Of a stretch of DNA of 64,000 bases, positions 1-64,000 are shown piece by piece. The DNA comes from an uncultured Bacteroidota bacterium (GTDB lineage Bacteria > Bacteroidota > Bacteroidia > Bacteroidales > UBA12481), in contig CAINOB010000062.1 of the NCBI GenBank assembly GCA_903851365.1, forward strand, positions 186,001 through 250,000. The letters are read 5' to 3'. The notes under the pieces are model-generated. The model was not told where the DNA came from and ran no database searches. It was given only the letters and a program-made list of their open reading frames with translations. The stretch's first letter is position 1. Each line of letters begins with the position of its first letter. Made by a program: the position numbers and the translations under genes.

Positions 1-705
1 AAAAGGCACATAGCTGGGTGCATGCAAGGTAAACACCCATCCGGCAAGTTTTCTGCCCTCAGCTTCCTGCACGGCAGCTTCCCGCACAAATTCGGGCAAT
101 CCCGCCAGATCAGCTTCATCGGTCAGATGAAGGTAAAAGTCATTGGTTTCGGCAAGCACATTATCAGCAAACTGAAGCGTCAGCGTAGATAATTGCGACC
201 GGATTTCCGCAAAACGTTTTTTTGATTCCTCCTCCAATAATGCACCATTACGGATAAATTCGCGGTTCCAGTTTTCGAGAACCGTGGATTGTTCCACGGA
301 TAGAACCCCGGTATCGGGTTGAGGAAAATACTGTTTATAGAGTTTATCTATCCTGATAAAAAGATCCTGGTTCATCAGCATTCTGCTGGAATAATCAGTA
401 AGAAGCGCTGAAGCCTCCTGTGCTACCTGCTGCATTTTTTCAGTGGTTTCGGCATGGTTGAGGTTAAAAAGTATCCCTGCAACAATTCCGAGGCGCTCAC
501 CATTCATTTCGAGCGGAAGAATGGTGTTATCAAATGTTGGTTCCTCTTCTGAATCAACTATTTGTGCTATTTTTTCTTCGGCTTCACTAATCAGTGTTTC
601 AATGGCCGGGATAAAATGTTCTTCATGAAAAAGATCGAATGGAGGCGCTTCGTATTTACTTACAAAGGGGTGCAACAAAGGATTGTTGGACAGTGTAGAA
701 CTCAT
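1..705 (-). CDS. M3 family oligopeptidase, N-terminal part (runs off left edge)
   Basis: The reverse strand is open from an ATG at 705 to the window edge (235 codons). The start reads MSSTLSNNPLLHPFVSKYEA, followed by PPFDLFHEEHFIPAIE and EEPTFDNTILPLE, the typical N-terminal helices of M3 metallopeptidases (Dcp / oligopeptidase A group). The zinc-binding HExxH half lies outside the window. No signal peptide is visible, so a cytosolic role in degrading short peptides is likely. It is closely related in layout to the complete M3 protein at 42959-45064, but that one starts with a lipoprotein-like leader, so the two probably work in different compartments. It follows the DUF2185 gene by 16 bases on the same strand. 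Confidence 0.85.
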   Translation of the reverse strand, partial: MSSTLSNNPLLHPFVSKYEAPPFDLFHEEHFIPAIETLISEAEEKIAQIVDSEEEPTFDNTILPLEMNGERLGIVAGILFNLNHAETTEKMQQVAQEASALLTDYSSRMLMNQDLFIRIDKLYKQYFPQPDTGVLSVEQSTVLENWNREFIRNGALLEEESKKRFAEIRSQLSTLTLQFADNVLAETNDFYLHLTDEADLAGLPEFVREAAVQEAEGRKLAGWVFTLHAPSYVPF

Positions 706-721
706 TTTTTTGTTTTTCTGA

Positions 722-1057
722 TTAATCTTCTAAAATCATAAACTCGTCGGAACCTTCCACTCGTTCAAGTTCAGTTCCGACCGGAAGTTTAATATAAGGC
801 AGGATTGCAGGATCATAATTCGCTATCGCGTTAATACTAAACACCTTGCTGGTCTCAGGATCTTCGATATACTCCTCGGTTTCTGTTCCTGAAAGAAAGC
901 GCCAGCCTGTATCTTCCTTGTCGAACCGCTCCTCACGATACATGAATCCCACCTTCATTCCATCCACGGTGATATGATTGGATACGATTCCAAAACCCTG
1001 AAGTTTGATGATATCTTTTATTTCCTCTGCGGGAATTTTAAATTGTTCTTTTTCCAT
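722..1057 (-). CDS. DUF2185 (Imm33-like) small acidic protein
   Basis: A 111-residue acidic protein without signal peptide. The central pattern MYRE...DTGWRFLSG.E.EEY, followed by NYDP..LPY..LP.GTE.ER, is what I recall of DUF2185, a family that includes proteins classed as Imm33 immunity proteins of polymorphic toxin systems. No toxin gene is adjacent: upstream (6 bases away) is a secreted DUF4185-like protein and downstream an M3 peptidase, so an immunity role here is only a family-based possibility. It may simply be a cytosolic protein of unknown role. The family assignment is from memory of the motif. Confidence 0.65.
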   Translation of the reverse strand: MEKEQFKIPAEEIKDIIKLQGFGIVSNHITVDGMKVGFMYREERFDKEDTGWRFLSGTETEEYIEDPETSKVFSINAIANYDPAILPYIKLPVGTELERVEGSDEFMILED

Positions 1058-1063
1058 TCTCTG

Positions 1064-2317
1064 CTATTTATTAAGAGATATTTTCTGCATTACCAGTCCA
1101 TAATGACTTCCCGGAGGATTCGCCAGGATTTTCACCCCGTTCCAGTCAGGTGCAAAGTTACCTGAATACAAAAGCCAGGCAGTGCGTCCATCTGCACTGA
1201 TAAATTTCGACGGAAAATTTACAAAATAGGCCTGTTGTCCAAAATCTTTAAGGTAAGTAACGAGCTTCCATGGTCCCGTAATTTTATCAGATTCCAGAAT
1301 ATAAGTGCTCATTCTGGCACAGGTATTGCCTCCGTCGGTTATACACATCAAATATTTTTTCAGGGGTGAATTATACGTCATGGTCACACATCCCATATTG
1401 TTGTTCCACTCGAGCAGTGGCTTGATTTTTTTAAAATCATTGGTCCATACCGGCATTCCTTTTGCATCATAGCCACCGAAAAACTCATACTTTGAAGCAT
1501 CGTTCATATTTTCGATTGATGGAACAACCCTGGAAAGGTAGATCTGGTCGCCTGTTATCCAGCTATCGTTCCAAAAACGATATTTCGGATCAGTCGTATC
1601 AGCTCCGTGTGCAATCATATAAGCTTTGCCATCTGGTGAATACTGCAGATTTTTACCGAAATCGACGAAATGCGGTGATCCGATTTTCACGGGATAACCA
1701 TTAATCCCGGTTTCTCCGAAAAGCGGTTTTTCAGGGGTATGTTCTGTTTCGGTCCAGTGGCGCCCATAATCCTTGCTGGTACGAAATCCAACAAATGGTC
1801 CCATCCAGGGCCAATTGATGACCTTATCTCCATATTTTGCATCACCAGCAGGATCCAGACAGTAAGTTCCATAATACCATACACCATTATATATCAGACT
1901 ACCGCATGGATATCTGCCGTGATATGGGCTGGCTGAGGCAACTTTCATCCCCAAACTGTATGCTTTCAGGTTGGTCGGATCGTCGCCTTCGATGATTGCC
2001 TGACCAGTGGTTGCCTGATCACCGTAAGAGCTTGAGCAGTCGTTCGATCCATCAAGGCGCCAGGTGCATCCGTCAGTCCACGGCGAATACAGGTTACCAT
2101 CATCGGCCCAGGTAGGGTACCAGGTATCCCCAAAATGGAAACCGGTTTTAACTCCAAGAAGGGTAATTCCTGTAATCTCCTTCGAAGCCGGGAAAGGGCA
2201 ATCCGCAGGTGCCTCCGACTTCCAGACAAAAGGCGGAAAGGTCAGATTATCTGGTTTTAACTGAGCCATCAAACTTGGTGCTAACAGGATCAGGACGATA
2301 ATAACACGCAACTTCAT
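1064..2317 (-). CDS. Secreted DUF4185-like protein
   Basis: 417 residues with a clear signal peptide (MKLRVIIVLILLAPSLMAQ), so exported to the periplasm or beyond. Visible motifs are GDTWYPTWADDGNLYSPWTDG near residue 65, FRTSKDYGRHWTETEHTP near 180 and a late YSGNFAPDW. Repeated aromatic blocks of this kind (KDYGRHW, SPDGKAY, SADGRTAWLLYSG) suggest a five-bladed propeller like sialidase or GH43/68 folds, and the sequence resembles DUF4185 proteins of Bacteroidetes, which often sit in glycan-use regions. I cannot identify catalytic residues or a substrate. It is the first gene of a short minus-strand run with the DUF2185 and M3 genes (gaps of 6 and 16 bases). Confidence 0.6.
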   Translation of the reverse strand: MKLRVIIVLILLAPSLMAQLKPDNLTFPPFVWKSEAPADCPFPASKEITGITLLGVKTGFHFGDTWYPTWADDGNLYSPWTDGCTWRLDGSNDCSSSYGDQATTGQAIIEGDDPTNLKAYSLGMKVASASPYHGRYPCGSLIYNGVWYYGTYCLDPAGDAKYGDKVINWPWMGPFVGFRTSKDYGRHWTETEHTPEKPLFGETGINGYPVKIGSPHFVDFGKNLQYSPDGKAYMIAHGADTTDPKYRFWNDSWITGDQIYLSRVVPSIENMNDASKYEFFGGYDAKGMPVWTNDFKKIKPLLEWNNNMGCVTMTYNSPLKKYLMCITDGGNTCARMSTYILESDKITGPWKLVTYLKDFGQQAYFVNFPSKFISADGRTAWLLYSGNFAPDWNGVKILANPPGSHYGLVMQKISLNK

Positions 2318-2345
2318 ATGATAATTTTAATAGGTTACTGTTCAT

Positions 2346-2386
2346 TGCCAACTGCCAACTGGTGTCTGTCAACCGCCGACCGGTGA
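2346..2386. repeat. Short degenerate tandem repeat (TGCCAAC words)
   Basis: Two perfect copies of TGCCAAC (2346-2359) are followed by degenerate relatives (GTCAACCGCCGACCGG) in the 70-base gap between the hybrid kinase and the DUF4185-like gene. It is a minor member of the boundary repeats seen throughout this window. Confidence 0.4.
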
Positions 2387-2387
2387 A

Positions 2388-4340
2388 TCATATTAAACAA
2401 TATTGCCGGAGTTTTTCCTGCAAGTGCGCTGATGAAAATGGTTTCGAGATATAGTCATTACATCCGGCGTCAAGTGCAAGTTCCTTATCGCCGGGCATAG
2501 CATAGGCGGTAACTGCCAGTATTGGAAGGTCCTGACGAAAACTCCTAATTAACCTCGTAGCTTCAAGTCCATCCATAACCGGCATCTTCAAATCCATCAG
2601 AATTATTGACAATTCGGGATGGTTTTGACAAAAATTCACCGCCAGTTGACCATTTTCCACATGCCATACCACCGCGTTGGTTTTACTGAGCATCTGTTCC
2701 AACAGATAAATATTAATTGGATCATCCTCAGCTATCAGGATGGTCGTTTGCAAAACTTCCGAAGGGATAGATACTGGGTTGGATGGGGCTTCGGTAACTT
2801 CCGGAAATACAAGCCCGGGAACTGAGAAACCAAATGTAGATCCAAAACCTTCATTGGATTTTACCCATATTTTTCCGCCAAGCAGCTCAACAATCCCTTT
2901 GGCGATTGCAAGACCCAATCCGCTTCCCTCATGTTTGCGGGTATTTGAGATATCAGCTTGTAGAAAGGAATCAAAAATCCGCTCCCGGATATCCTCCCTT
3001 ATGCCTATCCCCGAATCTTCCACCGTAATCTCCACATCATTACCATATACCTTATAACCGATATTTATGGTACCAAACTCCGTAAACTTGACTGCATTGG
3101 TCAACAGGTGAAAATAAACTTTGCGTATTAACTCAGCGTCTGAGTTGAGGGTGATGCCCTCTGAAACGTTGAGGTGATTCTGATTTATTATAATCCCCTT
3201 TGCCTCAGCCTCTTTAAGAAAGCTATTACATCCCTCGTTCAGTAACTCTATCAGGTCGAATCCTGATTTATTCACTTTCATATTACCGGATACAATCAAT
3301 GAGATATCCATATAACTGTTGATCGTATTTAAAAGCCGATCGGCACTGGTGTGAAGAATTTCCTTGTACAAAACCCTGTCGTCAGCGTTCATATCCGGAT
3401 CGTCGATCAGCTCAATGAATCCTAGGATACCATTCAAGGGTGTCCTCACTTCATGCGAGATATTATTGAGAAAGGCGGTTTTCAACCGGTCGCTTGCTTC
3501 AGCTCTTTCAAGTGCATCATTCAGAGCTTCATCAGTTTCCTTTCGTTCTGTAATGTCCTCAACTGATCCGTCATAATAGCGGACATTACCCTGAGGATCG
3601 CACACTATTCTTGCATTTTCCTCCACCACCTTGATTGAGCCATCAGAGCAAACCCATTCTGCCTCCATATCTTTGACCTCACCTTTGGAATGAAGCTCTT
3701 CCAAAAAATAATCTCGTTTGTAGGTTGGTCCGAAATGGCTGGATTCCAGCATCCTCCCCTCAAGGTCTTCAATACTTGAGCAGCCAAGCATGGTGGCGAT
3801 TGCCTGGTTGGCAAGAATTACTTTCCCTTCAGGGGTTGTACGATAGAGTCCAATAGGCGCGTTCAGGTAAAAGTTGCGATATTCCTCCTCACTTTGCCTT
3901 AGCGCAAATTCTAAATGCTTTTCTTCCGTAATATCCTGTATTTGAATAAGATATCCGCCTGCTGTACGATGACTGATATCCAATGGTGTGATTAGTACAT
4001 CAATCCAGATTATTCCTTCACGAGTGGTTGCGTAAAGCTTTTGCGATTTAACCAGTTCAAAATCAAACGGACCCATATATCGGACGCTCTCGCCGCGCGA
4101 TAATTTCTCTTTATTTACCTGGTTGATATTCGGATCGGCAAATAGTGAAAAACCCTGGATCTCATCAATATTTTCAACGCCAAACAGTGCCAGACACGAA
4201 TTATTGACCTGAAGCAAATTTCCAAATGAATCATAGAGTTCGATCGCTATCGGAGACTTATCATATATGGCCCGGTACTTGTCTTCCGTTGCTTCCAATA
4301 AAGCAAGGAGTTCTTCCTTGGTCATTTCCGGGTAATTCAT
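2388..4340 (-). CDS. PAS-PAS hybrid sensor histidine kinase with receiver domain
   Basis: 650 residues, cytosolic, no membrane segments. Two PAS domains (about 20-140 and 150-265) are followed by HisKA with phospho-acceptor His296 in NNISHEVRTPLNG, a HATPase domain (N-box Asn415, G1 DSGIG at 442-446, G2 GSGLGLAI near 473) and a C-terminal receiver with Asp583 in ILMDLKMPVMDG, Thr611 and Lys633. All key residues of autophosphorylation and phosphorelay are present. There is no separate response regulator or HPt gene nearby, so its partner is elsewhere. With no transmembrane region it should sense an intracellular cue through PAS. The ATG at 4340 is preceded by a TACCTTTG box at 4372-4379. Confidence 0.93.
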   Translation of the reverse strand: MNYPEMTKEELLALLEATEDKYRAIYDKSPIAIELYDSFGNLLQVNNSCLALFGVENIDEIQGFSLFADPNINQVNKEKLSRGESVRYMGPFDFELVKSQKLYATTREGIIWIDVLITPLDISHRTAGGYLIQIQDITEEKHLEFALRQSEEEYRNFYLNAPIGLYRTTPEGKVILANQAIATMLGCSSIEDLEGRMLESSHFGPTYKRDYFLEELHSKGEVKDMEAEWVCSDGSIKVVEENARIVCDPQGNVRYYDGSVEDITERKETDEALNDALERAEASDRLKTAFLNNISHEVRTPLNGILGFIELIDDPDMNADDRVLYKEILHTSADRLLNTINSYMDISLIVSGNMKVNKSGFDLIELLNEGCNSFLKEAEAKGIIINQNHLNVSEGITLNSDAELIRKVYFHLLTNAVKFTEFGTINIGYKVYGNDVEITVEDSGIGIREDIRERIFDSFLQADISNTRKHEGSGLGLAIAKGIVELLGGKIWVKSNEGFGSTFGFSVPGLVFPEVTEAPSNPVSIPSEVLQTTILIAEDDPINIYLLEQMLSKTNAVVWHVENGQLAVNFCQNHPELSIILMDLKMPVMDGLEATRLIRSFRQDLPILAVTAYAMPGDKELALDAGCNDYISKPFSSAHLQEKLRQYCLI

Positions 4341-4371
4341 ATAAAGCTGATCAATTTCCTGCGTTAACTTT

Positions 4372-4379
4372 CAAAGGTA
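4372..4379 (-). promoter_or_regulatory. Bacteroidetes -7 box for the hybrid kinase
   Basis: Reading the minus strand, TACCTTTG matches the Bacteroidetes -7 consensus TAnnTTTG perfectly and lies about 30 bases before the kinase ATG. No good TTTG -33 box is visible at the usual spacing, so support is from the -7 element and position only. Confidence 0.45.
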
Positions 4380-4415
4380 AACAACATTTCCATGTGAGGA
4401 AGCATGGCTGCTCAA

Positions 4416-6590
4416 CTACTTGACCGCAAAATATATCTCCTCCCCGGCTGGGACATCGACATGCAAAGTTACTGTATAGTCACGGTCGAGCCTAAGGGTG
4501 GTGGACATTCCATTTTCATCAATCAACTGTGCCTCAGTAGTTAATCCTGTATAATATAAGGAAATCCGAATATCTTTCCTGATGGCGGCTTGAGTGGGAT
4601 TGAAAATCATCAGGAACCCCTTTTCTTTCAAATTCGGATTAGCATGAAACATCCAGTCGATATCGCGGCCATCTGCCCTTCGGCTTGAGGTATGGATAAT
4701 ATCACTTTCAAGTATGTCGCGATGAGCTTTATATAGATCGACCCATTTTTTAACCATATCCCTCGTAGTATCAGAATCATACAGGCGGGGACCGCGATAG
4801 CAGGCCTGTACCCCGTTGCCGAGGTTTGAAGCCAGCATCTTGCCGTAATGTTCGAGATGTTCCTTCAGTGGCTCTATGGTTGCAGCTGCTCCACCTCCCT
4901 GATATTCAGTCAACGGAACAAACATCCAGCCCATCGACGGAGTTTTTTCACGGGTGCCGTCAAAAATATTCTGACGCGCATGAATCACCTGCTGGTCGCG
5001 CGGGAGCGACCAGTTGACTTCACGATAACCCATGGCACATTTTGTTCCGCCATTCAGATAATACCAGTCAGGTATATTCAGATAAATTCCCTGCGCTCTG
5101 CACCACTTGTAAAAATCTGTGATTGTGCGCCACTGGGTCCATTGTGAATCGTCCTTTCCCCGATGGCCGGGATGGGTGGTCGAGGCACAGATATGCCCCG
5201 GATACGATCCATCATGCTCCAGCAGGTTCATGCCGGTAACAGTATACCAATTGTAAAGCTTGTCCATATATTGCTTGCCCCAATCGCTCCCCAGACAAGG
5301 GGCACTGCCATGAATCACACCTCCGGTCTTTCCTGTCACAGGGTTTACGACATCGTCTTTTTCAGATATGCTCCGGCTCGATAATAACGAGTATCCTCCC
5401 AGCTCAAGCCCCTTGGAATGAGCGTAATCTGCCAGTTGTTTCCATTGTTTCAGATATACGGGATCGGTAGATTCCAAATCGAACCCCGAACCGAAAGTGA
5501 TGATTCCCATCTCAAACCCTACCGCTGCACATTGTTCGAGAGCAGCTTTAACCCGTTCAGGATCTGAATTCCTGATGTGCATCATCAAGGGATTTTCGGT
5601 AACCCAGGGTGCTATCACCCGATACATTTTTCTTTGTGCCAGCAGCCGTCGCTCCTCATTGTTACCATCAGGAACCAGCTCCCAGGCACGAAAAGAATCG
5701 AAGGATTTTCCGGCATCAATGATCTGGTCGGGCCCGATCTCCGGCCTCACCTCGAGCAGGCAGGGAGTCTTCAGACTATAATTCACCTGAGTGGTAAATG
5801 CCGGATCTGTCATCCAGAATACTGAGTGCAGCGTGGTATTCATGGTCTCCATACCACTGAATTCATAATCTGTTTCCACAAACAAGTCAGGCTTTTTCAA
5901 AGGTACACCTCGCTCCTCCACTGGTGACTCTTTTTCAACAACCGCAAGAATTTCGGATTTAAATGCTTTGAGATTTACCGGTATTGTTGATCTGTTTTCC
6001 AGGCTTATCCACTTACACATCAAGGGAATACCATCATATATTTCATAATGAACTGTTAGTCTGATATTCCCTGCCGGATCACCATCGGGCATCCGGTAAT
6101 TCATCAACAGATGCAAGCCCTTTGGCGGCCAGGCAACATCAGGTGCGGCGTGGCGGACCCTTTTCCACGAGAGCCGTTCGGTTATCGGTTCCAGCTTATA
6201 ATCAACAAATATCATCGATCCGGCTATAGGTTTCATGACGGAAATCCATGCTTCTGTCAGATAGGCCAGATCCGGTTGACCCACTAACCCCCCGACGGAA
6301 TATTTTTTACCGTTCAAATCAATTTCGGCCTCCGGCTTAATGCCCCGAAGCAGGGTTTGCCCGGTTTCCAGATTATCGAAGCCGATAGTAGCTGCATTGG
6401 GAGCCATCAAAAATGTCCGGCTTACTAATCCATTTTCCAGAATGATTCTGGTTGAACCTGCTTTATCGAGTTTCGATTTATACACTGAATTATTGAGGAG
6501 CCAATCAGCTTTTTGTGACTGCGCTTCCATACCAGCTGAGCAAAGGCAGAACCCAAGCAGGGCCGATAAAGTGAGTATTGGTTTATTCAT
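4416..6590 (-). CDS. Secreted alpha-galactosidase-like (clan-D type) glycosidase
   Basis: 724 residues from the ATG at 6590, chosen because it starts a good signal peptide (MNKPILTLSALLGFCLCSAG); an ATG at 6629 would put 13 unrelated residues in front. An N-terminal beta-rich region (about 40-320) is followed by a TIM-barrel-like part with GFEMGIITFGSGFD, GLELGGYSLLSSRS, MNLLEHDGSYPGH and GIYLNIPDWYYLNGG, which resembles melibiase/GH36-type enzymes. The Asp in LLEHDGS is a candidate catalytic residue. The C-terminal 100 residues look like a beta-sandwich. Substrate is not clear from sequence. It stands alone between the kinase and a membrane protein. The fold call is moderate; the exact family is uncertain. 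Confidence 0.65.
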   Translation of the reverse strand: MNKPILTLSALLGFCLCSAGMEAQSQKADWLLNNSVYKSKLDKAGSTRIILENGLVSRTFLMAPNAATIGFDNLETGQTLLRGIKPEAEIDLNGKKYSVGGLVGQPDLAYLTEAWISVMKPIAGSMIFVDYKLEPITERLSWKRVRHAAPDVAWPPKGLHLLMNYRMPDGDPAGNIRLTVHYEIYDGIPLMCKWISLENRSTIPVNLKAFKSEILAVVEKESPVEERGVPLKKPDLFVETDYEFSGMETMNTTLHSVFWMTDPAFTTQVNYSLKTPCLLEVRPEIGPDQIIDAGKSFDSFRAWELVPDGNNEERRLLAQRKMYRVIAPWVTENPLMMHIRNSDPERVKAALEQCAAVGFEMGIITFGSGFDLESTDPVYLKQWKQLADYAHSKGLELGGYSLLSSRSISEKDDVVNPVTGKTGGVIHGSAPCLGSDWGKQYMDKLYNWYTVTGMNLLEHDGSYPGHICASTTHPGHRGKDDSQWTQWRTITDFYKWCRAQGIYLNIPDWYYLNGGTKCAMGYREVNWSLPRDQQVIHARQNIFDGTREKTPSMGWMFVPLTEYQGGGAAATIEPLKEHLEHYGKMLASNLGNGVQACYRGPRLYDSDTTRDMVKKWVDLYKAHRDILESDIIHTSSRRADGRDIDWMFHANPNLKEKGFLMIFNPTQAAIRKDIRISLYYTGLTTEAQLIDENGMSTTLRLDRDYTVTLHVDVPAGEEIYFAVK

Positions 6591-6693
6591 AAGGTAAAAT
6601 ATCAAAAAAAGATGCCCCGATTTTTCCATTCGGAGCTGTGAGTTGCATCTATTATTAAAAACAGCTAATTCATGCCTGATCTATTCCTCAACA

Positions 6694-7242
6694 TTAAAAC
6701 AACCAGGGTACAAAACGTCTGGTATGCTTCATGTATTCCCGGTATTCCTCGCCAAAGTAGGCCAGGTTCTCGCGCTCCTCCACCAAAACGGTCCGAATAA
6801 GCATCAAACTTGCTAAACACGCAAGAGAGATACTGCTTAGGATCGGATTTTTAAACGCGATTCCCCAGGTCAGATATAGCAGGGCTGCATACATCGGATG
6901 CCTGATATAATGGTATATCCCGGTGGTGATCAAGCTCGTAGTATGCTCAAACCCGAACAGGGTCGGGTCCTTTCGCTCGCGATTAATCCGGCCGGCAACC
7001 TTAAACCGGTATAACCCGTCGATAACGGGATAGATCGATACAATCAACAAAAACCAGGAAATAATCTGGTGCCATGATAAAGGTTCCTTAAACCAGAATG
7101 AAACATTAGAAATCAGGAGCCAGAGCATGAATTCCCAGGCAAAAAATCGGAAGAAGCCATGATTTTGGGGACTACCCAGGGAACGCCATGAAAGCAATAT
7201 AATCGGAATACTTCCAATGACAAAGGCAAGAATTGGATACAT
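6694..7242 (-). CDS. Isoprenylcysteine methyltransferase-like integral membrane protein
   Basis: 182 residues from the ATG at 7242 (a TTG at 7272 would extend it by ten). Several hydrophobic helices are followed by the motif TGIYHYIRHPMYAALLYL and, near the end, VEERENLAYFGEEYREYMKHT, the RHPxY ... EE ... F G..Y..Y pattern of the ICMT/PEMT-type membrane methyltransferase superfamily. Such bacterial proteins probably methylate a lipid or small hydrophobic molecule with S-adenosylmethionine; the substrate is unknown. It is divergent from the secreted cassette that begins at 7285. Confidence 0.8.
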   Translation of the reverse strand: MYPILAFVIGSIPIILLSWRSLGSPQNHGFFRFFAWEFMLWLLISNVSFWFKEPLSWHQIISWFLLIVSIYPVIDGLYRFKVAGRINRERKDPTLFGFEHTTSLITTGIYHYIRHPMYAALLYLTWGIAFKNPILSSISLACLASLMLIRTVLVEERENLAYFGEEYREYMKHTRRFVPWLF

Positions 7243-7284
7243 GTAGAGGCTTTTAAAGAATAAAAATAGCAAATAAACAGTGAT

Positions 7285-8355
7285 ATGTCAAGTGCCCTTC
7301 TTTTAACGGCGTTTATGCTTCTACTGCCTATTGAACTTAGCTCTCAGGATATTCCCGGCAATACCGGCGATCCCCTGATAGCCGGCGCACACAATACAGT
7401 TACTGTTACTGCCTGCACCAATTATAATCCGGATAAATTAACCTTTACCACCCTCACAAAAGGAGGGCAGCTTCCTTATACTTATCAATGGCAATCAGGA
7501 TCATCGGCATCCGGTCCCTGGACAGATATCAATGGAGCGACCGATCTGTTCTACGACCCGCCGAATCTGATGACAGCCGGGATATTCTGTTTCCATTGCA
7601 GGATCACCGATAATAGTGGGTCGGTGGCGACAACCATCCCAAAAATGGTTGTCATAGTACCGGATCCAACAGTAACTGTGTCTGGAGGTGGCATTGTCAA
7701 CCAGAATTCCTACTCACTGATCACAAGTATCGTCAAAGATGGTACCGGGATCATTAGTTATCAGTGGCTTGTAAGCCTGACTGGCACATCGGGCTGGATT
7801 CCCATTCCGGGTGAAATTGCCAGCTCCTATAAAATCGCTACTTCCTCCGTTGGATTATTCTATTACCGTGTTCATGCCGATGCCTCTGGCGCTGCCTGCA
7901 GCAAGCCATATTCAGCCATCATTCCCGTTATCATCATACCTGATAAATCTCCCCCGATATTCACCGCTCCAACCGGACCATTTGTTTTTTGCGTCGAGAA
8001 TATTGCTCAGGCAAATTTTTGGTCGCCCGGACCGGGAGTTGATCCTTATCGGCCCGACTTCTTCCTTTTTCGCAAGGGTGACCGGTTCTTTGACCTGGAT
8101 CCCAGTTTGTTTATCGACGATTGCGATTCAATTTTTGAGTTTCAGATCCGGTGGCAAATCTCAGTCAGCGGAAATGTAATTATTGCCGGCGCCGGTCAGC
8201 CATCTGATCATGATTCGTTTGAAATTCCCGGGTCCCCGACCGGACCATTGATGAATGAAATTACCTGGTGGATATCCGACTGCAATGGCAATGAGTCGTT
8301 ACCTGCATCCAGGAGCATTATGATCAAACCGAGGCCGCAAATCATATTAAACTAA
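7285..8355 (+). CDS. Secreted Ig/PKD-like repeat protein, first gene of T9SS-linked cassette
   Basis: 356 residues with a signal peptide (MSSALLLTAFMLLLPIELSS). Two similar Ig/PKD-like modules are visible: LPYTYQWQSGSSASGPW near residue 63 and IISYQWLVSLTGTSGW near 157, each a 'YQW ... sg.W..I.GA' repeat typical of surface adhesin modules of Bacteroidetes. There is no C-terminal sorting domain; the protein ends in IMIKPRPQIILN, and the next protein ends with a similar KPRP tail. The three genes 7285-10018 are co-directional with gaps of 24 and 10 bases, so they are probably one operon whose products act together at the surface. No enzymatic motif seen. Confidence 0.7.
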   Translation: MSSALLLTAFMLLLPIELSSQDIPGNTGDPLIAGAHNTVTVTACTNYNPDKLTFTTLTKGGQLPYTYQWQSGSSASGPWTDINGATDLFYDPPNLMTAGIFCFHCRITDNSGSVATTIPKMVVIVPDPTVTVSGGGIVNQNSYSLITSIVKDGTGIISYQWLVSLTGTSGWIPIPGEIASSYKIATSSVGLFYYRVHADASGAACSKPYSAIIPVIIIPDKSPPIFTAPTGPFVFCVENIAQANFWSPGPGVDPYRPDFFLFRKGDRFFDLDPSLFIDDCDSIFEFQIRWQISVSGNVIIAGAGQPSDHDSFEIPGSPTGPLMNEITWWISDCNGNESLPASRSIMIKPRPQIILN

Positions 8356-8379
8356 CTATTTACACCAAAATCAAACAAA

Positions 8380-9384
8380 ATGAAAATCAACTTTTTAATT
8401 CTATTTACTCTCTTTCTGACCTGTGCAACCCTGCTGTCGGCACAGGAACTTACAGGAACCGTCAGCTGCCCATCGGCACGCAGCATCAGCATCACCTGCT
8501 TATCAAATGATGCGCTGCATCCGATGCCCGGCTCGCCTTATACCTATTCGGTAAACATTCCTGCCATCAACGGGACTAAAACATTTAAATGGATTGTAAC
8601 GCAGGAGCAATCATTTCTGACTGACGGCATCTTGAACCTCACCAATGCCGAAAGTGCCGGCGGAATGCATATCGCAACGGCAGGGACCGAATTGAACAGC
8701 TCAACCGCAGCCGGAATCGGTGAAACGATCGATATTACCTGGAAATCATTTACTCACGATCCTGCAAAACCTGTGTTTGTTGTCATTTATGTTGAGAATT
8801 CAGATGGTTGCACCACTCAAAATCTAAATGTTTTTCAAATTGAACCTCACCAGGCATTTACCCTCGACATTGCCAATCTCAAGGTGGATGGAACAGTATC
8901 TGCATACGGTGATCAACTCGAAAGTTGCGTCGCCAATATCGCGTCCGCCAAATACGATGCCGCAGCTGCCGGCGGAATAGTTTATGATTACGGTACCGAT
9001 TACATTTTTTATGTGGTGAATGCAGCCGGATTTACCGGGTCGTGGCAACCCGATTTTCAACTCACCGGAATCAGTGGAACACAAACAGCAATTACCGAAT
9101 GGGCTTATGCTGATACCCCGGGGATCTGGAATCAACCGTCAATTGCGGTCAATGCGAAAGCGGTATCAGGTACCGTGGATGCCACGGGTGAATGCATCAT
9201 TGTGAGAGTAACACTGAAACACAATGCCGAGGAGGTTTTAGCGGCCTTGAATATTTCAATGGCTGTGGATGGGACCTCCAATACGCTGCCCGATATCAAC
9301 CACACCGATTGCCTTGCTGATGGATTTTCCAATGATGTTGCCATACATATATTAAAACCGCGGCCAACCCTGCAGAAATTATAA
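8380..9384 (+). CDS. Secreted PKD-like protein, second gene of T9SS-linked cassette
   Basis: 334 residues with signal peptide (MKINFLILFTLFLTCATLLSA). The body is beta-rich with NGTKTFKWIVTQEQ and a cysteine-containing CTTQNLNVF / LESCVANIASAKYD / DATGECIIVRV pattern that may form disulfides outside the cell. It ends in HILKPRPTLQKL, echoing the KPRP tail of the preceding protein, and lacks a T9SS domain of its own. Hydrophobic export signal plus operon position suggests assembly with the CTD-bearing third protein. Function unknown. Confidence 0.68.
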   Translation: MKINFLILFTLFLTCATLLSAQELTGTVSCPSARSISITCLSNDALHPMPGSPYTYSVNIPAINGTKTFKWIVTQEQSFLTDGILNLTNAESAGGMHIATAGTELNSSTAAGIGETIDITWKSFTHDPAKPVFVVIYVENSDGCTTQNLNVFQIEPHQAFTLDIANLKVDGTVSAYGDQLESCVANIASAKYDAAAAGGIVYDYGTDYIFYVVNAAGFTGSWQPDFQLTGISGTQTAITEWAYADTPGIWNQPSIAVNAKAVSGTVDATGECIIVRVTLKHNAEEVLAALNISMAVDGTSNTLPDINHTDCLADGFSNDVAIHILKPRPTLQKL

Positions 9385-9394
9385 CCAGCAAATT

Positions 9395-10018
9395 GTGTTT
9401 CTGCAAAAAATCTCAGTGTTGCTGCTGGCAATCCTGCCGGCAGCCCTGTCCCCGGTGATCTTACTGGCACAGCAGTCGCAGACATATACAGGGGAGATTA
9501 CAGAGCTTCGTATCTTTCCTCTATCGGCTGCATCCTATCAGTGGACGCTGTATTGCGATTCAACGGCAGACTATGCCCTCACTCCGGGAAAACCTGAAAT
9601 CAGAGGCGCCGGATTTGTAAATGAGATCAACGACCAGCCTTCAGTGCAGGTAAAATGGAATAGCCCCGGTAAGTTTTTTTATAAAATTCAGGTAGTTGAT
9701 TCTGATGGATGCAGCAACTTCAAAATTGGCATCATTGAAGTCTTACCTTACCAGATCATTGCCAGAATTTATCCAAATCCTATGAGTGGAAATGATCTCA
9801 ATTTTGAATTAACCCTGCCTAACAGCAACCTGGTAACAATCGATATTTTTTCACCTAACAGACAATTAATCAGCAGAATATTTGAAGAATATCTACCCGG
9901 GGGCATAACTAAAACCATTCATTACGGGAACTATCTGCCTCAAGGAATCTACACTTACAGGATAACCACCCGGAAACAGGTTTGCAGCGGAAGGATTATA
10001 TGCATCAGGGTATACTAA
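9395..10018 (+). CDS. Secreted PKD-like protein with T9SS type A sorting domain
   Basis: 207 residues read from a GTG at 9395, ten bases after the previous stop. A signal peptide (LLLAILPAALSPVILLAQ) is followed by one PKD-like module (AASYQWTLYCDS ... NSPGKFFYKIQVVDSDGCS) and a C-terminal T9SS type A sorting domain of about 85 residues, recognised by ARIYPNPMSGNDLNFEL, then VTIDIFSPNRQLISR and LPQGIYTYRITT. The last gene of the cassette is therefore the one that can be exported through the Por machinery and linked to the surface, and it may carry or anchor the two upstream products. No ATG fits better than the GTG. Confidence 0.72.
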   Translation: MFLQKISVLLLAILPAALSPVILLAQQSQTYTGEITELRIFPLSAASYQWTLYCDSTADYALTPGKPEIRGAGFVNEINDQPSVQVKWNSPGKFFYKIQVVDSDGCSNFKIGIIEVLPYQIIARIYPNPMSGNDLNFELTLPNSNLVTIDIFSPNRQLISRIFEEYLPGGITKTIHYGNYLPQGIYTYRITTRKQVCSGRIICIRVY

Positions 10019-10029
10019 CCCACTCTTCA

Positions 10030-10060
10030 TTTGTCACCCTTCACATCTTAATTATCTTTG
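10030..10060 (+). promoter_or_regulatory. Bacteroidetes-type promoter for the PQQ-like gene
   Basis: TTTG at 10030-10033 and TATCTTTG at 10053-10060 are separated by 19 bases, matching both boxes of the Bacteroidetes primary sigma promoter (TTTG, about 19-21 bases, TAnnTTTG). The ATG of the PQQ-like gene is 22 bases downstream. The spacer begins with TCACCCTTCAC, nearly the same word as the GTCACCCGTCAC repeat at 11424-11451. Confidence 0.75.
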
Positions 10061-10082
10061 AAGCAAACATCAATCATAACCC

Positions 10083-11393
10083 ATGAAGTTCCAAAAATAC
10101 CCTTTCGCGATTGTCCTGATGGTCTTTACTTTTTTATCGACTTTTGCTCAGACCGACATTTCCAGGCAATGGCCTCAATTCCATGGTTACCGGGGTGGCG
10201 GCATACTTGATAAAGCTAATATACCTGCCACCTGGAATTTGCAGACAGGCGAAAACGTTAGATGGAATACCCCAATTCCGGGACTGGCACATTCAAGTCC
10301 GGTTATCTGGGACGATAAGATATTTTTAACCACCGCAGTAAGTTCTGCCAAAGGGGATTCAATAAAAATCGGTCTTTATGGGGATATCGATATGGCCGGT
10401 GATAGCAGTGTCCAGCAGTTTAAGGTATACTGCCTGGATAGAAAGACAGGCAAAATAATATGGGACCGCATCGCCGATGAGGGAGTACCAAAGGAAAGAC
10501 GGCATACAAAATCCACCTATGCAAATCCCACACCGGCTACCGACGGTGTTCACCTGATTGTATCTTTCGGATCGCAGGGACTCTATTGTTATGATTTCAG
10601 CGGCAAACTTCTTTGGAAAAAGGATCTTGGCAATTTAGCCACCGGACCCTATAATGAAACGGGTGTTGAGTGGGGTTATTCGAGTTCACCAGTTATATAT
10701 GATGGTAAGATAATAATTCAGGCAGATCTTCTGAAAAACTCATTCCTTGCCACCTATGATGTTGCCACAGGTGACGAAATCTGGAGGATTAACCGCGAAA
10801 CAATTTCCTCCTGGGGTTCCCCATGTTTGTATACAGATAAAGGGAAAACACTCATAATATTAAACAGTTATCCATTCATTACGGCCAATGATTTTGCAAC
10901 GGGCAAGGAAGTTTGGAAAATCGGAAACGTCGGCGATGCTCCGGCACCTACGGCGGTGGTTGCACATGACTTGATTTATATAAATAGTGCTCACGGAAAA
11001 TATTCGCCGATATTAGCCATCAGGCCAGATTCCACAGTTGCATGGAACTTCGAGAGAGGCGGGGCTTATATGGCCAGTCCGCTCGTTTATGGTGATTATC
11101 TGTACAACATGCAGATCAGCGGTCTGCTAACCTGCATCAACGCACTCACCGGGGAAGTTAAGTACAAGCAAAACCTTGGAAAAGCCTTCTCTGCTTCGGG
11201 TGTGGCTTCCGATGGCAAACTGTTTTTCCCTGCAGAGACAGGCGAAATATTTGTCGTACAAGCCGGTCCGGAATACAAGTTACTGTCAGAGAATAAGATG
11301 GATGACCCTTGCATGGCTACGCCTGCCCTTTCCGGTGGGATGATAATTTTTCGTACACAGCACCGGCTGATAGCAATTGGCAGTAGGCAGTAG
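10083..11393 (+). CDS. Secreted PQQ-like beta-propeller repeat protein
   Basis: 436 residues with signal peptide ending at TFLSTFAQT. Repeated blades carry the W-motif of the PQQ-binding-like (PF13360/PF01011) family: KTGKIIWDR, SGKLLWKKDLG, ATGDEIWRINR, ATGKEVWKIG, ALTGEVKYKQ. The beginning (RQWPQFHGYRGGGILD...NIPATWNLQTGENVRWNTPIPG) is standard for a widespread secreted family with no proven activity; it need not bind PQQ. Its own promoter sits at 10030-10060. The last codons (GSRQ, stop) lie in a GGCAGTA tandem repeat, so the C-terminus has been rewritten by repeat sequence. Confidence 0.85.
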   Translation: MKFQKYPFAIVLMVFTFLSTFAQTDISRQWPQFHGYRGGGILDKANIPATWNLQTGENVRWNTPIPGLAHSSPVIWDDKIFLTTAVSSAKGDSIKIGLYGDIDMAGDSSVQQFKVYCLDRKTGKIIWDRIADEGVPKERRHTKSTYANPTPATDGVHLIVSFGSQGLYCYDFSGKLLWKKDLGNLATGPYNETGVEWGYSSSPVIYDGKIIIQADLLKNSFLATYDVATGDEIWRINRETISSWGSPCLYTDKGKTLIILNSYPFITANDFATGKEVWKIGNVGDAPAPTAVVAHDLIYINSAHGKYSPILAIRPDSTVAWNFERGGAYMASPLVYGDYLYNMQISGLLTCINALTGEVKYKQNLGKAFSASGVASDGKLFFPAETGEIFVVQAGPEYKLLSENKMDDPCMATPALSGGMIIFRTQHRLIAIGSRQ

Positions 11394-11456
11394 GCAAGGT
11401 CTTCCGTCTGCCGATCTTCTTCTTCGTCACCCGTCACTTGTCACCCGTCACGTGTT
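11379..11456. repeat. GGCAGTA and GTCACSC repeat cluster
   Basis: GGCAGTA is repeated twice and partly a third time at 11379-11395. It is followed by a CT-rich block (GATCTTCTTCTTC, 11413-11425) and then GTCACCCGTCAC twice (11426-11437 and 11441-11452). The left end provides the stop codon of the PQQ-like gene. The same words recur inside the large-subunit gene at 19014-19077, and the CTT-block plus GTCAC words recur at 60824-60891 (inverted) and 61326-61410. Confidence 0.75.
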
Positions 11457-11467
11457 TGCTATCTTTG
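11437..11467 (+). promoter_or_regulatory. Repeat-derived promoter for alpha/beta hydrolase gene
   Basis: CTTG (11437-11440), 19 bases, then TATCTTTG (11460-11467), which matches the -7 consensus perfectly. The -33 box is a variant inside the GTCACCC tandem repeat (CACTTGTCACCC). The geometry is the same as at 10030-10060, where a TTGTCACCC word also forms the -33 region. The ATG follows 17 bases after the -7 box. Confidence 0.6.
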
Positions 11468-11484
11468 CCGAAAATCAATGCCCT

Positions 11485-12252
11485 ATGCGAATGCGATTTT
11501 TACTCCTGCTTTTACTGTCTTTGGGGATAGTCTCCTGCAGCTATCTACCTGAGATACAAAACCCTTCGAGTGGTGTAACTGTTTATGACTACAGGGAATA
11601 TATCGAGATCAACCCTACTATTAATAATTATTCAAAAACGGGATTGGTATTTTATCCCGGTGGGTTAGTCGACCCCCATTCGTATATTGAGAATCTTTCG
11701 AAGTTTGCCATTGCCGGTAAGGGTCACAAGGTTATTATTGTGAAAATGCCCGGCAATCTGGCTGTTTTGGATGGCAACAGGGCTGCATGGATTTACAATG
11801 ATTTTCCGGATGTTCAGCAATGGGTAATTGCCGGACATTCATTGGGGGGAGTGATGGCCTGTTCCGTCGTGAAAAAATATCCGGAATTCTTCAAAGGCCT
11901 CGTACTGATGGCGGCCTATCCTCAGAAATCGTCAGATCTGAAAGACTGGACAGGATCTGTTCTTTCGCTTCGCGGACAATTTGATGGATTAGTTGATAGT
12001 TTACAGCTCGCTTCCAGTCAGGGGCTCCTTCCTTCTGCTTTATGGATTCATACTCCCGATGACGTCCCGCTCGACAGTCAACCAAAAACAATCTATTATA
12101 CTATTCCCGGGGGTAATCATGGACAGTTTGGGAACTACGGCCTCCAGAAAGGCGACGGCACAGCCACAATTACCAGGGATGAGCAGGCGGGAATCGTCTC
12201 GTTTATGCTACTCAAGTTTTTCATTACAAACAGCTGGGAATATGACAACTAA
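11485..12252 (+). CDS. Alpha/beta hydrolase lipoprotein
   Basis: 255 residues from the ATG at 11485; the reading frame is open further upstream but that part is repeat and promoter. A lipoprotein signal (LLLLLLSLGIVSCSYL) predicts a lipid-anchored envelope protein. The nucleophile elbow VIAGHSLGGVMAC, the LVLMAAYP strand, GQFDGLVDS (acid region) and IPGGNHGQFGNYG (histidine) give a full catalytic triad of the alpha/beta hydrolase 5 family. Substrate unknown, probably an ester or amide. It overlaps the next gene by 11 bases, so the two are co-transcribed. Confidence 0.85.
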   Translation: MRMRFLLLLLLSLGIVSCSYLPEIQNPSSGVTVYDYREYIEINPTINNYSKTGLVFYPGGLVDPHSYIENLSKFAIAGKGHKVIIVKMPGNLAVLDGNRAAWIYNDFPDVQQWVIAGHSLGGVMACSVVKKYPEFFKGLVLMAAYPQKSSDLKDWTGSVLSLRGQFDGLVDSLQLASSQGLLPSALWIHTPDDVPLDSQPKTIYYTIPGGNHGQFGNYGLQKGDGTATITRDEQAGIVSFMLLKFFITNSWEYDN

Positions 12253-12760
12253 ATACAATACTTTTCAACCAGTCCTTCTTTTGCTGCTTATGCTTTTACC
12301 CTTAGGATTAAAGGCCCAGCAAAAAGATATCTCCCTGCGTGTTTTTCCGTCATCCTGGTACAATTCCTATTTTGAGCCTGGTATAGATGGTTTTGGATTA
12401 GCTGCAGCCTATCATCCTATCCTGAATAAAGTTTCACGATTGAATATTTCCGGGGAGTTTTCAGTATTGAGAGCAAGGAATGAACTGCTCCTGGGATTTG
12501 GTTACAATCATACCATCGGGCAAACTAAAAAGTTCAGGGTCAGTGTCGAAGCTAACCTGCTCAGCGGGGTCGACCTTTTTAAACCGGCTCCTATATATGT
12601 CGGGGGATTGGAGGCAGGTGCACGATTTGATTATTATCTGAGAAGAGGAAAGGCACTTTTTGCGGGCATCGGAGCAAGGCAGACTTTTTGTCCCGGGTAC
12701 CGCACCTATGGAGTCTGGAAATACAACTCCTGGCCGGTAACTGTGGGTATAAGGTTCTAA
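12242..12760 (+). CDS. Small beta-barrel-like outer membrane protein
   Basis: 172 residues from the ATG at 12242, which overlaps the end of the hydrolase gene and begins a signal peptide (MTTKYNTFQPVLLLLLMLLPLGLKAQ). The remainder alternates hydrophobic and polar residues with aromatic strand ends (FGLAAAYHP, LLLGFGYNH, GLEAGARFDYYL, WPVTVGIRF) and finishes with the terminal Phe expected of an outer-membrane beta-barrel. No family name recognised. It precedes the hydrogenase-like operon by 28 bases, and a TATCTTTA box near 12768 may separate the two units. Confidence 0.7.
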   Translation: MTTKYNTFQPVLLLLLMLLPLGLKAQQKDISLRVFPSSWYNSYFEPGIDGFGLAAAYHPILNKVSRLNISGEFSVLRARNELLLGFGYNHTIGQTKKFRVSVEANLLSGVDLFKPAPIYVGGLEAGARFDYYLRRGKALFAGIGARQTFCPGYRTYGVWKYNSWPVTVGIRF

Positions 12761-12788
12761 AAAGTATCTTTACAGCAGATTTTACCAT

Positions 12789-14777
12789 ATGATGCCATTA
12801 ATTTTTATTGGTTTGATGGTAATGAGTTTCGGAATTTACGCCATCCGAAAACCCTTTCGCTACAACTACGCTCTGTTTATCCTGATCGCCTCCATTGCGT
12901 TCACCACTATTGCCGTTCTGCTCCCTAACCTCCTCACCTCCTCTGCTCCTCTCTTATTTTCGTCCTCACCTCCTGAGTTTCTCAACATCACCGCTCCTGA
13001 CAGCCTTTCGGCATTTTTTATTCTGATCATCAATTTCACGACGCTTACGGCTTTTCTTTTTGCCGGCGGATATCTTAAATCCTATTACGAAAAACAGACA
13101 TCGCTTCGTTGGTCACTACATCTGTGGGCCTTTATGTGGCTCTATTTCTCGATGATAATGGTTGTAGTCCTTCAAGATGGATTTTCTTTTCTTGTGTCGT
13201 GGGAGCTTATGGCGGTTTCCTCATTTTTACTCGTCATTTTTGAAGCTGATGACAGGAGTGTTTTAAAAACCGGTATCAATTACCTTATTCAGATGCATGT
13301 TGGCCTTTTGTTCCTCCTGGTGGCCTTCCTTATTGCGGGTCAGGCAACCGGACAAACCGGCTTCGACAGTCTGAAAACGTATTTCAGTTCACATTCCAAC
13401 CTGGTAGTTTTCTTTCTGTTCTTTGTTGGATTTGGTATCAAGGCAGGTTTCATCCCGCTGCACACCTGGCTTCCCGAAGCTCACCCTGCAGCACCGTCAC
13501 CTGTTTCCGGGCTCATGTCGGGTGTAATGATCAAGATGGGGATTTACGGAATTTTAAGGGTTGTGTTTGCTATTCAATCTGATTTATTTGTGATTGGCCT
13601 GGTGATTCTGGGTTTTTCGCTATTCTCTGGCATCATGGGCGTTATGATGGCTATCGTACAGCATGATCTGAAGCGGCTTTTAGCTTATCACAGTATCGAA
13701 AACATTGGGATAATCGGTATTGGCATCGGGCTTGGGGTTCTTGGACTGGCGACCGGAAACCAAACGCTGGCCCTCCTCGGTTTCAGTGGCGGGCTGTTAC
13801 ATGTGCTTAATCACAGCCTTTTTAAATCCCTCCTCTTTTTTAATGCCGGATCAGTTTATCTGGCAACGCATACAAGGAATATTGATCAGCTGGGTGGATT
13901 AGCCAAGAAAATGCCATTTACTGCCGCATTTTTCCTGATCGGATCGCTGGCAATCTGTGGATTACCCCCATTCAATGGATTTATTTCGGAATTCCTGATC
14001 TATTTGGGGATGTTTAAGAGCTTTCCTGAATCAACCTTGTATTTCAGCATACTCTTATTGGTCAGCCTGATCGGGTTAACACTCATTGGCGGATTGGCTA
14101 TTTTCTGCTTCACCAAAGCTTTTGGAATCGTATTTCTGGGCCAGGCACGGAGCACTCAGGCTGAGGGTGCTCACGAAGTCAGCAGAAACATGCTAATTCC
14201 TTCTCTGCTGGCAGCTGCCGCCATTCTTGCCATTGGTCTTGGATCGGCATTGTTTGTCAGACCTGTGATGAATATTACCTCAAATCTGTCCGGCATAAGT
14301 CTGCCCGGACTTTTTACCGACGACCTGCTAAAAACGCTTGGCCGGATCAGCCTTACCGGCGGATTATTCATTGGCCTGGTAGTGATTATCGCCGCATGGC
14401 GTTATTTCCACCTTCAGAAAAAGGTGGTCACCGCTGGTCCTACCTGGGGTTGCGGCTACACTGCCGGTGATGAAAAACAGCAATATACCGCCAGCTCCTG
14501 GGCCGATAATTTTAGTTCCCTGGCCAATCCTGTCCTGGGAACAAAAAAGCAAGAAATACCTATCCGGGAAACCGACCTCTTTCCGAAAAAAAGAACTTTC
14601 GCAACCCATCCCCGAGATCTCTTCAAATCAGGAATGATTGAAAAACCGGTCGACTGGCTGCTGAATATTTTTAAGAAAATTGCTTTCATGCAAACAGGCC
14701 AGATCCAGCATTACATATTATATGCGTTTTTGTTTATGCTTGTAATACTGTTACTTACAATGTTTAAAATTTTGTAA
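12789..14777 (+). CDS. Hydrogenase-4-like proton-pumping subunit B (HyfB/NuoL-like)
   Basis: 662 residues, about 15 membrane helices. The proton-translocating antiporter-like core carries the buried Glu in WELMAVSSFLLV and the signature KAGFIPLHTWLPEAHPAAPS with its lysine and histidine, followed by LLAYHSIENIGII and HVLNHSLFKSLLFF. A soluble loop near residue 550 and a last helix at the C-terminus match HyfB length (about 670). It is the first of six tightly packed genes (gaps of 3, 5, 1, then overlap, then 8 bases) that make a group-4 hydrogenase-type membrane complex. All ion-pathway residues that I can see are intact, in contrast to the redox subunits. Confidence 0.9.
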   Translation: MMPLIFIGLMVMSFGIYAIRKPFRYNYALFILIASIAFTTIAVLLPNLLTSSAPLLFSSSPPEFLNITAPDSLSAFFILIINFTTLTAFLFAGGYLKSYYEKQTSLRWSLHLWAFMWLYFSMIMVVVLQDGFSFLVSWELMAVSSFLLVIFEADDRSVLKTGINYLIQMHVGLLFLLVAFLIAGQATGQTGFDSLKTYFSSHSNLVVFFLFFVGFGIKAGFIPLHTWLPEAHPAAPSPVSGLMSGVMIKMGIYGILRVVFAIQSDLFVIGLVILGFSLFSGIMGVMMAIVQHDLKRLLAYHSIENIGIIGIGIGLGVLGLATGNQTLALLGFSGGLLHVLNHSLFKSLLFFNAGSVYLATHTRNIDQLGGLAKKMPFTAAFFLIGSLAICGLPPFNGFISEFLIYLGMFKSFPESTLYFSILLLVSLIGLTLIGGLAIFCFTKAFGIVFLGQARSTQAEGAHEVSRNMLIPSLLAAAAILAIGLGSALFVRPVMNITSNLSGISLPGLFTDDLLKTLGRISLTGGLFIGLVVIIAAWRYFHLQKKVVTAGPTWGCGYTAGDEKQQYTASSWADNFSSLANPVLGTKKQEIPIRETDLFPKKRTFATHPRDLFKSGMIEKPVDWLLNIFKKIAFMQTGQIQHYILYAFLFMLVILLLTMFKIL

Positions 14778-14780
14778 CCG

Positions 14781-15695
14781 ATGGCCGGAATTCCATTAAT
14801 ACTCTTGGCAGCATTTTTCTTTCCCGGCATCATCATCCGGACAAAAAGCATTTTAAGCGGCCGCAAAGGTCCCGGCATTATACAGCCCATGCGTGATATC
14901 AAGGTTTTATTCAGCAAGGGCAGCGTTTACAGCACGACCACCGGGTGGGTATTCAAACTTGCACCGGTGGTTGGTTTAGCCTCCATGTTGTCGGTTCTGG
15001 CTGTGATTCCCTTTGCCAACATGCCGGCGTTGATTCCCTTCCAGGCCGATTTCGTTTATTTCTCCTATATGCTTGCCCTGGGAAAATTCTTTATGATTAT
15101 CGGGGCTCTCGATACAGGCAGCAGTTTCGAAGGCATGGGCGCCAACCGCGAGGCCCTTTTTTCCATGTTGGTTGAACCTGCCTTTCTTGTTTTGATGGGC
15201 ACCTTTGCCATGCTCACCGGCTATACTTCATTTTCGGAAATATTTACGGCATTCCATGTTTCTGAAAACCCGATTATCACTGTTTTTGGACTGATTGGAT
15301 GTTATCTCCTGGTGCAGATTGCCATGATCGAAAACTCGAGAATGCCGATAGATGATCCCAAAACTCATCTCGAATTAACGATGGTTCATGAAGTGATGAT
15401 CCTGGATTACAGTGGCTTCGATAAGGCACTGATTCACATTGCCACCGCTATTAAATTTGCGGTTTACGGATCGCTAATCTGCAGTTCGGTTGTCCCGGCT
15501 GCCTGGCACCCTGGATTTCAAATCTTACTTTTCCTGAGCATTCAGGCCGCTTTTGCCATAATCGTTGGTATTGGCGAATCGTTCCGGGCCAGGAATAAAA
15601 TGCAAAAAAATGCCCAATTCATTCTCACCCTGACGGCTGTTGCCATGCTGGCTTTCCTGGTGGTGTTGATCGTGACTGAAAAATTGATTATCTGA
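14781..15695 (+). CDS. HyfC/NuoH-like membrane subunit
   Basis: 304 residues with about eight membrane helices. FMIIGALDTGSSFEGMGANREALFS and MIENSRMPIDDPKTHLELTMVHE are the conserved acidic loops of the respiratory complex I subunit 1 family, which in complex I shape the quinone-proximal coupling site; the acidic residues are retained. Length fits HyfC (about 310). It couples the soluble redox arm to the ion-pumping subunits. It starts three bases after hyfB stops. Confidence 0.9.
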   Translation: MAGIPLILLAAFFFPGIIIRTKSILSGRKGPGIIQPMRDIKVLFSKGSVYSTTTGWVFKLAPVVGLASMLSVLAVIPFANMPALIPFQADFVYFSYMLALGKFFMIIGALDTGSSFEGMGANREALFSMLVEPAFLVLMGTFAMLTGYTSFSEIFTAFHVSENPIITVFGLIGCYLLVQIAMIENSRMPIDDPKTHLELTMVHEVMILDYSGFDKALIHIATAIKFAVYGSLICSSVVPAAWHPGFQILLFLSIQAAFAIIVGIGESFRARNKMQKNAQFILTLTAVAMLAFLVVLIVTEKLII

Positions 15696-15700
15696 TTAAT

Positions 15701-16330
15701 ATGTTCTATTTGCTGATCGTACTTTTTGCAGGAACCTTGGTGTATATCAGTATAGCCGAGCGATTCCGGTCGTATGCAAAACTTATTGCCTTTCAGGGCT
15801 TCCTGCTGTTTGCCATCGCCCTGATTGAGCTCAAGACCATTAACCTGGCCAACCTGATTTTCGTATCGGCAGAAACCCTGATATTCAAGGCTATTATTGT
15901 GCCCTATTTCCTGTTCAGGATCATTAATCAGACAAAAGTTTACAAGGTGCATCCGAAGGCTTTCCCGGCATTCTATTCATTGCTTTTTACCATGGCCGGT
16001 CTGTTTATCAGTATCATCCTTTCGAATGTTCTCAAAAATCCAAGCCTTGATGCAGTATTTATGACCATTGCCCTATTTACACTCTATACCGGTGTTTTAC
16101 TGGTCATTACACACAAAAGAATTTTTTCGCATATGATCGGCTTTCTGGTGGTGGAAAATGCGGTATTCTTCTTTTCGCTGGCGATAGGAAGCGAAATGCC
16201 TATGCTGATAAACATCGGTATCTTACTCGATATCTTCGTTAGTGTGCTGATAATTGGTGTGCTCATGAATCATATCGGTAATCAGTTCAGCGATCTTGAA
16301 TCCGATAACCTGACCAGCTTAAAACATTAG
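15701..16330 (+). CDS. HyfE-like membrane subunit
   Basis: 209 residues with six or so membrane helices (for example LIVLFAGTLVYISIAERF, LLFTMAGLFISIILSNVL). Position between HyfC- and HyfF-like genes, length near that of HyfE (about 216) and the patterns GFLVVENAVFFFSLAIG and LINIGILLDIFVSVLIIGV identify it as the hydrogenase-4 component E, which corresponds to NuoK-like/MrpC-like segments in related complexes. It starts five bases after the previous stop. Confidence 0.85.
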   Translation: MFYLLIVLFAGTLVYISIAERFRSYAKLIAFQGFLLFAIALIELKTINLANLIFVSAETLIFKAIIVPYFLFRIINQTKVYKVHPKAFPAFYSLLFTMAGLFISIILSNVLKNPSLDAVFMTIALFTLYTGVLLVITHKRIFSHMIGFLVVENAVFFFSLAIGSEMPMLINIGILLDIFVSVLIIGVLMNHIGNQFSDLESDNLTSLKH

Positions 16331-16331
16331 G

Positions 16332-17759
16332 ATGATAGCCATTTACTTCATATCAGCCTTTCTGATCGCCATGACGATGCTGGCTATTCGGCGCCTGCAA
16401 CTAACACGCTGGCTCATGGTCCTGTTTATCCTGATACAATGGACCTTTAACGGATATGTCCTGATGCACTCCGGCGAGACCGAACTAGGCTATTTTGCCT
16501 TTGATCCGGCGGGAATACTGTTCCTCGGGTTACTCACGCTGATATCTTCTGCAGTGGTTATCCAGGGGTTTCCATACTTTATCGATCCTTTAAACAAACG
16601 GTTCGGCTATTATTATGCGGCGCTGGTCGGACTCATCGCTTCCATAACCGGTGCCTATCTGGCAAATGACATTACACTGGTCTGGATTCTAGTTGAGGCC
16701 ACCACCCTGACCGCTTCCGTCCTGATTTACAGCGAGCGCACCCTTCATGCGCTGGAAGCAACCTGGAAGTACATTTTTATTTGTTCAACTGGTATAGCCC
16801 TGGCTTACATGGGAATACTATTTGCCAGTCTCTCAATGAAAGGCACCGGAATGCATGGGTTATCGTTTGATGGCCTGGCTTCTGTTGCCAGTAAACTCGA
16901 CCCGGTTTATCTGAAGATCGCCTTTATTTTTGTCCTCACAGGATACAGCACCAAAATGGAGCTTTTTCCGATGCATACCGTTGGAATCGATGCCAACTCT
17001 GTGGCGCTTCCTCCGGTTGGAGCACTGATTTCCACCGGGTTAGTCAATCTGGGCTTTCTTTCGATTTTCAGGATGTATAAAGCGTTATCAGGCTCCCCGA
17101 TCTTTGGCTGGATGAACAAAGTGCTTATCCTTGCCGGTGTATTATCGGTACTCGTAGCTGCCGGTTATATGCTGAAAGCCAAGCATACGAAGAGGATGCT
17201 GGCTTACTCCACCCTCGAAAACATGGGACTGGTTGCCATTGCCATCGGGATTGGCGGAATCGGGTATTATGCTGCTTTTCTGCTGCTCGTTTTACATGCA
17301 TTGACCAAATCAAGCTTATTCTTTCAAGTGGGCCAGATGGGCCGGGTGCTCGGTACTTACAAGCTCGACGATAGTGGTCTTTACTTAAAATATTTCCCGA
17401 CCGGCGCCATTGCACTGCTGATTGGAATGCTGGTTATTCTCGCAATCCCTCCTTCCGGATTGTTTGTCAGTGAATTTCTCATACTCAAAGCGCTGGTTGC
17501 AGGAAAAAGTTGGTATGTGCTGGTGCTGGTCCTGATACTACTGTGTTTTGTGATCTATGCCATGAGTACCCGTGTGCTTCATCTTCTGTTTTCGCAGCCG
17601 CGTGAAAATGCTGCAACCTATACCCAGGGAACAGCAGGCAGATGGGAAACAATCAGTCAGTTTGTTTTTCTGCTTATCGTGGTTGGAGCTTGTTTTTATC
17701 AACCTCCATTTCTGAAAGATATTATTAATCAGATAATTACCGGATTACCGAATTTGTGA
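16332..17759 (+). CDS. HyfF-like proton-pumping antiporter subunit
   Basis: 475 residues, about 13 helices. The antiporter core shows TLVWILVEATTLTASVLI (buried Glu) and TGYSTKMELFPMHTVGIDAN, with the Lys that lines the ion channel in NuoN/HyfF proteins, then MLAYSTLENMGLVAI. This second antiporter-like subunit with HyfB gives the complex at least two putative ion pathways. Its TGA overlaps the ATG of the next gene by one base (tgATG), a sign of translational coupling. Confidence 0.88.
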   Translation: MIAIYFISAFLIAMTMLAIRRLQLTRWLMVLFILIQWTFNGYVLMHSGETELGYFAFDPAGILFLGLLTLISSAVVIQGFPYFIDPLNKRFGYYYAALVGLIASITGAYLANDITLVWILVEATTLTASVLIYSERTLHALEATWKYIFICSTGIALAYMGILFASLSMKGTGMHGLSFDGLASVASKLDPVYLKIAFIFVLTGYSTKMELFPMHTVGIDANSVALPPVGALISTGLVNLGFLSIFRMYKALSGSPIFGWMNKVLILAGVLSVLVAAGYMLKAKHTKRMLAYSTLENMGLVAIAIGIGGIGYYAAFLLLVLHALTKSSLFFQVGQMGRVLGTYKLDDSGLYLKYFPTGAIALLIGMLVILAIPPSGLFVSEFLILKALVAGKSWYVLVLVLILLCFVIYAMSTRVLHLLFSQPRENAATYTQGTAGRWETISQFVFLLIVVGACFYQPPFLKDIINQIITGLPNL

Positions 17760-19294
17760 TGCCCATGCAAGATTTTTCCTATATCGAATTATCACCCGGA
17801 GCGGCTCCGATCGGTCTCAAAACCATTCCGGTTTTGAATTATCCGGATTTTGCAGAGCAGATCGCAGGATTGATGAAAGCTGAAACTGTTCATTGCGTCC
17901 TCTATTATGCCTTTCCTTTTAATAATGGGTTAAAATTCATTGCCATACTCGCTGTTGACGCTACCGGTAAGTTTTTAGTTTTCTCCCATGAAACTACCGC
18001 TGGGGTTACTGATCTGGAATCCATCACACCTCAGATTCCGGCCCTTCATCTTTTTGAGCGAGAAATACACGAAAATTTTGGGATCGGTTTTCAACATCAT
18101 CCCTGGCTGAAACCGGTCCGTTTTAGTGCCGATCGGTATCAGAAAGATCTGACAATGAATGATTACCCATTTTATCGCATCGACAGTGAAGAGTTGCATG
18201 AGGTGGGTGTCGGTCCAATTCATGCCGGGGTTATTGAGCCGGGTCATTTCCGGTTTATCTGCAACGGCGAAAAGGTTTTGCACCTTGAAATCCAGCTTGG
18301 CTACCAGCACAGGGGTATAGAAAAACTATTTTTAAATGCAGGATCAACGCTCAGGCGAGCAGTCCTTTCGGAAAATATTGCCGGTGATACTACTGTTGGT
18401 CATGCTGTTACGCATGCTCAACTGATCGAATCACTTGCCGGAATTACGATTAACGAAAATCTTCAAAAAGAACGGGCCATTGCTTTGGAACTCGAACGCA
18501 TCGCGGTTCATATTGGAGATACCGCTGCCTTGTGCACCGATGTTGCCTATCAGTTCGGACAGGTGGTTAATGAGGCCCTCCGAACCACTATCATTAATAC
18601 CTCGCAATTATGGTGCGGCAACCGTTTCGGTAAAGGGTTGATCCGCCCCGGTGGAACGAACTATCCACTGACCGTCCCGGTTATTGAATCGATGCTGAAA
18701 ACGCTCGATAACACCGGTATGCGTTACAGGGATATTACTGACAACATTTTTACGGCACCATCAATTCTGATTCGTTTTGATGGCATTGGCACGGTAACCC
18801 GCAGCCAGGCGCTAAGTATCGGCGCAGTAGGTATGGCCGCGCGGATGGCAGGAATACCAAGGGATATTCGGGCAACACACCCATCCGGATATTATGCAGG
18901 CATAAAATATGAGCCCGAAATCCAGGACACCGGCGATGTCCTTGCTCGCGCCCTGATACGCAACCTCGAAGCACGAAAGTCCATCGAAATGGTTAAGGAG
19001 TGGGCTGCACAGCTGTCACCCGTCACCCGTCACCCGTCACCAATCGGCAGTGGGGTGTCGGCAGTAGGCAGTAAGCCATCGAGCTTTGCGATGGCAGTTA
19101 ACGAAGGGTGGCGCGGCGAGATTGCCCATGCGGCTGTGACCGGGCCTGATGGAGAGTTGGTACATTATAAAATCAAGGATCCCTCATTCCACAATTGGAT
19201 AGCCCTGGCATTGGCGGTCAGGAATCAGGAGATTTCTGATTTCCCGATATGCAACAAGAGTTTTAATCTTTCCTATTGCGGTCACGATTTATAA
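17759..19294 (+). CDS. NuoC-NuoD/HyfG-like large subunit lacking NiFe ligands
   Basis: 511 residues from the ATG at 17759 (a GTG lies one codon earlier). Residues 1-110 are NuoC-like; the remainder is the hydrogenase large-subunit/NuoD fold (LEIQLGYQHRGIEKLF, ALELERIAVHIGD, GIPRDIRATHPSGYY). In NiFe enzymes two CxxC pairs hold the metal. Here the first pair region reads ENIAGDTTVGHA (Ala208 and Thr211 in the Cys places) and the C-terminal pair region reads SFNLSYCGHDL (Ser505 and Gly508 by my alignment). The protein therefore should not bind NiFe, as in the energy-converting hydrogenase-related (Ehr) group. Residues about 419-439 are encoded by repeat DNA (19014-19077). No cleavable C-terminal extension is present. 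Confidence 0.88.
   Translation: MPMQDFSYIELSPGAAPIGLKTIPVLNYPDFAEQIAGLMKAETVHCVLYYAFPFNNGLKFIAILAVDATGKFLVFSHETTAGVTDLESITPQIPALHLFEREIHENFGIGFQHHPWLKPVRFSADRYQKDLTMNDYPFYRIDSEELHEVGVGPIHAGVIEPGHFRFICNGEKVLHLEIQLGYQHRGIEKLFLNAGSTLRRAVLSENIAGDTTVGHAVTHAQLIESLAGITINENLQKERAIALELERIAVHIGDTAALCTDVAYQFGQVVNEALRTTIINTSQLWCGNRFGKGLIRPGGTNYPLTVPVIESMLKTLDNTGMRYRDITDNIFTAPSILIRFDGIGTVTRSQALSIGAVGMAARMAGIPRDIRATHPSGYYAGIKYEPEIQDTGDVLARALIRNLEARKSIEMVKEWAAQLSPVTRHPSPIGSGVSAVGSKPSSFAMAVNEGWRGEIAHAAVTGPDGELVHYKIKDPSFHNWIALALAVRNQEISDFPICNKSFNLSYCGHDL
19014..19077. repeat. GTCACCC / GGCAGTA repeat inside the large-subunit gene
   Basis: Four GTCACC words in tandem (19015-19041, period 8) and then GGCAGT words with GGCAGTAGGCAGTA at 19060-19073. 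The insert keeps the reading frame and encodes a Ser/Pro/Gly-rich loop (LSPVTRHPSPIGSGVSAVGS). The two words are the same as in the cluster at 11379-11456, but in the opposite order along the strand. Confidence 0.8.
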
Positions 19295-19302
19295 AACAGC
19301 TC

Positions 19303-20058
19303 ATGTTCAGATCAATAAAAATACTTCGGCAGCACGGCATTCAATACGTTCCCAACCTGCGTACCGCTGAGCTGACATCACTTTTCCGGGGCCGCCCGGT
19401 CCTCTCGGGAGAAGTTTCTGCAGAGCTGGCAACCAATCTGGCTAAAATGTGTCCATCGGGGGCTATTCAACAAGCTCCATTCAGTATCGATATGGGGAAA
19501 TGCATTTTTTGCCGCGAATGCGAGTTTGCCGCACCGGATAATATCAGGTTTACCAACGATTATCACATTGCCACCAATAATCGTGATAATTTGATAATCA
19601 AAGAGAATCATGATAATCCAATAGTGCTGAATCCTGATCTGGTTCGAAAAGAGATTCGCACCCTGTTTCGCCGTTCGCTGAAGCTTCGTCAGGTTTCGGC
19701 GGGTGGAGATGCAAGCAATGAGATGGAACTAAATGCTGCAGGAAATGTCAATTTTGATATGGGCCGCTACGGAATTGAATTTGTCGCCTCGCCCCGGCAT
19801 GCCGATGGTGTAGTAATTACTGGTCCCATCACCGAAAACATGGCTGAGGCACTGCAGATCTGTTTCGACGCAACCCCAAAGCCCAGTCTGGTTATCCTTT
19901 GTGGTACTGATGCCATCTCAGGCGGACTCTTCCAGGAAAGCAACGCCCTTAACCGCAACTTTCTCAGTCGCCATCCCATTGATCTTTATGTCCCGGGCAA
20001 TCCAGTGCATCCGCTCACGTTCATTAATGGGGTGCTGGATCTGATTGGAAGGGAATAA
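19303..20058 (+). CDS. Fused ferredoxin-NuoB/HyfI-like subunit with substituted cluster ligands
   Basis: 251 residues from the ATG at 19303, nine bases past the preceding stop (an ATG at 19276 overlaps it). The N-terminal ferredoxin-like part has Cys50 (MCPSGAI) and Cys67, Cys70, Cys73 (CIFCREC); the first three Cys of motif 1 and the last of motif 2 are missing. Those four Cys are exactly one set for a single [4Fe-4S] cluster in the two-cluster ferredoxin fold. The C-terminal NuoB-like part (from about 130) keeps the fold motifs (ITGPITENM, SGGLF, LYVPGNP), but the four proximal-cluster cysteines are Asp136, Asn139, Asp203 and Asn233. The usual separate HycF-like and HycG-like proteins are thus fused and partly stripped of cofactors. 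Confidence 0.82.
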   Translation: MFRSIKILRQHGIQYVPNLRTAELTSLFRGRPVLSGEVSAELATNLAKMCPSGAIQQAPFSIDMGKCIFCRECEFAAPDNIRFTNDYHIATNNRDNLIIKENHDNPIVLNPDLVRKEIRTLFRRSLKLRQVSAGGDASNEMELNAAGNVNFDMGRYGIEFVASPRHADGVVITGPITENMAEALQICFDATPKPSLVILCGTDAISGGLFQESNALNRNFLSRHPIDLYVPGNPVHPLTFINGVLDLIGRE

Positions 20059-20116
20059 AGACCTGGAGAACCATGGAATGTTAGTACATTAACAGTCCAC
20101 TTCACGAAAAATAACC

Positions 20117-20785
20117 ATGAAACAAAGATTCCTATTTGCATCGCTTGGTATCCTATTTTTTAACCTGGCTTTTGGACAAACTGGAAAAATCCCTGACCCA
20201 ACTCAGAAGAAAGAATTAGTATCTATTCTGGACACCATTCACCAGGAAGACCAAAAATACCGGGAAGGGTTAGACACAATTTACAAGAAATACGGCTGGG
20301 ATTCAAAAGAGACAAAGGATGTGTGGAAAATAATAAATGAGAAGGATTCAATTAATCTGATCAAAGTTGAAAAAATACTTGCTGAATATGGATGGCTCGG
20401 AGCTGATATTGTCGGAAAACAGGGTAATAAAACATTATTCCTGGTAATACAACATGCTAATTTACAAACCCAGATAAAGTATCTACCTATGTTTAGAGAA
20501 GCTGTCAAAAACGGAAAAGCAGAAGGAGGTTCTCTCGCAACAATGGAGGATAGAGTTTTGATAAGTCAAGGAGAAAAACAAATTTATGGAAGCCAACTTG
20601 CAGGGGATTATAAAACAAAACTGTATGTTTTATCACCCATGATTGACCCGGATTATGTTGATAAGCGCAGAGCTGAAGTTGGACTTGAACCCATTGCAGA
20701 ATACCTGAAAATTTTTGATGTAACCTGGGATGTCGAGAAGTTTAAAAAGCGAATGGAAGAATATGATGCAAAAAAGAAAAAATAG
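20117..20785 (+). CDS. Exported DUF6624-like protein
   Basis: 222 residues with a signal peptide (MKQRFLFASLGILFFNLAFG). The region YGWLGADIVGKQGNKTLFLV followed by IQHANLQTQIKYLPMFREAV and MEDRVLISQGEKQIYGSQ matches the DUF6624 family (YGWPG..vG..g...aFLivQHAd...Q...lp.l, then DRvl...g..Q.YGTQ), as I recall it. The C-terminus is Lys-rich. Function unknown. Its stop is three bases before the KilA-N gene. The stretch 20117-22137 is visibly richer in A/T than the hydrogenase-like operon before it. Confidence 0.75.
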   Translation: MKQRFLFASLGILFFNLAFGQTGKIPDPTQKKELVSILDTIHQEDQKYREGLDTIYKKYGWDSKETKDVWKIINEKDSINLIKVEKILAEYGWLGADIVGKQGNKTLFLVIQHANLQTQIKYLPMFREAVKNGKAEGGSLATMEDRVLISQGEKQIYGSQLAGDYKTKLYVLSPMIDPDYVDKRRAEVGLEPIAEYLKIFDVTWDVEKFKKRMEEYDAKKKK

Positions 20786-20788
20786 CAA

Positions 20789-21601
20789 ATGGCAAAAATT
20801 AAAGTTGAAAATACCGAAATTACCATCTTGTCTATCGAAGAGAGAGATTACATCTCACTTACTGATATGGCTAATGCCAAAGAGAGCGAAAGCCGGGCTG
20901 CCGATATTATAAAGAATTGGCTAAGGACAAGATATGCAATTGAATTTCTAAGTGTTTGGGAGCAGATTAATAATCCCAATTTTAAAGTGGTGGAATCTGA
21001 CCACTTTAAAATGCAAGCCGGTTTGCCAAATTTTGTTTTAAGTGCTTCTGAGTGGATTGCAAAAACCAATGCCAAAGGAATAATCGTGAGGAAAGGAAAA
21101 TATGGGGGAACTTATGCGCACAAAGATATAGCTTTTGAATTTGGCTCTGCCATTAGTGTAACTTTTAAATTGTACCTGATTACTGAATTCCAACGACTCA
21201 AAGAAGATGAGCAGAAACAACTCGGTTGGACAGCCAAGCGCGAACTATCAAAAATCAATTACCATATCCATACAGATGCAATTAAAAACAACCTCCTTCC
21301 TGATGAATTAACCGCTGCCCAAACATCCATTATTTACGCCAGCGAGGCAGATGTGCTGAATGTGGCTTTGTTTGGATTAACTGCCCGACAATGGCGCGAA
21401 GCTAATCCCGGCCTAAAAGGAAACATACGCGATTATGCCGGCATTAACCAGCTGATTTGTCTTGCCAATATGGAAGACCTCAATTCCGTATTTATTCAAG
21501 AAAAAATGCACCAAAACGAACGGCTTGTAAAACTAAATCAAATAGCCATTCAGCAGATGCTGGTTTTGCAGGAAGTGGAAAATAGAAAACTGCTGAAATA
21601 A
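20789..21601 (+). CDS. KilA-N domain protein
   Basis: 270 residues, no signal peptide. Residues about 15-140 form a KilA-N DNA-binding domain: YISLTDMANAK, IIKNWLRTRYAIEFLSVWEQ, ASEWIAKTNAKGIIVRKGKYGGTYAHKDIAFEFG. The C-terminal half (HIHTDAIKNNLLPDEL, QWREANPGLKGNIRDYA) is common to stand-alone chromosomal KilA-N proteins. KilA-N proteins are best known from phages (antirepressor-type) and large DNA viruses, so this gene probably reflects horizontal transfer. No integrase or other phage gene is adjacent. It may regulate the flanking genes, but nothing in the sequence proves it. Confidence 0.85.
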   Translation: MAKIKVENTEITILSIEERDYISLTDMANAKESESRAADIIKNWLRTRYAIEFLSVWEQINNPNFKVVESDHFKMQAGLPNFVLSASEWIAKTNAKGIIVRKGKYGGTYAHKDIAFEFGSAISVTFKLYLITEFQRLKEDEQKQLGWTAKRELSKINYHIHTDAIKNNLLPDELTAAQTSIIYASEADVLNVALFGLTARQWREANPGLKGNIRDYAGINQLICLANMEDLNSVFIQEKMHQNERLVKLNQIAIQQMLVLQEVENRKLLK

Positions 21602-21620
21602 TTACGAATGCAAAAAAACT

Positions 21621-22137
21621 ATGAAACAGATAATTGTAATTGTACTCTTATCATTCTTGTTTATACAAAACATATCCTCCCAAGAAAGTCTGGAAATTAA
21701 GAACCATTTGAATTTTACCATCATGCCTTTGTCGATGGTTGACCCTACTCCAAGATTCAGATTTGGAGTAGAGTATATTCCTAAAGATAAGATTGCCTAT
21801 AGTATTGATTTGGGAATCGGGAATAATTTTCTTAATAAATGGCGATTAAATTTGCCTTTTGGACATGACTATTCATTCTTTGAAGTCAGACCTGAGATAA
21901 AATATATATGGCATTCACTTCATCGGTGGATTAAATCTAACGGTGTGGCGACGATTTAATATGGATTTATACGGAGGCATTGGAGTTGCGAAAAGAATAA
22001 TCACCTATACCGATGTTGTAAATCCGGTAAAAAGTACCGAGCAGATGTTTGTTGAGTTTCCTTCATATAATTTAGTCGAAGGAGAATCAGTAATTCTCCA
22101 TTTGACATTGGGCATGAAAATAGGATTGAGGTTTTGA
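21621..22137 (+). pseudogene. Broken DUF3575-like outer membrane protein gene
   Basis: A signal peptide (MKQIIVIVLLSFLFIQNISS) and a first piece ending in FFEVRPEIKYIWHSLHRW run from 21621 to a stop at 21957-21959. The other piece continues in a different frame (21943-22137) with RRFNMDLYGGIGVAKRIITYTDVVNP and ends VILHLTLGMKIGLRF, the last barrel strand. The two parts read as the two ends of one small beta-barrel protein. The middle strands are missing, so an internal deletion with a frameshift is likely rather than a single sequencing error. The aromatic terminal residue is retained. The family name is tentative. Confidence 0.6.
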
Positions 22138-22182
22138 AATTGACCTCTGACTTTTGTAGATTAGAATATTAATTGAATCCTG

Positions 22183-23127
22183 ATGTATCAATTCCTTGAC
22201 CCTCCGGAGATCCGAAAAGAAAGGCGCCTGATCTGGGCAGCTACCCGATCGGTTTTGGAGAATATCGGGGTGGTGCGGAAGAAAAGAGGGGGCAAGAGCA
22301 AGAGCCACTGGGATTTGTTTCTCCGTATCCTTAAAATCTTTGCATTTTTCCTCAAGCTCACCGGACAATATAAAAAGGGATACGGCAATGCGAAAACCAT
22401 CAGGGTAAATGAAATTGAGCTGAAATTCCCAAACCTTCCAGCAGCCTTTGACGGATTCAAAATCCTGCATCTTTCTGATTTGCATATCGATAGCATTCCA
22501 GGATTTGCTTCGCTGATTATCGAGAAAATCAAGGACCTGAAATTTGATATTTGCCTGCTAACCGGAGATTACCGCCTGGACCGGTCGGGAAGTTTCAGTC
22601 ATATTCTCAAACCAATGCGCATCTTATCTAAATACATCCAGGCCCCTTTTGGAACCTTTGCTGTTCTGGGTAACCATGACACGTACCTGATGGCCCAGCA
22701 TGAGAGTGAATCCGGTATGGAACTTCTCGTTAATGAATCTGTTGAAATCATGAAGGATGGAGAAAAAATCCTGATCACCGGAACAGACGATCCGTTCGAT
22801 TTTTATACGGAATCAGCCCTTCTGAGCCTGGAAACGAAAGGTTACGATTTTAAAATAGCCATGGTTCATACTTCGGAACTGGCGAGGGTAGCCTCGGGCC
22901 AGAGATACGATCTTTATCTGTGCGGTCATACCCATGGGGGTCAGGTTTGTCTTAAAAATGGAGTACCATTGATAAGCCATCAGTTTGAAGGGAAAAAATT
23001 CAACCATGGCCAGTGGCAATTGGGTGGCATGACTGGCTATACCTCCAGGGGTGCCGGCGTAAGCGGAATACCCGTCAGATTCAACTGCCCGGCAGAAGTA
23101 ACGATAATCAATCTTATAACCGGTTAA
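22183..23127 (+). CDS. Metallophosphoesterase (YkuE/YaeI-like)
   Basis: 314 residues. A basic N-terminal stretch with one hydrophobic segment (LRILKIFAFFLKL) suggests membrane attachment. The calcineurin-like motifs are all present: LHLSDLHID, LLTGDYRLD, VLGNHDTY, and CGHTHGGQ near residue 245. This set binds two divalent metals, and such YkuE-type proteins act on phosphodiesters, often of lipid intermediates. The ending FNCPAEVTIINLI is typical of the family. It abuts the PHP-domain gene by one base. Confidence 0.88.
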   Translation: MYQFLDPPEIRKERRLIWAATRSVLENIGVVRKKRGGKSKSHWDLFLRILKIFAFFLKLTGQYKKGYGNAKTIRVNEIELKFPNLPAAFDGFKILHLSDLHIDSIPGFASLIIEKIKDLKFDICLLTGDYRLDRSGSFSHILKPMRILSKYIQAPFGTFAVLGNHDTYLMAQHESESGMELLVNESVEIMKDGEKILITGTDDPFDFYTESALLSLETKGYDFKIAMVHTSELARVASGQRYDLYLCGHTHGGQVCLKNGVPLISHQFEGKKFNHGQWQLGGMTGYTSRGAGVSGIPVRFNCPAEVTIINLITG

Positions 23128-23128
23128 C

Positions 23129-25105
23129 ATGAAGAGTGCAGCATATTGCCTGATAATCATAATCTTCCTTGCTATAAACCCGGGCATCGATGCTCAGCCA
23201 TCTATTGGCGGTTATAAGGTTTATTATGGCCTTCTTCATAATCATTGCGAGTTTTCGGATGGTGAAGGAACAGCCGACCAGGCATATCAATCAGCCCAAG
23301 TTAACGGGCACCTCGATTTTTTTAGCCTTTCGGACCATTCCTATATGATCAGCGCTTCCGAATGGGCCGCAACAAAAGCAGCAGCCGAAAAATATAATCA
23401 ACCCGGCATTTATACCACTTTCTGGGGTTTCGAATGGACAAACAGTATAGAGGGCCATGTTACCGTCACCGGTTCAAATGAATATGTATCGACGACCGGC
23501 TCTACGAAACATTTCGCCGGCCTGAGCCAGTGGGTCGATCAGCATGATTGTATCGCCTTTTTTAATCATCCCGGTCATACAGATGGTAAACACAAGGAGT
23601 TCGTTCATTTCACCACTCCCCCGTCAGATAAATTTGTCGGAATGGAATTATGGAATAATACTAAACGGTTCGAGCGGTATTATTATAACGATGGATATTA
23701 TTGGGGCGATGGAAATCTGAGCTATTATGATGAGGCACTGGTCAGGGGATGGAAAATCGGGGCTGGCGGTAGCGAAGACAGTCATACCGGCGGCTGGGGA
23801 ACAATAACCGATTCCAGAATGGCGGTGCTGGCAACGGCAAATACCCGCGAAGACCTTATGAGTGCCATGAAAGCCAGGAGATTTTTCTCCACTTATGATA
23901 AAAACATGGCACTCTCCTTCAAAATCGATGGAAATGAAATGGGGTCAACCATTCGCGAAGGGTTGTATGATGTCCTGATTCAGGCTTCTGATGCTGATCA
24001 TGAAGTCTTTACCAAGATCGAACTTCTCAGAAATGGGGCTGTGATTCATACCTGGGTTACAAGTGCAACTGATCCGGTGATATCCTTCAAATTGAATTGC
24101 TTTGATAAGGAGTATTATTATATCCGTGTAAAACAGGCTGACGGTGATGAAGCCATCTCCTCACCTATCTGGATCTCGGGCGGATATTATTATGCTCCGG
24201 CCAATGCTTACATTCATGCATCCGGTGAATTTACCACTCAAACCCTCCTCTTCGATTTTTCTGAAGGATATCAGGGCTGGAAAGGCGATTTCGCTGATTA
24301 CCCAGTGTTGGATTCCGCCTTTTATGAGCTGAAATTCAAGCGTTCAGAACTTCCTGCACCTCTGGATACAAAAAAGTTTTCCCTGATGACTTCCGGCAAT
24401 AACCACAGCGACGACCTGTTCATGTTTATCAAAAGAAAAATAACCGGACTATTGCCGAATGAGACTTATAAGCTCGTTGTGGATATTGACCTGGCTTCGG
24501 ATGTGCCGACCAAGGCGATGGGCATAGGAGGATCGCCGGGTGAAAGCGTTACCATTAAAGCCGGCGCTACGCTGATCGAGCCTCAAAAAGTGGATTCGAA
24601 CGGATATTTCCGTATCAATATCGACAAATCAAATCAGGTTATGCCCGGTAAGGATATGGACACCTTGGGAAATATCGGGGTAACCGATACTACCTCTGTA
24701 TATACCTTAATAAAAAGATCGAATGCGACTCATCCTTTCACCATTTCCACCGATGAGAATGGTGTAGTTTGGGTTTGCATCGGCACTGATTCGGGATTCG
24801 AAGGCAAGAGCACCCTGTATTACAGCAATATTAACCTCACGTTTGAGAGCATAGCCGGAAGGTACGATACCGGCATTAATAATGATCTCGTGATCTTTCC
24901 TGATCCTGTAACCGACTGGCTCATCATTCATAGTCGCTCTGCCCAGGTCACAAAGATCGACCTTTACAATATGAACGGGCAAATCGTAATGTCGGCCAGT
25001 TACACTGACAGGCTGTCTTTAAGATCTTTTCAACCAGGTGCTTATGTTATCCGCATCACCTTTACGGATAATTCTGTGGTTACCAGAAAGATCATTAAAG
25101 ACTAA
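23129..25105 (+). CDS. Secreted PHP-domain (CehA/McbA-like) phosphoesterase with T9SS tail
   Basis: 658 residues with signal peptide (to NPGIDAQ). The first 270 residues carry PHP metal-binding motifs (GLLHNHCEFSDGEGTADQAY, FFSLSDHS, FFNHPGH, GGSEDSHTGGWG). Then come beta-sandwich regions and, from about 580, a type A sorting domain (DLVIFPDPVTDWLIIHS ... VTKIDLYNMNGQIV ... LRSFQPGAYVIRITF). The product is thus exported through T9SS. PHP enzymes hydrolyse phosphoester bonds, but the real substrate is unknown. The gene begins one base after the metallophosphoesterase gene stops; together they suggest a phosphate-ester function. It overlaps the convergent protease gene by 4 bases. Confidence 0.88.
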   Translation: MKSAAYCLIIIIFLAINPGIDAQPSIGGYKVYYGLLHNHCEFSDGEGTADQAYQSAQVNGHLDFFSLSDHSYMISASEWAATKAAAEKYNQPGIYTTFWGFEWTNSIEGHVTVTGSNEYVSTTGSTKHFAGLSQWVDQHDCIAFFNHPGHTDGKHKEFVHFTTPPSDKFVGMELWNNTKRFERYYYNDGYYWGDGNLSYYDEALVRGWKIGAGGSEDSHTGGWGTITDSRMAVLATANTREDLMSAMKARRFFSTYDKNMALSFKIDGNEMGSTIREGLYDVLIQASDADHEVFTKIELLRNGAVIHTWVTSATDPVISFKLNCFDKEYYYIRVKQADGDEAISSPIWISGGYYYAPANAYIHASGEFTTQTLLFDFSEGYQGWKGDFADYPVLDSAFYELKFKRSELPAPLDTKKFSLMTSGNNHSDDLFMFIKRKITGLLPNETYKLVVDIDLASDVPTKAMGIGGSPGESVTIKAGATLIEPQKVDSNGYFRINIDKSNQVMPGKDMDTLGNIGVTDTTSVYTLIKRSNATHPFTISTDENGVVWVCIGTDSGFEGKSTLYYSNINLTFESIAGRYDTGINNDLVIFPDPVTDWLIIHSRSAQVTKIDLYNMNGQIVMSASYTDRLSLRSFQPGAYVIRITFTDNSVVTRKIIKD

Positions 25106-26646
25106 GAGAGCAAAAGTCCCCTCTTCCTGAATGCCTCGCGGATGACTTTCTCATGCATCCCACCGGTGCGGCTCTGATCGGTGGTGATCAAACCGTTCGC
25201 CAGATCATTGATGGGATTTGTATTCCCCACGGCAATTAACATTTCCAGACAGGTCGCCGTGATCTCACCTGCTGCCTTTAAACGGGTATCAGCATTGTTT
25301 GATTTACCCCCAATCTCCTGATAGATTTCCCATAAAGCAGTGGCATAGACCGTTCCCTTTTTATAGAACCCAAATTTGGGGTAACCCTTATCATCGAAAC
25401 GATATTTCATATCACAGCGGCGGGTAGCATCCCAGCTGATAGTTGAATTATTATCCCAGGGGAACGGATTGGCCCGGTCGAACCCGTGCACATTAAACCG
25501 ATCGCGGAAAACGCACGATAAAAAATCGTTGAAACCCTCCTCAAAACTCCCGGCCTCATTAAAACCGCCGAGCAAAAAATAGTGGACTGCATGACCGAAT
25601 TCATGCGTGATAACACCCGGATCACTGGCATCGGGCGTTCCGCCTTCACCAAAAGCAATATAAACCGGACCTGATAACGGAACTGCAAAATGGGAATTAT
25701 CAGCTCCATCCACTGCCTGAGCATCTATTTCGATGGGACCCGACATCGCCTTATTAAATGCATGATTGTCAAGCGATCGCAGCCACTCCACCAACCGGTC
25801 GATGTAATAGTAGGCCATAACGCTCAGGAAACTACGGTTCTCACAGGAATAGATAAAGTCATTTTCTGTTGAAGTCATTTTGATGGATGGATGCTCTTTC
25901 TCAGCCATCCTCACCCATTTACCGGTCAGATAAAATACCTGTCCTATCGGATCATCAAGGTTCTCGAGGGTAATTTCCATCTGTTCTTTATCGAGCTTCG
26001 ACACCGGGGAGCCCCAGTGAAGCGAAGTGTTTTGCGAGGAGGAAACCGGATCGGGCCAGAAAACTTTTGCTTGCCGGGTGGTGTAAAACCTTCGCCGGTC
26101 GATTTCCGCGACCAAAGTTCCATCGATGGCACTGATCAGCAGTTCAAGATACCTGCGAGGTGATAGTGAATCTAATTCTATTCGCCAGACCAGCTTTTGT
26201 TTATACACATAAAGCTTTGGTTCAGAATTCGTTATACCCTTGAGCATAAGATCATAATGATCATGCAAAAAATTCAATGCATCACCGGCGGAAAATTGAA
26301 CCTGCGATTCATCAAGATTATCCGGGATCTGGTAATCGATTTTATTCACTGATGATACCACCCCGCTTTCAACCTTCCTTATCGTAACATTCAGCCAGGC
26401 TCCATAAACCGGAATATTTTTATGGAATTGCTCATATCTGCAGGTTACCTGAGAGCCCCCATCCTTTTCGTCAATTAATACCAGATCAATGCCCTCCAGG
26501 TGGAAAAGATCAGGATTGGAAGCCAGAAAATCATCAGAAATAGACGAATTAGTTAAATAAGCACCTGAGGAGGGTTCAGCCGGGCCAGCGCCAAAAAAAC
26601 TTCTTACCACACCATCAACCTCATCATTGCGTGTTATGTAATCCAT
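25102..26646 (-). CDS. Leaderless HEFGH zinc metalloprotease, M4/M36-like
   Basis: 514 residues from the ATG at 26646; the frame extends to 26742 but that would overlap the divergent zwf start and adds no signal peptide. The N-terminal 200 residues look like an FTP/PepSY-like propeptide (CRYEQFHKNIPVYGAWLNVT, LVWRIELDSL, ISAIDGTLV). The catalytic motif HEFGH is at 348-352 with the third zinc ligand Glu in SFEEGFND (about 370), as in thermolysin/fungalysin-like (gluzincin) proteases. Odd: neither start gives an export signal, unlike known secreted relatives, and no T9SS tail is seen. The family call is moderate; the zinc site is certain. Confidence 0.75.
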   Translation of the reverse strand: MDYITRNDEVDGVVRSFFGAGPAEPSSGAYLTNSSISDDFLASNPDLFHLEGIDLVLIDEKDGGSQVTCRYEQFHKNIPVYGAWLNVTIRKVESGVVSSVNKIDYQIPDNLDESQVQFSAGDALNFLHDHYDLMLKGITNSEPKLYVYKQKLVWRIELDSLSPRRYLELLISAIDGTLVAEIDRRRFYTTRQAKVFWPDPVSSSQNTSLHWGSPVSKLDKEQMEITLENLDDPIGQVFYLTGKWVRMAEKEHPSIKMTSTENDFIYSCENRSFLSVMAYYYIDRLVEWLRSLDNHAFNKAMSGPIEIDAQAVDGADNSHFAVPLSGPVYIAFGEGGTPDASDPGVITHEFGHAVHYFLLGGFNEAGSFEEGFNDFLSCVFRDRFNVHGFDRANPFPWDNNSTISWDATRRCDMKYRFDDKGYPKFGFYKKGTVYATALWEIYQEIGGKSNNADTRLKAAGEITATCLEMLIAVGNTNPINDLANGLITTDQSRTGGMHEKVIREAFRKRGLLLS

Positions 26647-26684
26647 CGGGGTGTTGTATATTCGTAAAAATGTAAAGGTAGAAA

Positions 26685-28205
26685 ATGAAGGGAGCTGAAA
26701 ATCAAATATTAGTAATCTTTGGCGCTTCGGGTGATTTGACAAAACGCAAGCTGATTCCCGCTCTTTATTCGCTTGAAATCCAAGGTTTATTACCTGAAAA
26801 ATTTGCCATTATAGGTGTCAGCCGCTCACCAATGACAGACGATCTTTTCCGGGAGTCCCTGAAAACCGGTGTAAACGAATTCTCTGATGAAAAGAATCAG
26901 GAACGGATCAATGAATTTCTTCAGAAGGTATATTATCAAAGCATCGATGCTCAGGATGCGGATTCCTTCATCGATTTAAAGGAAAAGCTGGCGGGTTTGC
27001 AAAACTCATTGAATATCCCGGCAAATACCATTTTCTATTTGTCTACTCCCCCGAGTTTATACGGCATTATTCCGCAGCATCTGGCAAAAATCGACCTGAA
27101 TGATCAGTCGGCAGGCTGGAAAAGGATCATCATTGAAAAGCCCTTTGGATATGATCTGCAAAGTGCAATTGAATTAAACAGTTCATTGCAAAAAGACTGG
27201 CTCGAAAGCCAGATATACCGGATCGATCACTATCTGGGTAAGGAAACCGTTCAGAATGTATTGGTTACGCGATTTACCAACGGGATATTCGAGCCCCTCT
27301 GGAACAGGAATTTTGTTCATCATGTTGAGATCACCTCTGCTGAGAGCCTGGGGGTTGAAAAACGGGGTGGATATTATGAAGGATCGGGTGCACTGCGCGA
27401 CATGATCCAGAACCACCTGCTCCAGATTGTCGGGCTCATGGCTATGGAACCGCCTGCTTCGATGCACTCCGATGCCATCAGGAATGAAACGGTTAAAGTG
27501 CTTCAATCCATCAGGGCCTATACGCCTGAAGAGATTACGAGATCGGCAATACGTGGTCAGTATGTTGCTTCTACCATCAAGGGGGAAAAAATAAAAGGCT
27601 ACCGCGAGGAGGTAGGCGTTAATCCTGATTCAAAGACCGAAACTTATGCGGCATTAAAATTCTATATCGATAACTGGCGCTGGGGCGGTGTGCCTTTTTA
27701 TATCCGCACCGGCAAAAAGCTGCCAACCAGAGTTACGGAGGCGGTTATCCATTTTAAACCGACCCCTCATTATCTTTTTGCAAATAAATCAAACGGAGAA
27801 ACTCACAATCAACTGGTTATAAGGATTCAGCCTGACGAGGGCATTCTCCTGAAATTTGGGATGAAAACTCCTGGTGCCGGTTTTGAGGTTCAAACCGTGA
27901 ATATGGATTTCCATTATTCCGACCTGTCGATTGCGCGGATACCGGAGGCGTATGAACGGCTGTTACTCGACTGTATGACCGGCGATTCCACCTTGTATGC
28001 CCGTGCCGATGCCGTGCTGGCAGCCTGGAATTTTCTGGATCCTGTACTGAATGAGTGGAAAAACAATCCATGCATACCGGTTTACGGGTATCCGGCAGGC
28101 ACCTGGGGCCCGGAAAGAGCCGATGACCTGATTGAGGAGCCCAGCATGACCTGGCGTTATCCCTGTAAAAACTTATCAGATGACGGAATTTACTGCGAGC
28201 TATAA
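26685..28205 (+). CDS. zwf: Glucose-6-phosphate 1-dehydrogenase
   Basis: 506 residues. It oxidises glucose 6-phosphate to 6-phosphogluconolactone with NAD(P)+. IFGASGDLTKRKLIPALY is the dinucleotide-binding start and RIDHYLGKETVQN the active-site motif with the catalytic His. Further family blocks are visible (IIEKPFGYDL, SGALRDMIQNHLLQI, FYIRTGKKLP). Full length for the family, no defect. It is followed one base later by pgl, the next enzyme of the pathway, so the two form the oxidative pentose-phosphate operon; gnd is not in the window. Confidence 0.97.
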   Translation: MKGAENQILVIFGASGDLTKRKLIPALYSLEIQGLLPEKFAIIGVSRSPMTDDLFRESLKTGVNEFSDEKNQERINEFLQKVYYQSIDAQDADSFIDLKEKLAGLQNSLNIPANTIFYLSTPPSLYGIIPQHLAKIDLNDQSAGWKRIIIEKPFGYDLQSAIELNSSLQKDWLESQIYRIDHYLGKETVQNVLVTRFTNGIFEPLWNRNFVHHVEITSAESLGVEKRGGYYEGSGALRDMIQNHLLQIVGLMAMEPPASMHSDAIRNETVKVLQSIRAYTPEEITRSAIRGQYVASTIKGEKIKGYREEVGVNPDSKTETYAALKFYIDNWRWGGVPFYIRTGKKLPTRVTEAVIHFKPTPHYLFANKSNGETHNQLVIRIQPDEGILLKFGMKTPGAGFEVQTVNMDFHYSDLSIARIPEAYERLLLDCMTGDSTLYARADAVLAAWNFLDPVLNEWKNNPCIPVYGYPAGTWGPERADDLIEEPSMTWRYPCKNLSDDGIYCEL

Positions 28206-28206
28206 A

Positions 28207-28938
28207 ATGGAACCAAAAATCAAGATATTCAAGGATCTGGAAGAGCTGACCGGGTATTTAATGTCCCGGATTCAGCGGCAGATGCTCAATAAATCGAGCG
28301 GTCAGTATTACTCTATTGCACTATCAGGCGGATCGACACCAAAAGCCATTTTTAAAATCATCATCGAAAAGTACCGGACTAAGATTGATTGGTCGCGCAT
28401 AGCTTTTTTCTGGGGTGATGAGCGATGTGTTGCGCCTTCTGATTCAGAGAGCAACTACCACATGACCTATCAAAATCTATTCAGGCATCTCAATTTGCAA
28501 GAATTGAATTTTTGCCGGATTAATGGGGAAGATGAACCGGAAGGTGAAGCCATAAGATATGCTGAAAGAGTCGATTTCATGCTGCCACACTTCAATGGGA
28601 TTCCGCAGTTCGACCTGATTATCCTGGGATTGGGCGAGGATGGGCATACCGCTTCCATTTTCCCCGAAAATATCAGCTTATTTTATTCCGATAAGCTCTT
28701 TGAAACGAGCCAGCATCCTGTCACCGGGCAAAAACGGATCACTGCAACCGGCAAGCTGATCAATAATGCAAAGGAAGTCTGCTTCCTTGCCACCGGCATA
28801 AGCAAAGCGGAGAAGGTTGCTCAGATCCTGGAAAAAAGTGATGACTGGGATACGCTGCCGGCGTCACTCGTTAATCCGGCACAGGGCAAACTGGTCTGGT
28901 TGCTGGATAAGGCTGCGGGCGCAGAACTCCTAATGTGA
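28207..28938 (+). CDS. pgl: 6-phosphogluconolactonase
   Basis: 243 residues from the ATG at 28207, one base after zwf stops (an ATG at 28180 lies inside zwf). It opens the lactone made by Zwf. ALSGGSTPK (phosphate site), FFWGDERCV and GLGEDGHTASIFPE are the conserved blocks of the SOL/DevB type. The last codons and the stop (CTA ATG TGA) are already within the TAATGTGACAATGTGACAA repeat that follows, so the C-terminus is set by repeat DNA. Confidence 0.95.
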   Translation: MEPKIKIFKDLEELTGYLMSRIQRQMLNKSSGQYYSIALSGGSTPKAIFKIIIEKYRTKIDWSRIAFFWGDERCVAPSDSESNYHMTYQNLFRHLNLQELNFCRINGEDEPEGEAIRYAERVDFMLPHFNGIPQFDLIILGLGEDGHTASIFPENISLFYSDKLFETSQHPVTGQKRITATGKLINNAKEVCFLATGISKAEKVAQILEKSDDWDTLPASLVNPAQGKLVWLLDKAAGAELLM

Positions 28939-29030
28939 CAATGTGACAATTTGCTAATTTGCTAATTTGCTAATGTGCTGATATGCAATTGTGCTAATGT
29001 GATGATTTAACCAAGTACCAATGTGACAAG
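28931..29030. repeat. TTTGCTAA / TGTGACAA tandem repeat, left arm of an inverted pair
   Basis: The gap between pgl and the DUF5695 gene is almost entirely made of 8-9 base words (AATTTGCTAATTTGCTAA, AATGTGACAATGTGACAA). Bases 28948-28979 are an inverted copy of 31771-31802 with 30 of 32 positions matching. The two arms bracket the 2.7 kb DUF5695 gene. Confidence 0.85.
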
Positions 29031-29048
29031 GAAGTAAAACCTGATACC

Positions 29049-31796
29049 ATGAAGCCGTTTATCCATCGCCCAAACCTGATACTTAAATCCTGTTTCTTTT
29101 GCCTGATTTTTGCCCTATGCCTTTTGCCATCTGCCATAACTCAGGTGCTAGTAAACAGCAGTATCAAGGCAACTTACAATTCCCACGCCCTCACCTCCAT
29201 CACCTGCCCGCAGGATCCGACCCATGCCAATCTTCTTTCCGGTCAATTAGGAAATGCAGTGGTCAGGTACAAGGTGGGAAACGGTGACTGGCTTCAGGCA
29301 GAGCAGGATTATTTGCCAGGGATGCCGTTGAAGATGGAGCAGACCTTTACGCTTGGAGAGAATTGGATCGATTATGAGATCAGCATTGAGAGCATGATGG
29401 ATTTTCCAGTCACCATTGGCGACCTGGCGATACCAATTCCCTGGAAAACTCCTGGCGGGGAAGATCCGAAGGAGATTTTCGAGCAATGTTTTACCAAGCA
29501 TAACTTCATCTCGGGTAATGGATCATTCCTGTATTTCACCAAGCCATCCGGACAGCCGCCATATTTATTGATGACGGTACGACCAGGAACAAAACTGGAG
29601 TATTTCACGAATAGCGGGGGTTTTCTGGCCTATATCCATTCAGCCCATACCGCAAATCTGGAAACCCGCGGAACCTGGCGTCAGACGAATACTTCAGTGA
29701 CTCTTGATCCGGTCAACGGTAAAAACAGCCGGGTGAGATATGGTTTCAGGATCCAGTGGGCCCAAAGCTATCAGGAGCTACGTAACTTATTATATGATAA
29801 CGGATTGTTCGATATCCGGGTGGTTCCTGGAATGACTGTCCCCGAGGACCTGACAGCCCGCTTTTCACTCCATACAAAAAATAAAGTAGACTCGATAGAG
29901 GCAGAGTTCCCTCATCAAACGGATATTACTTTTCTGAAAGAGGAACCCGCTGATCATTTCCAATATGAGGTCAGGTTTCGCAAACCCGGCGAGAACAAGC
30001 TGACCATACATTACAATGGCAAACTGGCCACTCAGCTCGAATTTTTCTCTTGCCAGCCGCTCGAAACCCTGTTTAAAAAACGTTCCGGATTTATTGTCAA
30101 TCATCAGCAACACCGCGATTCGACCAAGTGGTACAATGGGCTTTATTCAGTATATGATATGAAGAATAAAGTACTGCGCGGACCCGACAATACAGACGGT
30201 TTTGATTTCTGGTGGGGCTATGTTCTCGCCTGCGATGATCCGGCCCTTTGCAAGGCGCCGTTCGTGGCGGCAAAAAACGTTGTCCATCCCGATCAGAAGG
30301 AGATCGAATCAGTGGAGTATTATCTGAAGAATTTCGTTTGGGGAAAATTACAGCGAACCGATCAGGAAACGCCCTATCCCTATGGCATCTACGGAACACC
30401 CAACTGGATGGTTAACCGCGATCCTGTGGCTCGCGCCGGGGTAAAAAACCGCAATCTCGATAAAATGAATGTTTGGCGCTCTTATGATTACCCGCATATG
30501 ATCATGTTATACTGGCACATGTACCAAATCGCCAAATTGTATCCTGATATGGTTCACTACCTGAAAGCCGATGAGTATCTCGAGCGGGCTTATCAAACTG
30601 CAAAAGCCTATTTCACTTATCCATACGAGATATTACCGTGGTACGAAACGTATAAGTGGGGATGCTATAACGAGCTCGTCATACCTGACTTAATTAATGA
30701 ACTTAAAGGATCAAAAAAGGCTGAAGTTTTGAGGGGTGAATGGGAGAAGAAAGTGAAGTATTTTGTGTACGACGATAAATATCCGTTCCGGAGCGAGTAC
30801 AGTCTTGATCGCACGGCTTTTGAATCGTCCTATGCTTTAGCCAAGTATGGGACATTGAATGACATGAAACCCGATACGAATCTGTGGTTCGATAAGAATA
30901 AGCAAAAGTGGTATTCGCATCCGAAAGTCAGCCGGGCCGATGCTCGTGAATTCATGGACCGGCAATTGATGGGCGGATTGGCGGTAAGAGGCTGGCTCGA
31001 AACAAGTTACTATTTATTAGGAGCCGATTTTACTTCCAGTTCTGATGGAGGATCAATGAGTTACATGGCTAATATGGGCGGTTGGGGCATTCTGGATTAT
31101 GCAGTCAACTTCGCTAAAAATCCGAACGACTGGCTGCAGCTCGGATATGCATCCTACCTATGTCACTGGGCTTTAATGAATGCCGGCACTTCTGAAAATA
31201 ATTACGGATTCTGGTATCCCGGCAAGGAAAACGACGGGGCCAGCGGCTGGACATTTAACAACTCCAAGTGGGGCCATGCCTGGATACGCAAAGAGGTTCC
31301 CCGGGGCCCCTGGAATTATGACGGAGAGATTGACCTTGGATATGGTTCCTCCACTCGTATGGCTGCAACGATCCTCACGCGCGATTCTTTATTTGGTTGG
31401 ATCGCCTATGGTGGCACACTTAGTCAATCTTCCAGTTATATGGACGCTATCCCGCGCGACGGTTTGCGAAAAAAGTTTTATGCTATCCTGGCAGATAACC
31501 GCATAACTCTTGAGTTGGAACGTGACGGGTTTTCCGCTGAAAAGCCAATCCGGGTAAATAATGATTTCGGAAAGATCAGTTTTGAAATCGAAAACCGGAC
31601 TAATAATAGTCACACAACAAATCTGACGGTGCATTCAACCTTGGCTAAGAGTGTATCAATCAGGATCAACAATAAAGTGGTCGCTGGAACAAAATCAGGT
31701 GAAAACTGGATCTTTGCCCTTCCGATATCAGGGGAAAGAACTTCAGTAATTGTAACCATGAGATCTAATCAACACATTAGCAAATTAGCAAATTAG
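29049..31796 (+). CDS. Secreted DUF5695-like protein
   Basis: 915 residues with a signal peptide (SCFFCLIFALCLLPSAITQ). A beta-sandwich N-terminal half is followed by an alpha-hairpin region (about 330-800) with many aromatic residues (PHMIMLYWHMYQIAKLYPDM, TYPYEILPWYETYKWGCYNE, SMSYMANMGGWGILDYA), which suggests an (alpha/alpha)6 toroid like polysaccharide lyases or GH families. I recognise it as DUF5695, found in Bacteroidetes glycan-use regions; activity unknown. The last ten residues (SNQHISKLAN) are encoded by the right repeat arm. The GH2 gene begins 8 bases after its stop. Confidence 0.72.
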   Translation: MKPFIHRPNLILKSCFFCLIFALCLLPSAITQVLVNSSIKATYNSHALTSITCPQDPTHANLLSGQLGNAVVRYKVGNGDWLQAEQDYLPGMPLKMEQTFTLGENWIDYEISIESMMDFPVTIGDLAIPIPWKTPGGEDPKEIFEQCFTKHNFISGNGSFLYFTKPSGQPPYLLMTVRPGTKLEYFTNSGGFLAYIHSAHTANLETRGTWRQTNTSVTLDPVNGKNSRVRYGFRIQWAQSYQELRNLLYDNGLFDIRVVPGMTVPEDLTARFSLHTKNKVDSIEAEFPHQTDITFLKEEPADHFQYEVRFRKPGENKLTIHYNGKLATQLEFFSCQPLETLFKKRSGFIVNHQQHRDSTKWYNGLYSVYDMKNKVLRGPDNTDGFDFWWGYVLACDDPALCKAPFVAAKNVVHPDQKEIESVEYYLKNFVWGKLQRTDQETPYPYGIYGTPNWMVNRDPVARAGVKNRNLDKMNVWRSYDYPHMIMLYWHMYQIAKLYPDMVHYLKADEYLERAYQTAKAYFTYPYEILPWYETYKWGCYNELVIPDLINELKGSKKAEVLRGEWEKKVKYFVYDDKYPFRSEYSLDRTAFESSYALAKYGTLNDMKPDTNLWFDKNKQKWYSHPKVSRADAREFMDRQLMGGLAVRGWLETSYYLLGADFTSSSDGGSMSYMANMGGWGILDYAVNFAKNPNDWLQLGYASYLCHWALMNAGTSENNYGFWYPGKENDGASGWTFNNSKWGHAWIRKEVPRGPWNYDGEIDLGYGSSTRMAATILTRDSLFGWIAYGGTLSQSSSYMDAIPRDGLRKKFYAILADNRITLELERDGFSAEKPIRVNNDFGKISFEIENRTNNSHTTNLTVHSTLAKSVSIRINNKVVAGTKSGENWIFALPISGERTSVIVTMRSNQHISKLAN

Positions 31797-31802
31797 CACA
31801 TT
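31771..31802. repeat. Right arm of inverted repeat bracketing the DUF5695 gene
   Basis: AACACATTAGCAAATTAGCA and the following bases are the reverse complement of 28948-28979 except for two positions. The arm covers the final codons and stop of the DUF5695 gene and ends just before the GH2 ATG at 31805. Confidence 0.85.
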
Positions 31803-31804
31803 AT

Positions 31805-34645
31805 ATGAAACACCCCCTTACCCCTATTCTCGCTTTCGCATTGATAACGATCTTCGCATCCTGCCAGCCAACTACCTACCATCGCGACTTGTCGGGCACC
31901 TGGAAATTCCGGATTGACTCGCTCGACGAAGGAATAAATCAGAAGTGGTTTAACGAGGCATTTCCACTGGACACTTTGCACTTGCCAGGCTCGCTCGCAG
32001 AAAACGGCAAAGGGTTTCCGGTGACCACCCGAACAAAATGGACCGGCCAAGTGGTGGATAAATCGTGGTATACTGCCGATAAATACGAGAAATACCGTAA
32101 GCCGGGGAATGTCAAAATACCCTTCTGGCTTCAGCCCGAACTCTATTATGTAGGTCCAGCCTGGTATCAGCGCGAAATAAAAATACCCTCCGCATGGAAA
32201 GGGCAACCTATTGTGCTCACACTCGAACGGTGTCATTGGGAGTCATCGGTTTGGATCGATGGAAAATTTGCCGGCAAAATGAACAGCCTGGCCACAGCCC
32301 ATTGTTACGATTTAACAAAAATTGCCACTCCCGGATCACATCTTCTTACCATTCGAATGGATAACCGTATGATCGTCAATGTGGGTGAAAACGCGCACAG
32401 TGTATCCGATCATACCCAATCAAACTGGAACGGTATTGCCGGGAAAATAACCATCGAAGCATTACCGGCAGTAAGGTTGGGAAACATCAAGCTTTATCCT
32501 GATATGTTAAATCATGTAGTTAAAATTGTCGGCGGCATTGAAAGCAGTTCCTCAAAGACTGAACCGGTCACAATAGAAGTTGTTGTCAACCCTTATGGAA
32601 AAACAGGCAATTCGCTAAACCCCATCAGGATTAAAAAAGAAGTACCTGCCGGAACCGAAGCTTTTCAATTGGTTTATCCAATGGGCGATGATTGTTTGCT
32701 GTGGGATGAGTTTTCGCCCAACGTATACAACATGACGTTCACGCTTACCATGACAAAAACCAGGGATGTACAAAGGACTGATATTCTTTTCGGGATGCGT
32801 GATTTCAAGGCACAAGGTAGCCGTTTGGCTATCAATGGCCGTCCCACTTTTCTGCGCGGCACGCTGGAATGTGCGATTTTCCCAAAAACGGGCTATCCGG
32901 CATTGAAAGTTGATGAGTGGCAACGTATATACAAAATCATTAAGGCACATGGCCTCAATCACATGAGGTTTCATTCCTGGTGCCCGCCTGAAGCCGCTTT
33001 CATCGCCGCAGATATCGAAGGAATTTACCTTTACGTAGAGTGTTGTGCCTGGACCTCCGTGGGCACCGGCAATACCTTCGACGACTGGCTTTATTCTGAG
33101 AGTGAGCGCATTGTGAATGACTATGGAAATCACCCATCTTTTGTGATGATGTCCTATGGAAATGAGCCAGGTGGAAATAACCAGGTTGCTTTCCTCGAAG
33201 AGTTTGTCTCCTATTGGAAAAACAAGGATAGCCGTCGCGTGTACACCTCCGCATCAGGTTGGCCGATTGTGCCATCTCTTGATTTTTACAGTACGCCGAA
33301 TCCAAGAATCCAGGGCTGGGGTCAGGGGCTCAACAGCATAATCAATGCCCAGCCCCCTCAAACTGCTTACGATTACAGGGATATCATTACAAAGGACTTT
33401 CCCGGCAAACCAGTGGTCAGTCATGAAATAGGTCAATGGTGCGTATATCCTGATTTAAAAGAAATCAAGCAATATACCGGCGTTCTGAAAGCTAAAAACT
33501 TCGAGATATTCAAGGAGACTCTCGAAGCCAATCATCTTGGCCAATTGGCAGATTCATTCCTCCTGGCTTCCGGCAAATTGCAAGCCCTATGTTATAAGGC
33601 TGATATCGAAGCAGCTATGCGCACTCCCGGGATGGCCGGATTCCAGCTACTCGACCTGCACGACTTCCCCGGTCAGGGGACTGCTCTCGTTGGGGTGCTG
33701 AATCCATTCTGGGAACAAAAGGGATACATTACACCTGCTGAATATTCCCTTTTCTGCAATTCAGTTGTTCCTTTAGCCCGAATGACCAAACTGATTTTGA
33801 ATACGGATGAAACCTTTAAAGCTGACGTTGAGATTGCCAATTATGGTCCTGCTCAACTCAAAGAAGTCAAAGGGCCAATCAGAATTCTGAATGCTGAAGG
33901 ACAAATTCAGAAGGAGGTTTCGTGGTCGGCAGCAGCCATACCTACCGGGACCAATACTCCTGTTGGCAAAATTGAATGGGCGCTGAACGGGGTTACCAAG
34001 GCCTCGAAATTCACACTCGAAGTGAGTGTTGGCGAAAGAATTAACCGATGGGATTTTTGGGTCTATCCTAAAAAACCTGTTTCTGTCGCCAAATCCGACA
34101 TTCAGGTTTTCAATACAGTTACCCCCCAATTAATCAAACTGCTGGAACAAGGCGGGTCGGCAATTCTGAGCCTTGGTCCTGATGGGGTGGCTCCGCAAAA
34201 AGGTGGAAGCATAGCTCTCGGATTTTCCAGTATCTTCTGGAATACCGCCTGGACAAGAGGCCAGGCCCCACATACTTTGGGAATACTGTGCAACCCCAAA
34301 CACCCTGCACTGAAAGATTTTCCAACGGAATATTACACCACTTTCCAGTGGTGGGATCTCGTTGCACCGGCAAAACCTTTGTTGCTCGACGGACTTTCAG
34401 AGGCCCCGCAGCCAATAGTCAGGATCATCGACGACTGGTTCACCAACCGCAGTCTGGCTCTGATATTCGAAGCGCATGTCGGCACCGGGAAGCTGATCAT
34501 TACCGGCAGCGACCTTACCCACAAATTGGATCAGAGACCTGCCGCGCGGCAGATGCTGGTTAGCCTTTCACGATATGCTGCCTCAAAGGATTTTGACCCT
34601 AAAAACACAATGACGCCCGATGAAGTAAGAGGGTTTCAGAAGTAG
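31805..34645 (+). CDS. Glycoside hydrolase family 2 enzyme (lipoprotein)
   Basis: 946 residues with a lipoprotein signal (LAFALITIFASCQP). The GH2 order is visible: sugar-binding domain (RDLSGTWKFRIDSLDEG; WYQREIKIPSAWKGQPIVLT), immunoglobulin-like domain, then the TIM barrel with FLRGTLECA, NHMRFHSWCPPEAAF, acid/base Glu454 in MSYGNEPGGN and nucleophile candidate Glu541 in VVSHEIGQW. C-terminal accessory beta domains follow. GH2 members of this size include beta-galactosidases, beta-glucuronidases and beta-mannosidases; specificity cannot be told. It lies 8 bases after the DUF5695 gene; both look like parts of one glycan-degradation unit. Confidence 0.88.
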   Translation: MKHPLTPILAFALITIFASCQPTTYHRDLSGTWKFRIDSLDEGINQKWFNEAFPLDTLHLPGSLAENGKGFPVTTRTKWTGQVVDKSWYTADKYEKYRKPGNVKIPFWLQPELYYVGPAWYQREIKIPSAWKGQPIVLTLERCHWESSVWIDGKFAGKMNSLATAHCYDLTKIATPGSHLLTIRMDNRMIVNVGENAHSVSDHTQSNWNGIAGKITIEALPAVRLGNIKLYPDMLNHVVKIVGGIESSSSKTEPVTIEVVVNPYGKTGNSLNPIRIKKEVPAGTEAFQLVYPMGDDCLLWDEFSPNVYNMTFTLTMTKTRDVQRTDILFGMRDFKAQGSRLAINGRPTFLRGTLECAIFPKTGYPALKVDEWQRIYKIIKAHGLNHMRFHSWCPPEAAFIAADIEGIYLYVECCAWTSVGTGNTFDDWLYSESERIVNDYGNHPSFVMMSYGNEPGGNNQVAFLEEFVSYWKNKDSRRVYTSASGWPIVPSLDFYSTPNPRIQGWGQGLNSIINAQPPQTAYDYRDIITKDFPGKPVVSHEIGQWCVYPDLKEIKQYTGVLKAKNFEIFKETLEANHLGQLADSFLLASGKLQALCYKADIEAAMRTPGMAGFQLLDLHDFPGQGTALVGVLNPFWEQKGYITPAEYSLFCNSVVPLARMTKLILNTDETFKADVEIANYGPAQLKEVKGPIRILNAEGQIQKEVSWSAAAIPTGTNTPVGKIEWALNGVTKASKFTLEVSVGERINRWDFWVYPKKPVSVAKSDIQVFNTVTPQLIKLLEQGGSAILSLGPDGVAPQKGGSIALGFSSIFWNTAWTRGQAPHTLGILCNPKHPALKDFPTEYYTTFQWWDLVAPAKPLLLDGLSEAPQPIVRIIDDWFTNRSLALIFEAHVGTGKLIITGSDLTHKLDQRPAARQMLVSLSRYAASKDFDPKNTMTPDEVRGFQK

Positions 34646-34651
34646 GAAGGT

Positions 34652-36952
34652 TTAAAACCGCACAACCATACCTGCATTGGGTAAGATCGGCAATTGATCA
34701 ACCCGTTTTCCGGTGACCCGGTCGAGGTAGAAAACATTTTGGCGGTTGTAAGCATTCATCACCCCGGCATTGAGTTCGATGGAAACCGTTTTGGTGATTT
34801 TTATAATCCAGTGAGCCGAAATATCCAGCCGGTGATACCAGGGGAGCCTACCCTCGTTATAGGGGCCATAAAGAACTGAAAGGTTTCCACCTGAAGTCAA
34901 ACTTTGAATAAGAGTACCATAATCAAGTTTCATTTCTTCATACAATCCCATATTCTGCGTAAAAGGATATCCGGACGAGACATTCCAGCGTGCCTTGATA
35001 CTTACATTTTTTATGGGTATATAATTGACCAGAAGGTTAATGTTGTGCCTGCGGTCGAAGTGGGGCGTAAAGGTTGAAAATTCATCCTGCCGGGAGGCAA
35101 AACCAAGAGAATAACCTAACCATAAACTGAACCAGTCATTCTGATAGTCAACCAATAAATCCAAGCCATAGGACCATCCCTTTTCAATGATGAAGTACTT
35201 CTTGAGATAATCAATCACCTCCTTGTTTGCCTTGGTGTCCTCATAAATTTTATTCCGGTTATAGTTTACCAGTCGATAGAAATCCTTGGCATAAATCTCG
35301 GCGGTCAGCTTCAGGTTATTGGGGAAAAAAGTTGTTAACCCGGCAACCCCGTGCCAGGCCTTCTGAATGCTATTGCTGATATCTGATCCCTTAAACTGAG
35401 TCTGAATTAAATCGGTGCCGGTATAATATCCCTGAAACAGATTCGTGATATCCTGCTCTGAAACCGTTGAAAATAAATCCTGCGCGTACAATCCAGTGGC
35501 AAAATTAAAGCTGAGAATGGGATTGAAATTGTATTTAAACTGCAAACGGGGTTCAAAAGCAATATAGCCCTGGCTCGAAAAATAATGAACATTGATCCCG
35601 GGTTCCAGGATGCACTTCTTAAAAGTCTTTTTTAATTGCCCATACACGTTGAGATCAGTGGTATAGCTGGTCTCCCGGCTAACGACATCATTTAAATCAA
35701 CAAAGGTGTAGTTGGTACTGATGCCGGAAATCTCCAACGCCCATTTGAATTCAGTTTTCTTCAGATAGGCCCCGGATCCAATATTTGCCTGAAAGTTGTT
35801 GTATCGGGTTTCCCTTGGAGTTTTATTTGCCTCATAAATGTTCCCATAAAAATCAGAATATCCAATATAAGCGGTTAGTAAATACTCTGAACCGGCAGGC
35901 GTTAACACAAGTTTTGAGCCAATAGAATTACTTACCCAGGAGGTATTCAGCAGGTTAGAGAAATTGGCCTGATCTGAAAAATGATGACCAAAAAAGCTGA
36001 GTTGGTCTCCTTTTCGTCCTACTGTCGATATTTTTCCATAAAAATCCCCGTATTTATAAGGAAGCCCCAGGGAATCCAGGTAAGGATATATCTTCGGAGC
36101 AATTTTATCGATGTATGAACCTTTATAATTGAAAAGGTAGGAAACCGACCGGCTATCCTCTGGTTTCATTTTGATAATCGGTCCATGTATCAGTAAATCA
36201 TACCCGAAAGTGTTAGCCCCTATCTTCCCTTCCATCCTGGTCCTGTTACCATCCCGGGTTTTCAGGTCGATTATTGAAGAAAGCCGGCCACTGTACTGAG
36301 CATTGAACCCGGCAGTATAAACGTTAGCTACACTAATGATATCCGTGTCAAAAACCGACATAAATCCAATGGAATGAAATGGGCTGATTACCGTGAGTCC
36401 ATCGAGGGTGATTTTATTGTAAACCGGTGCTCCGCCCCGGATATAAAATTGCCCTCCACGGTCTCCAGTGAAATTGATTCCCGGAATAACCTGAAGAAAT
36501 TGCGCAAGGTCCGACTGCCCACCAATGGATGGCACTTTACTGATAGTTGCAGCATTCAGTTGATAGGCACCTATCATGTTCATGCGGCTATAACGTTGTC
36601 TCTCTCCTGAAACTTTCACCTCCTTAATCTGTATCGTGGAAGGGTCAATCTTTATCAGCAACTGTTCATTGGAACCTTCAATTTTAACCTCTTCCTGATA
36701 GGGATTGTATCCCAGGGAATTTACTTTCAAAGTATATGTTCCTGCTGTCAATTGATTGATAATAAAATATCCTGATTCGTCAGTAAATACAACACGCTCC
36801 ATGTTTAAAATCTGCACAGCCGCGAGGTAAACCGGGGAACCATCTGCAGAGTTGAAGACATAACCCTTGATTAAGCGATTCTGGCTCATCACCTGCATAG
36901 TGGTCAGAACCAGCAATAAGGAAATGATTATTAATTTAATAGCCTTCATCAC
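34652..36952 (-). CDS. TonB-dependent receptor with carboxypeptidase-like N-domain
   Basis: 766 residues with signal peptide (to MQVMSQ). Residues 25-110 are the CarboxypepD_reg-like domain (LIKGYVFNSADGSPVYLAAV ... LTAGTYTLKVNSLGY), followed by the plug (QSDLAQFLQVIPGIN, FYIRGGAPVYNKITLDGL) and a barrel ending in LPNAGMVVRF. It imports an unknown ligand with TonB energy. No SusD partner is adjacent. Instead a DUF4249 lipoprotein gene overlaps its start by 17 bases, the arrangement also present at 54525-57676. Third gene of the operon FISUMP - DUF4249 - receptor. Confidence 0.9.
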   Translation of the reverse strand: MMKAIKLIIISLLLVLTTMQVMSQNRLIKGYVFNSADGSPVYLAAVQILNMERVVFTDESGYFIINQLTAGTYTLKVNSLGYNPYQEEVKIEGSNEQLLIKIDPSTIQIKEVKVSGERQRYSRMNMIGAYQLNAATISKVPSIGGQSDLAQFLQVIPGINFTGDRGGQFYIRGGAPVYNKITLDGLTVISPFHSIGFMSVFDTDIISVANVYTAGFNAQYSGRLSSIIDLKTRDGNRTRMEGKIGANTFGYDLLIHGPIIKMKPEDSRSVSYLFNYKGSYIDKIAPKIYPYLDSLGLPYKYGDFYGKISTVGRKGDQLSFFGHHFSDQANFSNLLNTSWVSNSIGSKLVLTPAGSEYLLTAYIGYSDFYGNIYEANKTPRETRYNNFQANIGSGAYLKKTEFKWALEISGISTNYTFVDLNDVVSRETSYTTDLNVYGQLKKTFKKCILEPGINVHYFSSQGYIAFEPRLQFKYNFNPILSFNFATGLYAQDLFSTVSEQDITNLFQGYYTGTDLIQTQFKGSDISNSIQKAWHGVAGLTTFFPNNLKLTAEIYAKDFYRLVNYNRNKIYEDTKANKEVIDYLKKYFIIEKGWSYGLDLLVDYQNDWFSLWLGYSLGFASRQDEFSTFTPHFDRRHNINLLVNYIPIKNVSIKARWNVSSGYPFTQNMGLYEEMKLDYGTLIQSLTSGGNLSVLYGPYNEGRLPWYHRLDISAHWIIKITKTVSIELNAGVMNAYNRQNVFYLDRVTGKRVDQLPILPNAGMVVRF

Positions 36953-38018
36953 ATTTCGGGTTCATCAGGTTTGGAAAGATTTGAACAGGGTCTTTTGCTA
37001 CACTAAACCTGCCGTTATACAGGTACCTCTTAAATTTCAACTTGCTGGTTGTCGGGCTCTCTGATAAATTTGTCAGAAAGGCATCGTCAGGCCTCAACCC
37101 GGTGACTGCAATGTGGCTGCAGGAAGCAAACAAGCCATAACCACCAACTATATTGGAGAAGAACTGTTTTCTGTTATCCTCATATTTGCTGCCCATCTGT
37201 ATATAGTTCCTTAGTATGTCGTTACCCGCCCATACTGTGAAGTTGAAACGGTAGAGGAGCCGGGCATCCACCGAAGGAGAGGATGGGATTATTCTGGCAA
37301 AAATGTTCAGAATATACTGTGGGGGAATTGTCCGCGTAACATCTTTGCCATAATTGATGCGGGTTGGGACATAATCAGGCGGATCATCCACATAAACCGG
37401 ATTAAAAGCAAAAACTCCCTCTTTGAACAAAGTATCTCCCTGCATCGTGAACTCAACATACTGGATTCTAAGTTCCAATTGATAAATCATTCCCCTTGGA
37501 ATAACTGAATACTTAAATTCAAAAGGGTTGAGCGTGTCACTGAAAGTACACGCCATGTTGTCCATTCCGGGTTTAAGAATCTTAGGGTCGGTCAGAGGTA
37601 AAGTTTTGGCAATGATTAGACTACCTGTATTTTTATTGGTGACCACGAGTTTATATTCCATGAAATCGTAGGGTTCGAATATTCCTTTGAAAAGGGTCAT
37701 GTTTGAATTTTCCTGACTGTCGGCCACGGGCAAATTATAATTGCAGTACAGACCATTTGCCCATTCCTGAATATCAACCGCCAAAGAGTCTGACTGAACC
37801 GGCGTTGCCAGAGAGAGAAAATCCAGAGCAGTAGCATCTGGCCGGATCATCTTGCCTATTCTTACAACCTGGGTTTTTGCGGAACAATCCAGCACCCCAT
37901 ATATGATCACCTGATCACTCTTAACATCAGTATATAAATTGATGTCGGTCTCACAAGCGGTGAAAATAAAACCCAGCAATGACGCTATCAGAGGTAGTAT
38001 GTTTTTCTTATTGAGCAT
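36936..38018 (-). CDS. DUF4249 lipoprotein
   Basis: 360 residues with a lipoprotein signal (LIASLLGFIFTACETD). The pattern ETDINLYTDVKSDQVIIYGVLDC near the start, SLIIAKTLPLTDPKI in the middle and a VTGLRPDDAFLTNL end fits DUF4249, a family that accompanies TonB receptors in Bacteroidetes and probably caps them on the cell surface in a SusD-like way. It overlaps the FISUMP gene by 11 bases and the receptor gene by 17. Only about the first and last blocks resemble the second copy at 54525-55340, so they are distant paralogues. Confidence 0.85.
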   Translation of the reverse strand: MLNKKNILPLIASLLGFIFTACETDINLYTDVKSDQVIIYGVLDCSAKTQVVRIGKMIRPDATALDFLSLATPVQSDSLAVDIQEWANGLYCNYNLPVADSQENSNMTLFKGIFEPYDFMEYKLVVTNKNTGSLIIAKTLPLTDPKILKPGMDNMACTFSDTLNPFEFKYSVIPRGMIYQLELRIQYVEFTMQGDTLFKEGVFAFNPVYVDDPPDYVPTRINYGKDVTRTIPPQYILNIFARIIPSSPSVDARLLYRFNFTVWAGNDILRNYIQMGSKYEDNRKQFFSNIVGGYGLFASCSHIAVTGLRPDDAFLTNLSESPTTSKLKFKRYLYNGRFSVAKDPVQIFPNLMNPKCDEGY

Positions 38019-39021
38019 TTTTTACACACCTGATTGAAAAAGCAAACTGTTTATTATCGGCAAAACTGAATACCTCGCCCTGGTTATCTTCCGTTACGTA
38101 AAACCGGTTTCGTATGGCATAAATACCATCAGTAGAGGAGGTCCAGAAACTTGCCGTTTTTCCTGGAAAATAGTAATCCTGATCACCAAAATTGCCATCG
38201 GGGTTCCGATAGCCTACCATAATGGCATCGAAACCTGTACCACCGGTTGATTTCAATAATTTAAATATGGCGCCTGATGCATAGTAATTGTTGTGCTGGA
38301 CCCACTGGTCCGGGACATACTTGCAACCGCTGATCCAATAAGGTGATGGCCTTGGCTGAAGTGGGTCCACAAAGAAGGACATCAGGTTTTTCCAATCGGA
38401 CTCTGTTGGCAAGCGCCAGCCGGCCGGGCAAATCCCCTGCACACCTTCTGTATGTGAATACCCCATGGCCTCACCCCATTGATAAAGTCCTCCGAATAAG
38501 CTATCAGGATCGTCCCCGGGATATCTGTATTTCTCTGCTATTCCGTTATTCGTCTGACTTTGCTCCGGACCGATGAGCTTTCCATAATCAAGGTTCTGAG
38601 CCATCCACCAGAGTTTTCCGAATCGTACCATTGGATATTTCTTTCCATTTCGGGAATCAGTAAACGTACTGATGTCGTTAACATCAATGGTTGCTGTAGC
38701 GGTGGAGGTCAATCCTTGTGCATCCCTGACTTCAACCACAGGATGATACTGTCCTGTTGACTTATATCGTACAGCGGTAATCAGGCCTTTTGCAAATTCC
38801 GTGTCATAGGTTCCATCCCCATCAAAGTCCCACCGGCTTTCCAATAACTGTTGAAGTCCATCGGGGTCAACAGTCAGGGAAGCATCAAGATCAAAGATTG
38901 TCTTAATTGTTCCGGAGGATGGAGTGATAATCAAATCAGCTTGTGGTGGTTTGGGTATCGGGTCGCAGGCAACCAACAGGAAGAGAAAAACAAATGATGT
39001 AAGTAAGGTCTTCATCAGCAT
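38008..39021 (-). CDS. FISUMP-domain lipoprotein with PKD-like domain
   Basis: 337 residues (an ATG two codons later, at 39015, is equally possible). Lipoprotein signal (LLTSFVFLFLLVACDP). Residues 30-110 form a PKD-like domain (ADLIITPSSGTIKTIFDLDA; RWDFDGDGTYDTEFAKG). The rest is the Fibrobacter succinogenes major paralogous (FISUMP) domain: DSRNGKKYPMVRFGKLWWMA, CPAGWRLPTESDWKNLMSF, AFSIRCVKN. FISUMP proteins are surface lipoproteins of unknown role with a fold related to formylglycine-generating enzymes and C-lectins. Its position as the first gene of a receptor operon points to glycan or protein capture on the outer surface. Confidence 0.88.
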   Translation of the reverse strand: MLMKTLLTSFVFLFLLVACDPIPKPPQADLIITPSSGTIKTIFDLDASLTVDPDGLQQLLESRWDFDGDGTYDTEFAKGLITAVRYKSTGQYHPVVEVRDAQGLTSTATATIDVNDISTFTDSRNGKKYPMVRFGKLWWMAQNLDYGKLIGPEQSQTNNGIAEKYRYPGDDPDSLFGGLYQWGEAMGYSHTEGVQGICPAGWRLPTESDWKNLMSFFVDPLQPRPSPYWISGCKYVPDQWVQHNNYYASGAIFKLLKSTGGTGFDAIMVGYRNPDGNFGDQDYYFPGKTASFWTSSTDGIYAIRNRFYVTEDNQGEVFSFADNKQFAFSIRCVKNAQ

Positions 39022-39107
39022 GCTGCCAGTTATACCTAAATATCAGATACATAATATTTTAATAAATGTACAAAAAAAAACAGAAACCAAATCCATAAAA
39101 AAACTCC

Positions 39108-39220
39108 AAGGTTGAGATTCCTGTTTAAAGATTCGAGATCTTGAAGGTTGAGATTCCAATTCAGAGTTCCGAATTCGAATCTCGACCTTAATTCTTCGGA
39201 ATTCTAAATCGGAATCTCTA
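39108..39220. repeat. AAGGTTGAGATTCC repeats in the divergent intergenic region
   Basis: AAGGTTGAGATTCC occurs at 39108-39121 and 39144-39157. A near-perfect inverted version, GAATCTCGACCTT, is at 39177-39189 (12 of 13), and GGAATCTC fragments follow to 39218. The cluster fills the 235-base gap between the divergent FISUMP and antiporter genes and can fold into stems. Confidence 0.7.
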
Positions 39221-39229
39221 AATTGAATA

Positions 39230-39237
39230 TACATTTG
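39230..39237 (+). promoter_or_regulatory. -7 box for the antiporter gene
   Basis: TACATTTG is a perfect TAnnTTTG element 19 bases before the ATG at 39257. I see no clear TTTG at -33; the repeat cluster occupies that region. Confidence 0.5.
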
Positions 39238-39256
39238 CCCTAAACCTCGATATCCA

Positions 39257-40576
39257 ATGTCGTCCCCAACCAACCATCCCGCATACCGCATATCCGCCTT
39301 AATCTTATTATTCCTACTCATTCCGCTGTCCACATTTGCCGCCGGAGCAAGCGTTGTACCGTCGATCGGTCCTGTAAGGGTGGAGTTTATCCTGTTTGCA
39401 TTGACACTGGTGAGTGTTGCGGTTTTTCATAAGCGCACCATGGAGGTTGCCGTAATCGGGCTGGTTATCGTTCTTGCTTTCAAATTGATTTTCGATACCG
39501 GCTTCGATCTTCCGGGTCACATTATCGGAACGCCGCAACGCGAAGGGGAATGGAGAACCCTGGTGAATCTTTTGGGGCTATTATTCGGTTTTGCCATTCT
39601 GGCCAAGCATTTTGAAGAATCAAGGGTACCTGATATCCTTCCGAATTACCTCCCTAACGGATGGACCGGCGGGTTAGTCTTGCTGCTGATTGTCATGATC
39701 ATATCGTCGTTCCTCGATAATATAGCAGCTGCCATGATAGGTGGCACAATGGCCATGGTTCTTTATAAAGGCAGGGTCCATTTGGGCTTTCTGGCGGCTA
39801 TTGTCGCAGCCAGTAATGCCGGAGGTGCCGGTTCGGTTGTTGGTGATACGACGACCACCCTGATGTGGATCGACGGTGTAAACCCGTTATGGGTATTGGA
39901 AGCCTTCTGGGGATCCATCGGGGCCTTTCTGGTTTTCGCGGTTATCGGAGCACGGCAGCAGCATAAGCATCAACCCATTGATGCAAATAATGAACCCGGA
40001 ATCAGGGTAGATAAAGGAAAGCTATTGATCGTTTTTCTCATCCTGATTGGAGCCATCCTTTCGAATTACCTGCTCGATTTTCCGGCAATTGGTGTTTGGG
40101 TTGCCATATTTATCGGTTCAACATTCCGGAAAACCCCATGGCATGAAATGAAAAATGCCTGGAGAGGAACAATTTTCCTGATGTCATTGGTTACGATTGC
40201 ATCGATGATGCCGGTTGAAGAACTGCCTAAAGCTTCCTGGTTCAGCTCCTTCAGCCTCGGATTTGTTTCTGCTGTGTTTGATAATATACCGCTCACCAAG
40301 CTCTGCCTCGAACAAGGGGGTTACGATTGGGGCATCTTATCTTTTGCTGTTGGATTCGGTGGTTCAATGATCTGGTTCGGATCTTCGGCCGGCGTAGCGC
40401 TTTCCAATATGTATCCCGAAGCTAAGGACACCTTTGCCTATCTGAGAAAAGGCTGGCATGTGACTCTCGCCTATATTCTTGGGTTTTTCCTTATGCTGGG
40501 AATTGCCGGTTGGAATCCTCATCCTCCGCATAAAAAATCACACCAGCAGGTTGTCGCAGAAGTAATAAAAGAGTAA
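39257..40576 (+). CDS. Na+/H+ antiporter or anion transporter of the ArsB/NhaD (ion transporter) superfamily
   Basis: 439 residues with about 11 membrane helices. The first 30 residues (ISALILLFLLIPLSTFAAG) could be a helix or a leader. ISSFLDNIAAAMIGGTMAMV and FVSAVFDNIPLTKLCLEQGG are the two inverted-repeat hairpins of the IT superfamily, each with the conserved DN(I) motif, and AASNAGGAGSVVGDTTTTL is the signature of NhaD/CitM-like carriers. The substrate may be Na+/H+ or a carboxylate. The His-rich tail (NPHPPHKKSHQQ) is unusual. The gene precedes the DUF47-PiT-DUF47 phosphate module by 59 bases, with a weak terminator-like hairpin between. Confidence 0.8.
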   Translation: MSSPTNHPAYRISALILLFLLIPLSTFAAGASVVPSIGPVRVEFILFALTLVSVAVFHKRTMEVAVIGLVIVLAFKLIFDTGFDLPGHIIGTPQREGEWRTLVNLLGLLFGFAILAKHFEESRVPDILPNYLPNGWTGGLVLLLIVMIISSFLDNIAAAMIGGTMAMVLYKGRVHLGFLAAIVAASNAGGAGSVVGDTTTTLMWIDGVNPLWVLEAFWGSIGAFLVFAVIGARQQHKHQPIDANNEPGIRVDKGKLLIVFLILIGAILSNYLLDFPAIGVWVAIFIGSTFRKTPWHEMKNAWRGTIFLMSLVTIASMMPVEELPKASWFSSFSLGFVSAVFDNIPLTKLCLEQGGYDWGILSFAVGFGGSMIWFGSSAGVALSNMYPEAKDTFAYLRKGWHVTLAYILGFFLMLGIAGWNPHPPHKKSHQQVVAEVIKE

Positions 40577-40585
40577 CTTACCGCG

Positions 40586-40610
40586 AATCCATTATCTGGA
40601 TTTTTCTTTT
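40586..40610 (+). terminator. Weak hairpin with T-rich tail
   Basis: AATCCA (40586-40591) and TGGATT (40597-40602) form a 6-bp stem with a 5-base loop, followed by TTTCTTTT. It lies just after the antiporter gene. The stem is short, so termination is only a possibility. Confidence 0.35.
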
Positions 40611-40635
40611 ATAACTATCTGTAATTCATTTTATT

Positions 40636-41283
40636 ATGGCCAAAGGTATTATTCGAAAACTACTACTGCCCAAGGAAGAGAAGTTCTTTCCAATGTTTGA
40701 GGACATGTCGGAACTCATCTCCAAAGCTGCTCATCTTTTGGCCAGGATAATCGACCACAACGAGCCTTCACTTCAGGAAGATACTTTTAAGGAAATTAAA
40801 CTGCTTGAAACCAAGGCAGATGATATCGTTCATCAGGTTTTTGACACACTTGATGCCACCTTTATCACCCCATTCGACCGGGAGGACATTCAGCAACTAA
40901 CCTCAAAGCTGGATGACGTGTTGGATAACATCAATTCATGCAGCCAGCAGATCAGGTTGTACAAGCCCAAGAAGCTGGTTCCTCAATTTCGGGAACTTTG
41001 CCTGGTTGTTGTCAGGGGATGCGAACAAATCAGGGTAGCTGTTATGGAACTCCATAACCTGAAACATCCGCAGAAAATCAATGACGCCTGCGTTAAGATC
41101 AATGAGCTCGAAAACATTGCCGACGATATTTACCATCAGTTGATTTCTGAATTATTCGACACAGAGACCGATCCTATCGAACTTATCAAGAATAAGGAGG
41201 TACTTGAAACTCTTGAATCAACGACCGACCGGATAGAGGATGTTTCAGATATTTTGAAAACCATCATCATCAAATCAGCATAA
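40636..41283 (+). CDS. DUF47 PhoU-like protein, first copy
   Basis: 215 residues, cytosolic and alpha-helical. KGIIRKLLLPKEEKFFPMFE at the start and LLETKADDIVHQVFDTLDAT, TPFDREDIQQL in the middle are the DUF47/PhoU-like signature. These proteins regulate the PiT phosphate carrier encoded beside them. It starts 10 bases before the carrier gene. It is about 65 percent identical by eye to the second copy at 42298-42945; both end with the same DVSDILKTIIIKSA tail. Confidence 0.92.
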   Translation: MAKGIIRKLLLPKEEKFFPMFEDMSELISKAAHLLARIIDHNEPSLQEDTFKEIKLLETKADDIVHQVFDTLDATFITPFDREDIQQLTSKLDDVLDNINSCSQQIRLYKPKKLVPQFRELCLVVVRGCEQIRVAVMELHNLKHPQKINDACVKINELENIADDIYHQLISELFDTETDPIELIKNKEVLETLESTTDRIEDVSDILKTIIIKSA

Positions 41284-41292
41284 AGGATTATC

Positions 41293-42291
41293 ATGCCTAC
41301 ACTGGTCATTATCATTATTGGGGTAGCCCTGGTGTTCGATTTCATGAACGGAAGGAATGATGCTGCCAACTCGATCGCCACGGTGGTTTCAACAAGAGTT
41401 CTCACCCCGTTTGTCGGTGTTCTCTGGGCTGCATTCTGGAACTTTGCGGCTCTTTTTATTTTTGGCGTGCATGTTGCCAAAACCGTCGGTAAAGGAATTA
41501 TCGAATCATCCGTTATAAATGAGTACGTAATCCTTACTGCCCTGATCTCGGCTATCATATGGGTATGGACCTGCCAGCGTTACGGATTGCCAAACTCTGT
41601 TTCTCATGCACTGATCGGAGGGTTGATTGGTCCAGCTCTGCTGATCGGAGGAAAAAGTGCACTAGTCATGGGCGGAATCATTAAAGTGTCGATTTTCATT
41701 GTTATTGCGCCAGTATTCGGTACGATTCTTGGATTTTTGGTCATGTCGGCTACCATGTGGGTTTTCCGAAAAACTGCGCCCCGAAAGGTTGATAAAGGAT
41801 TCAGGCTCATGCAGCTGGTTTCATCAGCAGTGTTTAGTCTGGCACACGGCAGCAACGATGCCCAGAAAACTATTGGTATCATCTCGATATTACTGTTCAG
41901 CACCGGTCAGCTTGGAGGCGAGTTCTATATCCCGAGCTGGGTTATCCTCATCAGTTATTCGACCATAGCACTGGGAACTATTGCCGGAGGTAAAAAAGTA
42001 ATAAAAACCCTCGGCACCTCACTCACTCACTTGAAACCGGTACAGGGATTCTGCGCTGAAACAGCCGGAGCTATTTCGGTCATTTTTGCAACCCTTGGCG
42101 GCATACCGGTCAGTACAACACATACAATTACCGGTTCAATTATGGGAGTTGGTGTGGCCAAGAGATTAAGCGCCGTTCGATGGGGAGTTGCCAGTAATAT
42201 TGTGAAAGCATGGCTGATGACTATCCCAGCAAATATCATTATCAGCGGAGGCATCTATTTAATAATTTCCAAGTTAATCCTTAAACATTAA
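41293..42291 (+). CDS. pit: PiT-type inorganic phosphate transporter
   Basis: 332 residues with ten or so membrane helices. The paired PiT signatures are visible: FDFMNGRNDAANSIATVVST near the start and SLAHGSNDAQKTIGIIS in the second half, each with an Asn-Asp(-Ala) binding motif, plus GGIPVSTTHTITGSIMGVG. PiT carriers move metal-phosphate or phosphate with H+ or Na+. It is flanked on both sides by DUF47 genes (10 and 6 bases away), so all three are one transcription unit. Confidence 0.93.
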   Translation: MPTLVIIIIGVALVFDFMNGRNDAANSIATVVSTRVLTPFVGVLWAAFWNFAALFIFGVHVAKTVGKGIIESSVINEYVILTALISAIIWVWTCQRYGLPNSVSHALIGGLIGPALLIGGKSALVMGGIIKVSIFIVIAPVFGTILGFLVMSATMWVFRKTAPRKVDKGFRLMQLVSSAVFSLAHGSNDAQKTIGIISILLFSTGQLGGEFYIPSWVILISYSTIALGTIAGGKKVIKTLGTSLTHLKPVQGFCAETAGAISVIFATLGGIPVSTTHTITGSIMGVGVAKRLSAVRWGVASNIVKAWLMTIPANIIISGGIYLIISKLILKH

Positions 42292-42297
42292 CCTGAT

Positions 42298-42945
42298 ATG
42301 GCAACCAGCTTTATTAAAAAAATTCTGCTTCCAAAAGAAGAAAAATTCTTCCCTTTATTCGAAGAACTTGCCGATCTGGTTTCTGAATCTGCACAGGCTT
42401 TGTCGAAAATTGTGGAAAGCAGTGAACCTTCAATACAACATGATTTATTCCGGGAGATCAAGAACCTCGAGAAGAAAGCCGATGATATCGCCCATGGCGT
42501 TTTCGATGCCCTCGATACCACCTTTATCACTCCTTTCGATCGCGAAGATATCCATCAGCTGGTATCAAAAATGGATGATATACTTGATTATATAAATGCT
42601 TGCAGCCAACAGGTTAAGCTTTATAAACCCAAAAAGCTTCTTCCTCAGTTTAAGGAGATGGTAGCCGTAATTATCCGTGGCTGCGATCAACTGAAAATTG
42701 CCACCAAGGAGCTGCATAATCTTAAAAAGCCGAAAAAGATCTCGGATGCATGTGTCAAGATCAATGAGCTTGAAAATGTTGCTGACGATATTTACCACCA
42801 GCTTTTATCTGAATTATTCGAAACAGAGAAAAATGCTATCGAACTTATAAAGAATAAAGAGATTCTGGAAACACTGGAATTAGCAACTGATTCCATCGAG
42901 GATGTTTCAGATATTCTTAAAACCATCATAATCAAATCCGCCTAA
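42298..42945 (+). CDS. DUF47 PhoU-like protein, second copy
   Basis: 215 residues. It has the same length and same motifs as the first copy (FIKKILLPKEEKFFPLFEEL, LEKKADDIAHGVFDALDTT, TPFDREDIHQL, DVSDILKTIIIKSA). It therefore comes from a duplication that now brackets the carrier. Changes are spread evenly, so both copies are probably functional; they may form a heteromer. The M3 peptidase gene follows 13 bases downstream. Confidence 0.92.
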   Translation: MATSFIKKILLPKEEKFFPLFEELADLVSESAQALSKIVESSEPSIQHDLFREIKNLEKKADDIAHGVFDALDTTFITPFDREDIHQLVSKMDDILDYINACSQQVKLYKPKKLLPQFKEMVAVIIRGCDQLKIATKELHNLKKPKKISDACVKINELENVADDIYHQLLSELFETEKNAIELIKNKEILETLELATDSIEDVSDILKTIIIKSA

Positions 42946-42958
42946 ATCTTCTGATCTG

Positions 42959-45064
42959 ATGAACACGAAATTTTTCTTTGCCGGTCTCCTTCTTCTGGGC
43001 ACCATTTCCGCCTGCAAAACGAGCCCTAAAACTACTGTTATGGACAATCCGCTTCTTATTGAGTTCACCACCCCATTTGGCGTACCGCCTTTCGATCTCA
43101 TCCAACCCCATCATTACACTCCCGCATTCAAACTCGGGATGGAAGAACATATGAAGGAAGTTGAAGCCGTAATTAATAACAAGGAGGAACCAACTTTCGA
43201 AAATACGATCGTTGCCCTCGATAAAAGCGGTGCACTGTTGACCAAAGTATCACGCATATTTTTTGGATTGGCCGAAGCCAATACCAATGACTCGCTTCAA
43301 CAAATTCAGGTTGCCATCTCTCCTGAATTATCCGCCCATAATGATGCCATAAGCTTGAACCCCAATCTTTTCAGCAGGATTAAATCTGTTTATGACAATC
43401 AGAAGAAATTCAAGCTCGATGCTACGCAGACTTACATACTTGAGAATCTATACAAAGGATTTGTCCGCAACGGGGCCAATCTCAGCAAGGAAAAACAGGA
43501 AAATCTGAAAAAGCTGAATTCCGAATTAGCTGTTCTGGCCGTACAGTTTGACCAGAATGTGATGTCGGAGACTAATAGCTTTAAACTGGTTATCGACAAG
43601 AAGGAAGATCTTGCCGGATTACCTGAAGGTGCGATAAGTGCTGCCTCCGATGCAGCCAAGGCAGCCGGGATGGAAGGAAAATGGATATTTACTCCTACCC
43701 GCCCAAGCATGACCCCATTCCTTCAATATGCCCAAAACCGCGAGTTGAGAAAGAAATTGTACAATGGATACCTGTATCGTGGCAATAACGGAAACGCAAA
43801 GGACAACAATATCATACTGGCCAAAATAATCAGTCTCAGGGCAAAAAGGGCTCAACTTCTTGGTTACAAAACACATGCACATATCGTTCTTGAATCCAGA
43901 ATGGCAAAAGTTCCGGAAAATGTTTTTACCCTGTTGGATAAGATCTGGGCAGCTGCTATCCCGGCCGCCATTCGTGATCGCGATGAAATGCAGCAAATCA
44001 TTGCCAAAGAAGGTGGAAAATTCAAACTCGAAAGCAGTGACTGGTGGTATTACGCTGAAAAGCTGCGTAAGGCCAAGTACGATATGGACGAAAATGAATT
44101 GAGGCCCTATTTCAAAATGGAAAATGTGAGGGACGGTGCCTTCGATGTCGCTCACAAATTGTACGGGATCACATTTACAGAAATTTCAAATATCCCGAAG
44201 CCACATCCGGAAGCGATGGCATATGAGGTTAAGGAAGCCGATGGTTCGCATATCGGTGTTCTTTATCTCGACCTGTTTCCCCGCCCAAGCAAGCAGCAGG
44301 GTGCATGGTGCGGCGCTTACCGCGATCATTGGGTTAAGAATGGCAAAAAGATCACTCCGGTAGTTACCGTGGTGGGCAATTTCACCCGGCCGGCAGGCGA
44401 CAAACCAGCCTTGCTCAGCCTGGATGATGTGCAAACCCTCTTTCATGAATTCGGCCATTCGCTGGAAGGGCTCTTTGCTGAAAACGTTTTAAGCACCACA
44501 TTTATAGCACAGGATTTTGTTGAACTGCCGAGCCAGATCATGGAACATTGGTGCACAGAACCTGAAGTGCTCAAATCGTTTGCTAAAAATTACCAGACCG
44601 GTGAAGTCATTCCGGATAAACTGATCACCAAGCTGACCAATACCAGCTACTTTAACCAGGGCTTTATTTCAACCGAATTTCTGGCTGCCTGCTATCTGGA
44701 TATGGCTTTTCACAGCCGCACGGATACTTCTCTTCTGGATATCGGAAAATTCGAAAAAGATTTCCTGACCGGTAAAGGCCTGATACCTGAAATTGAACCC
44801 CGTTACAGGAGTACGTATTTTATCCATATTACCGGTGGTTATGATGCCGGTTATTACGGATATCAGTGGGCCGCAGTACTCGACAATGATGCTTTTCAGG
44901 CATTCAAGGAAAAAGGATTATTCGATCAGGCAACTGCCAAATCACTACGATACAACATCTTAGCTAAAGATGGGACCTTGGATCCAAATGAAATGTTTTT
45001 CAATTTCCGCGGCCGTCAGCCTGATATCACACCGCTGATGAGGAATAAAGGATTTATAAAGTAA
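42959..45064 (+). CDS. dcp: M3 peptidyl-dipeptidase Dcp-like, lipoprotein
   Basis: 701 residues with a lipoprotein-like signal (FFFAGLLLLGTISACKTS), so an envelope-located oligopeptidase. The zinc motif HEFGH is at 496-500 with the downstream Glu in LPSQIMEHW, followed by the substrate-shaping YYGYQWAAVLDNDAFQAF block. The N-terminal part (NPLLIEFTTPFGVPPFDLIQ ... PTFENTIVALD) is parallel to the partial M3 protein at 1-705. It would remove dipeptides from the C-terminus of peptides taken up or released in the periplasm. Its last bases overlap the convergent helicase gene by 11. Confidence 0.93.
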   Translation: MNTKFFFAGLLLLGTISACKTSPKTTVMDNPLLIEFTTPFGVPPFDLIQPHHYTPAFKLGMEEHMKEVEAVINNKEEPTFENTIVALDKSGALLTKVSRIFFGLAEANTNDSLQQIQVAISPELSAHNDAISLNPNLFSRIKSVYDNQKKFKLDATQTYILENLYKGFVRNGANLSKEKQENLKKLNSELAVLAVQFDQNVMSETNSFKLVIDKKEDLAGLPEGAISAASDAAKAAGMEGKWIFTPTRPSMTPFLQYAQNRELRKKLYNGYLYRGNNGNAKDNNIILAKIISLRAKRAQLLGYKTHAHIVLESRMAKVPENVFTLLDKIWAAAIPAAIRDRDEMQQIIAKEGGKFKLESSDWWYYAEKLRKAKYDMDENELRPYFKMENVRDGAFDVAHKLYGITFTEISNIPKPHPEAMAYEVKEADGSHIGVLYLDLFPRPSKQQGAWCGAYRDHWVKNGKKITPVVTVVGNFTRPAGDKPALLSLDDVQTLFHEFGHSLEGLFAENVLSTTFIAQDFVELPSQIMEHWCTEPEVLKSFAKNYQTGEVIPDKLITKLTNTSYFNQGFISTEFLAACYLDMAFHSRTDTSLLDIGKFEKDFLTGKGLIPEIEPRYRSTYFIHITGGYDAGYYGYQWAAVLDNDAFQAFKEKGLFDQATAKSLRYNILAKDGTLDPNEMFFNFRGRQPDITPLMRNKGFIK

Positions 45065-46889
45065 CCCGTTCATCTTTTGCCGAACGGATAAGCTCTTCGG
45101 TTTTATAAATCGTTTGTTTCTGTTTCAGGAAAAGTCTTTCAAGGTCTTTCAGCTTGGTATGAAAGGCCTTGTACTTTTTTTCCTCCTCAACAACTCTGAT
45201 TTGCTTCTTCACACGGTCGGAAAAATCCTTGTTCAAGGGGTCGAAATAGGAATTTGCAGCCTCAAATCGGGTACTTAGTAAATCAAGATATTGGTCATCC
45301 GGCGTTCTGAAGATCTTTTTCAGCTGATTTCTGAACCTGTCGGCAGTCTCCTTGACCGGTAGAAAATCGGATTCCAGCACCAGGGCCCAGTCCTTGTGCT
45401 TCTTTAATGGTTTCTTTTCCTCTTTTCCTTTAAGCTCAGTGAGATAATGCAATTGATTCAGGAGGGGAGCGAAGTTAAAGGCTCTCAGGGCCATATCCTG
45501 AATAAAATGCCGGATTTCGGCGGGCAGAATCTCTTCCGGCCGCGGATCTGTTTCGGTGCGCTGAACAAACTGCTTAAGTGCCTCGGCCTGAGCCGGACCA
45601 TAGGAGGGTACGCGAGCTGAAAGCACCAGTCCATCAAGAGATACCAGACGAGAAAGTGCAACATAGATCTGTCCCGGGGCAAAAGCCGAGGAAACGTCGA
45701 TAATGGCTTTCTCAAATGTTAAACCCTGGCTTTTATGCACTGTTATCGCCCAGGCAAGTTTTAACGGAAAATGCGAAAAGGTTCCGGTAATGCTCTCCTC
45801 GATTTCATTGGTGGTATTCGACAGTGAAAACTTCTTATTCTCCCAGGTATATTTATCCACCAGAATATCCTTAACTCCTCCATCGCAGCTCACGTTGATC
45901 TCTTCCTCATCAAGGGAGGTAACCGTGCCGATCTTGCCATTGAAGTAGCGCTGTTCCCCTGAATAATCGTTTTTTATAAACATCACCTGTGCGCCTTCCT
46001 TGAGTTCGAGCCGCTCCTCGACCGGAAAAAGGTACTCGCTGAAATCCCCGTCAACTTCTGCATCATAGGTGAACAAATTCCCCGGCAATTCTTTTAACGC
46101 TTCCCTGTTTATGGTATCAGCCTTGCGGTTATGCGTGGTCAGATGGATGTAGCCGTCATTGCTTTGTGGCTGAAAATCGGGAATATACCTGGAGTTCAGC
46201 GTTTCAACATCTACCCGGGTGACCGTATTCGATCGAAAATGATTAAGCAGGGAAATGAACTTATCGTCCGACTGCCGATAGATCTTATCCAGCTCAATAT
46301 AAACCGGTTGTTGGTTTTGCAGCGCCATGGCGGCGAAAAAATAGATATCGGAATAATAGGGTTTAAGGTATTCCCATTCATCCTGCTTCACCACAGGAGG
46401 CAGCTGAAACAAATCGCCGATGAAGAGCACCTGAACACCTCCGAACGACTGGGTTTTATTTCGCCTAATATTCCGTAGGGTAAGATCGATGGCATCCAGC
46501 AGATCGGCACGCAGCATGCTTACCTCATCGATAATAAGAAGTTCCAGTTCTCTCAGCAGTTTACGTTTGGTAGCATGCATCTGCTGTCCGCCGATCAGGG
46601 AATCAGGAGTATTAAGCTGTATCCTGATATCACCTTCCGGCAACCGGTTTACAGGGATAAATGTTCCAAAAGGCAGTTGAAAGAGGGAATGCAGGGTAAC
46701 TCCGCCGGCATTGATTGCCGCAATACCGGTAGGCGCCGCCACAATTGTGTTTTTAGAGGTCAGCTGGACAATGCTTTTAAGAAAAGTTGTTTTTCCTGTA
46801 CCTGCCTTACCTGTGAGGAATACATGCCGGTTGGTACTCTTAATAAATCGTGCGGCAATGACGGCAGCATCATCCAAGGTTTCAGTCAT
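45054..46889 (-). CDS. PIF1-like ATP-dependent DNA helicase
   Basis: 611 residues, cytosolic. Walker A GKAGTGKTT at 27-35, Walker B LLIIDEVSM, then GDLFQLPPV, and the C-terminal helicase motif AWAITVHKSQGLTFEKAIID with YVALSRLVSLDGLVLS are the superfamily 1 (PIF1/RecD-like) set. It would unwind DNA 5' to 3', likely at replication or repair structures such as G-quadruplexes. The C-terminal 150 residues are Lys-rich with a coiled-coil-like helix. The start at 46889 is divergent from the thioredoxin gene at 46977. Confidence 0.9.
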   Translation of the reverse strand: MTETLDDAAVIAARFIKSTNRHVFLTGKAGTGKTTFLKSIVQLTSKNTIVAAPTGIAAINAGGVTLHSLFQLPFGTFIPVNRLPEGDIRIQLNTPDSLIGGQQMHATKRKLLRELELLIIDEVSMLRADLLDAIDLTLRNIRRNKTQSFGGVQVLFIGDLFQLPPVVKQDEWEYLKPYYSDIYFFAAMALQNQQPVYIELDKIYRQSDDKFISLLNHFRSNTVTRVDVETLNSRYIPDFQPQSNDGYIHLTTHNRKADTINREALKELPGNLFTYDAEVDGDFSEYLFPVEERLELKEGAQVMFIKNDYSGEQRYFNGKIGTVTSLDEEEINVSCDGGVKDILVDKYTWENKKFSLSNTTNEIEESITGTFSHFPLKLAWAITVHKSQGLTFEKAIIDVSSAFAPGQIYVALSRLVSLDGLVLSARVPSYGPAQAEALKQFVQRTETDPRPEEILPAEIRHFIQDMALRAFNFAPLLNQLHYLTELKGKEEKKPLKKHKDWALVLESDFLPVKETADRFRNQLKKIFRTPDDQYLDLLSTRFEAANSYFDPLNKDFSDRVKKQIRVVEEEKKYKAFHTKLKDLERLFLKQKQTIYKTEELIRSAKDERVTL

Positions 46890-46976
46890 CGGGTTCAGTT
46901 TTAAAACATTTTGCGATTACAACTGCAAAAATTGCTTTAATATTATACTTCTAATGATCATTTTAATATTTGAGCC

Positions 46977-48065
46977 ATGAAAAAACTAATATTAATATCC
47001 TTGATAGTGTTAGTGGCTGTTTCCTGCGGGCCCAAAAGGCACTATGCTATTCAGGTAAGCTCTGAAGGCGGACCCGGAAACCGGATAGTCCACAACAATT
47101 GGGATATTTCCTCGGATACTTTAAAACTCGACGGTGGCAAATGCATGTTCACCGGTATTATCGATACTTTTCCGAAGCTGGTATCCATCGGCTTTACTCC
47201 GCCATCCTACCTAAGTACCCGCATGATTCTGGAACCGGGAAAGATTTTCGTGGATTACACAAAAGAAAATGGCTTCAAACTCGGTGGAACAGAAAATAAT
47301 ATCATCTTTCAGAAGCTACTCGACGAGATGAAACCCTTTCAGGATGATGCAGCAAAAGTCTGGAAAGCCTGGAATGTTGCCTATAATAAAACGCCACGGA
47401 GCAAAGAGGAGTGCGAGGCCATTTGGATTCAACATGAAGATGCCAACCAACGGACACTCGATAAAACTCGTGAATTGATTAAAGCAAATCCGAATTTTGC
47501 AGGATTAGTGATCACCCTGCCTATTATCAGAAGCGAACCAGTAGAATATTTGAAGTCATATGTTGATGAATTTAAAGCCTTTAGCAACAATAGATGGTTT
47601 CAGATGATTGTCAAGGAATATGAAATCGCCGACAAGACCATTTCCGGCAAACCTGTTCCTGGATTTTCTTTTCCGGATACTACCGGGAAAATGGTTTCTC
47701 TGTCTGATTTCAAAGGCAAATGGGTATTACTGGATTTCTGGTATGTCGATTGCCCATGGTGCCGCAAGCTAACTCCACATATGATAGATATTTATAAAGA
47801 TTGGAAACAATCAAAAAACTTTGAAATCATCAGTATTTCGGTCGATAAACCAAAGGATTATAAGCGCTGGAAAGAAGCAATTGTTGAAGATAAATCACCC
47901 TGGACACAAGTTAATGACAGCACAAAAACCTATCCGGATGTATATGGGATCAATGGTTATCCTACCCTTATTCTGGTTGACCCGCAAGGAAACGGGGTGA
48001 AAAAGATCATTGGTTATCAGGAGGAAAATGGACTGCGCCGACTTCTCGGTGAATTTATTAAGTGA
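46977..48065 (+). CDS. TlpA-like thioredoxin lipoprotein with CPWC site
   Basis: 362 residues with a lipoprotein signal (LISLIVLVAVSCGP). An N-terminal DUF4369-like beta-sandwich (about 20-110) and a helical linker precede the AhpC/TlpA thioredoxin domain from about 225. The active site is WYVDCPWCRKLTPHM, with Pro-Trp between the cysteines instead of the usual Gly-Pro. YPTLILVDPQGN holds the cis-proline. It would reduce or oxidise disulfides in the envelope. It is followed by a second, unrelated-in-detail TlpA protein, separated by a repeat hairpin. Confidence 0.87.
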   Translation: MKKLILISLIVLVAVSCGPKRHYAIQVSSEGGPGNRIVHNNWDISSDTLKLDGGKCMFTGIIDTFPKLVSIGFTPPSYLSTRMILEPGKIFVDYTKENGFKLGGTENNIIFQKLLDEMKPFQDDAAKVWKAWNVAYNKTPRSKEECEAIWIQHEDANQRTLDKTRELIKANPNFAGLVITLPIIRSEPVEYLKSYVDEFKAFSNNRWFQMIVKEYEIADKTISGKPVPGFSFPDTTGKMVSLSDFKGKWVLLDFWYVDCPWCRKLTPHMIDIYKDWKQSKNFEIISISVDKPKDYKRWKEAIVEDKSPWTQVNDSTKTYPDVYGINGYPTLILVDPQGNGVKKIIGYQEENGLRRLLGEFIK

Positions 48066-48100
48066 TCTGATTTCGTTTAATTTTCAATGCATAATCTCGC

Positions 48101-48153
48101 GCAAAGCCGCAAAGACGCTATTAACAAGTACAATTTGCGTCTTTGCGTCTTTG
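48101..48153. repeat. GCAAAGAC repeat hairpin
   Basis: GCAAAGCCGCAAAGACGC (48101-48118) pairs with GCGTCTTTGCGTCTTTG (48137-48153), 16 of 17 positions, across an 18-base loop. It sits between the two co-directional TlpA-type genes. The same words recur at 49697-49754. Confidence 0.8.
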
Positions 48154-48197
48154 ACCGAAAACACTAAAACAACCAACCCTTATTACGACAATATCTT

Positions 48198-49685
48198 ATG
48201 TTCAGAAAATTACTATACGCCCCATTGTTCATCAGTCTGATTCTGTGCATTGGTTCCTGCATCAAAAAGAACAACAGCAATGAAAACCGGATTGTTGTTA
48301 CGGGCAAGATCCAAAATTTCAAGGATTCCAGCGCCGTATTTACTTATGATGCTTATGAGCTTTTAAGTACGACACAAAAACCATTAATAAAGATCAATCC
48401 TGATGGCACTTACAAAATGATTATTGAATCAGCCAGTCCATTGAAAGGGTTTTTCTCTTTCGGGAAGGTGCCATCGACCTATAATTTCGATATTAAATTG
48501 GTTAATGGAAAAGACTCGAGCCTGTCGGTTGATTCATATGATTTCAGGATGGTTTATCTCTGGCTGGAGCCGGGCGACAGCCTGACCATGAACCTGGATG
48601 TCGAAAAGATGCAGGACACAATTTATTTTGGCGGCCGGGGACAGGAAAACAATGAATTCTTATATCAGGAGGATAACGTTTTCGGAACCTATAAGAATAA
48701 GTACCTCGGAAACTATTACAATATTACGAATCGTGAACCTAATGATTACAAGAAGGTTACCGATCAATTCAAAAGTGAGAAAATTAAATTTCTGAAGGAC
48801 TACTCAAAGAATCACAAATTAAGTCCGGCTCTGGTTCATGTGTTTACCTCTGACTATACAACCGCTGCAATAACTTCTAAAATCTACTATCCAGGTGGAC
48901 ATGCCGGTTTTAATCAAGGGAAAGAAGCAGTGCTGCCCGCTGATTATTTTTCCTTTTTGGATTCGGTACAAATCGAAGACCATATTGGGGATAAGGGCAT
49001 CGGGTACTATTATTTTCTGAGTGCCTGGTTGCACAAAAAGCTTGAATTGGTAAAATCCAGCCAGCCCGATCAAGGTGATTTCTATAAATATACAAAAGCT
49101 CAACTTCCCGGGCCGCTTGCCTATGAATTCATGGCGTATGCCCTGGCGAGGGATTTCAAGAAAAGCCTGTATGAGGAATTTGGCGAAAAATGTCCGTACC
49201 CCGATATTGCCCGGCAGGTGAAGAAAAGGTACCAGCATATGGAAGGCATGCTCGAAGGGAACCAGGCGCCTGATTTTTCTTTGCAGGATGTCAACGGCAA
49301 GATGGTCAATCTTAAGGATCTCCAGGGTAAATATATTTACATTGATTTTTGGGCAACCTGGTGTGGGCCTTGCATTAAAGAGATTCCCAGCCTAAAAAAA
49401 ACAGAAGAGGAATATCAGGGGAAAAACATTGTGTTTGTCAGCATTTCCTATGATAAGGCCGCTGATCACGATAAATGGAAAAATTACGTGGTGGAGAATA
49501 AGCTTGCCGGAGTTCAACTCATTGCTGACGAAAGCATGCGCACCCTTTACAATAAAACATTCAATATCGATTTAATTCCCCGCTTCATTTTGCTCGATCC
49601 AAACGGTAAGATTGTCAGTGGAAATGCTCCGCGGCCATCGAGCCCGAAGCTGAAGGAACTATTAGAAAAATCAGGAATCAAGTAA
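48198..49685 (+). CDS. TlpA-like thioredoxin with CGPC site (lipoprotein)
   Basis: 495 residues with a lipoprotein signal (LFISLILCIGSCIKK). A long N-terminal beta-rich region is followed by a thioredoxin fold from about 350: GNQAPDFSLQDVNGKMVNLK, FWATWCGPCIKEIPSLKK with the active-site Cys pair, and NIDLIPRFILLDPNGKIV with the cis-Pro. This is the common redox form of the TlpA/ResA group. Such multi-domain lipoproteins are abundant in Bacteroidetes. It probably works in periplasmic disulfide reduction. Boundaries on both sides hold GCAAAGAC repeat hairpins. Confidence 0.88.
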   Translation: MFRKLLYAPLFISLILCIGSCIKKNNSNENRIVVTGKIQNFKDSSAVFTYDAYELLSTTQKPLIKINPDGTYKMIIESASPLKGFFSFGKVPSTYNFDIKLVNGKDSSLSVDSYDFRMVYLWLEPGDSLTMNLDVEKMQDTIYFGGRGQENNEFLYQEDNVFGTYKNKYLGNYYNITNREPNDYKKVTDQFKSEKIKFLKDYSKNHKLSPALVHVFTSDYTTAAITSKIYYPGGHAGFNQGKEAVLPADYFSFLDSVQIEDHIGDKGIGYYYFLSAWLHKKLELVKSSQPDQGDFYKYTKAQLPGPLAYEFMAYALARDFKKSLYEEFGEKCPYPDIARQVKKRYQHMEGMLEGNQAPDFSLQDVNGKMVNLKDLQGKYIYIDFWATWCGPCIKEIPSLKKTEEEYQGKNIVFVSISYDKAADHDKWKNYVVENKLAGVQLIADESMRTLYNKTFNIDLIPRFILLDPNGKIVSGNAPRPSSPKLKELLEKSGIK

Positions 49686-49696
49686 AAGAAAATCTT

Positions 49697-49754
49697 TCGC
49701 AAAGACGCAAAGACGCAAAGAGAACGTTCTTATTGCGTCTTAGTGTCTTTGCGA
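49697..49754. repeat. GCAAAGAC repeat hairpin with palindromic loop
   Basis: TCGCAAAGACGCAAAGACGCAA (49697-49718) pairs with 49733-49754 at 19 of 22 positions. The loop region includes the perfect 10-base palindrome AGAACGTTCT (49721-49730), so a still longer helix may form. It lies between two co-directional genes, 12 bases after the TlpA stop and 16 before the next ATG. Confidence 0.8.
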
Positions 49755-49769
49755 GAAAAATAGAACAAA

Positions 49770-51857
49770 ATGAAAATTAAAATTACTCTTGCGAAAATAG
49801 TCCTTTGCGCGATAGCGTTGAGCGGATCTCCGGCTTTCGCACAGGCCCAGAGCAACGAGCCGGCCAACAGCTGGTATACCAGCAATAAAAAACCCCTGGA
49901 GTCAAGCAAGTACGTTAAACTGCCCGTCGGAAGCATTGAACCCGGTGGTTGGTTGAAAACATACCTTGTTCGGCAACGCGACGGTCTGACCGGTCAGCTT
50001 GGCAATATCAGCGCCTGGCTGCAGAAAACCGATAACGCCTGGCTTGCAGCCGACGGCAAAGGCAAATGGGGATGGGAAGAGGTTCCTTACTGGCTCAAAG
50101 GATATGGCGATCTTGCCTATATTCTGAAAGATGAAACTATGATAAAGGAGGCAAAAGTCTGGATCGAGGCGATCCTGGCTAATCAAAAGCCCAATGGTGA
50201 TTTCGGGCCCCACAATCTCGACCGTGGGAAACAGGATTTTTGGCCTAACATGATTGTGCTCTACTGTTTGCAGTCGTACTACGAGTTTTCGGGCGATAAA
50301 AGGATTATCGATTTCATGGGTAAGTATTTTAAATATCAACTTACTGTTCCTGATGAGGATTTTTTGAAAGGTTACTGGCAGGGACTGCGTTCCGGAGATA
50401 ATTTGTCCAGTGTAATCTGGCTTTATAACCGAACCGGCGACGCTGCACTCCTGGATCTGGGCGAAAAAATTCATCGTTGCGGTACCAGCTGGAACTCCAG
50501 ATATACTGAGTTGACGGTGACTGGGGAAGAGAGAAAGAAGTATCCGGAATGGTGGTCATTGCTGCCCGATTGGCATAACGTGAATATTGCCCAGGGCTTC
50601 CGTGAGCCGGCGGTCTATTCACAAATTAGCCACAACCCGGATGATGTTCAGGCTTCCTACGAAGTATTCCAGATCATCCGCGAACATTTCGGACAAGTCC
50701 CGGGCGGGATGTACGGAGCCGATGAGAATGCGCGGCCGGGCTATGCCGATCCTCGGCAGGGCATTGAAACCTGCGGAATTGTGGAACAGATGAACTCTGA
50801 TGAAAACCTGCTCTGCATCACCGGTGACAATTTCTGGGCTGATCATAATGAAAATGTTGCCTTTAACACCTATCCGGCTGCTACCATGCCGGATTTTAAA
50901 TCATTGAGGTACCTGACGGCCCCGAACATGGTGCTCTGCGATGATCAGAATCACTCACCCGGGATTGATAATGCCGGACCCTTTTTAATGATGAACCCCT
51001 TTAGCAGCAGATGCTGTCAGCACAATCATGGTCAGGGATGGCCATATTATGCCGAAAACCTATGGCTCGCGACACCTGACAATGGTGTTTTTGCCGCATT
51101 GTACTGCGAGAATACGGTAAAAGTAAAAGTCGGAACAGGCACACTGGTAGAGATCAGTGAAACCACTCACTATCCTTTTGATTCAACCATGCTTTTTGCC
51201 ATGAAAATGGATAAGCCTGAAAAATTCCCCCTCTATCTGCGGGTACCGAAATGGTGCACCGGCGCCCTGGTAAAAATCAATGGCAATTCTTTTGCTACCG
51301 CAGCCAAAGCCGGTGGCAATATCAAGATCATCCGTGAATGGAAAAGCGGAGATCAGGTGGAGCTGATTCTTCCGATGAAGATTAGCCTCACCACCTGGGA
51401 GAAAAACCACAAATCATTAAGCATCAACTATGGCCCACTCACCTTTTCGCTTCGGATCAAGGAAAATTATGTAAAAAAAGAGAGTGGCAAAACCGCTGTC
51501 AGCGATTCAAAATGGCAACCTGGAGCTGATGAATCCAAATGGCCATCCTGGGAAATCCTCCCTGCCTCCGACTGGAACTTCGGCTTGGTTTTGAACCAGA
51601 AAGAACCTTTGAAATCCTTCAAGATTACTCATAAACCGTGGCCCGCATCCAATTTCCCATTTACGCTTGATGAGGTGCCTTTAAGCGTGGAAGCTACTGC
51701 ACGGCAGATCCCCGAGTGGACGCTCGACAAATATAATCTGTGCGGTGTATTGATGGATGGACCGGTAGCATCTACCCGTCCGGATGTTAAAGTTGAGCTG
51801 GTACCCATGGGTGCTGCCCGGCTTCGAATCAGTGCGTTCCCAATTATTAAACAATGA
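49770..51857 (+). CDS. GH127-like beta-L-arabinofuranosidase family protein
   Basis: 695 residues with signal peptide (LAKIVLCAIALSGSPAFAQA). The (alpha/alpha)6 barrel region of the DUF1680/GH127 family is followed by beta-sandwich domains (YLRVPKWCTGALVKINGN). The zinc-site residues of GH127 match: Glu333 and Cys335 in GIETCGIVEQM, and Cys415-Cys416 in SSRCCQHNHGQG. In characterised GH127 members a Cys is the nucleophile. The specific sugar is unproven; GH127 and neighbours (GH146) act on arabinofuranosides. It overlaps the next gene's start by 4 bases. Confidence 0.85.
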   Translation: MKIKITLAKIVLCAIALSGSPAFAQAQSNEPANSWYTSNKKPLESSKYVKLPVGSIEPGGWLKTYLVRQRDGLTGQLGNISAWLQKTDNAWLAADGKGKWGWEEVPYWLKGYGDLAYILKDETMIKEAKVWIEAILANQKPNGDFGPHNLDRGKQDFWPNMIVLYCLQSYYEFSGDKRIIDFMGKYFKYQLTVPDEDFLKGYWQGLRSGDNLSSVIWLYNRTGDAALLDLGEKIHRCGTSWNSRYTELTVTGEERKKYPEWWSLLPDWHNVNIAQGFREPAVYSQISHNPDDVQASYEVFQIIREHFGQVPGGMYGADENARPGYADPRQGIETCGIVEQMNSDENLLCITGDNFWADHNENVAFNTYPAATMPDFKSLRYLTAPNMVLCDDQNHSPGIDNAGPFLMMNPFSSRCCQHNHGQGWPYYAENLWLATPDNGVFAALYCENTVKVKVGTGTLVEISETTHYPFDSTMLFAMKMDKPEKFPLYLRVPKWCTGALVKINGNSFATAAKAGGNIKIIREWKSGDQVELILPMKISLTTWEKNHKSLSINYGPLTFSLRIKENYVKKESGKTAVSDSKWQPGADESKWPSWEILPASDWNFGLVLNQKEPLKSFKITHKPWPASNFPFTLDEVPLSVEATARQIPEWTLDKYNLCGVLMDGPVASTRPDVKVELVPMGAARLRISAFPIIKQ

Positions 51858-53869
51858 GAAAATCGATAATAATTATTGCCATTTTCCTGATTACCAATCT
51901 GTTTTCAACAGCTCAGACGATTCAGGTTCCTGTCCTTAAGCTTGGTGATCAAACAATCATTACCCCTCCGCCTGAAGGTTTGTGGTCAATTGCCACCTCC
52001 TGGGAAAATGACTGGCCAACGAACTGGCACCATGCTTCACCGGTTAAAACCGAACAGTCGGGCGATTGGCAAATTGTTTCAGGGGAGTTGGCCCTTCCTC
52101 AGGGCATCTGGAAAATTTGCGATGCTTATCGTCATGAAAATGGAATGCTGAAATGTATCCGCCGATTCGAATGGACTGGCAAACAAGCCATTGATTCCGT
52201 AACTTTATCTGTCAGGTTCAGGGTTGCGGGCGACCACCTTCAGGCCTTTCTTCCTGGCATACTTTATTACGGCAATCCATCCGGATATAAAAACACCCCG
52301 GACTGCGTGGCCCACTATTTTGGAAATCCCGGTGAGATGGCCATTTTCGAGGATCACCGGTTTCCTATGCCTTTTGCTTGTCTGGAATCTACGGGTGCAA
52401 CCAGGTTCGGAGCAGTTATTCATACGGTGCCCAGTTCGCTGCGTGACCAGAAATTGTACGATCACTGGTGGTCCATGGGAGTTACTGCCCACGAAGGTTA
52501 TTCTGAGCTTACCTTATTGTCGGGACCAATTACCTATAATGACCAGCGAAGTGTTGCCAAGGCTCACCAGTGCGGCACCATGAAATATGGCAATACCTAT
52601 ATTAATGTCAAGCCCGGAGCCATTATCGAGAAGACTTTTTATCTTGACTTATATCAGATCGATAAACAAGGTACCGCATTCCAGAAACCTGTCCATGATG
52701 CGATATCCATGTACAAGCCCTTTTATTCAGATGACCTTCCATCAGCCAGTGAAATTATTAAATCGAAATTCCTTTTTGCCAAATCCAGATGGACCGAAAG
52801 CGATTTGTATGCCGGGTTCAATATGTATCCCTGGATTGACCGGCCCGAAATCGTGATGGGTTGGTGCGGTCAGGCGGAATCGCCGGGTTATGCTTTGCAA
52901 ATTCTTAAAGACCAACTTAATAATGATCCGGCGATTGACCATATGGTTCAAAAATCAATGGATTTCCTGACTACCTATCCGGTCTCCGCCGATGGATTTC
53001 CTGTTATCTATAATGTAAACAAAAAGACTTTCGATAATAAAGATCCGGTTTCAATGGGCCAGGCTATGTACAGCATAGCAAAGGCCATTGAGAGTGCGCG
53101 AATGAATAAAAGGTACGATTGTTCAAAGTGGGAAACATTTCTGAAAAAGGCCTGCGATTTTGCAGCCAACCGCATACTAAGCATAAACTGGACTCCGCGG
53201 TCCACTGCCGAGGGATTCTATATTGCACCACTTTGCATTGCCTCAAAACTTTTTAAATCAGATCAATATCAGCTGGCTGCAATAAAAGCAGCAAAATATT
53301 ATGCAGCGCGGCATCTGGATATGAAAGAGCCTTACTGGGGCGGAACGCTTGATGCATCCGGCGAGGATAAGGAGGGTGCCTGGGCGGCTTTTCAGGGATT
53401 TTTAAGTGTTTATGAACTGACCAAAGAGCAGCAATACCTTGATTGGGCCAAACATGCTTGTGATGTTTGCCTGAGCTATACCGTGGTCTGGGATATTCCG
53501 CTGCCCCCCGGCCGTTTGGCTGACCACCAATTCAAAACCCGTGGATGGACTATGGTATCTCCTCAAAATCAACATCTTGATGTATTCGGAGTCTTCTTTA
53601 CGCCGGATATATACCAGTTGGGGGTTTATACAAAAAACGAAGATCTTAAGCGTCTGGCAAAAGTGATGTTCCGTTCGTGCGGACAGCTCACTGATCCATA
53701 CGGGAGTCAGGGTGAACAGATCCAGGAAACGAATTTTGGTCAGGCTGGTGAGCTCAATGATGTTTACCGGTTGCGAGGCGGATATGCTGAACACTGGACC
53801 GTATTTTGGATTACGGCACATTTTCTAAATGCGGCGGCACGATTCGAGGAGATGGGCGTTGAGCTTTAG
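51854..53869 (+). CDS. Secreted hairpin-type (six-hairpin glycosidase-like) protein, unknown
   Basis: 671 residues with signal peptide (IIIIAIFLITNLFSTAQ). An N-terminal beta-sandwich (to about 270) is followed by helical repeats (VMGWCGQAESPGYALQILKD, FPVIYNVNKKTF, KEPYWGGTLDASGEDKEGAW, DWAKHACDVCLSYTVVWDIP) as in (alpha/alpha)6-barrel glycosidases. I do not recognise the family and see no established catalytic motif. It is translationally coupled to the GH127-like gene (4-base overlap), so it probably acts on the same glycan. It ends in a GGGCAGAGGG repeat. Confidence 0.6.
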   Translation: MRKSIIIIAIFLITNLFSTAQTIQVPVLKLGDQTIITPPPEGLWSIATSWENDWPTNWHHASPVKTEQSGDWQIVSGELALPQGIWKICDAYRHENGMLKCIRRFEWTGKQAIDSVTLSVRFRVAGDHLQAFLPGILYYGNPSGYKNTPDCVAHYFGNPGEMAIFEDHRFPMPFACLESTGATRFGAVIHTVPSSLRDQKLYDHWWSMGVTAHEGYSELTLLSGPITYNDQRSVAKAHQCGTMKYGNTYINVKPGAIIEKTFYLDLYQIDKQGTAFQKPVHDAISMYKPFYSDDLPSASEIIKSKFLFAKSRWTESDLYAGFNMYPWIDRPEIVMGWCGQAESPGYALQILKDQLNNDPAIDHMVQKSMDFLTTYPVSADGFPVIYNVNKKTFDNKDPVSMGQAMYSIAKAIESARMNKRYDCSKWETFLKKACDFAANRILSINWTPRSTAEGFYIAPLCIASKLFKSDQYQLAAIKAAKYYAARHLDMKEPYWGGTLDASGEDKEGAWAAFQGFLSVYELTKEQQYLDWAKHACDVCLSYTVVWDIPLPPGRLADHQFKTRGWTMVSPQNQHLDVFGVFFTPDIYQLGVYTKNEDLKRLAKVMFRSCGQLTDPYGSQGEQIQETNFGQAGELNDVYRLRGGYAEHWTVFWITAHFLNAAARFEEMGVEL

Positions 53870-53885
53870 GGCAGAGGGCAGAGGG
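53869..53885. repeat. GGGCAGA short tandem repeat
   Basis: GGGCAGAGGGCAGAGGG is two and a half copies of a heptamer that starts at the last base of the preceding stop codon. It is another word-like boundary repeat. Confidence 0.5.
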
Positions 53886-53920
53886 AAGAAATTAGTAATA
53901 AGTATTATGTATTAAGAAAT

Positions 53921-53940
53921 AAGTACGTATTATTGTACTT
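53921..53940. promoter_or_regulatory. Candidate operator of the YefM-YoeB operon
   Basis: AAGTAC and GTACTT are perfect 6-base inverted arms separated by 8 bases, 25 bases before the antitoxin ATG and in an A/T-rich promoter region. The GTAC cores resemble the TGTACA palindromes that YefM binds in other bacteria. Position and symmetry support autoregulation, but binding is inferred. Confidence 0.5.
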
Positions 53941-53964
53941 TATAAATTACTTAATCAATCCAAA

Positions 53965-54219
53965 ATGTTAGCGGCAAACTATACCGAATTGAGGAAGGGA
54001 CTAAAGGAATTTCTGGATACCGTGGAGGAAAATCATGAAACCCTGATCATCAAGAGGGGATCTGGAAAAGGTGCAGTTCTTATTTCATTGGAAGAGTATA
54101 ACTCCATCATGGAAACCCTGCATCTGCTCAGTTCCCGCAAAAATGCGGAAAGGCTTTTCGAATCCATTCAACAGATTAAGGAAGGCAAAACGGTACAAAA
54201 GGACCTCGATATCGCATGA
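53965..54219 (+). CDS. yefM: YefM-type (Phd family) antitoxin
   Basis: 84 residues. MLAANYTELRKGLKEFLDTV and TLIIKRGSGKGAVLISLEEYNSI are the Phd/YefM N-terminal DNA-binding domain, and the short C-terminal helix (SIQQIKEGKTVQKDLDIA) would neutralise the toxin. It is expected to repress its own operon, possibly through the inverted repeat at 53921-53940. Its TGA overlaps the start of the toxin (ATGA), the usual coupling for this pair. Confidence 0.9.
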   Translation: MLAANYTELRKGLKEFLDTVEENHETLIIKRGSGKGAVLISLEEYNSIMETLHLLSSRKNAERLFESIQQIKEGKTVQKDLDIA

Positions 54220-54479
54220 TGCAAATTACTTTTTCCATCCATGGCTGGGAAGAATATCTTTCCTGGCAAACAGATGACAAAAAGATGATCGGGAAAATTA
54301 ATACATTGATAAAGGACATTCAGTCAACCCCATATGAGGGAAAAGGCAGACCCGAACCACTCAAGTATGATCTTTCAGGACTGTGGTCCAGAAGAATAGA
54401 TCAGGAGCACCGATTGGTTTACCAGGTAGTTGACGGCGAGATTCTAATTTACAGCTGCCGTTACCATTATGATAAATAG
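54216..54479 (+). CDS. yoeB: YoeB family toxin (mRNA endonuclease)
   Basis: 87 residues. Conserved YoeB blocks are present: WEEYLSWQTDDKKMIGKIN, PYEGKGRPEPLKYDLSG, LWSRRIDQEHRLVYQV and CRYHYDK. The catalytic Glu (in RPEPLK), Arg (SRRI) and His-Tyr (YHY) positions are intact, so it should cut mRNA on the ribosome when free of antitoxin. A second in-frame ATG follows immediately, so either could be the start. The pair is typical of chromosomal modules. Confidence 0.93.
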   Translation: MMQITFSIHGWEEYLSWQTDDKKMIGKINTLIKDIQSTPYEGKGRPEPLKYDLSGLWSRRIDQEHRLVYQVVDGEILIYSCRYHYDK

Positions 54480-54481
54480 CA

Positions 54482-54517
54482 TCTTTGCGCCACTCCGTCT
54501 TAGCGCCATTACGTGAG
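54482..54517. repeat. Degenerate CTTTGCGCC repeat
   Basis: TCTTTGCGCCACTCCGTCTTAGCGCCATTACG resembles the CTTTGCGTC family at 48101-48153 and 49697-49754 with many changes. It lies between the convergent toxin and DUF4249 genes. Confidence 0.4.
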
Positions 54518-54524
54518 TTTCCTT

Positions 54525-55340
54525 TTATTTCCGGATCGAAATAATTGTATCCCTGATGTCGGAGAAGTAAACTCCAAAACAGCCTAAAGCACCATTATCG
54601 AAATTCCCGATCGGATTATAGGGTGTTGCGGAAACAAAACTCGGTCGCGCCATGTCTTTGACCTGCTTGAAATAGGAATAGCTTACGGAGTCGATGGATT
54701 GGAATTCAAACCTCAGAGTATCTCCGATTTCAAAAGAATTACGGTAAAGCGGCATATCCACCTCGGTGCCATTAAAGGTTTTGTCGTTGGTAATATTAAA
54801 ACTGCCATGCCGAAACTTGCCGTTTTTTGTCACTAAAAACCGGTAATAATTGGCTATCACTGCCGGATCCTTCCATTTGGGATTGATAAGGTAAATAGGT
54901 TTACTCGTTGGGCGGGGATCGCCGAACCCTCTGACAATTTTTAAACTATCAAGTCGTATATCGGACGGAACCTTCGTTGCCGCAGTAAAAACATCGCCGG
55001 TGGAAGTGGTTACAATTAACCGGATATCCTCACCCGGACTAACCTTAACATTGCCCGTCGAATAAAACCCTGTACTGTCTTCCCTTAAAACCTTAACCGC
55101 ACCGGTACCATTGATAAACTGAATATTGGCACCTGTTAGCTTGGCAAAATTGCTGCTATCATAAAATCCGGCCGACAAGCTTGCCTCCACCATACACTCT
55201 CCTGTTGTAGCATTTATTGAAGCCTGGATCACCGTTCTGGGCGCCGAATTCTTGAGATTCAGCTGAATCACGTCTTCACAGGAGACCAAGGCCAGAATCG
55301 CTCCCGCAATTATTAAAACAGATATATTATTAAATTTCAT
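54525..55340 (-). CDS. DUF4249 lipoprotein, second copy
   Basis: 271 residues with a lipoprotein signal (LIIAGAILALVSCEDV). EDVIQLNLKNSAPRTVIQ and ATTGECMVEASLSAGFYDSS match the DUF4249 start, and it ends in LGCFGVYFSDIRDTIISI. It is shorter than the copy at 36936-38018 (360). It lies 8 bases downstream of a TonB receptor and is probably its surface partner. Confidence 0.83.
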   Translation of the reverse strand: MKFNNISVLIIAGAILALVSCEDVIQLNLKNSAPRTVIQASINATTGECMVEASLSAGFYDSSNFAKLTGANIQFINGTGAVKVLREDSTGFYSTGNVKVSPGEDIRLIVTTSTGDVFTAATKVPSDIRLDSLKIVRGFGDPRPTSKPIYLINPKWKDPAVIANYYRFLVTKNGKFRHGSFNITNDKTFNGTEVDMPLYRNSFEIGDTLRFEFQSIDSVSYSYFKQVKDMARPSFVSATPYNPIGNFDNGALGCFGVYFSDIRDTIISIRK

Positions 55341-55348
55341 TGATTTAG

Positions 55349-57676
55349 TCAGAATTTGAAGTCCCAGGTTATCGAAGGCACAATCCCAAAAAGGGCAAGT
55401 CGCACGGCCTCAGTGGTTCCGGGATGAGTTTGGCTATCCCTGAACGAAATACTGTAGGCATTCTTGCGGTTATAAACGTTGTAAACTGAAATGCAGATGT
55501 CTGAGTTCCATTTTTTCTTTGGCTTGAACTGATAGGTGAATCCCAGGTCAAGTCTATGGTAATCTGGCATCCTGGAACCATTCCTATCTGTATACAAATT
55601 GATTAAAACTCCATCGATTTCGTACTTCCCGCTGGGAAAAGTCACGGCATCGCCGGTATAATAGATCCAATTCCCAGATAAGGCAATTCTTTCAGTTAGC
55701 TGGTAGGCGACAACAATGGAGATGTTATGGGTGCGGTCCTGCCGCGCTGAAAACCATTTTCCATAATTTATTGCGTCGAATTGCTTTTGCGATTTCGACA
55801 GGGTATAACTGATCCAGCCGGTGAGTTTACCAGTTGTCTTGCTGGCTGAAAATTCAATGCCGTAGGCTCTGCCCCGGCCAAATTCAAGCTCTGCCTCAAT
55901 ATCAGGATTGAGAAAAGTATTCGCTCCATTTTTATAATCCACCAGGTTGCCAAGAATTTTATAATATGCCTCAACGCTGAGGTCCCAGTTATTTTTGGGC
56001 AGGCTCTTGAAATATCCAAGCGCCACCTGGTCGGCAATTGTTGGCTTGATTAAAGGGCTGCTCGGTGCCCATAAGTCGGTTGGAGAGCTCGACATGGAGT
56101 TCGACAGAATATGGAGATACTGAAACATCCTGTTATAGCTGACCTTGATCGAATTAGTATTATTTATAAGGTAGTTGGCCGTGAACCTCGGCTCGACGCC
56201 AGCATAGGTATGGTAAAATTTGCCAGATGAATAGACAGTCGAATCCAGGACTTCTGCTTCATTTCCATAAGTTTTAACGGTAAATGGCCCGACATTGTTG
56301 AAAAGGCTCACCCGCAATCCGTAATTCATACTGAACGATTCACTGATTTTCTGCTCATTCGAAATATACACTCCGCTCTCCAGAGCTTGCTGTGGCTGGA
56401 TAGGCTTAAAAAATCCAATGGTATCTGCCGATGTAAAATTACCGGGCTTAAACTGATGATATGCCGATATCCATCCAAACCGCACCATGTTTTCAGGATT
56501 GGGATACCAGGTATAATCCTGCTTCATGCTATAATCCAGTATTCCCGAATTAAGATTGAAGGATATCTTTCCGAAGGCAGCTTTAAAGCCATAATTATAA
56601 TCGCTGTAAATCAGCGAAGTATTTAGAAAAAGTTCCTGGTTAAAGTTGTGGTTCCATCTGAAGGTAAGCGTTGAATTTCCCGAATCGAACCCGGCCTGGA
56701 GACGGCCGAAGATATCTTTGCCGAGATAGCCCGATAGGTATAGCCGGTCGCGGTCGCCAAGTATATAATTTGCTTTCAGATTGAAATCGTAAAAATAGAA
56801 TGTCACACTGTCAGCCACATTGCTGATCGCTTTCACAGCGAGATCGGCATAGGTTCGTCGGGCGGATATCATGATTGAGCTTTTATCTTTTACGATCGGG
56901 CCTTCCACCGACACGCGCGATGAAATCAATCCGATACCGCCGGTTACACCCCATTCCTTTGCGTTTCCGTCGCGCATACGAATATCCAGCACTGAAGAAA
57001 CCCGGCCTCCGTATGGTGCCGGTATACCTCCCTTATATAGCTTTACATCCTTGATCGCATCAGAATTAAATACCGAGAAAAACCCCATCAGGTGTGAGGC
57101 ATTATAAACAGGCGCCTCATCAAGCAGGATATGATTCTGATCGGCCTCACCGCCCCTCACAAAATAGCTGCTTCCACCTTCACTGCTCGGACTGACTCCC
57201 GGTAACAACTGAATTCCTTTAAGAATATCCTTTTCGCCAAAAAGTACAGGGATAGCCTTTAATTGTTTTATATCTAATCTGATTGAACTCATTTCCAAGC
57301 TCCTGACTGCACTTTTCGAGCCCTCGGCATTTATTTCTACGGTTTTCAGAGTGTTGGATTTGGGGGGCAGTTCAATATCCAGTTTAAGATTGGATTTCAG
57401 ATTTATCTTTCGATCAACAGTTTCGTAACCCAGATAGGAATATCGAAGAATATATTCACCTGCAGGAATTTTAAGGGAATAGTACCCATATTGGTTGGTT
57501 GATACGCCGGCATTCATTTCAAGAATTGCCACACTGGCAAAAATAAGCACTTCACCTGTAGCGGCATCCTTGACAAATCCGCTGATGGAATACCGGGCAT
57601 CATCGTCAGCCCTTGACTGACTGCCAATTGCCCAAAGAGCAGCAATAAAACAGAATATGATCACTTTAAATTTCAT
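55349..57676 (-). CDS. TonB-dependent receptor with carboxypeptidase-like N-domain, second copy
   Basis: 775 residues with a signal peptide. Domain order: CarboxypepD_reg-like (YSISGFVKDAATGEVLIFAS; YILRYSYLGYETVDRK), plug (EKDILKGIQLLPGVSPSSEG, SYFVRGGEADQNHILLDE), and barrel to the last strand (SITWDFKF). Its partner DUF4249 gene follows 8 bases downstream, the reverse gene order of the module at 34652-38018. Upstream on the same strand are an esterase and a fucosidase, so the receptor may import products of fucosylated or acylated glycans. Confidence 0.9.
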   Translation of the reverse strand: MKFKVIIFCFIAALWAIGSQSRADDDARYSISGFVKDAATGEVLIFASVAILEMNAGVSTNQYGYYSLKIPAGEYILRYSYLGYETVDRKINLKSNLKLDIELPPKSNTLKTVEINAEGSKSAVRSLEMSSIRLDIKQLKAIPVLFGEKDILKGIQLLPGVSPSSEGGSSYFVRGGEADQNHILLDEAPVYNASHLMGFFSVFNSDAIKDVKLYKGGIPAPYGGRVSSVLDIRMRDGNAKEWGVTGGIGLISSRVSVEGPIVKDKSSIMISARRTYADLAVKAISNVADSVTFYFYDFNLKANYILGDRDRLYLSGYLGKDIFGRLQAGFDSGNSTLTFRWNHNFNQELFLNTSLIYSDYNYGFKAAFGKISFNLNSGILDYSMKQDYTWYPNPENMVRFGWISAYHQFKPGNFTSADTIGFFKPIQPQQALESGVYISNEQKISESFSMNYGLRVSLFNNVGPFTVKTYGNEAEVLDSTVYSSGKFYHTYAGVEPRFTANYLINNTNSIKVSYNRMFQYLHILSNSMSSSPTDLWAPSSPLIKPTIADQVALGYFKSLPKNNWDLSVEAYYKILGNLVDYKNGANTFLNPDIEAELEFGRGRAYGIEFSASKTTGKLTGWISYTLSKSQKQFDAINYGKWFSARQDRTHNISIVVAYQLTERIALSGNWIYYTGDAVTFPSGKYEIDGVLINLYTDRNGSRMPDYHRLDLGFTYQFKPKKKWNSDICISVYNVYNRKNAYSISFRDSQTHPGTTEAVRLALFGIVPSITWDFKF

Positions 57677-57760
57677 GCCGTTAGAACACCTGTGTTGAAC
57701 AAAGGTTTAAACACAAACCCCTTTATATTATTGTGCAGATAGATTTATTTAGGGAGGAGC

Positions 57761-59461
57761 CTATCTTCCCAATCCAAAAGGCAAAGGTGCTCCGAGCTTT
57801 TTTATTATTTCACTTTGCTCTGGTTCCTTGAGTTCGGTTTTAATCAGGCTGATCACATTTTCCACAGATTGGGTATCTGTTCCATGGGCAATTCTCAGTT
57901 CCTTAAATCCGGCATCCAGAATAATGTACTTATGGGCCCCAGGCGATGCATTCCAGGGATCCCAACGAGGAAGTAAATCCCCATTAGGATTACCATTACG
58001 TGCGAAATTTGCCAGGTAAGAGAGGCTGAGCCGCGTCAACTTCTCGCGACCCGCCTTATTTTTCAAGGTAAACGTCCTTCCGGTCAGCAAGGACAGCTGA
58101 TTGCGGCGCATTCCGAGAAAAAAAGGTACTTCCGCATAATGGTTGGCACCCAACTTCGAACCCATGTTTTTAGGCAATACACTTTGACCTGAGCCATCCA
58201 TGCTGCCCCATTCGAAACGATAAGCATAAACAGGTGGTGCAACGGGATTCGAAGTCATGGCTATGGTAATGGAATCCATCCCGCACACTCTCCACAGAAG
58301 GGATTGGTATCGCGACAACAATTCATATTCCCTGCTGCCAGGCGCATTTTTCTTTAATAATAAATTGAAAAGTGTTGCCTCGTTTTTATTCACCCCGATA
58401 ATTAAGGGAACTTTGTTGGCCCAACTTCCATCAGAAAATACTGAATATCCTTTGGCGGGCAATACCGTTCCGTCCTTATAGATTGAACGCCATTCAGCCA
58501 TTACCCCGAAAATTACCGGGATTCTTTTCATGATTTCTGCCGGCGATTTTGAACGAAGGTATGTATCAATCTCTTTATCGCTCATCCCTTTATACACCTT
58601 GTCGGCCGTGAGATCATCAGTGGCCCTCCGATCGGCAATGAGCAGATTTTTCAAAAGTTTTACCGTTTGATCTTCCCCCTGTTTTGTGCTGTAAATCATG
58701 TTAATTCCGCTTTCACAAACGGCACGATGGAACAATCCTTTGGCTAGCGGAGAAGTTAATAGTGACAGAACATCGAAGGTCCCTCCCGATTCTCCTGCAA
58801 TCGTAATATTTCCCGGATCACCGCCGAAAGCTTCGATATTTTTGTGGATCCACTGCAATGCCTTTATAAGGTCGAGCGTTCCGAAATTGCCGCTTTGATC
58901 TTCCAATGTTCCCGACCCGGTTATTGCGGGATGTCTGAACCAACCCATCACCCCGAGGCGAAAGTTCACCGTAACATAAACCATTTTCGACTCACCGGCC
59001 ACCGCTTGTCCGTAATAATCGCGAGAGTTTCCGGTACCGATGGAGTTTCCTCCCCCGTGAATAAATACATAGACAGGAAGCCGGGTTTCGGTATTTCTTG
59101 GACGCCAAATATTCAGATGAAGGCAATCCTCAGAGCCAATTGGCCCAAGTCTCGGGATAAGCTGCGAAGCAGGACTGGCAAACTTTCGAGCATTTCGAAC
59201 GCCCGACCAGGGTGCAGGATCGAGCGGAGCTTTCCAGCGCAACGCACCAACCGGTGGAGTCGCATAGGGGATTCCTCGCCAGCACCACGTACTTTCTTTA
59301 TCAGAAACACCCCGGATAGAACCATAAACCGTGTTAACTATCGCCCTGTTATCCCAGGAACCAAGTTGCAAATTCCCGGACTGCCCCATTAAACAACCCC
59401 CAGCAATAAAAGCTATCGCCGTAAAAAAGTCGAAACTGATTATCCTTTTAGAAATATTCAT
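57761..59461 (-). CDS. Secreted type-B carboxylesterase
   Basis: 566 residues with a lipoprotein-like leader (IAFIAGGCLMGQ). The carboxylesterase/lipase type-B family signatures are seen: TWCWRGIPYATPPVGALRWK, SEDCLHLNIWRP, FIHGGGNSIGTG and the nucleophile elbow ITIAGESGGTFD with Ser225 (Gly in place of the common Ala). The triad acid would be in the NKNEAT region and the His in LGANHYAEVPFF. It may remove ester groups from glycans. It lies 19 bases after the fucosidase gene, so both are likely one operon. Confidence 0.88.
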   Translation of the reverse strand: MNISKRIISFDFFTAIAFIAGGCLMGQSGNLQLGSWDNRAIVNTVYGSIRGVSDKESTWCWRGIPYATPPVGALRWKAPLDPAPWSGVRNARKFASPASQLIPRLGPIGSEDCLHLNIWRPRNTETRLPVYVFIHGGGNSIGTGNSRDYYGQAVAGESKMVYVTVNFRLGVMGWFRHPAITGSGTLEDQSGNFGTLDLIKALQWIHKNIEAFGGDPGNITIAGESGGTFDVLSLLTSPLAKGLFHRAVCESGINMIYSTKQGEDQTVKLLKNLLIADRRATDDLTADKVYKGMSDKEIDTYLRSKSPAEIMKRIPVIFGVMAEWRSIYKDGTVLPAKGYSVFSDGSWANKVPLIIGVNKNEATLFNLLLKKNAPGSREYELLSRYQSLLWRVCGMDSITIAMTSNPVAPPVYAYRFEWGSMDGSGQSVLPKNMGSKLGANHYAEVPFFLGMRRNQLSLLTGRTFTLKNKAGREKLTRLSLSYLANFARNGNPNGDLLPRWDPWNASPGAHKYIILDAGFKELRIAHGTDTQSVENVISLIKTELKEPEQSEIIKKLGAPLPFGLGR

Positions 59462-59480
59462 GGGAGCAACCCAAAAATCA

Positions 59481-60926
59481 TCATTTTACCTCGATCGGAT
59501 CAATAGTTCCTGCGTTACGATTGATTTTAATTCTTAAAACATACGCTGGTGAATCAGGAAGATTTTCAGGAACCCTGATGAGAATTTCCTTATCGCGATT
59601 ATCATAACTCACTGTTTTACCCCCTAAAACGCTCACCCTGCTTGCTTTCACTCCTTGTGGTACCGGCAAAACAATTTCTTTAAGGGTTTTATCCATTACG
59701 TGGAGATAAATTACCTGACCAGCATGAGTGGAAGCCAGCTTATCATTGGGCAAAAATGGCCCGCCACGGGTTCCATAAACTCCTTCACCGTTTACAGCCA
59801 TCCATTTACCAACTCCCTTGAGCAATTCAACCTGTCGGGGTTCGATTCGGCCATCGGGCATTGGTCCAACGTTCAGTAGGAGGTTACCATTACCGCCAAC
59901 TGTTTTAATCAGGGTATGGACAATCTGATCCACACTTTTCAGCTTGTCATTAGGTTTCCAGGCCCATTGTTCACCCACCGTGATGCAGGATTCCCAAGGA
60001 TATTCCTTGCTGAATCCGCCGATCCGCTGTTCGGGCGTTCCATAATCACCGGCATATTTGGCAATACTGTCGGTCATACCTGCCATACCTTTGAATCCCT
60101 TGTCAACTCTGTTGTTGATGAGGATATTATCATTCAGACCGCGGATATACTTATACAGTTCCATCCCATCCTTATGTGTCCATGATTTTTCCCACTGTCC
60201 ATCGAACCAGAGGATATTGGTATGGTAATTTTGAATCAGTTCCTTTACCTGATTGAACAGGTATTTTTTATACCTGACCATGGTGGTACTGTCGACAGGC
60301 CTGTTATCATTGCCATGCCGTGTTGTATAATCCGGATGATGCCAGTCGAGCACCGAATGGTACGTTCCGAATAAAATTCCCTGTTTCTCGCATGCCAGCT
60401 CCATGGCTTTCAGAACATCCTTTTTGTAGGGTGTTGCAGCGATATCAAAATCAGTGTATTCCGATGGCCAAAGTGCAAATCCATCGTGATGCTTTGAGGT
60501 GATCACAAAATATTTCATCCCGGCTTCTTTAGCCAGACCGATCCATTCATCCGCATTAAAATTCACCGGATTAAACTTAAGATAGAGGCTATCGTAGGTA
60601 CTCACGGGTATCTCAACGCCCCTCGACCAGCCAATCTCGGTCCCTTTTATCGATATAGGTCCCCAGTGGACAAACATTCCGAATCGCATATCCTGAAAAT
60701 TCTTCAGTGCCAGGGCATTGGTTTTCAAGGTGGGATTAGCTTCACCGCCGCCGCCGATCGGGGTGGGGAGGGGTTGCTGTTGGGCGCACGAGGTAGCTAA
60801 GCACAGAGCAATTGCTGAAAAAATCGTGACACGTGACACGGGACGCGTGACACGGGAGATAAGATCGTGACGTGAAACGCGTGACACGAAACAACCGGAA
60901 AATAAAAAGGGTTTCGGATTTTCCAT
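59481..60926 (-). CDS. GH29 alpha-L-fucosidase (lipoprotein)
   Basis: 481 residues. The GH29 fold is clear: DMRFGMFVHWGPIS, YFVITSKHHDGFALW, and ILWFDGQWEKSW with the nucleophile Asp242. It cleaves alpha-linked fucose from glycans. The lipoprotein Cys47 (ALCLATSCAQQ) predicts membrane attachment. Odd: the N-terminal 33 residues before the hydrophobic core (MENPKPFLFSG...SRVSRHDLISRVTRPVSRVT) are encoded by the GTGACACG repeat at 60824-60891, and no usable internal start lies between the repeat and the signal sequence. So the leader has an unusually long basic n-region made of repeat DNA. Confidence 0.93.
   Translation of the reverse strand: MENPKPFLFSGCFVSRVSRHDLISRVTRPVSRVTIFSAIALCLATSCAQQQPLPTPIGGGGEANPTLKTNALALKNFQDMRFGMFVHWGPISIKGTEIGWSRGVEIPVSTYDSLYLKFNPVNFNADEWIGLAKEAGMKYFVITSKHHDGFALWPSEYTDFDIAATPYKKDVLKAMELACEKQGILFGTYHSVLDWHHPDYTTRHGNDNRPVDSTTMVRYKKYLFNQVKELIQNYHTNILWFDGQWEKSWTHKDGMELYKYIRGLNDNILINNRVDKGFKGMAGMTDSIAKYAGDYGTPEQRIGGFSKEYPWESCITVGEQWAWKPNDKLKSVDQIVHTLIKTVGGNGNLLLNVGPMPDGRIEPRQVELLKGVGKWMAVNGEGVYGTRGGPFLPNDKLASTHAGQVIYLHVMDKTLKEIVLPVPQGVKASRVSVLGGKTVSYDNRDKEILIRVPENLPDSPAYVLRIKINRNAGTIDPIEVK
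60824..60891. repeat. GTGACACG repeat, left arm bracketing the four-helix gene
   Basis: Multiple GTGACACG / GTGACGCG words with a central purine-rich block (GGGAGATAAGATC at 60854-60866). In reverse complement the order matches 61326-61375: CACGATCTTATCTCCCGTGTCACGCGTC against CAAGATTCTTTTCTTCCGGGTCACGCGTC. This arm is inside the fucosidase coding sequence. Confidence 0.8.
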
Positions 60927-60966
60927 TTGGAAAGGATTAATTCATCTATACACTAAAGACATTGTT

Positions 60967-61314
60967 ATGATACACAAAAATATGGATGTTTGGAAACTGT
61001 CAATGGATTTGGTGACAAATGTTTACGAAATAACATCAAAATATCCAACAGAAGAACGATATGGTCTTGCTCAGCAAATGCGAAGAGCTGCCGTCTCTAT
61101 TCCTTCGAATATCGCTGAAGGCGCAGCAAGGAAATCATCCAAAGAATTCATACAGTTCCTACATATTTCTTTAGGTTCTCTTTCTGAACTCGAGACACAA
61201 TTGGAAATAAGTAAAAGATTGGGTTTTATCAGGAAGGATTCAATTCCTGATTTAAACAATCTCAATCGGATAAGACAAATGCTTCAAGGCTTAATCCGCT
61301 TTAAGCAAACTTAG
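60967..61314 (+). CDS. Four-helix-bundle protein (S23 / IVP family)
   Basis: 115 residues, no signal. MIHKNMDVWKLSMDLVTNVY, YGLAQQMRRAAVSIPSNIAE, GAARKSSKEFIQFLHISLGS and LSELETQLEISKRLGF are diagnostic of the four-helix-bundle family originally found in the intervening sequences of 23S rRNA and related to the Avd accessory protein of diversity-generating retroelements. It forms a homopentamer barrel in known cases. No rRNA sequence surrounds it here. It is on the opposite strand to both neighbours and is enclosed by inverted GTGACACG repeats, so it looks like a small inserted unit. Confidence 0.93.
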   Translation: MIHKNMDVWKLSMDLVTNVYEITSKYPTEERYGLAQQMRRAAVSIPSNIAEGAARKSSKEFIQFLHISLGSLSELETQLEISKRLGFIRKDSIPDLNNLNRIRQMLQGLIRFKQT

Positions 61315-61325
61315 CGTCCCACTTC

Positions 61326-61410
61326 CGCGTCACGCGTCAAGATTCTTTTCTTCCGGGTCACGCGTCACGCGTTTCGTGTAACGGTCTTCTTCTTCGATTA
61401 CGCGTTTCGT
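61326..61410. repeat. GTCACGCG repeat, right arm bracketing the four-helix gene
   Basis: GCGTCACGCGTCAAGATTCT, a CT-rich block, then GGGTCACGCGTCACGCGTTTCGTG (61355-61378) and a second CT block GGTCTTCTTCTTCG (61383-61396) followed by CGCGTTTCG. The first half is the inverted equivalent of 60824-60891. The right end encodes the last residues (RRNA, stop) of the sugar kinase. Confidence 0.8.
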
Positions 61411-62489
61411 CTGACAATATCCTGCATCGCCCCAAACTGCCTCTCCTGGCTCATGAGCAATTTAAACTGTGCCCTGGCACGCTGTAGATTATGGTGCTCA
61501 TGCTTGATCTTGAAATAGTTATCGCCATCCACATAATCAGTCAGAAAACGTACGCCGATCATGTAGGGCAACAATTTACCCGCAAGAGCAAGATTATCAA
61601 GTTCCAATGGGGTGAGCGTACTGCGAGTCTCCTCAAGAAATCCTTTTGTATAAGCCTCAAACAGCCTGATATCCATTTCAACTCTTGTAAGGTCAGGGTC
61701 GTCCTCAGCGCCGGTATTGGTTGATGTGCGAATGCTATCCCCGAAATCATAGTGCACGTATCCCGGCATAACGGTATCCAGATCTATTACGCACAACCCT
61801 TTATCATTGCTGTCGAGCAAAACATTATTGAATTTGGTGTCGTTGTGGGTGATGCGTTGTGGAATGAGCCCCTTCTGACCCAAATGCAGGATAGTGCCCA
61901 TTTCTTCTGCCCTGGCAAAAACAAATTCAGCCTCTGCCGTCACCAGTGAAGCGCGTCCCACGGGATCTTTCTCGATAGTTTTTCTAAGCGTTTCCAAACG
62001 CATATCGATATTGTGAAAATCCGGGATGGTCTCATACAGTGGTCCGCCCGGCAAATCCGCAATCATCGATTGGAATTTTCCGAACATCCTTCCTCCTTCA
62101 TAAGCCTTTTCCGGAGTATCCACGATATCATAGCTGCGATTATCCTCGATGAAAATATACATCCTCCAGAAATTTCCGTCCTGATCCTGATAATAGGATT
62201 TGCCGTCGAGCGCGGGAATCAAGGTCAAACCTTGACGGTTAGGATCTGCACCGGGAGTATTTTCCAATTTTTTCCGGATATACCGCGTTACCCGGTCGAT
62301 ATTGTCCATCAGGCCGGGAACATTCTTAAAGATCTTATGGTTGATCCTTTGCAGGATATAATTGAAGCACTCCTTTTCGGCAGTTTCAACTTTGTAAGTA
62401 TCATTTATATGTCCGCTACCGTAGGGCAGCACCGAAACAATGGTTCCCTTGGCAGAAAAATTCTTTAGAATGGCTTGTTGGTTATTCAT
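61398..62489 (-). CDS. NahK-like sugar 1-kinase (APH fold)
   Basis: 363 residues from the ATG at 62489 (a GTG three codons upstream is possible). The aminoglycoside-phosphotransferase fold has VLPYGSGHINDTYKVE (ATP-binding start), QRITHNDTKFNNVLLD with the catalytic Asp, and CVIDLDTVMPGYVHYDFGDS with the metal-binding Asp. This pattern is that of the N-acetylhexosamine 1-kinase (NahK) group of the LNB/GNB pathway. Next to a GH20 hexosaminidase and GH29 fucosidase it would phosphorylate liberated HexNAc in the cytosol. The last residues come from the GTCACGCG repeat. Confidence 0.82.
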   Translation of the reverse strand: MNNQQAILKNFSAKGTIVSVLPYGSGHINDTYKVETAEKECFNYILQRINHKIFKNVPGLMDNIDRVTRYIRKKLENTPGADPNRQGLTLIPALDGKSYYQDQDGNFWRMYIFIEDNRSYDIVDTPEKAYEGGRMFGKFQSMIADLPGGPLYETIPDFHNIDMRLETLRKTIEKDPVGRASLVTAEAEFVFARAEEMGTILHLGQKGLIPQRITHNDTKFNNVLLDSNDKGLCVIDLDTVMPGYVHYDFGDSIRTSTNTGAEDDPDLTRVEMDIRLFEAYTKGFLEETRSTLTPLELDNLALAGKLLPYMIGVRFLTDYVDGDNYFKIKHEHHNLQRARAQFKLLMSQERQFGAMQDIVRRNA

Positions 62490-62520
62490 CCTTAGCACTT
62501 TAATTGAAAAAAAATAATTG

Positions 62521-62693
62521 TCGCTTCGCTCCTGATTGGTTCGCTAACGCTCACTAATTGGCTCCCTCCGGTCGCTAAATATGCTCACTTCGTTCGCTAA
62601 TTGGCTCGGCTAACGCCTCGCTAAAGATAGCAGTTGTGGTTCAATTAGCGAGGCGTCAGCCGAGCATAATTAGTGAGCGAAGCGAACCAATCA
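62521..62693. repeat. Nested inverted repeat (GGCTCGGCTAACGCC words)
   Basis: The 192-base gap between GH20 and the sugar kinase folds on itself. An inner stem joins 62604-62624 and 62645-62665 (20 of 21 positions, 20-base loop), and an outer one joins 62533-62559 and 62668-62693 (25 of 26 paired, with one unpaired base). Within the arms the words TTCGCTAACGCTCACTAATTGGCTC recur in degenerate form. The outer right arm includes the GH20 stop codon. Confidence 0.9.
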
Positions 62694-64000
62694 GTGGGAC
62701 ATCATCATCATCGGTGTTGCCAGCGAAGCCAGGTTGACAGCAGGAATGGTTTCTTTTGGCATACCGCTCGCCGACCAGCTAACCCCAAGAGATTTTGCTC
62801 CACCGGCATCAAAATATCTCAGCTCATATGGATGCCATCCCTTTCCCAGCGCCGTTTCACCCGACTTTTCGGTAGAGGAGTGCTCGCCATCATGGTTAAC
62901 CACTTCACGGTTGCCGATGGATAAAGTTGAGCCATCATCCGATTTTAAATAAAAACGGTAAATCCCTGGTTTATCAATTTTTAGATAACCTCGCATGATC
63001 AAACCAAAAGGCTTCGAAGAGGAAGCCTCAGGCAAGCCAAAAGAATTGACAACTCCGCGCGCAACCGATTTCTGGCTGTCCAGATCTTTAGTTGATTTGA
63101 ACAGACCTTCATAAAGCTCATAATCTATGCCGGGGGTTGTGGGCGTCGCTAATTGCATGCCCAGCATCATTTCCTGTTTTTCTGCAGTTATTTCGACCAT
63201 TGCGCTTGTTCTACCCGATTTCATGCGGGTAATCGCTTTAATCTGCGCATTGGCCTTCAAAATTATGGGCGATGAAAACACCAATCCCTTGACTGCAGGA
63301 TCCGATCCGTCGATCGAGTAGAGGATCTGTGCATCCTGAGCGGCAGTATGGAAATCAACAACCAGAGAGTCAATAAAAATGAAGCTTTCGGCAGTGGTCA
63401 CAGGAGTTGGTACCCGATAATTTATCTTCATGGCATCAAACCTCTGATACTGACGTTCCATCCTGAAAAGGAATTTCTCGTAATCGCGCAACGGTTTTGG
63501 GGTCCAAACCACCTCAGCCAGGGCACTCATCCGTGGGAGGGCCATATATTCAACCTGCTTCTCGTCAGGAATATATTCGGTCCACACATTACCCTGGGCA
63601 CCAAGTACATGCTTGGCTTCCTCAATGTTTAGTTCAGCAGGTGTTGGATCATACGAATAAACTTTTTCCAAGCTCAGGAATCCGCCAATCGCTTTGGGTT
63701 CAAACCTACGGTCGCCCTGATAAAAATCAAAATAGCAATAGGTGGTTGGCGACATAATGACATCATGTCCCTGATGAGCCGCTTCTATACCTCCAGCTTC
63801 ACCACGCCACGACATAACCGTAGCCTCAGGAGCCAGACCGCCTTCGAGAATCTCATCCCAGCCAACCAGACTGCGGTTTTTAGAAACAAGGAATTTTTCA
63901 ATCCGTCGGATAAAATACGATTGAAGTTCCATCTCGTTCTTCAACCCTTCTGTCTTCATCCGTTTCTGGCAATCCGGGCATTTTGCCCAACGGTCCTTCG
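62691..64000 (-). CDS. GH20 beta-N-acetylhexosaminidase with PA14-like domain (5' end beyond window)
   Basis: The frame is open to the right edge (436 codons visible; ATG at 63959 is internal). The first visible residues, KDRWAKCPDCQKRMKTEGLK, followed by LQSYFIRRIEKFL, GWDEILEGGLAPEATVMSWR and LGAQGNVWTEYIPD, are the C-terminal half of the GH20 barrel; the catalytic Asp-Glu pair lies outside the window. Downstream are a chitobiase-type C-terminal sandwich (ILYSIDGSDPAVKG) and a PA14-like domain (GIYRFYLKSDDGSTLSIGNR; SLGVSWSASG). It removes terminal HexNAc and sits upstream of a HexNAc kinase. The stop lies in the inverted repeat. Confidence 0.92.
   Translation of the reverse strand, partial: KDRWAKCPDCQKRMKTEGLKNEMELQSYFIRRIEKFLVSKNRSLVGWDEILEGGLAPEATVMSWRGEAGGIEAAHQGHDVIMSPTTYCYFDFYQGDRRFEPKAIGGFLSLEKVYSYDPTPAELNIEEAKHVLGAQGNVWTEYIPDEKQVEYMALPRMSALAEVVWTPKPLRDYEKFLFRMERQYQRFDAMKINYRVPTPVTTAESFIFIDSLVVDFHTAAQDAQILYSIDGSDPAVKGLVFSSPIILKANAQIKAITRMKSGRTSAMVEITAEKQEMMLGMQLATPTTPGIDYELYEGLFKSTKDLDSQKSVARGVVNSFGLPEASSSKPFGLIMRGYLKIDKPGIYRFYLKSDDGSTLSIGNREVVNHDGEHSSTEKSGETALGKGWHPYELRYFDAGGAKSLGVSWSASGMPKETIPAVNLASLATPMMMMSH

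Follow-up and report, generated by a model that had tools for sequence, protein, structure and literature searches.

Results

Genes at the locus

Six co-directional open reading frames occupy positions 12789-20058 on the + strand of the window, by which we mean the whole 64,000-nucleotide stretch analysed. They form a compact operon, in which neighbouring genes lie 1-8 nt apart or overlap by 1 nt if ATG starts are taken, and encode HyfB-, HyfC-, HyfE-, HyfF- and HycE/NuoCD-like proteins and a fused ferredoxin/NuoB-like subunit:

12789..14777, + strand: HyfB/HycC-like antiporter subunit (NCBIfam hydrogenase 4 subunit B, E 1.8e-162, 542 bits, under the cut-off of 667; HycC, 1.4e-61)
14781..15695, + strand: HyfC/HycD/NuoH-like subunit, E-channel (Pfam NADHdh, 5.3e-28; HycD, 6.7e-27)
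15701..16330, + strand: HyfE-like membrane subunit (NCBIfam PRK11492 hydrogenase 4 membrane subunit, 3.4e-14, under cut-off)
16332..17759, + strand: HyfF-like antiporter subunit (NCBIfam hydrogenase 4 subunit F, 9.3e-63, under cut-off)
17756..19294, + strand: HycE/NuoCD-like large subunit (Pfam Complex1_49kDa, 1.8e-29, and 30kDa, 4.4e-6; HycE, 1.4e-35)
19303..20058, + strand: fused ferredoxin and NuoB/HycG-like small subunit (Oxidored_q6, 5.7e-18; MbhJ, 1.8e-19)

The large subunit starts at GTG 17756 or ATG 17759 and its residues are counted from 17756; those of the small subunit are numbered from ATG 19303, the longer frame opening at TTG 19276. One operon thus unites a large and a small subunit of group-4 type with NuoH-like and antiporter-like subunits, the combination by which an energy-converting hydrogenase-related (Ehr) complex is recognized. 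Ehr are described as having the group-4 subunit set, no NiFe CxxC motifs in the large subunit and a reaction that is not known (PMC6349859, PMC4378227, PMC12342949, PMC10284858, PMC10432482). Neither NuoE/F/G (the NADH-oxidising module) nor a formate dehydrogenase or HycB-like gene was found among the six operon and four flanking proteins scanned.

The small subunit

Alignment to MbhJ places Asp136, Asn139, Asp203 and Asn233 at the four proximal-cluster (N2) cysteine positions, as the initial annotation had stated. Residues were counted over 106 distinct N2-less relatives (111 before identical rows were removed) and 14 Cys-type fused small subunits. The own-genome duplicates L001 and L051 and the complex I matches L002 and L003 were left out of these classes, and the more distant Ehr L034-L037, L053 and L054 were listed separately as Cys-keeping.

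19708..19719, + strand: Asp136 and Asn139 replacing N2 cysteines 1 and 2 (position 136, D 103/106; position 139, C 73/106, N 4/106)
19909..19911, + strand: Asp203 replacing N2 cysteine 3 (D 96, E 9, H 1 of 106)
19999..20001, + strand: Asn233 replacing N2 cysteine 4 (N 96, A 8, H 1, S 1 of 106)

All four N2 cysteines were present in 0/106 of the N2-less proteins, and none had more than one ligand cysteine. The regular Asp/Asn pattern noted earlier held at positions 136, 203 (Asp or Glu in 105/106) and 233 but not at 139, where Cys is usual and the four relatives with Asn all belong to the window's genus. The window protein has six cysteines in total (C50, C67, C70, C73, C187 and C200), none of which occupies a lost ligand position. 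Only C187 (Cys in 25/30 relatives) and C200 (Cys in 20/106) are spare and neither is fully conserved, so they were rejected as replacement ligands; misalignment was likewise rejected, as the comparisons with MbhJ and HycE gave the same picture as one profile alignment and two made by MAFFT. The predicted fold matches HycG and MbhJ, with an rmsd of 2.0 Å over 129 columns to the latter.

Nine positions split N2-less from Cys-type small subunits (111 versus 14 rows, not deduplicated), eight of them at or adjoining cluster ligands (43, 46, 74, 136, 138, 202, 203 and 233) and one (115) elsewhere. Several of these changes equip the N2 site with polar residues, such as S138 (100/106) and T202 (76/106). 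Glu140, Glu142 and His236 are invariant in the N2-less class (106/106 each) and present in 14/14, 14/14 and 13/14 of the Cys-type proteins; no class-specific His or Cys was found in N2-less small subunits.

The ferredoxin half retains a single cluster site:

19450..19521, + strand: sole remaining predicted [4Fe-4S] site, C50 with C67, C70 and C73 (120/120 distinct fused small subunits)

We take this site to be of the N6b type. The motif for the second, outer ferredoxin cluster (N6a type) is absent from the window protein, a loss that the initial annotation overlooked while correctly reporting that the NiFe and N2 ligands had gone. Among the fused small subunits the outer cluster was lost at least twice, and the remaining one is invariant. 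Such invariance exceeds what a purely structural cluster would need and suggests that electrons still matter.

The large subunit

The predicted large-subunit fold has HycE as its best match (TM 0.84/0.81). The four NiFe-binding cysteines of a group 4 [NiFe] hydrogenase are missing from it, in agreement with the earlier reading:

18371..18403, + strand: former NiFe cysteine pair 1, E206-N-I-A209-G-D211-T212-T-V-G-H216, aligned to the HycE first CxxC region
19265..19291, + strand: former NiFe cysteine pair 2 at the extreme C-terminus, N504-L-S506-Y-C-G509-H-D-L, from the HycE alignment

HMMER alignments to HycE, MbhL and Nqo4 put A209 and T212 at the first pair; in the last HycE pair, the first Cys is matched by S506 and the second by G509, the latter through a three-residue extension beyond the printed alignment end. 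With large subunits that were absent or shorter than 380 residues left out, 92 distinct N2-less and 14 Cys-type proteins were compared. A single Cys occurs at positions 209 and 212 in one N2-less row each (L057 and L069) and the pair in no row. D211 (92/92 N2-less, 14/14 Cys-type), H216 (92/92 and 13/14) and S506, Y507, G509 and D511 (92/92 and 14/14) are nearly or fully invariant. The GD that follows the first pair position and a C-terminal NKSxxxxYxGxD are common to the window protein and to plasmid proteins of Variovorax, Paraburkholderia and Rhizobium. Equivalents of HycE E193, H284 and R478 are retained, and HycE D529 is replaced by Asn504. Gly210 aligns to the quinone-site tyrosine of Nqo4, presumably Tyr87, so that this mark of complex I is lacking.

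Across the pocket, defined as 44 large-subunit columns that we selected, mean conservation was 0.911 in N2-less and 0.937 in Cys-type proteins, against 0.654 and 0.668 in other columns. As the pocket is equally conserved in the two classes, its job did not depend on N2.

The membrane arm

The C-terminal part of the HyfB-like subunit aligns with the NuoA (ND3)-like extension of HycC. Its E139, K218 (Leu208 in HycC), K249, H338, H342, K346 and E401 were found in 50/50 N2-less and 10/10 Cys-type operons, and E124, E132, E184, E198 and E204 of the HyfC-like subunit in 52/52 and 10/10. E58, K63, H144, E152 and D177 of the HyfE-like subunit were present in 55/55 N2-less operons, and E122, K208, H322, K326 and E381 of the HyfF-like subunit in 58/58. 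The named ion-path residues are therefore invariant across the N2-less operons compared (50-58 of 50-58), which bears out the claim that the membrane subunits keep the charged residues of ion pumping. The residues of a redox-driven ion pump are in place with the exception of the HyfF TM8 lysine, where Asn239 stands (N in 57 and C in 1 of 58 operons), and of the HycD loop glutamates E199 and E201, where the HyfC-like subunit has K194 (Lys/Arg in 48/52) and H196 (His in 52/52). By some yardsticks the ion path is accordingly incomplete.

Gene neighbourhood and genome content

Clustering of open reading frames of at least 80 aa, window included, found no partner gene beyond the core, the next commonest families reaching 7/81 loci; 43/80 fetched loci extend 8.5 kb upstream and 5 kb downstream, and farther partners could escape. 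The absence of hyp genes from the window, recorded earlier, extends for the maturation marker HypD (PF01924) to the whole genome, which is 99% complete and gave no match (control positive in 4/14 known genomes). MnhB (PF04039) also had no match in this genome, and two further nuoB loci in it fit complex I. Between genomes with and without a full-type match, uncorrected for relatedness, counts were 7/34 versus 30/85 for HypD (Fisher p 0.13), 6/34 versus 20/85 for MnhB (p 0.63) and 26/34, one under the family cut-off, versus 75/85 for RnfC_N (p 0.15); co-occurrence of HypD, MnhB and RnfC across the 119 genomes gave no lead.

Distribution, phylogeny and selection

The N2-less type is found mainly in Bacteroidota, which account for 77 of the 80 best named loci, with Chryseolinea serpens, Arcticibacter species and Alistipes montrealensis among its cultured carriers. 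A full-type match (E < 1e-60) was obtained in 34/119 genomes, the window's own included, from 28 families; residues were inspected in 30 of the 34, and fragments in genomes G023 and G028 were scored as absent. All four N2 cysteines are retained in 21/21 other Ehr-type small subunits examined (L033, L038-L050, L053, L054, L034-L037 and a second locus in L096). The NiFe-less large-subunit end was found in 20 of these 21, the fetched stretch of L054 being without a large subunit. Because all 21 keep the cysteines, N2 loss is derived.

N2 was probably lost in a single event, although the careful tree (39 rows; L033 and L096b omitted as long branches) joins the N2-less rows at a support of only 77/63, in 80% of 200 bootstrap trees. 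The Cys-type L047 branches beside them, and a single clade of the N2-less rows minus L120 was not rejected (p 0.168). The rival account, repeated origin through parallel Cys-to-Asp/Asn change, draws on this modest support, on the position of L047 and on a quick tree that was undecided, with 2 changes. We consider it improbable, as nearly all members share the Asp136 and Asp/Glu203 pair and the careful tree has a branch with the N2-less rows on one side.

The dN/dS ratio was 0.011-0.093 in 11/12 within-genus comparisons, rough values as dS is near saturation; the twelfth, subunit E versus G004, gave no ratio. Judged from these sequences, the complex is under purifying selection. This and the invariant ion-path residues uphold the earlier suggestion of a kept function rather than decay.

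Discussion

The window complex is a derived, mostly Bacteroidota branch of Ehr, a group whose defining papers are reportedly Coppi 2005 and Marreiros 2013. Its initial assignment to Ehr stands as far as architecture goes, as both have group-4 subunits and a NiFe-less large subunit, but N2 loss is not a general Ehr trait: the 21 others examined keep N2, whereas the window branch lacks both N2 and one ferredoxin cluster. We found no report of N2-ligand loss in Ehr in the passages of open-access papers that we consulted. The ferredoxin-NuoB fusion is shared with Ehr of Variovorax sp. PBL-E5 plasmid 3 (L033) and other Bacteroidota (L038-L050), and L033 has the identical six-gene order and a small subunit 50% identical to the window's; unlike the window, these loci keep N2 in 14/14 and both ferredoxin clusters in 11/14. 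E. coli formate hydrogenlyase and hydrogenase 4 resemble the complex in their HyfBCEF-like membrane arm and HycE-like large-subunit fold but not in NiFe or N2. Respiratory complex I has a homologous core with NuoB and NuoD folds, whereas the window lacks N2, the quinone-site Tyr and, among the scanned genes, the NADH module. Mrp antiporters share the antiporter-like subunits and possibly ion transport that is not redox-driven; in contrast, the window complex retains a single FeS cluster site along with subunits resembling NuoB, NuoCD and NuoH, and its genome has no MnhB.

We tentatively propose, with nearly even chances of being right, that this derived Ehr complex moves ions without electron delivery to the pocket. 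The sequences show that the NiFe site (absent in Ehr by definition), N2 and the outer ferredoxin cluster are gone and that the membrane arm and the remodelled Ehr pocket remain. With N2 gone, we infer a gap of 20 Å between the remaining cluster and the pocket. Rates from a standard tunnelling formula, at 0.7 eV and without driving force, come to 10^2.8 per s for 17 Å and 10^-0.2 per s for 22 Å; for FHL, a passage in PMC9474812 gives ~10^2 per s at 17 Å. Electron flow from the remaining cluster to the pocket would then be too slow to be of use, and H+ or Na+ would therefore be moved without turnover-by-turnover electron delivery. D136, S138, T202, D203 and N233 may form a polar, possibly protonatable plug at the former cluster site, and the surviving [4Fe-4S] cluster may act as a redox sensor or gate, or be structural. 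The pocket would sense a proton or small ligand, and the E-channel would couple it to the two antiporter-like subunits. The invariance of the remaining cluster, the exceptions in the ion path, the carboxylates that might hold a metal ion and the co-occurrence counts, which gave no lead, weigh against this proposal. A more specific version, which we regard as unlikely, is that the E-channel and the antiporter subunits are driven or gated solely by the Asp136/Asp203 pair, through uptake and release of a proton, or by a ligand-binding pocket, with the one FeS cluster as redox sensor.

An unlikely rival reading is that the pump is still driven by redox chemistry and that its substrate site has moved. 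Ferredoxin would reduce the remaining cluster, and a quinone or other small acceptor in the vacated N2/pocket cavity would sit near enough for direct transfer. The invariance of that cluster, the strongly conserved pocket and the intact named ion-path residues would all fit, and without the outer ferredoxin cluster a soluble donor could gain access to the inner one. However, the N2 site has not been opened but has gained polar side chains at 138, 202 and 203, the Nqo4 quinone-site Tyr aligns to Gly210 and no partner gene occurs in more than 7/81 loci. We think it distinctly improbable that the place of N2 has been taken by a new cofactor without sulfur (mononuclear Fe or Mn, or some other metal) that is bound by D136, D/E203 and often N233 with E140, E142 and H236, and that relays electrons or does chemistry. 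The two carboxylates and E140/E142/H236 could serve as a metal-ion holder and are conserved almost throughout, but the last three are shared with Cys-type proteins and so are not new ligands, position 233 is Ala in 8/106 and a class-specific His or Cys is absent.

The remaining alternatives have little to commend them. That an ordinary N2 or NiFe centre persists on other ligands, in a usual group-4 hydrogenase or usual Ehr, might be argued from the frequent Cys at position 139; it is very improbable, given at most one Cys among the four N2 ligands in any N2-less relative and 0 in the window protein, no spare conserved Cys and no HypD in the genome. The notion of a decaying hydrogenase remnant, for which the repeated loss of cofactor ligands and a relative (G023) with fragments only, one with an internal stop codon, might speak, is scarcely credible: the operon is intact, its ion-path residues are invariant, dN/dS is low, full-type matches span 28 families and the stop in G001 is simply the end of the large-subunit gene immediately upstream of the small-subunit ATG.

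For complex I, the means by which electron transfer close to N2 powers ion channels far from it is an open question. Here evolution has, in many bacteria, dropped N2 and the catalytic site, while strong selection has preserved the ion path and the pocket. If ions move without electrons, the two halves of the complex I mechanism have been separated in nature, in a testable system; if electrons are still transferred, they take a route undescribed in the open-access literature that we found. Were the proton- or ligand-driven reading true, nature would have selected a complex I core that works without electron transfer. Ehr divides into cluster-keeping and cluster-lacking branches, and one name need not mean one function.

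Results

Gene content and genomic setting

Six plus-strand genes, separated by 1-8 nt or overlapping by 1 nt, lie at 12789-20058, where the initial annotation had recognized a group-4 hydrogenase-like complex:

12789-14777, +, HyfB-like subunit gene
14781-15695, +, HyfC/NuoH-like subunit gene
15701-16330, +, HyfE-like subunit gene
16332-17759, +, HyfF-like subunit gene
17756 (or 17759)-19294, +, HycE/NuoCD-like large-subunit gene
19303-20058, +, fused ferredoxin and NuoB/HycG-like small-subunit gene

Among the models listed (the best 25 for two proteins), none reached its curated NCBIfam cut-off for any of the six products. The operon is preceded by an alpha/beta hydrolase gene (11377-12252) and directly adjoined downstream by genes for a DUF6624 protein and a KilA-N domain protein (20117-21601); none of the three belongs to a neighbour family common to at least four of the 81 loci compared. 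No partner gene outside the core was conserved in more than seven of these 81 loci, with long flanks on both sides available in 43 of the 80 fetched loci. Elsewhere in the window's genome are two other nuoB loci (G000:C67, L138, and G000:C10, L139), the products of which pass the NCBIfam NuoB cut-offs and fit complex I. HypD had no match in this genome, which for that gene extends the earlier remark that the window lacks hyp genes. MnhB and RnfC_N were likewise unmatched there, though 101 of the 119 searched genomes have an RnfC_N match, and across the 119 genomes presence of the complex was not associated with HypD, MnhB or RnfC.

Loss of metal sites

HMMER alignments to HycE, MbhL and Nqo4 place A209 and T212 of the large subunit at the first NiFe cysteine pair; in the HycE alignment S506 falls on the first cysteine of the last pair and G509, when the alignment is extended by three residues, on the second. 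In the small subunit, D136, N139, D203 and N233 align with the four proximal-cluster (N2-type) cysteines of MbhJ. Both replacements had been proposed initially and agree with these alignments. The predicted small-subunit fold (mean pLDDT 88) matches HycG and also MbhJ, the latter at 2.0 A over 129 columns, and that of the large subunit (mean pLDDT 86) matches HycE with TM 0.84/0.81.

The only cysteines left in the ferredoxin half are C50, C67, C70 and C73. In the usual 2[4Fe-4S] ferredoxin pattern four such cysteines bind one cluster, here presumably the N6b-type cluster adjoining N2, and they are present in all 106 distinct N2-less small subunits listed and in all 14 that keep the N2 cysteines (Cys-type). 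A Variovorax homologue has a full second ferredoxin motif and all N2 cysteines, whereas the window protein has neither, so that the window complex is predicted to hold one iron-sulfur cluster compared with three in a full relative. Judged from this cysteine pattern, loss of one ferredoxin cluster is a third loss in the window complex, and one that the initial annotation overlooked.

Conservation of the replacements

Three samples were used: 119 genomes near the window, its own included, of which 34 had full-type matches and 30 could be read at these residues; 395 genomes of the phylum, searched with the Variovorax protein at E 1e-25, which gave 17 matches (15 Cys-keeping and two N2-less, one being the window itself); and, among the matches listed, the 80 best-ranking named loci in the contig database, all 80 N2-less, as expected from the query, and 77 titled Bacteroidota. 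Cultured carriers of the complex include Chryseolinea serpens and Arcticibacter. Among the 106 distinct N2-less proteins listed, position 136 is D in 103 (A, G and E once each), position 139 is C in 73 (A 9, V 8, N 4, others 12), position 203 is D in 96 (E 9, H 1) and position 233 is N in 96 (A 8, H 1, S 1). All four cysteines are kept in every one of the 14 Cys-type and seven further Ehr-type (energy-converting hydrogenase-related) small subunits. The regular Cys-to-Asp/Asn pattern noted initially thus holds at 136, 203 (D or E in 105) and 233, but not at 139, where Asn, found in four of 106, is on these counts a trait of the window's genus. The proteins with Ala at 233 make up an Alistipes/Rikenellaceae-type group reading D-V-E-A, D-I-E-A or D-V-D-A (L087, L100, L101, L105, L122, L129, L133 and L134); locus L106, also titled Alistipes, reads D-T-D-N. 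Nine small-subunit positions separate the two classes, eight at or beside cluster ligands and one (115) elsewhere, which fits an N2 site refilled with polar side chains.

Selection, ion path and pocket

Twelve gene comparisons between the window and two congeners, in which dS approached saturation, gave dN/dS values of 0.011-0.093 in 11 cases; the twelfth was not computable. Invariant among N2-less operons are HyfB E139, K218, K249, H338, H342, K346 and E401 (50/50), HyfC E124, E132, E184, E198 and E204 (52/52) and HyfF E122, K208, K326 and E381 (58/58). These values bear out the earlier suggestion of a kept function rather than decay. The statement that the charged residues of ion pumping are retained stands for these residues but not throughout: the HyfF TM8 lysine position is Asn in 57 of 58, and in HyfC the residue matching HycD E199 is Lys or Arg in 48 of 52, while the one matching E201 is His in 52 of 52. 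HycD E138 and the E199/E201/E203 group are described in PMC9474812 as required for H2 production; the window HyfC has E132 at the place of E138 and E198 at that of E203. At the 44 pocket columns round the former NiFe site, conservation among N2-less proteins is on a par with that among Cys-type proteins; loss of N2 therefore did not relax these columns.

Origin and distribution

The careful tree, built on the large subunit and so holding none of the small-subunit trait columns, placed the N2-less rows in one group with modest support (77/63), adjoined by the Cys-type L047; a quick tree left single versus multiple origin open. A Cytophagales MAG locus (L120, 1926-2717) has N2 replaced (D/D/H/S) and both ferredoxin clusters intact and looks like an intermediate, while three Bacteroidota small subunits (L048-L050) show the reverse order, with N2 kept and the outer ferredoxin cluster lost. 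From the grouping and these loci, N2 was probably lost once, and the outer cluster, as its distribution reads, at least twice.

Four loci are on contigs titled as other phyla. N2-less Ehr genes occur on Spirochaetia (L125, 630 kb) and Phycisphaerae (L127, 4.6 kb) contigs, perhaps by transfer or binning error. The 17.7-kb Candidatus Brocadiaceae contig L096, which may be misbinned, carries N2-keeping Ehr large- and small-subunit genes at 892-2986 and, 5.4 kb on, an N2-less pair at 8358-10777. The fourth, Cys-type L033 (3920-11204), lies on Variovorax sp. PBL-E5 plasmid 3 about 3.4 kb from a different Ehr operon (L037, 70-7254); one of the two has a fused small subunit, and both keep N2. In G023, a genome of the window's order, contigs C386 and C24 hold only small-subunit fragments, one with an internal stop codon, perhaps because the copy has decayed or the contig is split.

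Discussion

The sequences show that the NiFe site, N2 and one ferredoxin-cluster site have been lost from this complex and that the rest is under selection. According to the FHL paper, inter-cluster distances are under 14 A and transfer at 17 A is about 10^2 per s (PMC9474812). Skipping N2 would leave a gap to the pocket of about 20 A or more, and the standard tunnelling estimate gives less than 1 per s at 22 A; for this reason the electron path to the pocket appears to be cut. If so, the complex would be an ion translocator with no electrons delivered to the pocket, its single remaining cluster serving as a sensor or gate, and we tentatively regard this as the likeliest reading, at close to an even chance. 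The main rival is a redox pump whose acceptor site has shifted, a reading that would account for the invariance of the remaining cluster; we consider it rather unlikely.

Ehr complexes, for which Coppi (2005) and Marreiros (2013) are the defining papers, are characterized as lacking NiFe and as having an unknown or unproven function in passages of PMC6349859, PMC7304191, PMC10284858, PMC10432482, PMC12342949, PMC4378227 and PMC7894505. The passages from these seven open-access papers make no mention of loss of the proximal-cluster ligands. By its sequence, the window complex is a variant within the known Ehr kind, set apart by the loss of N2.
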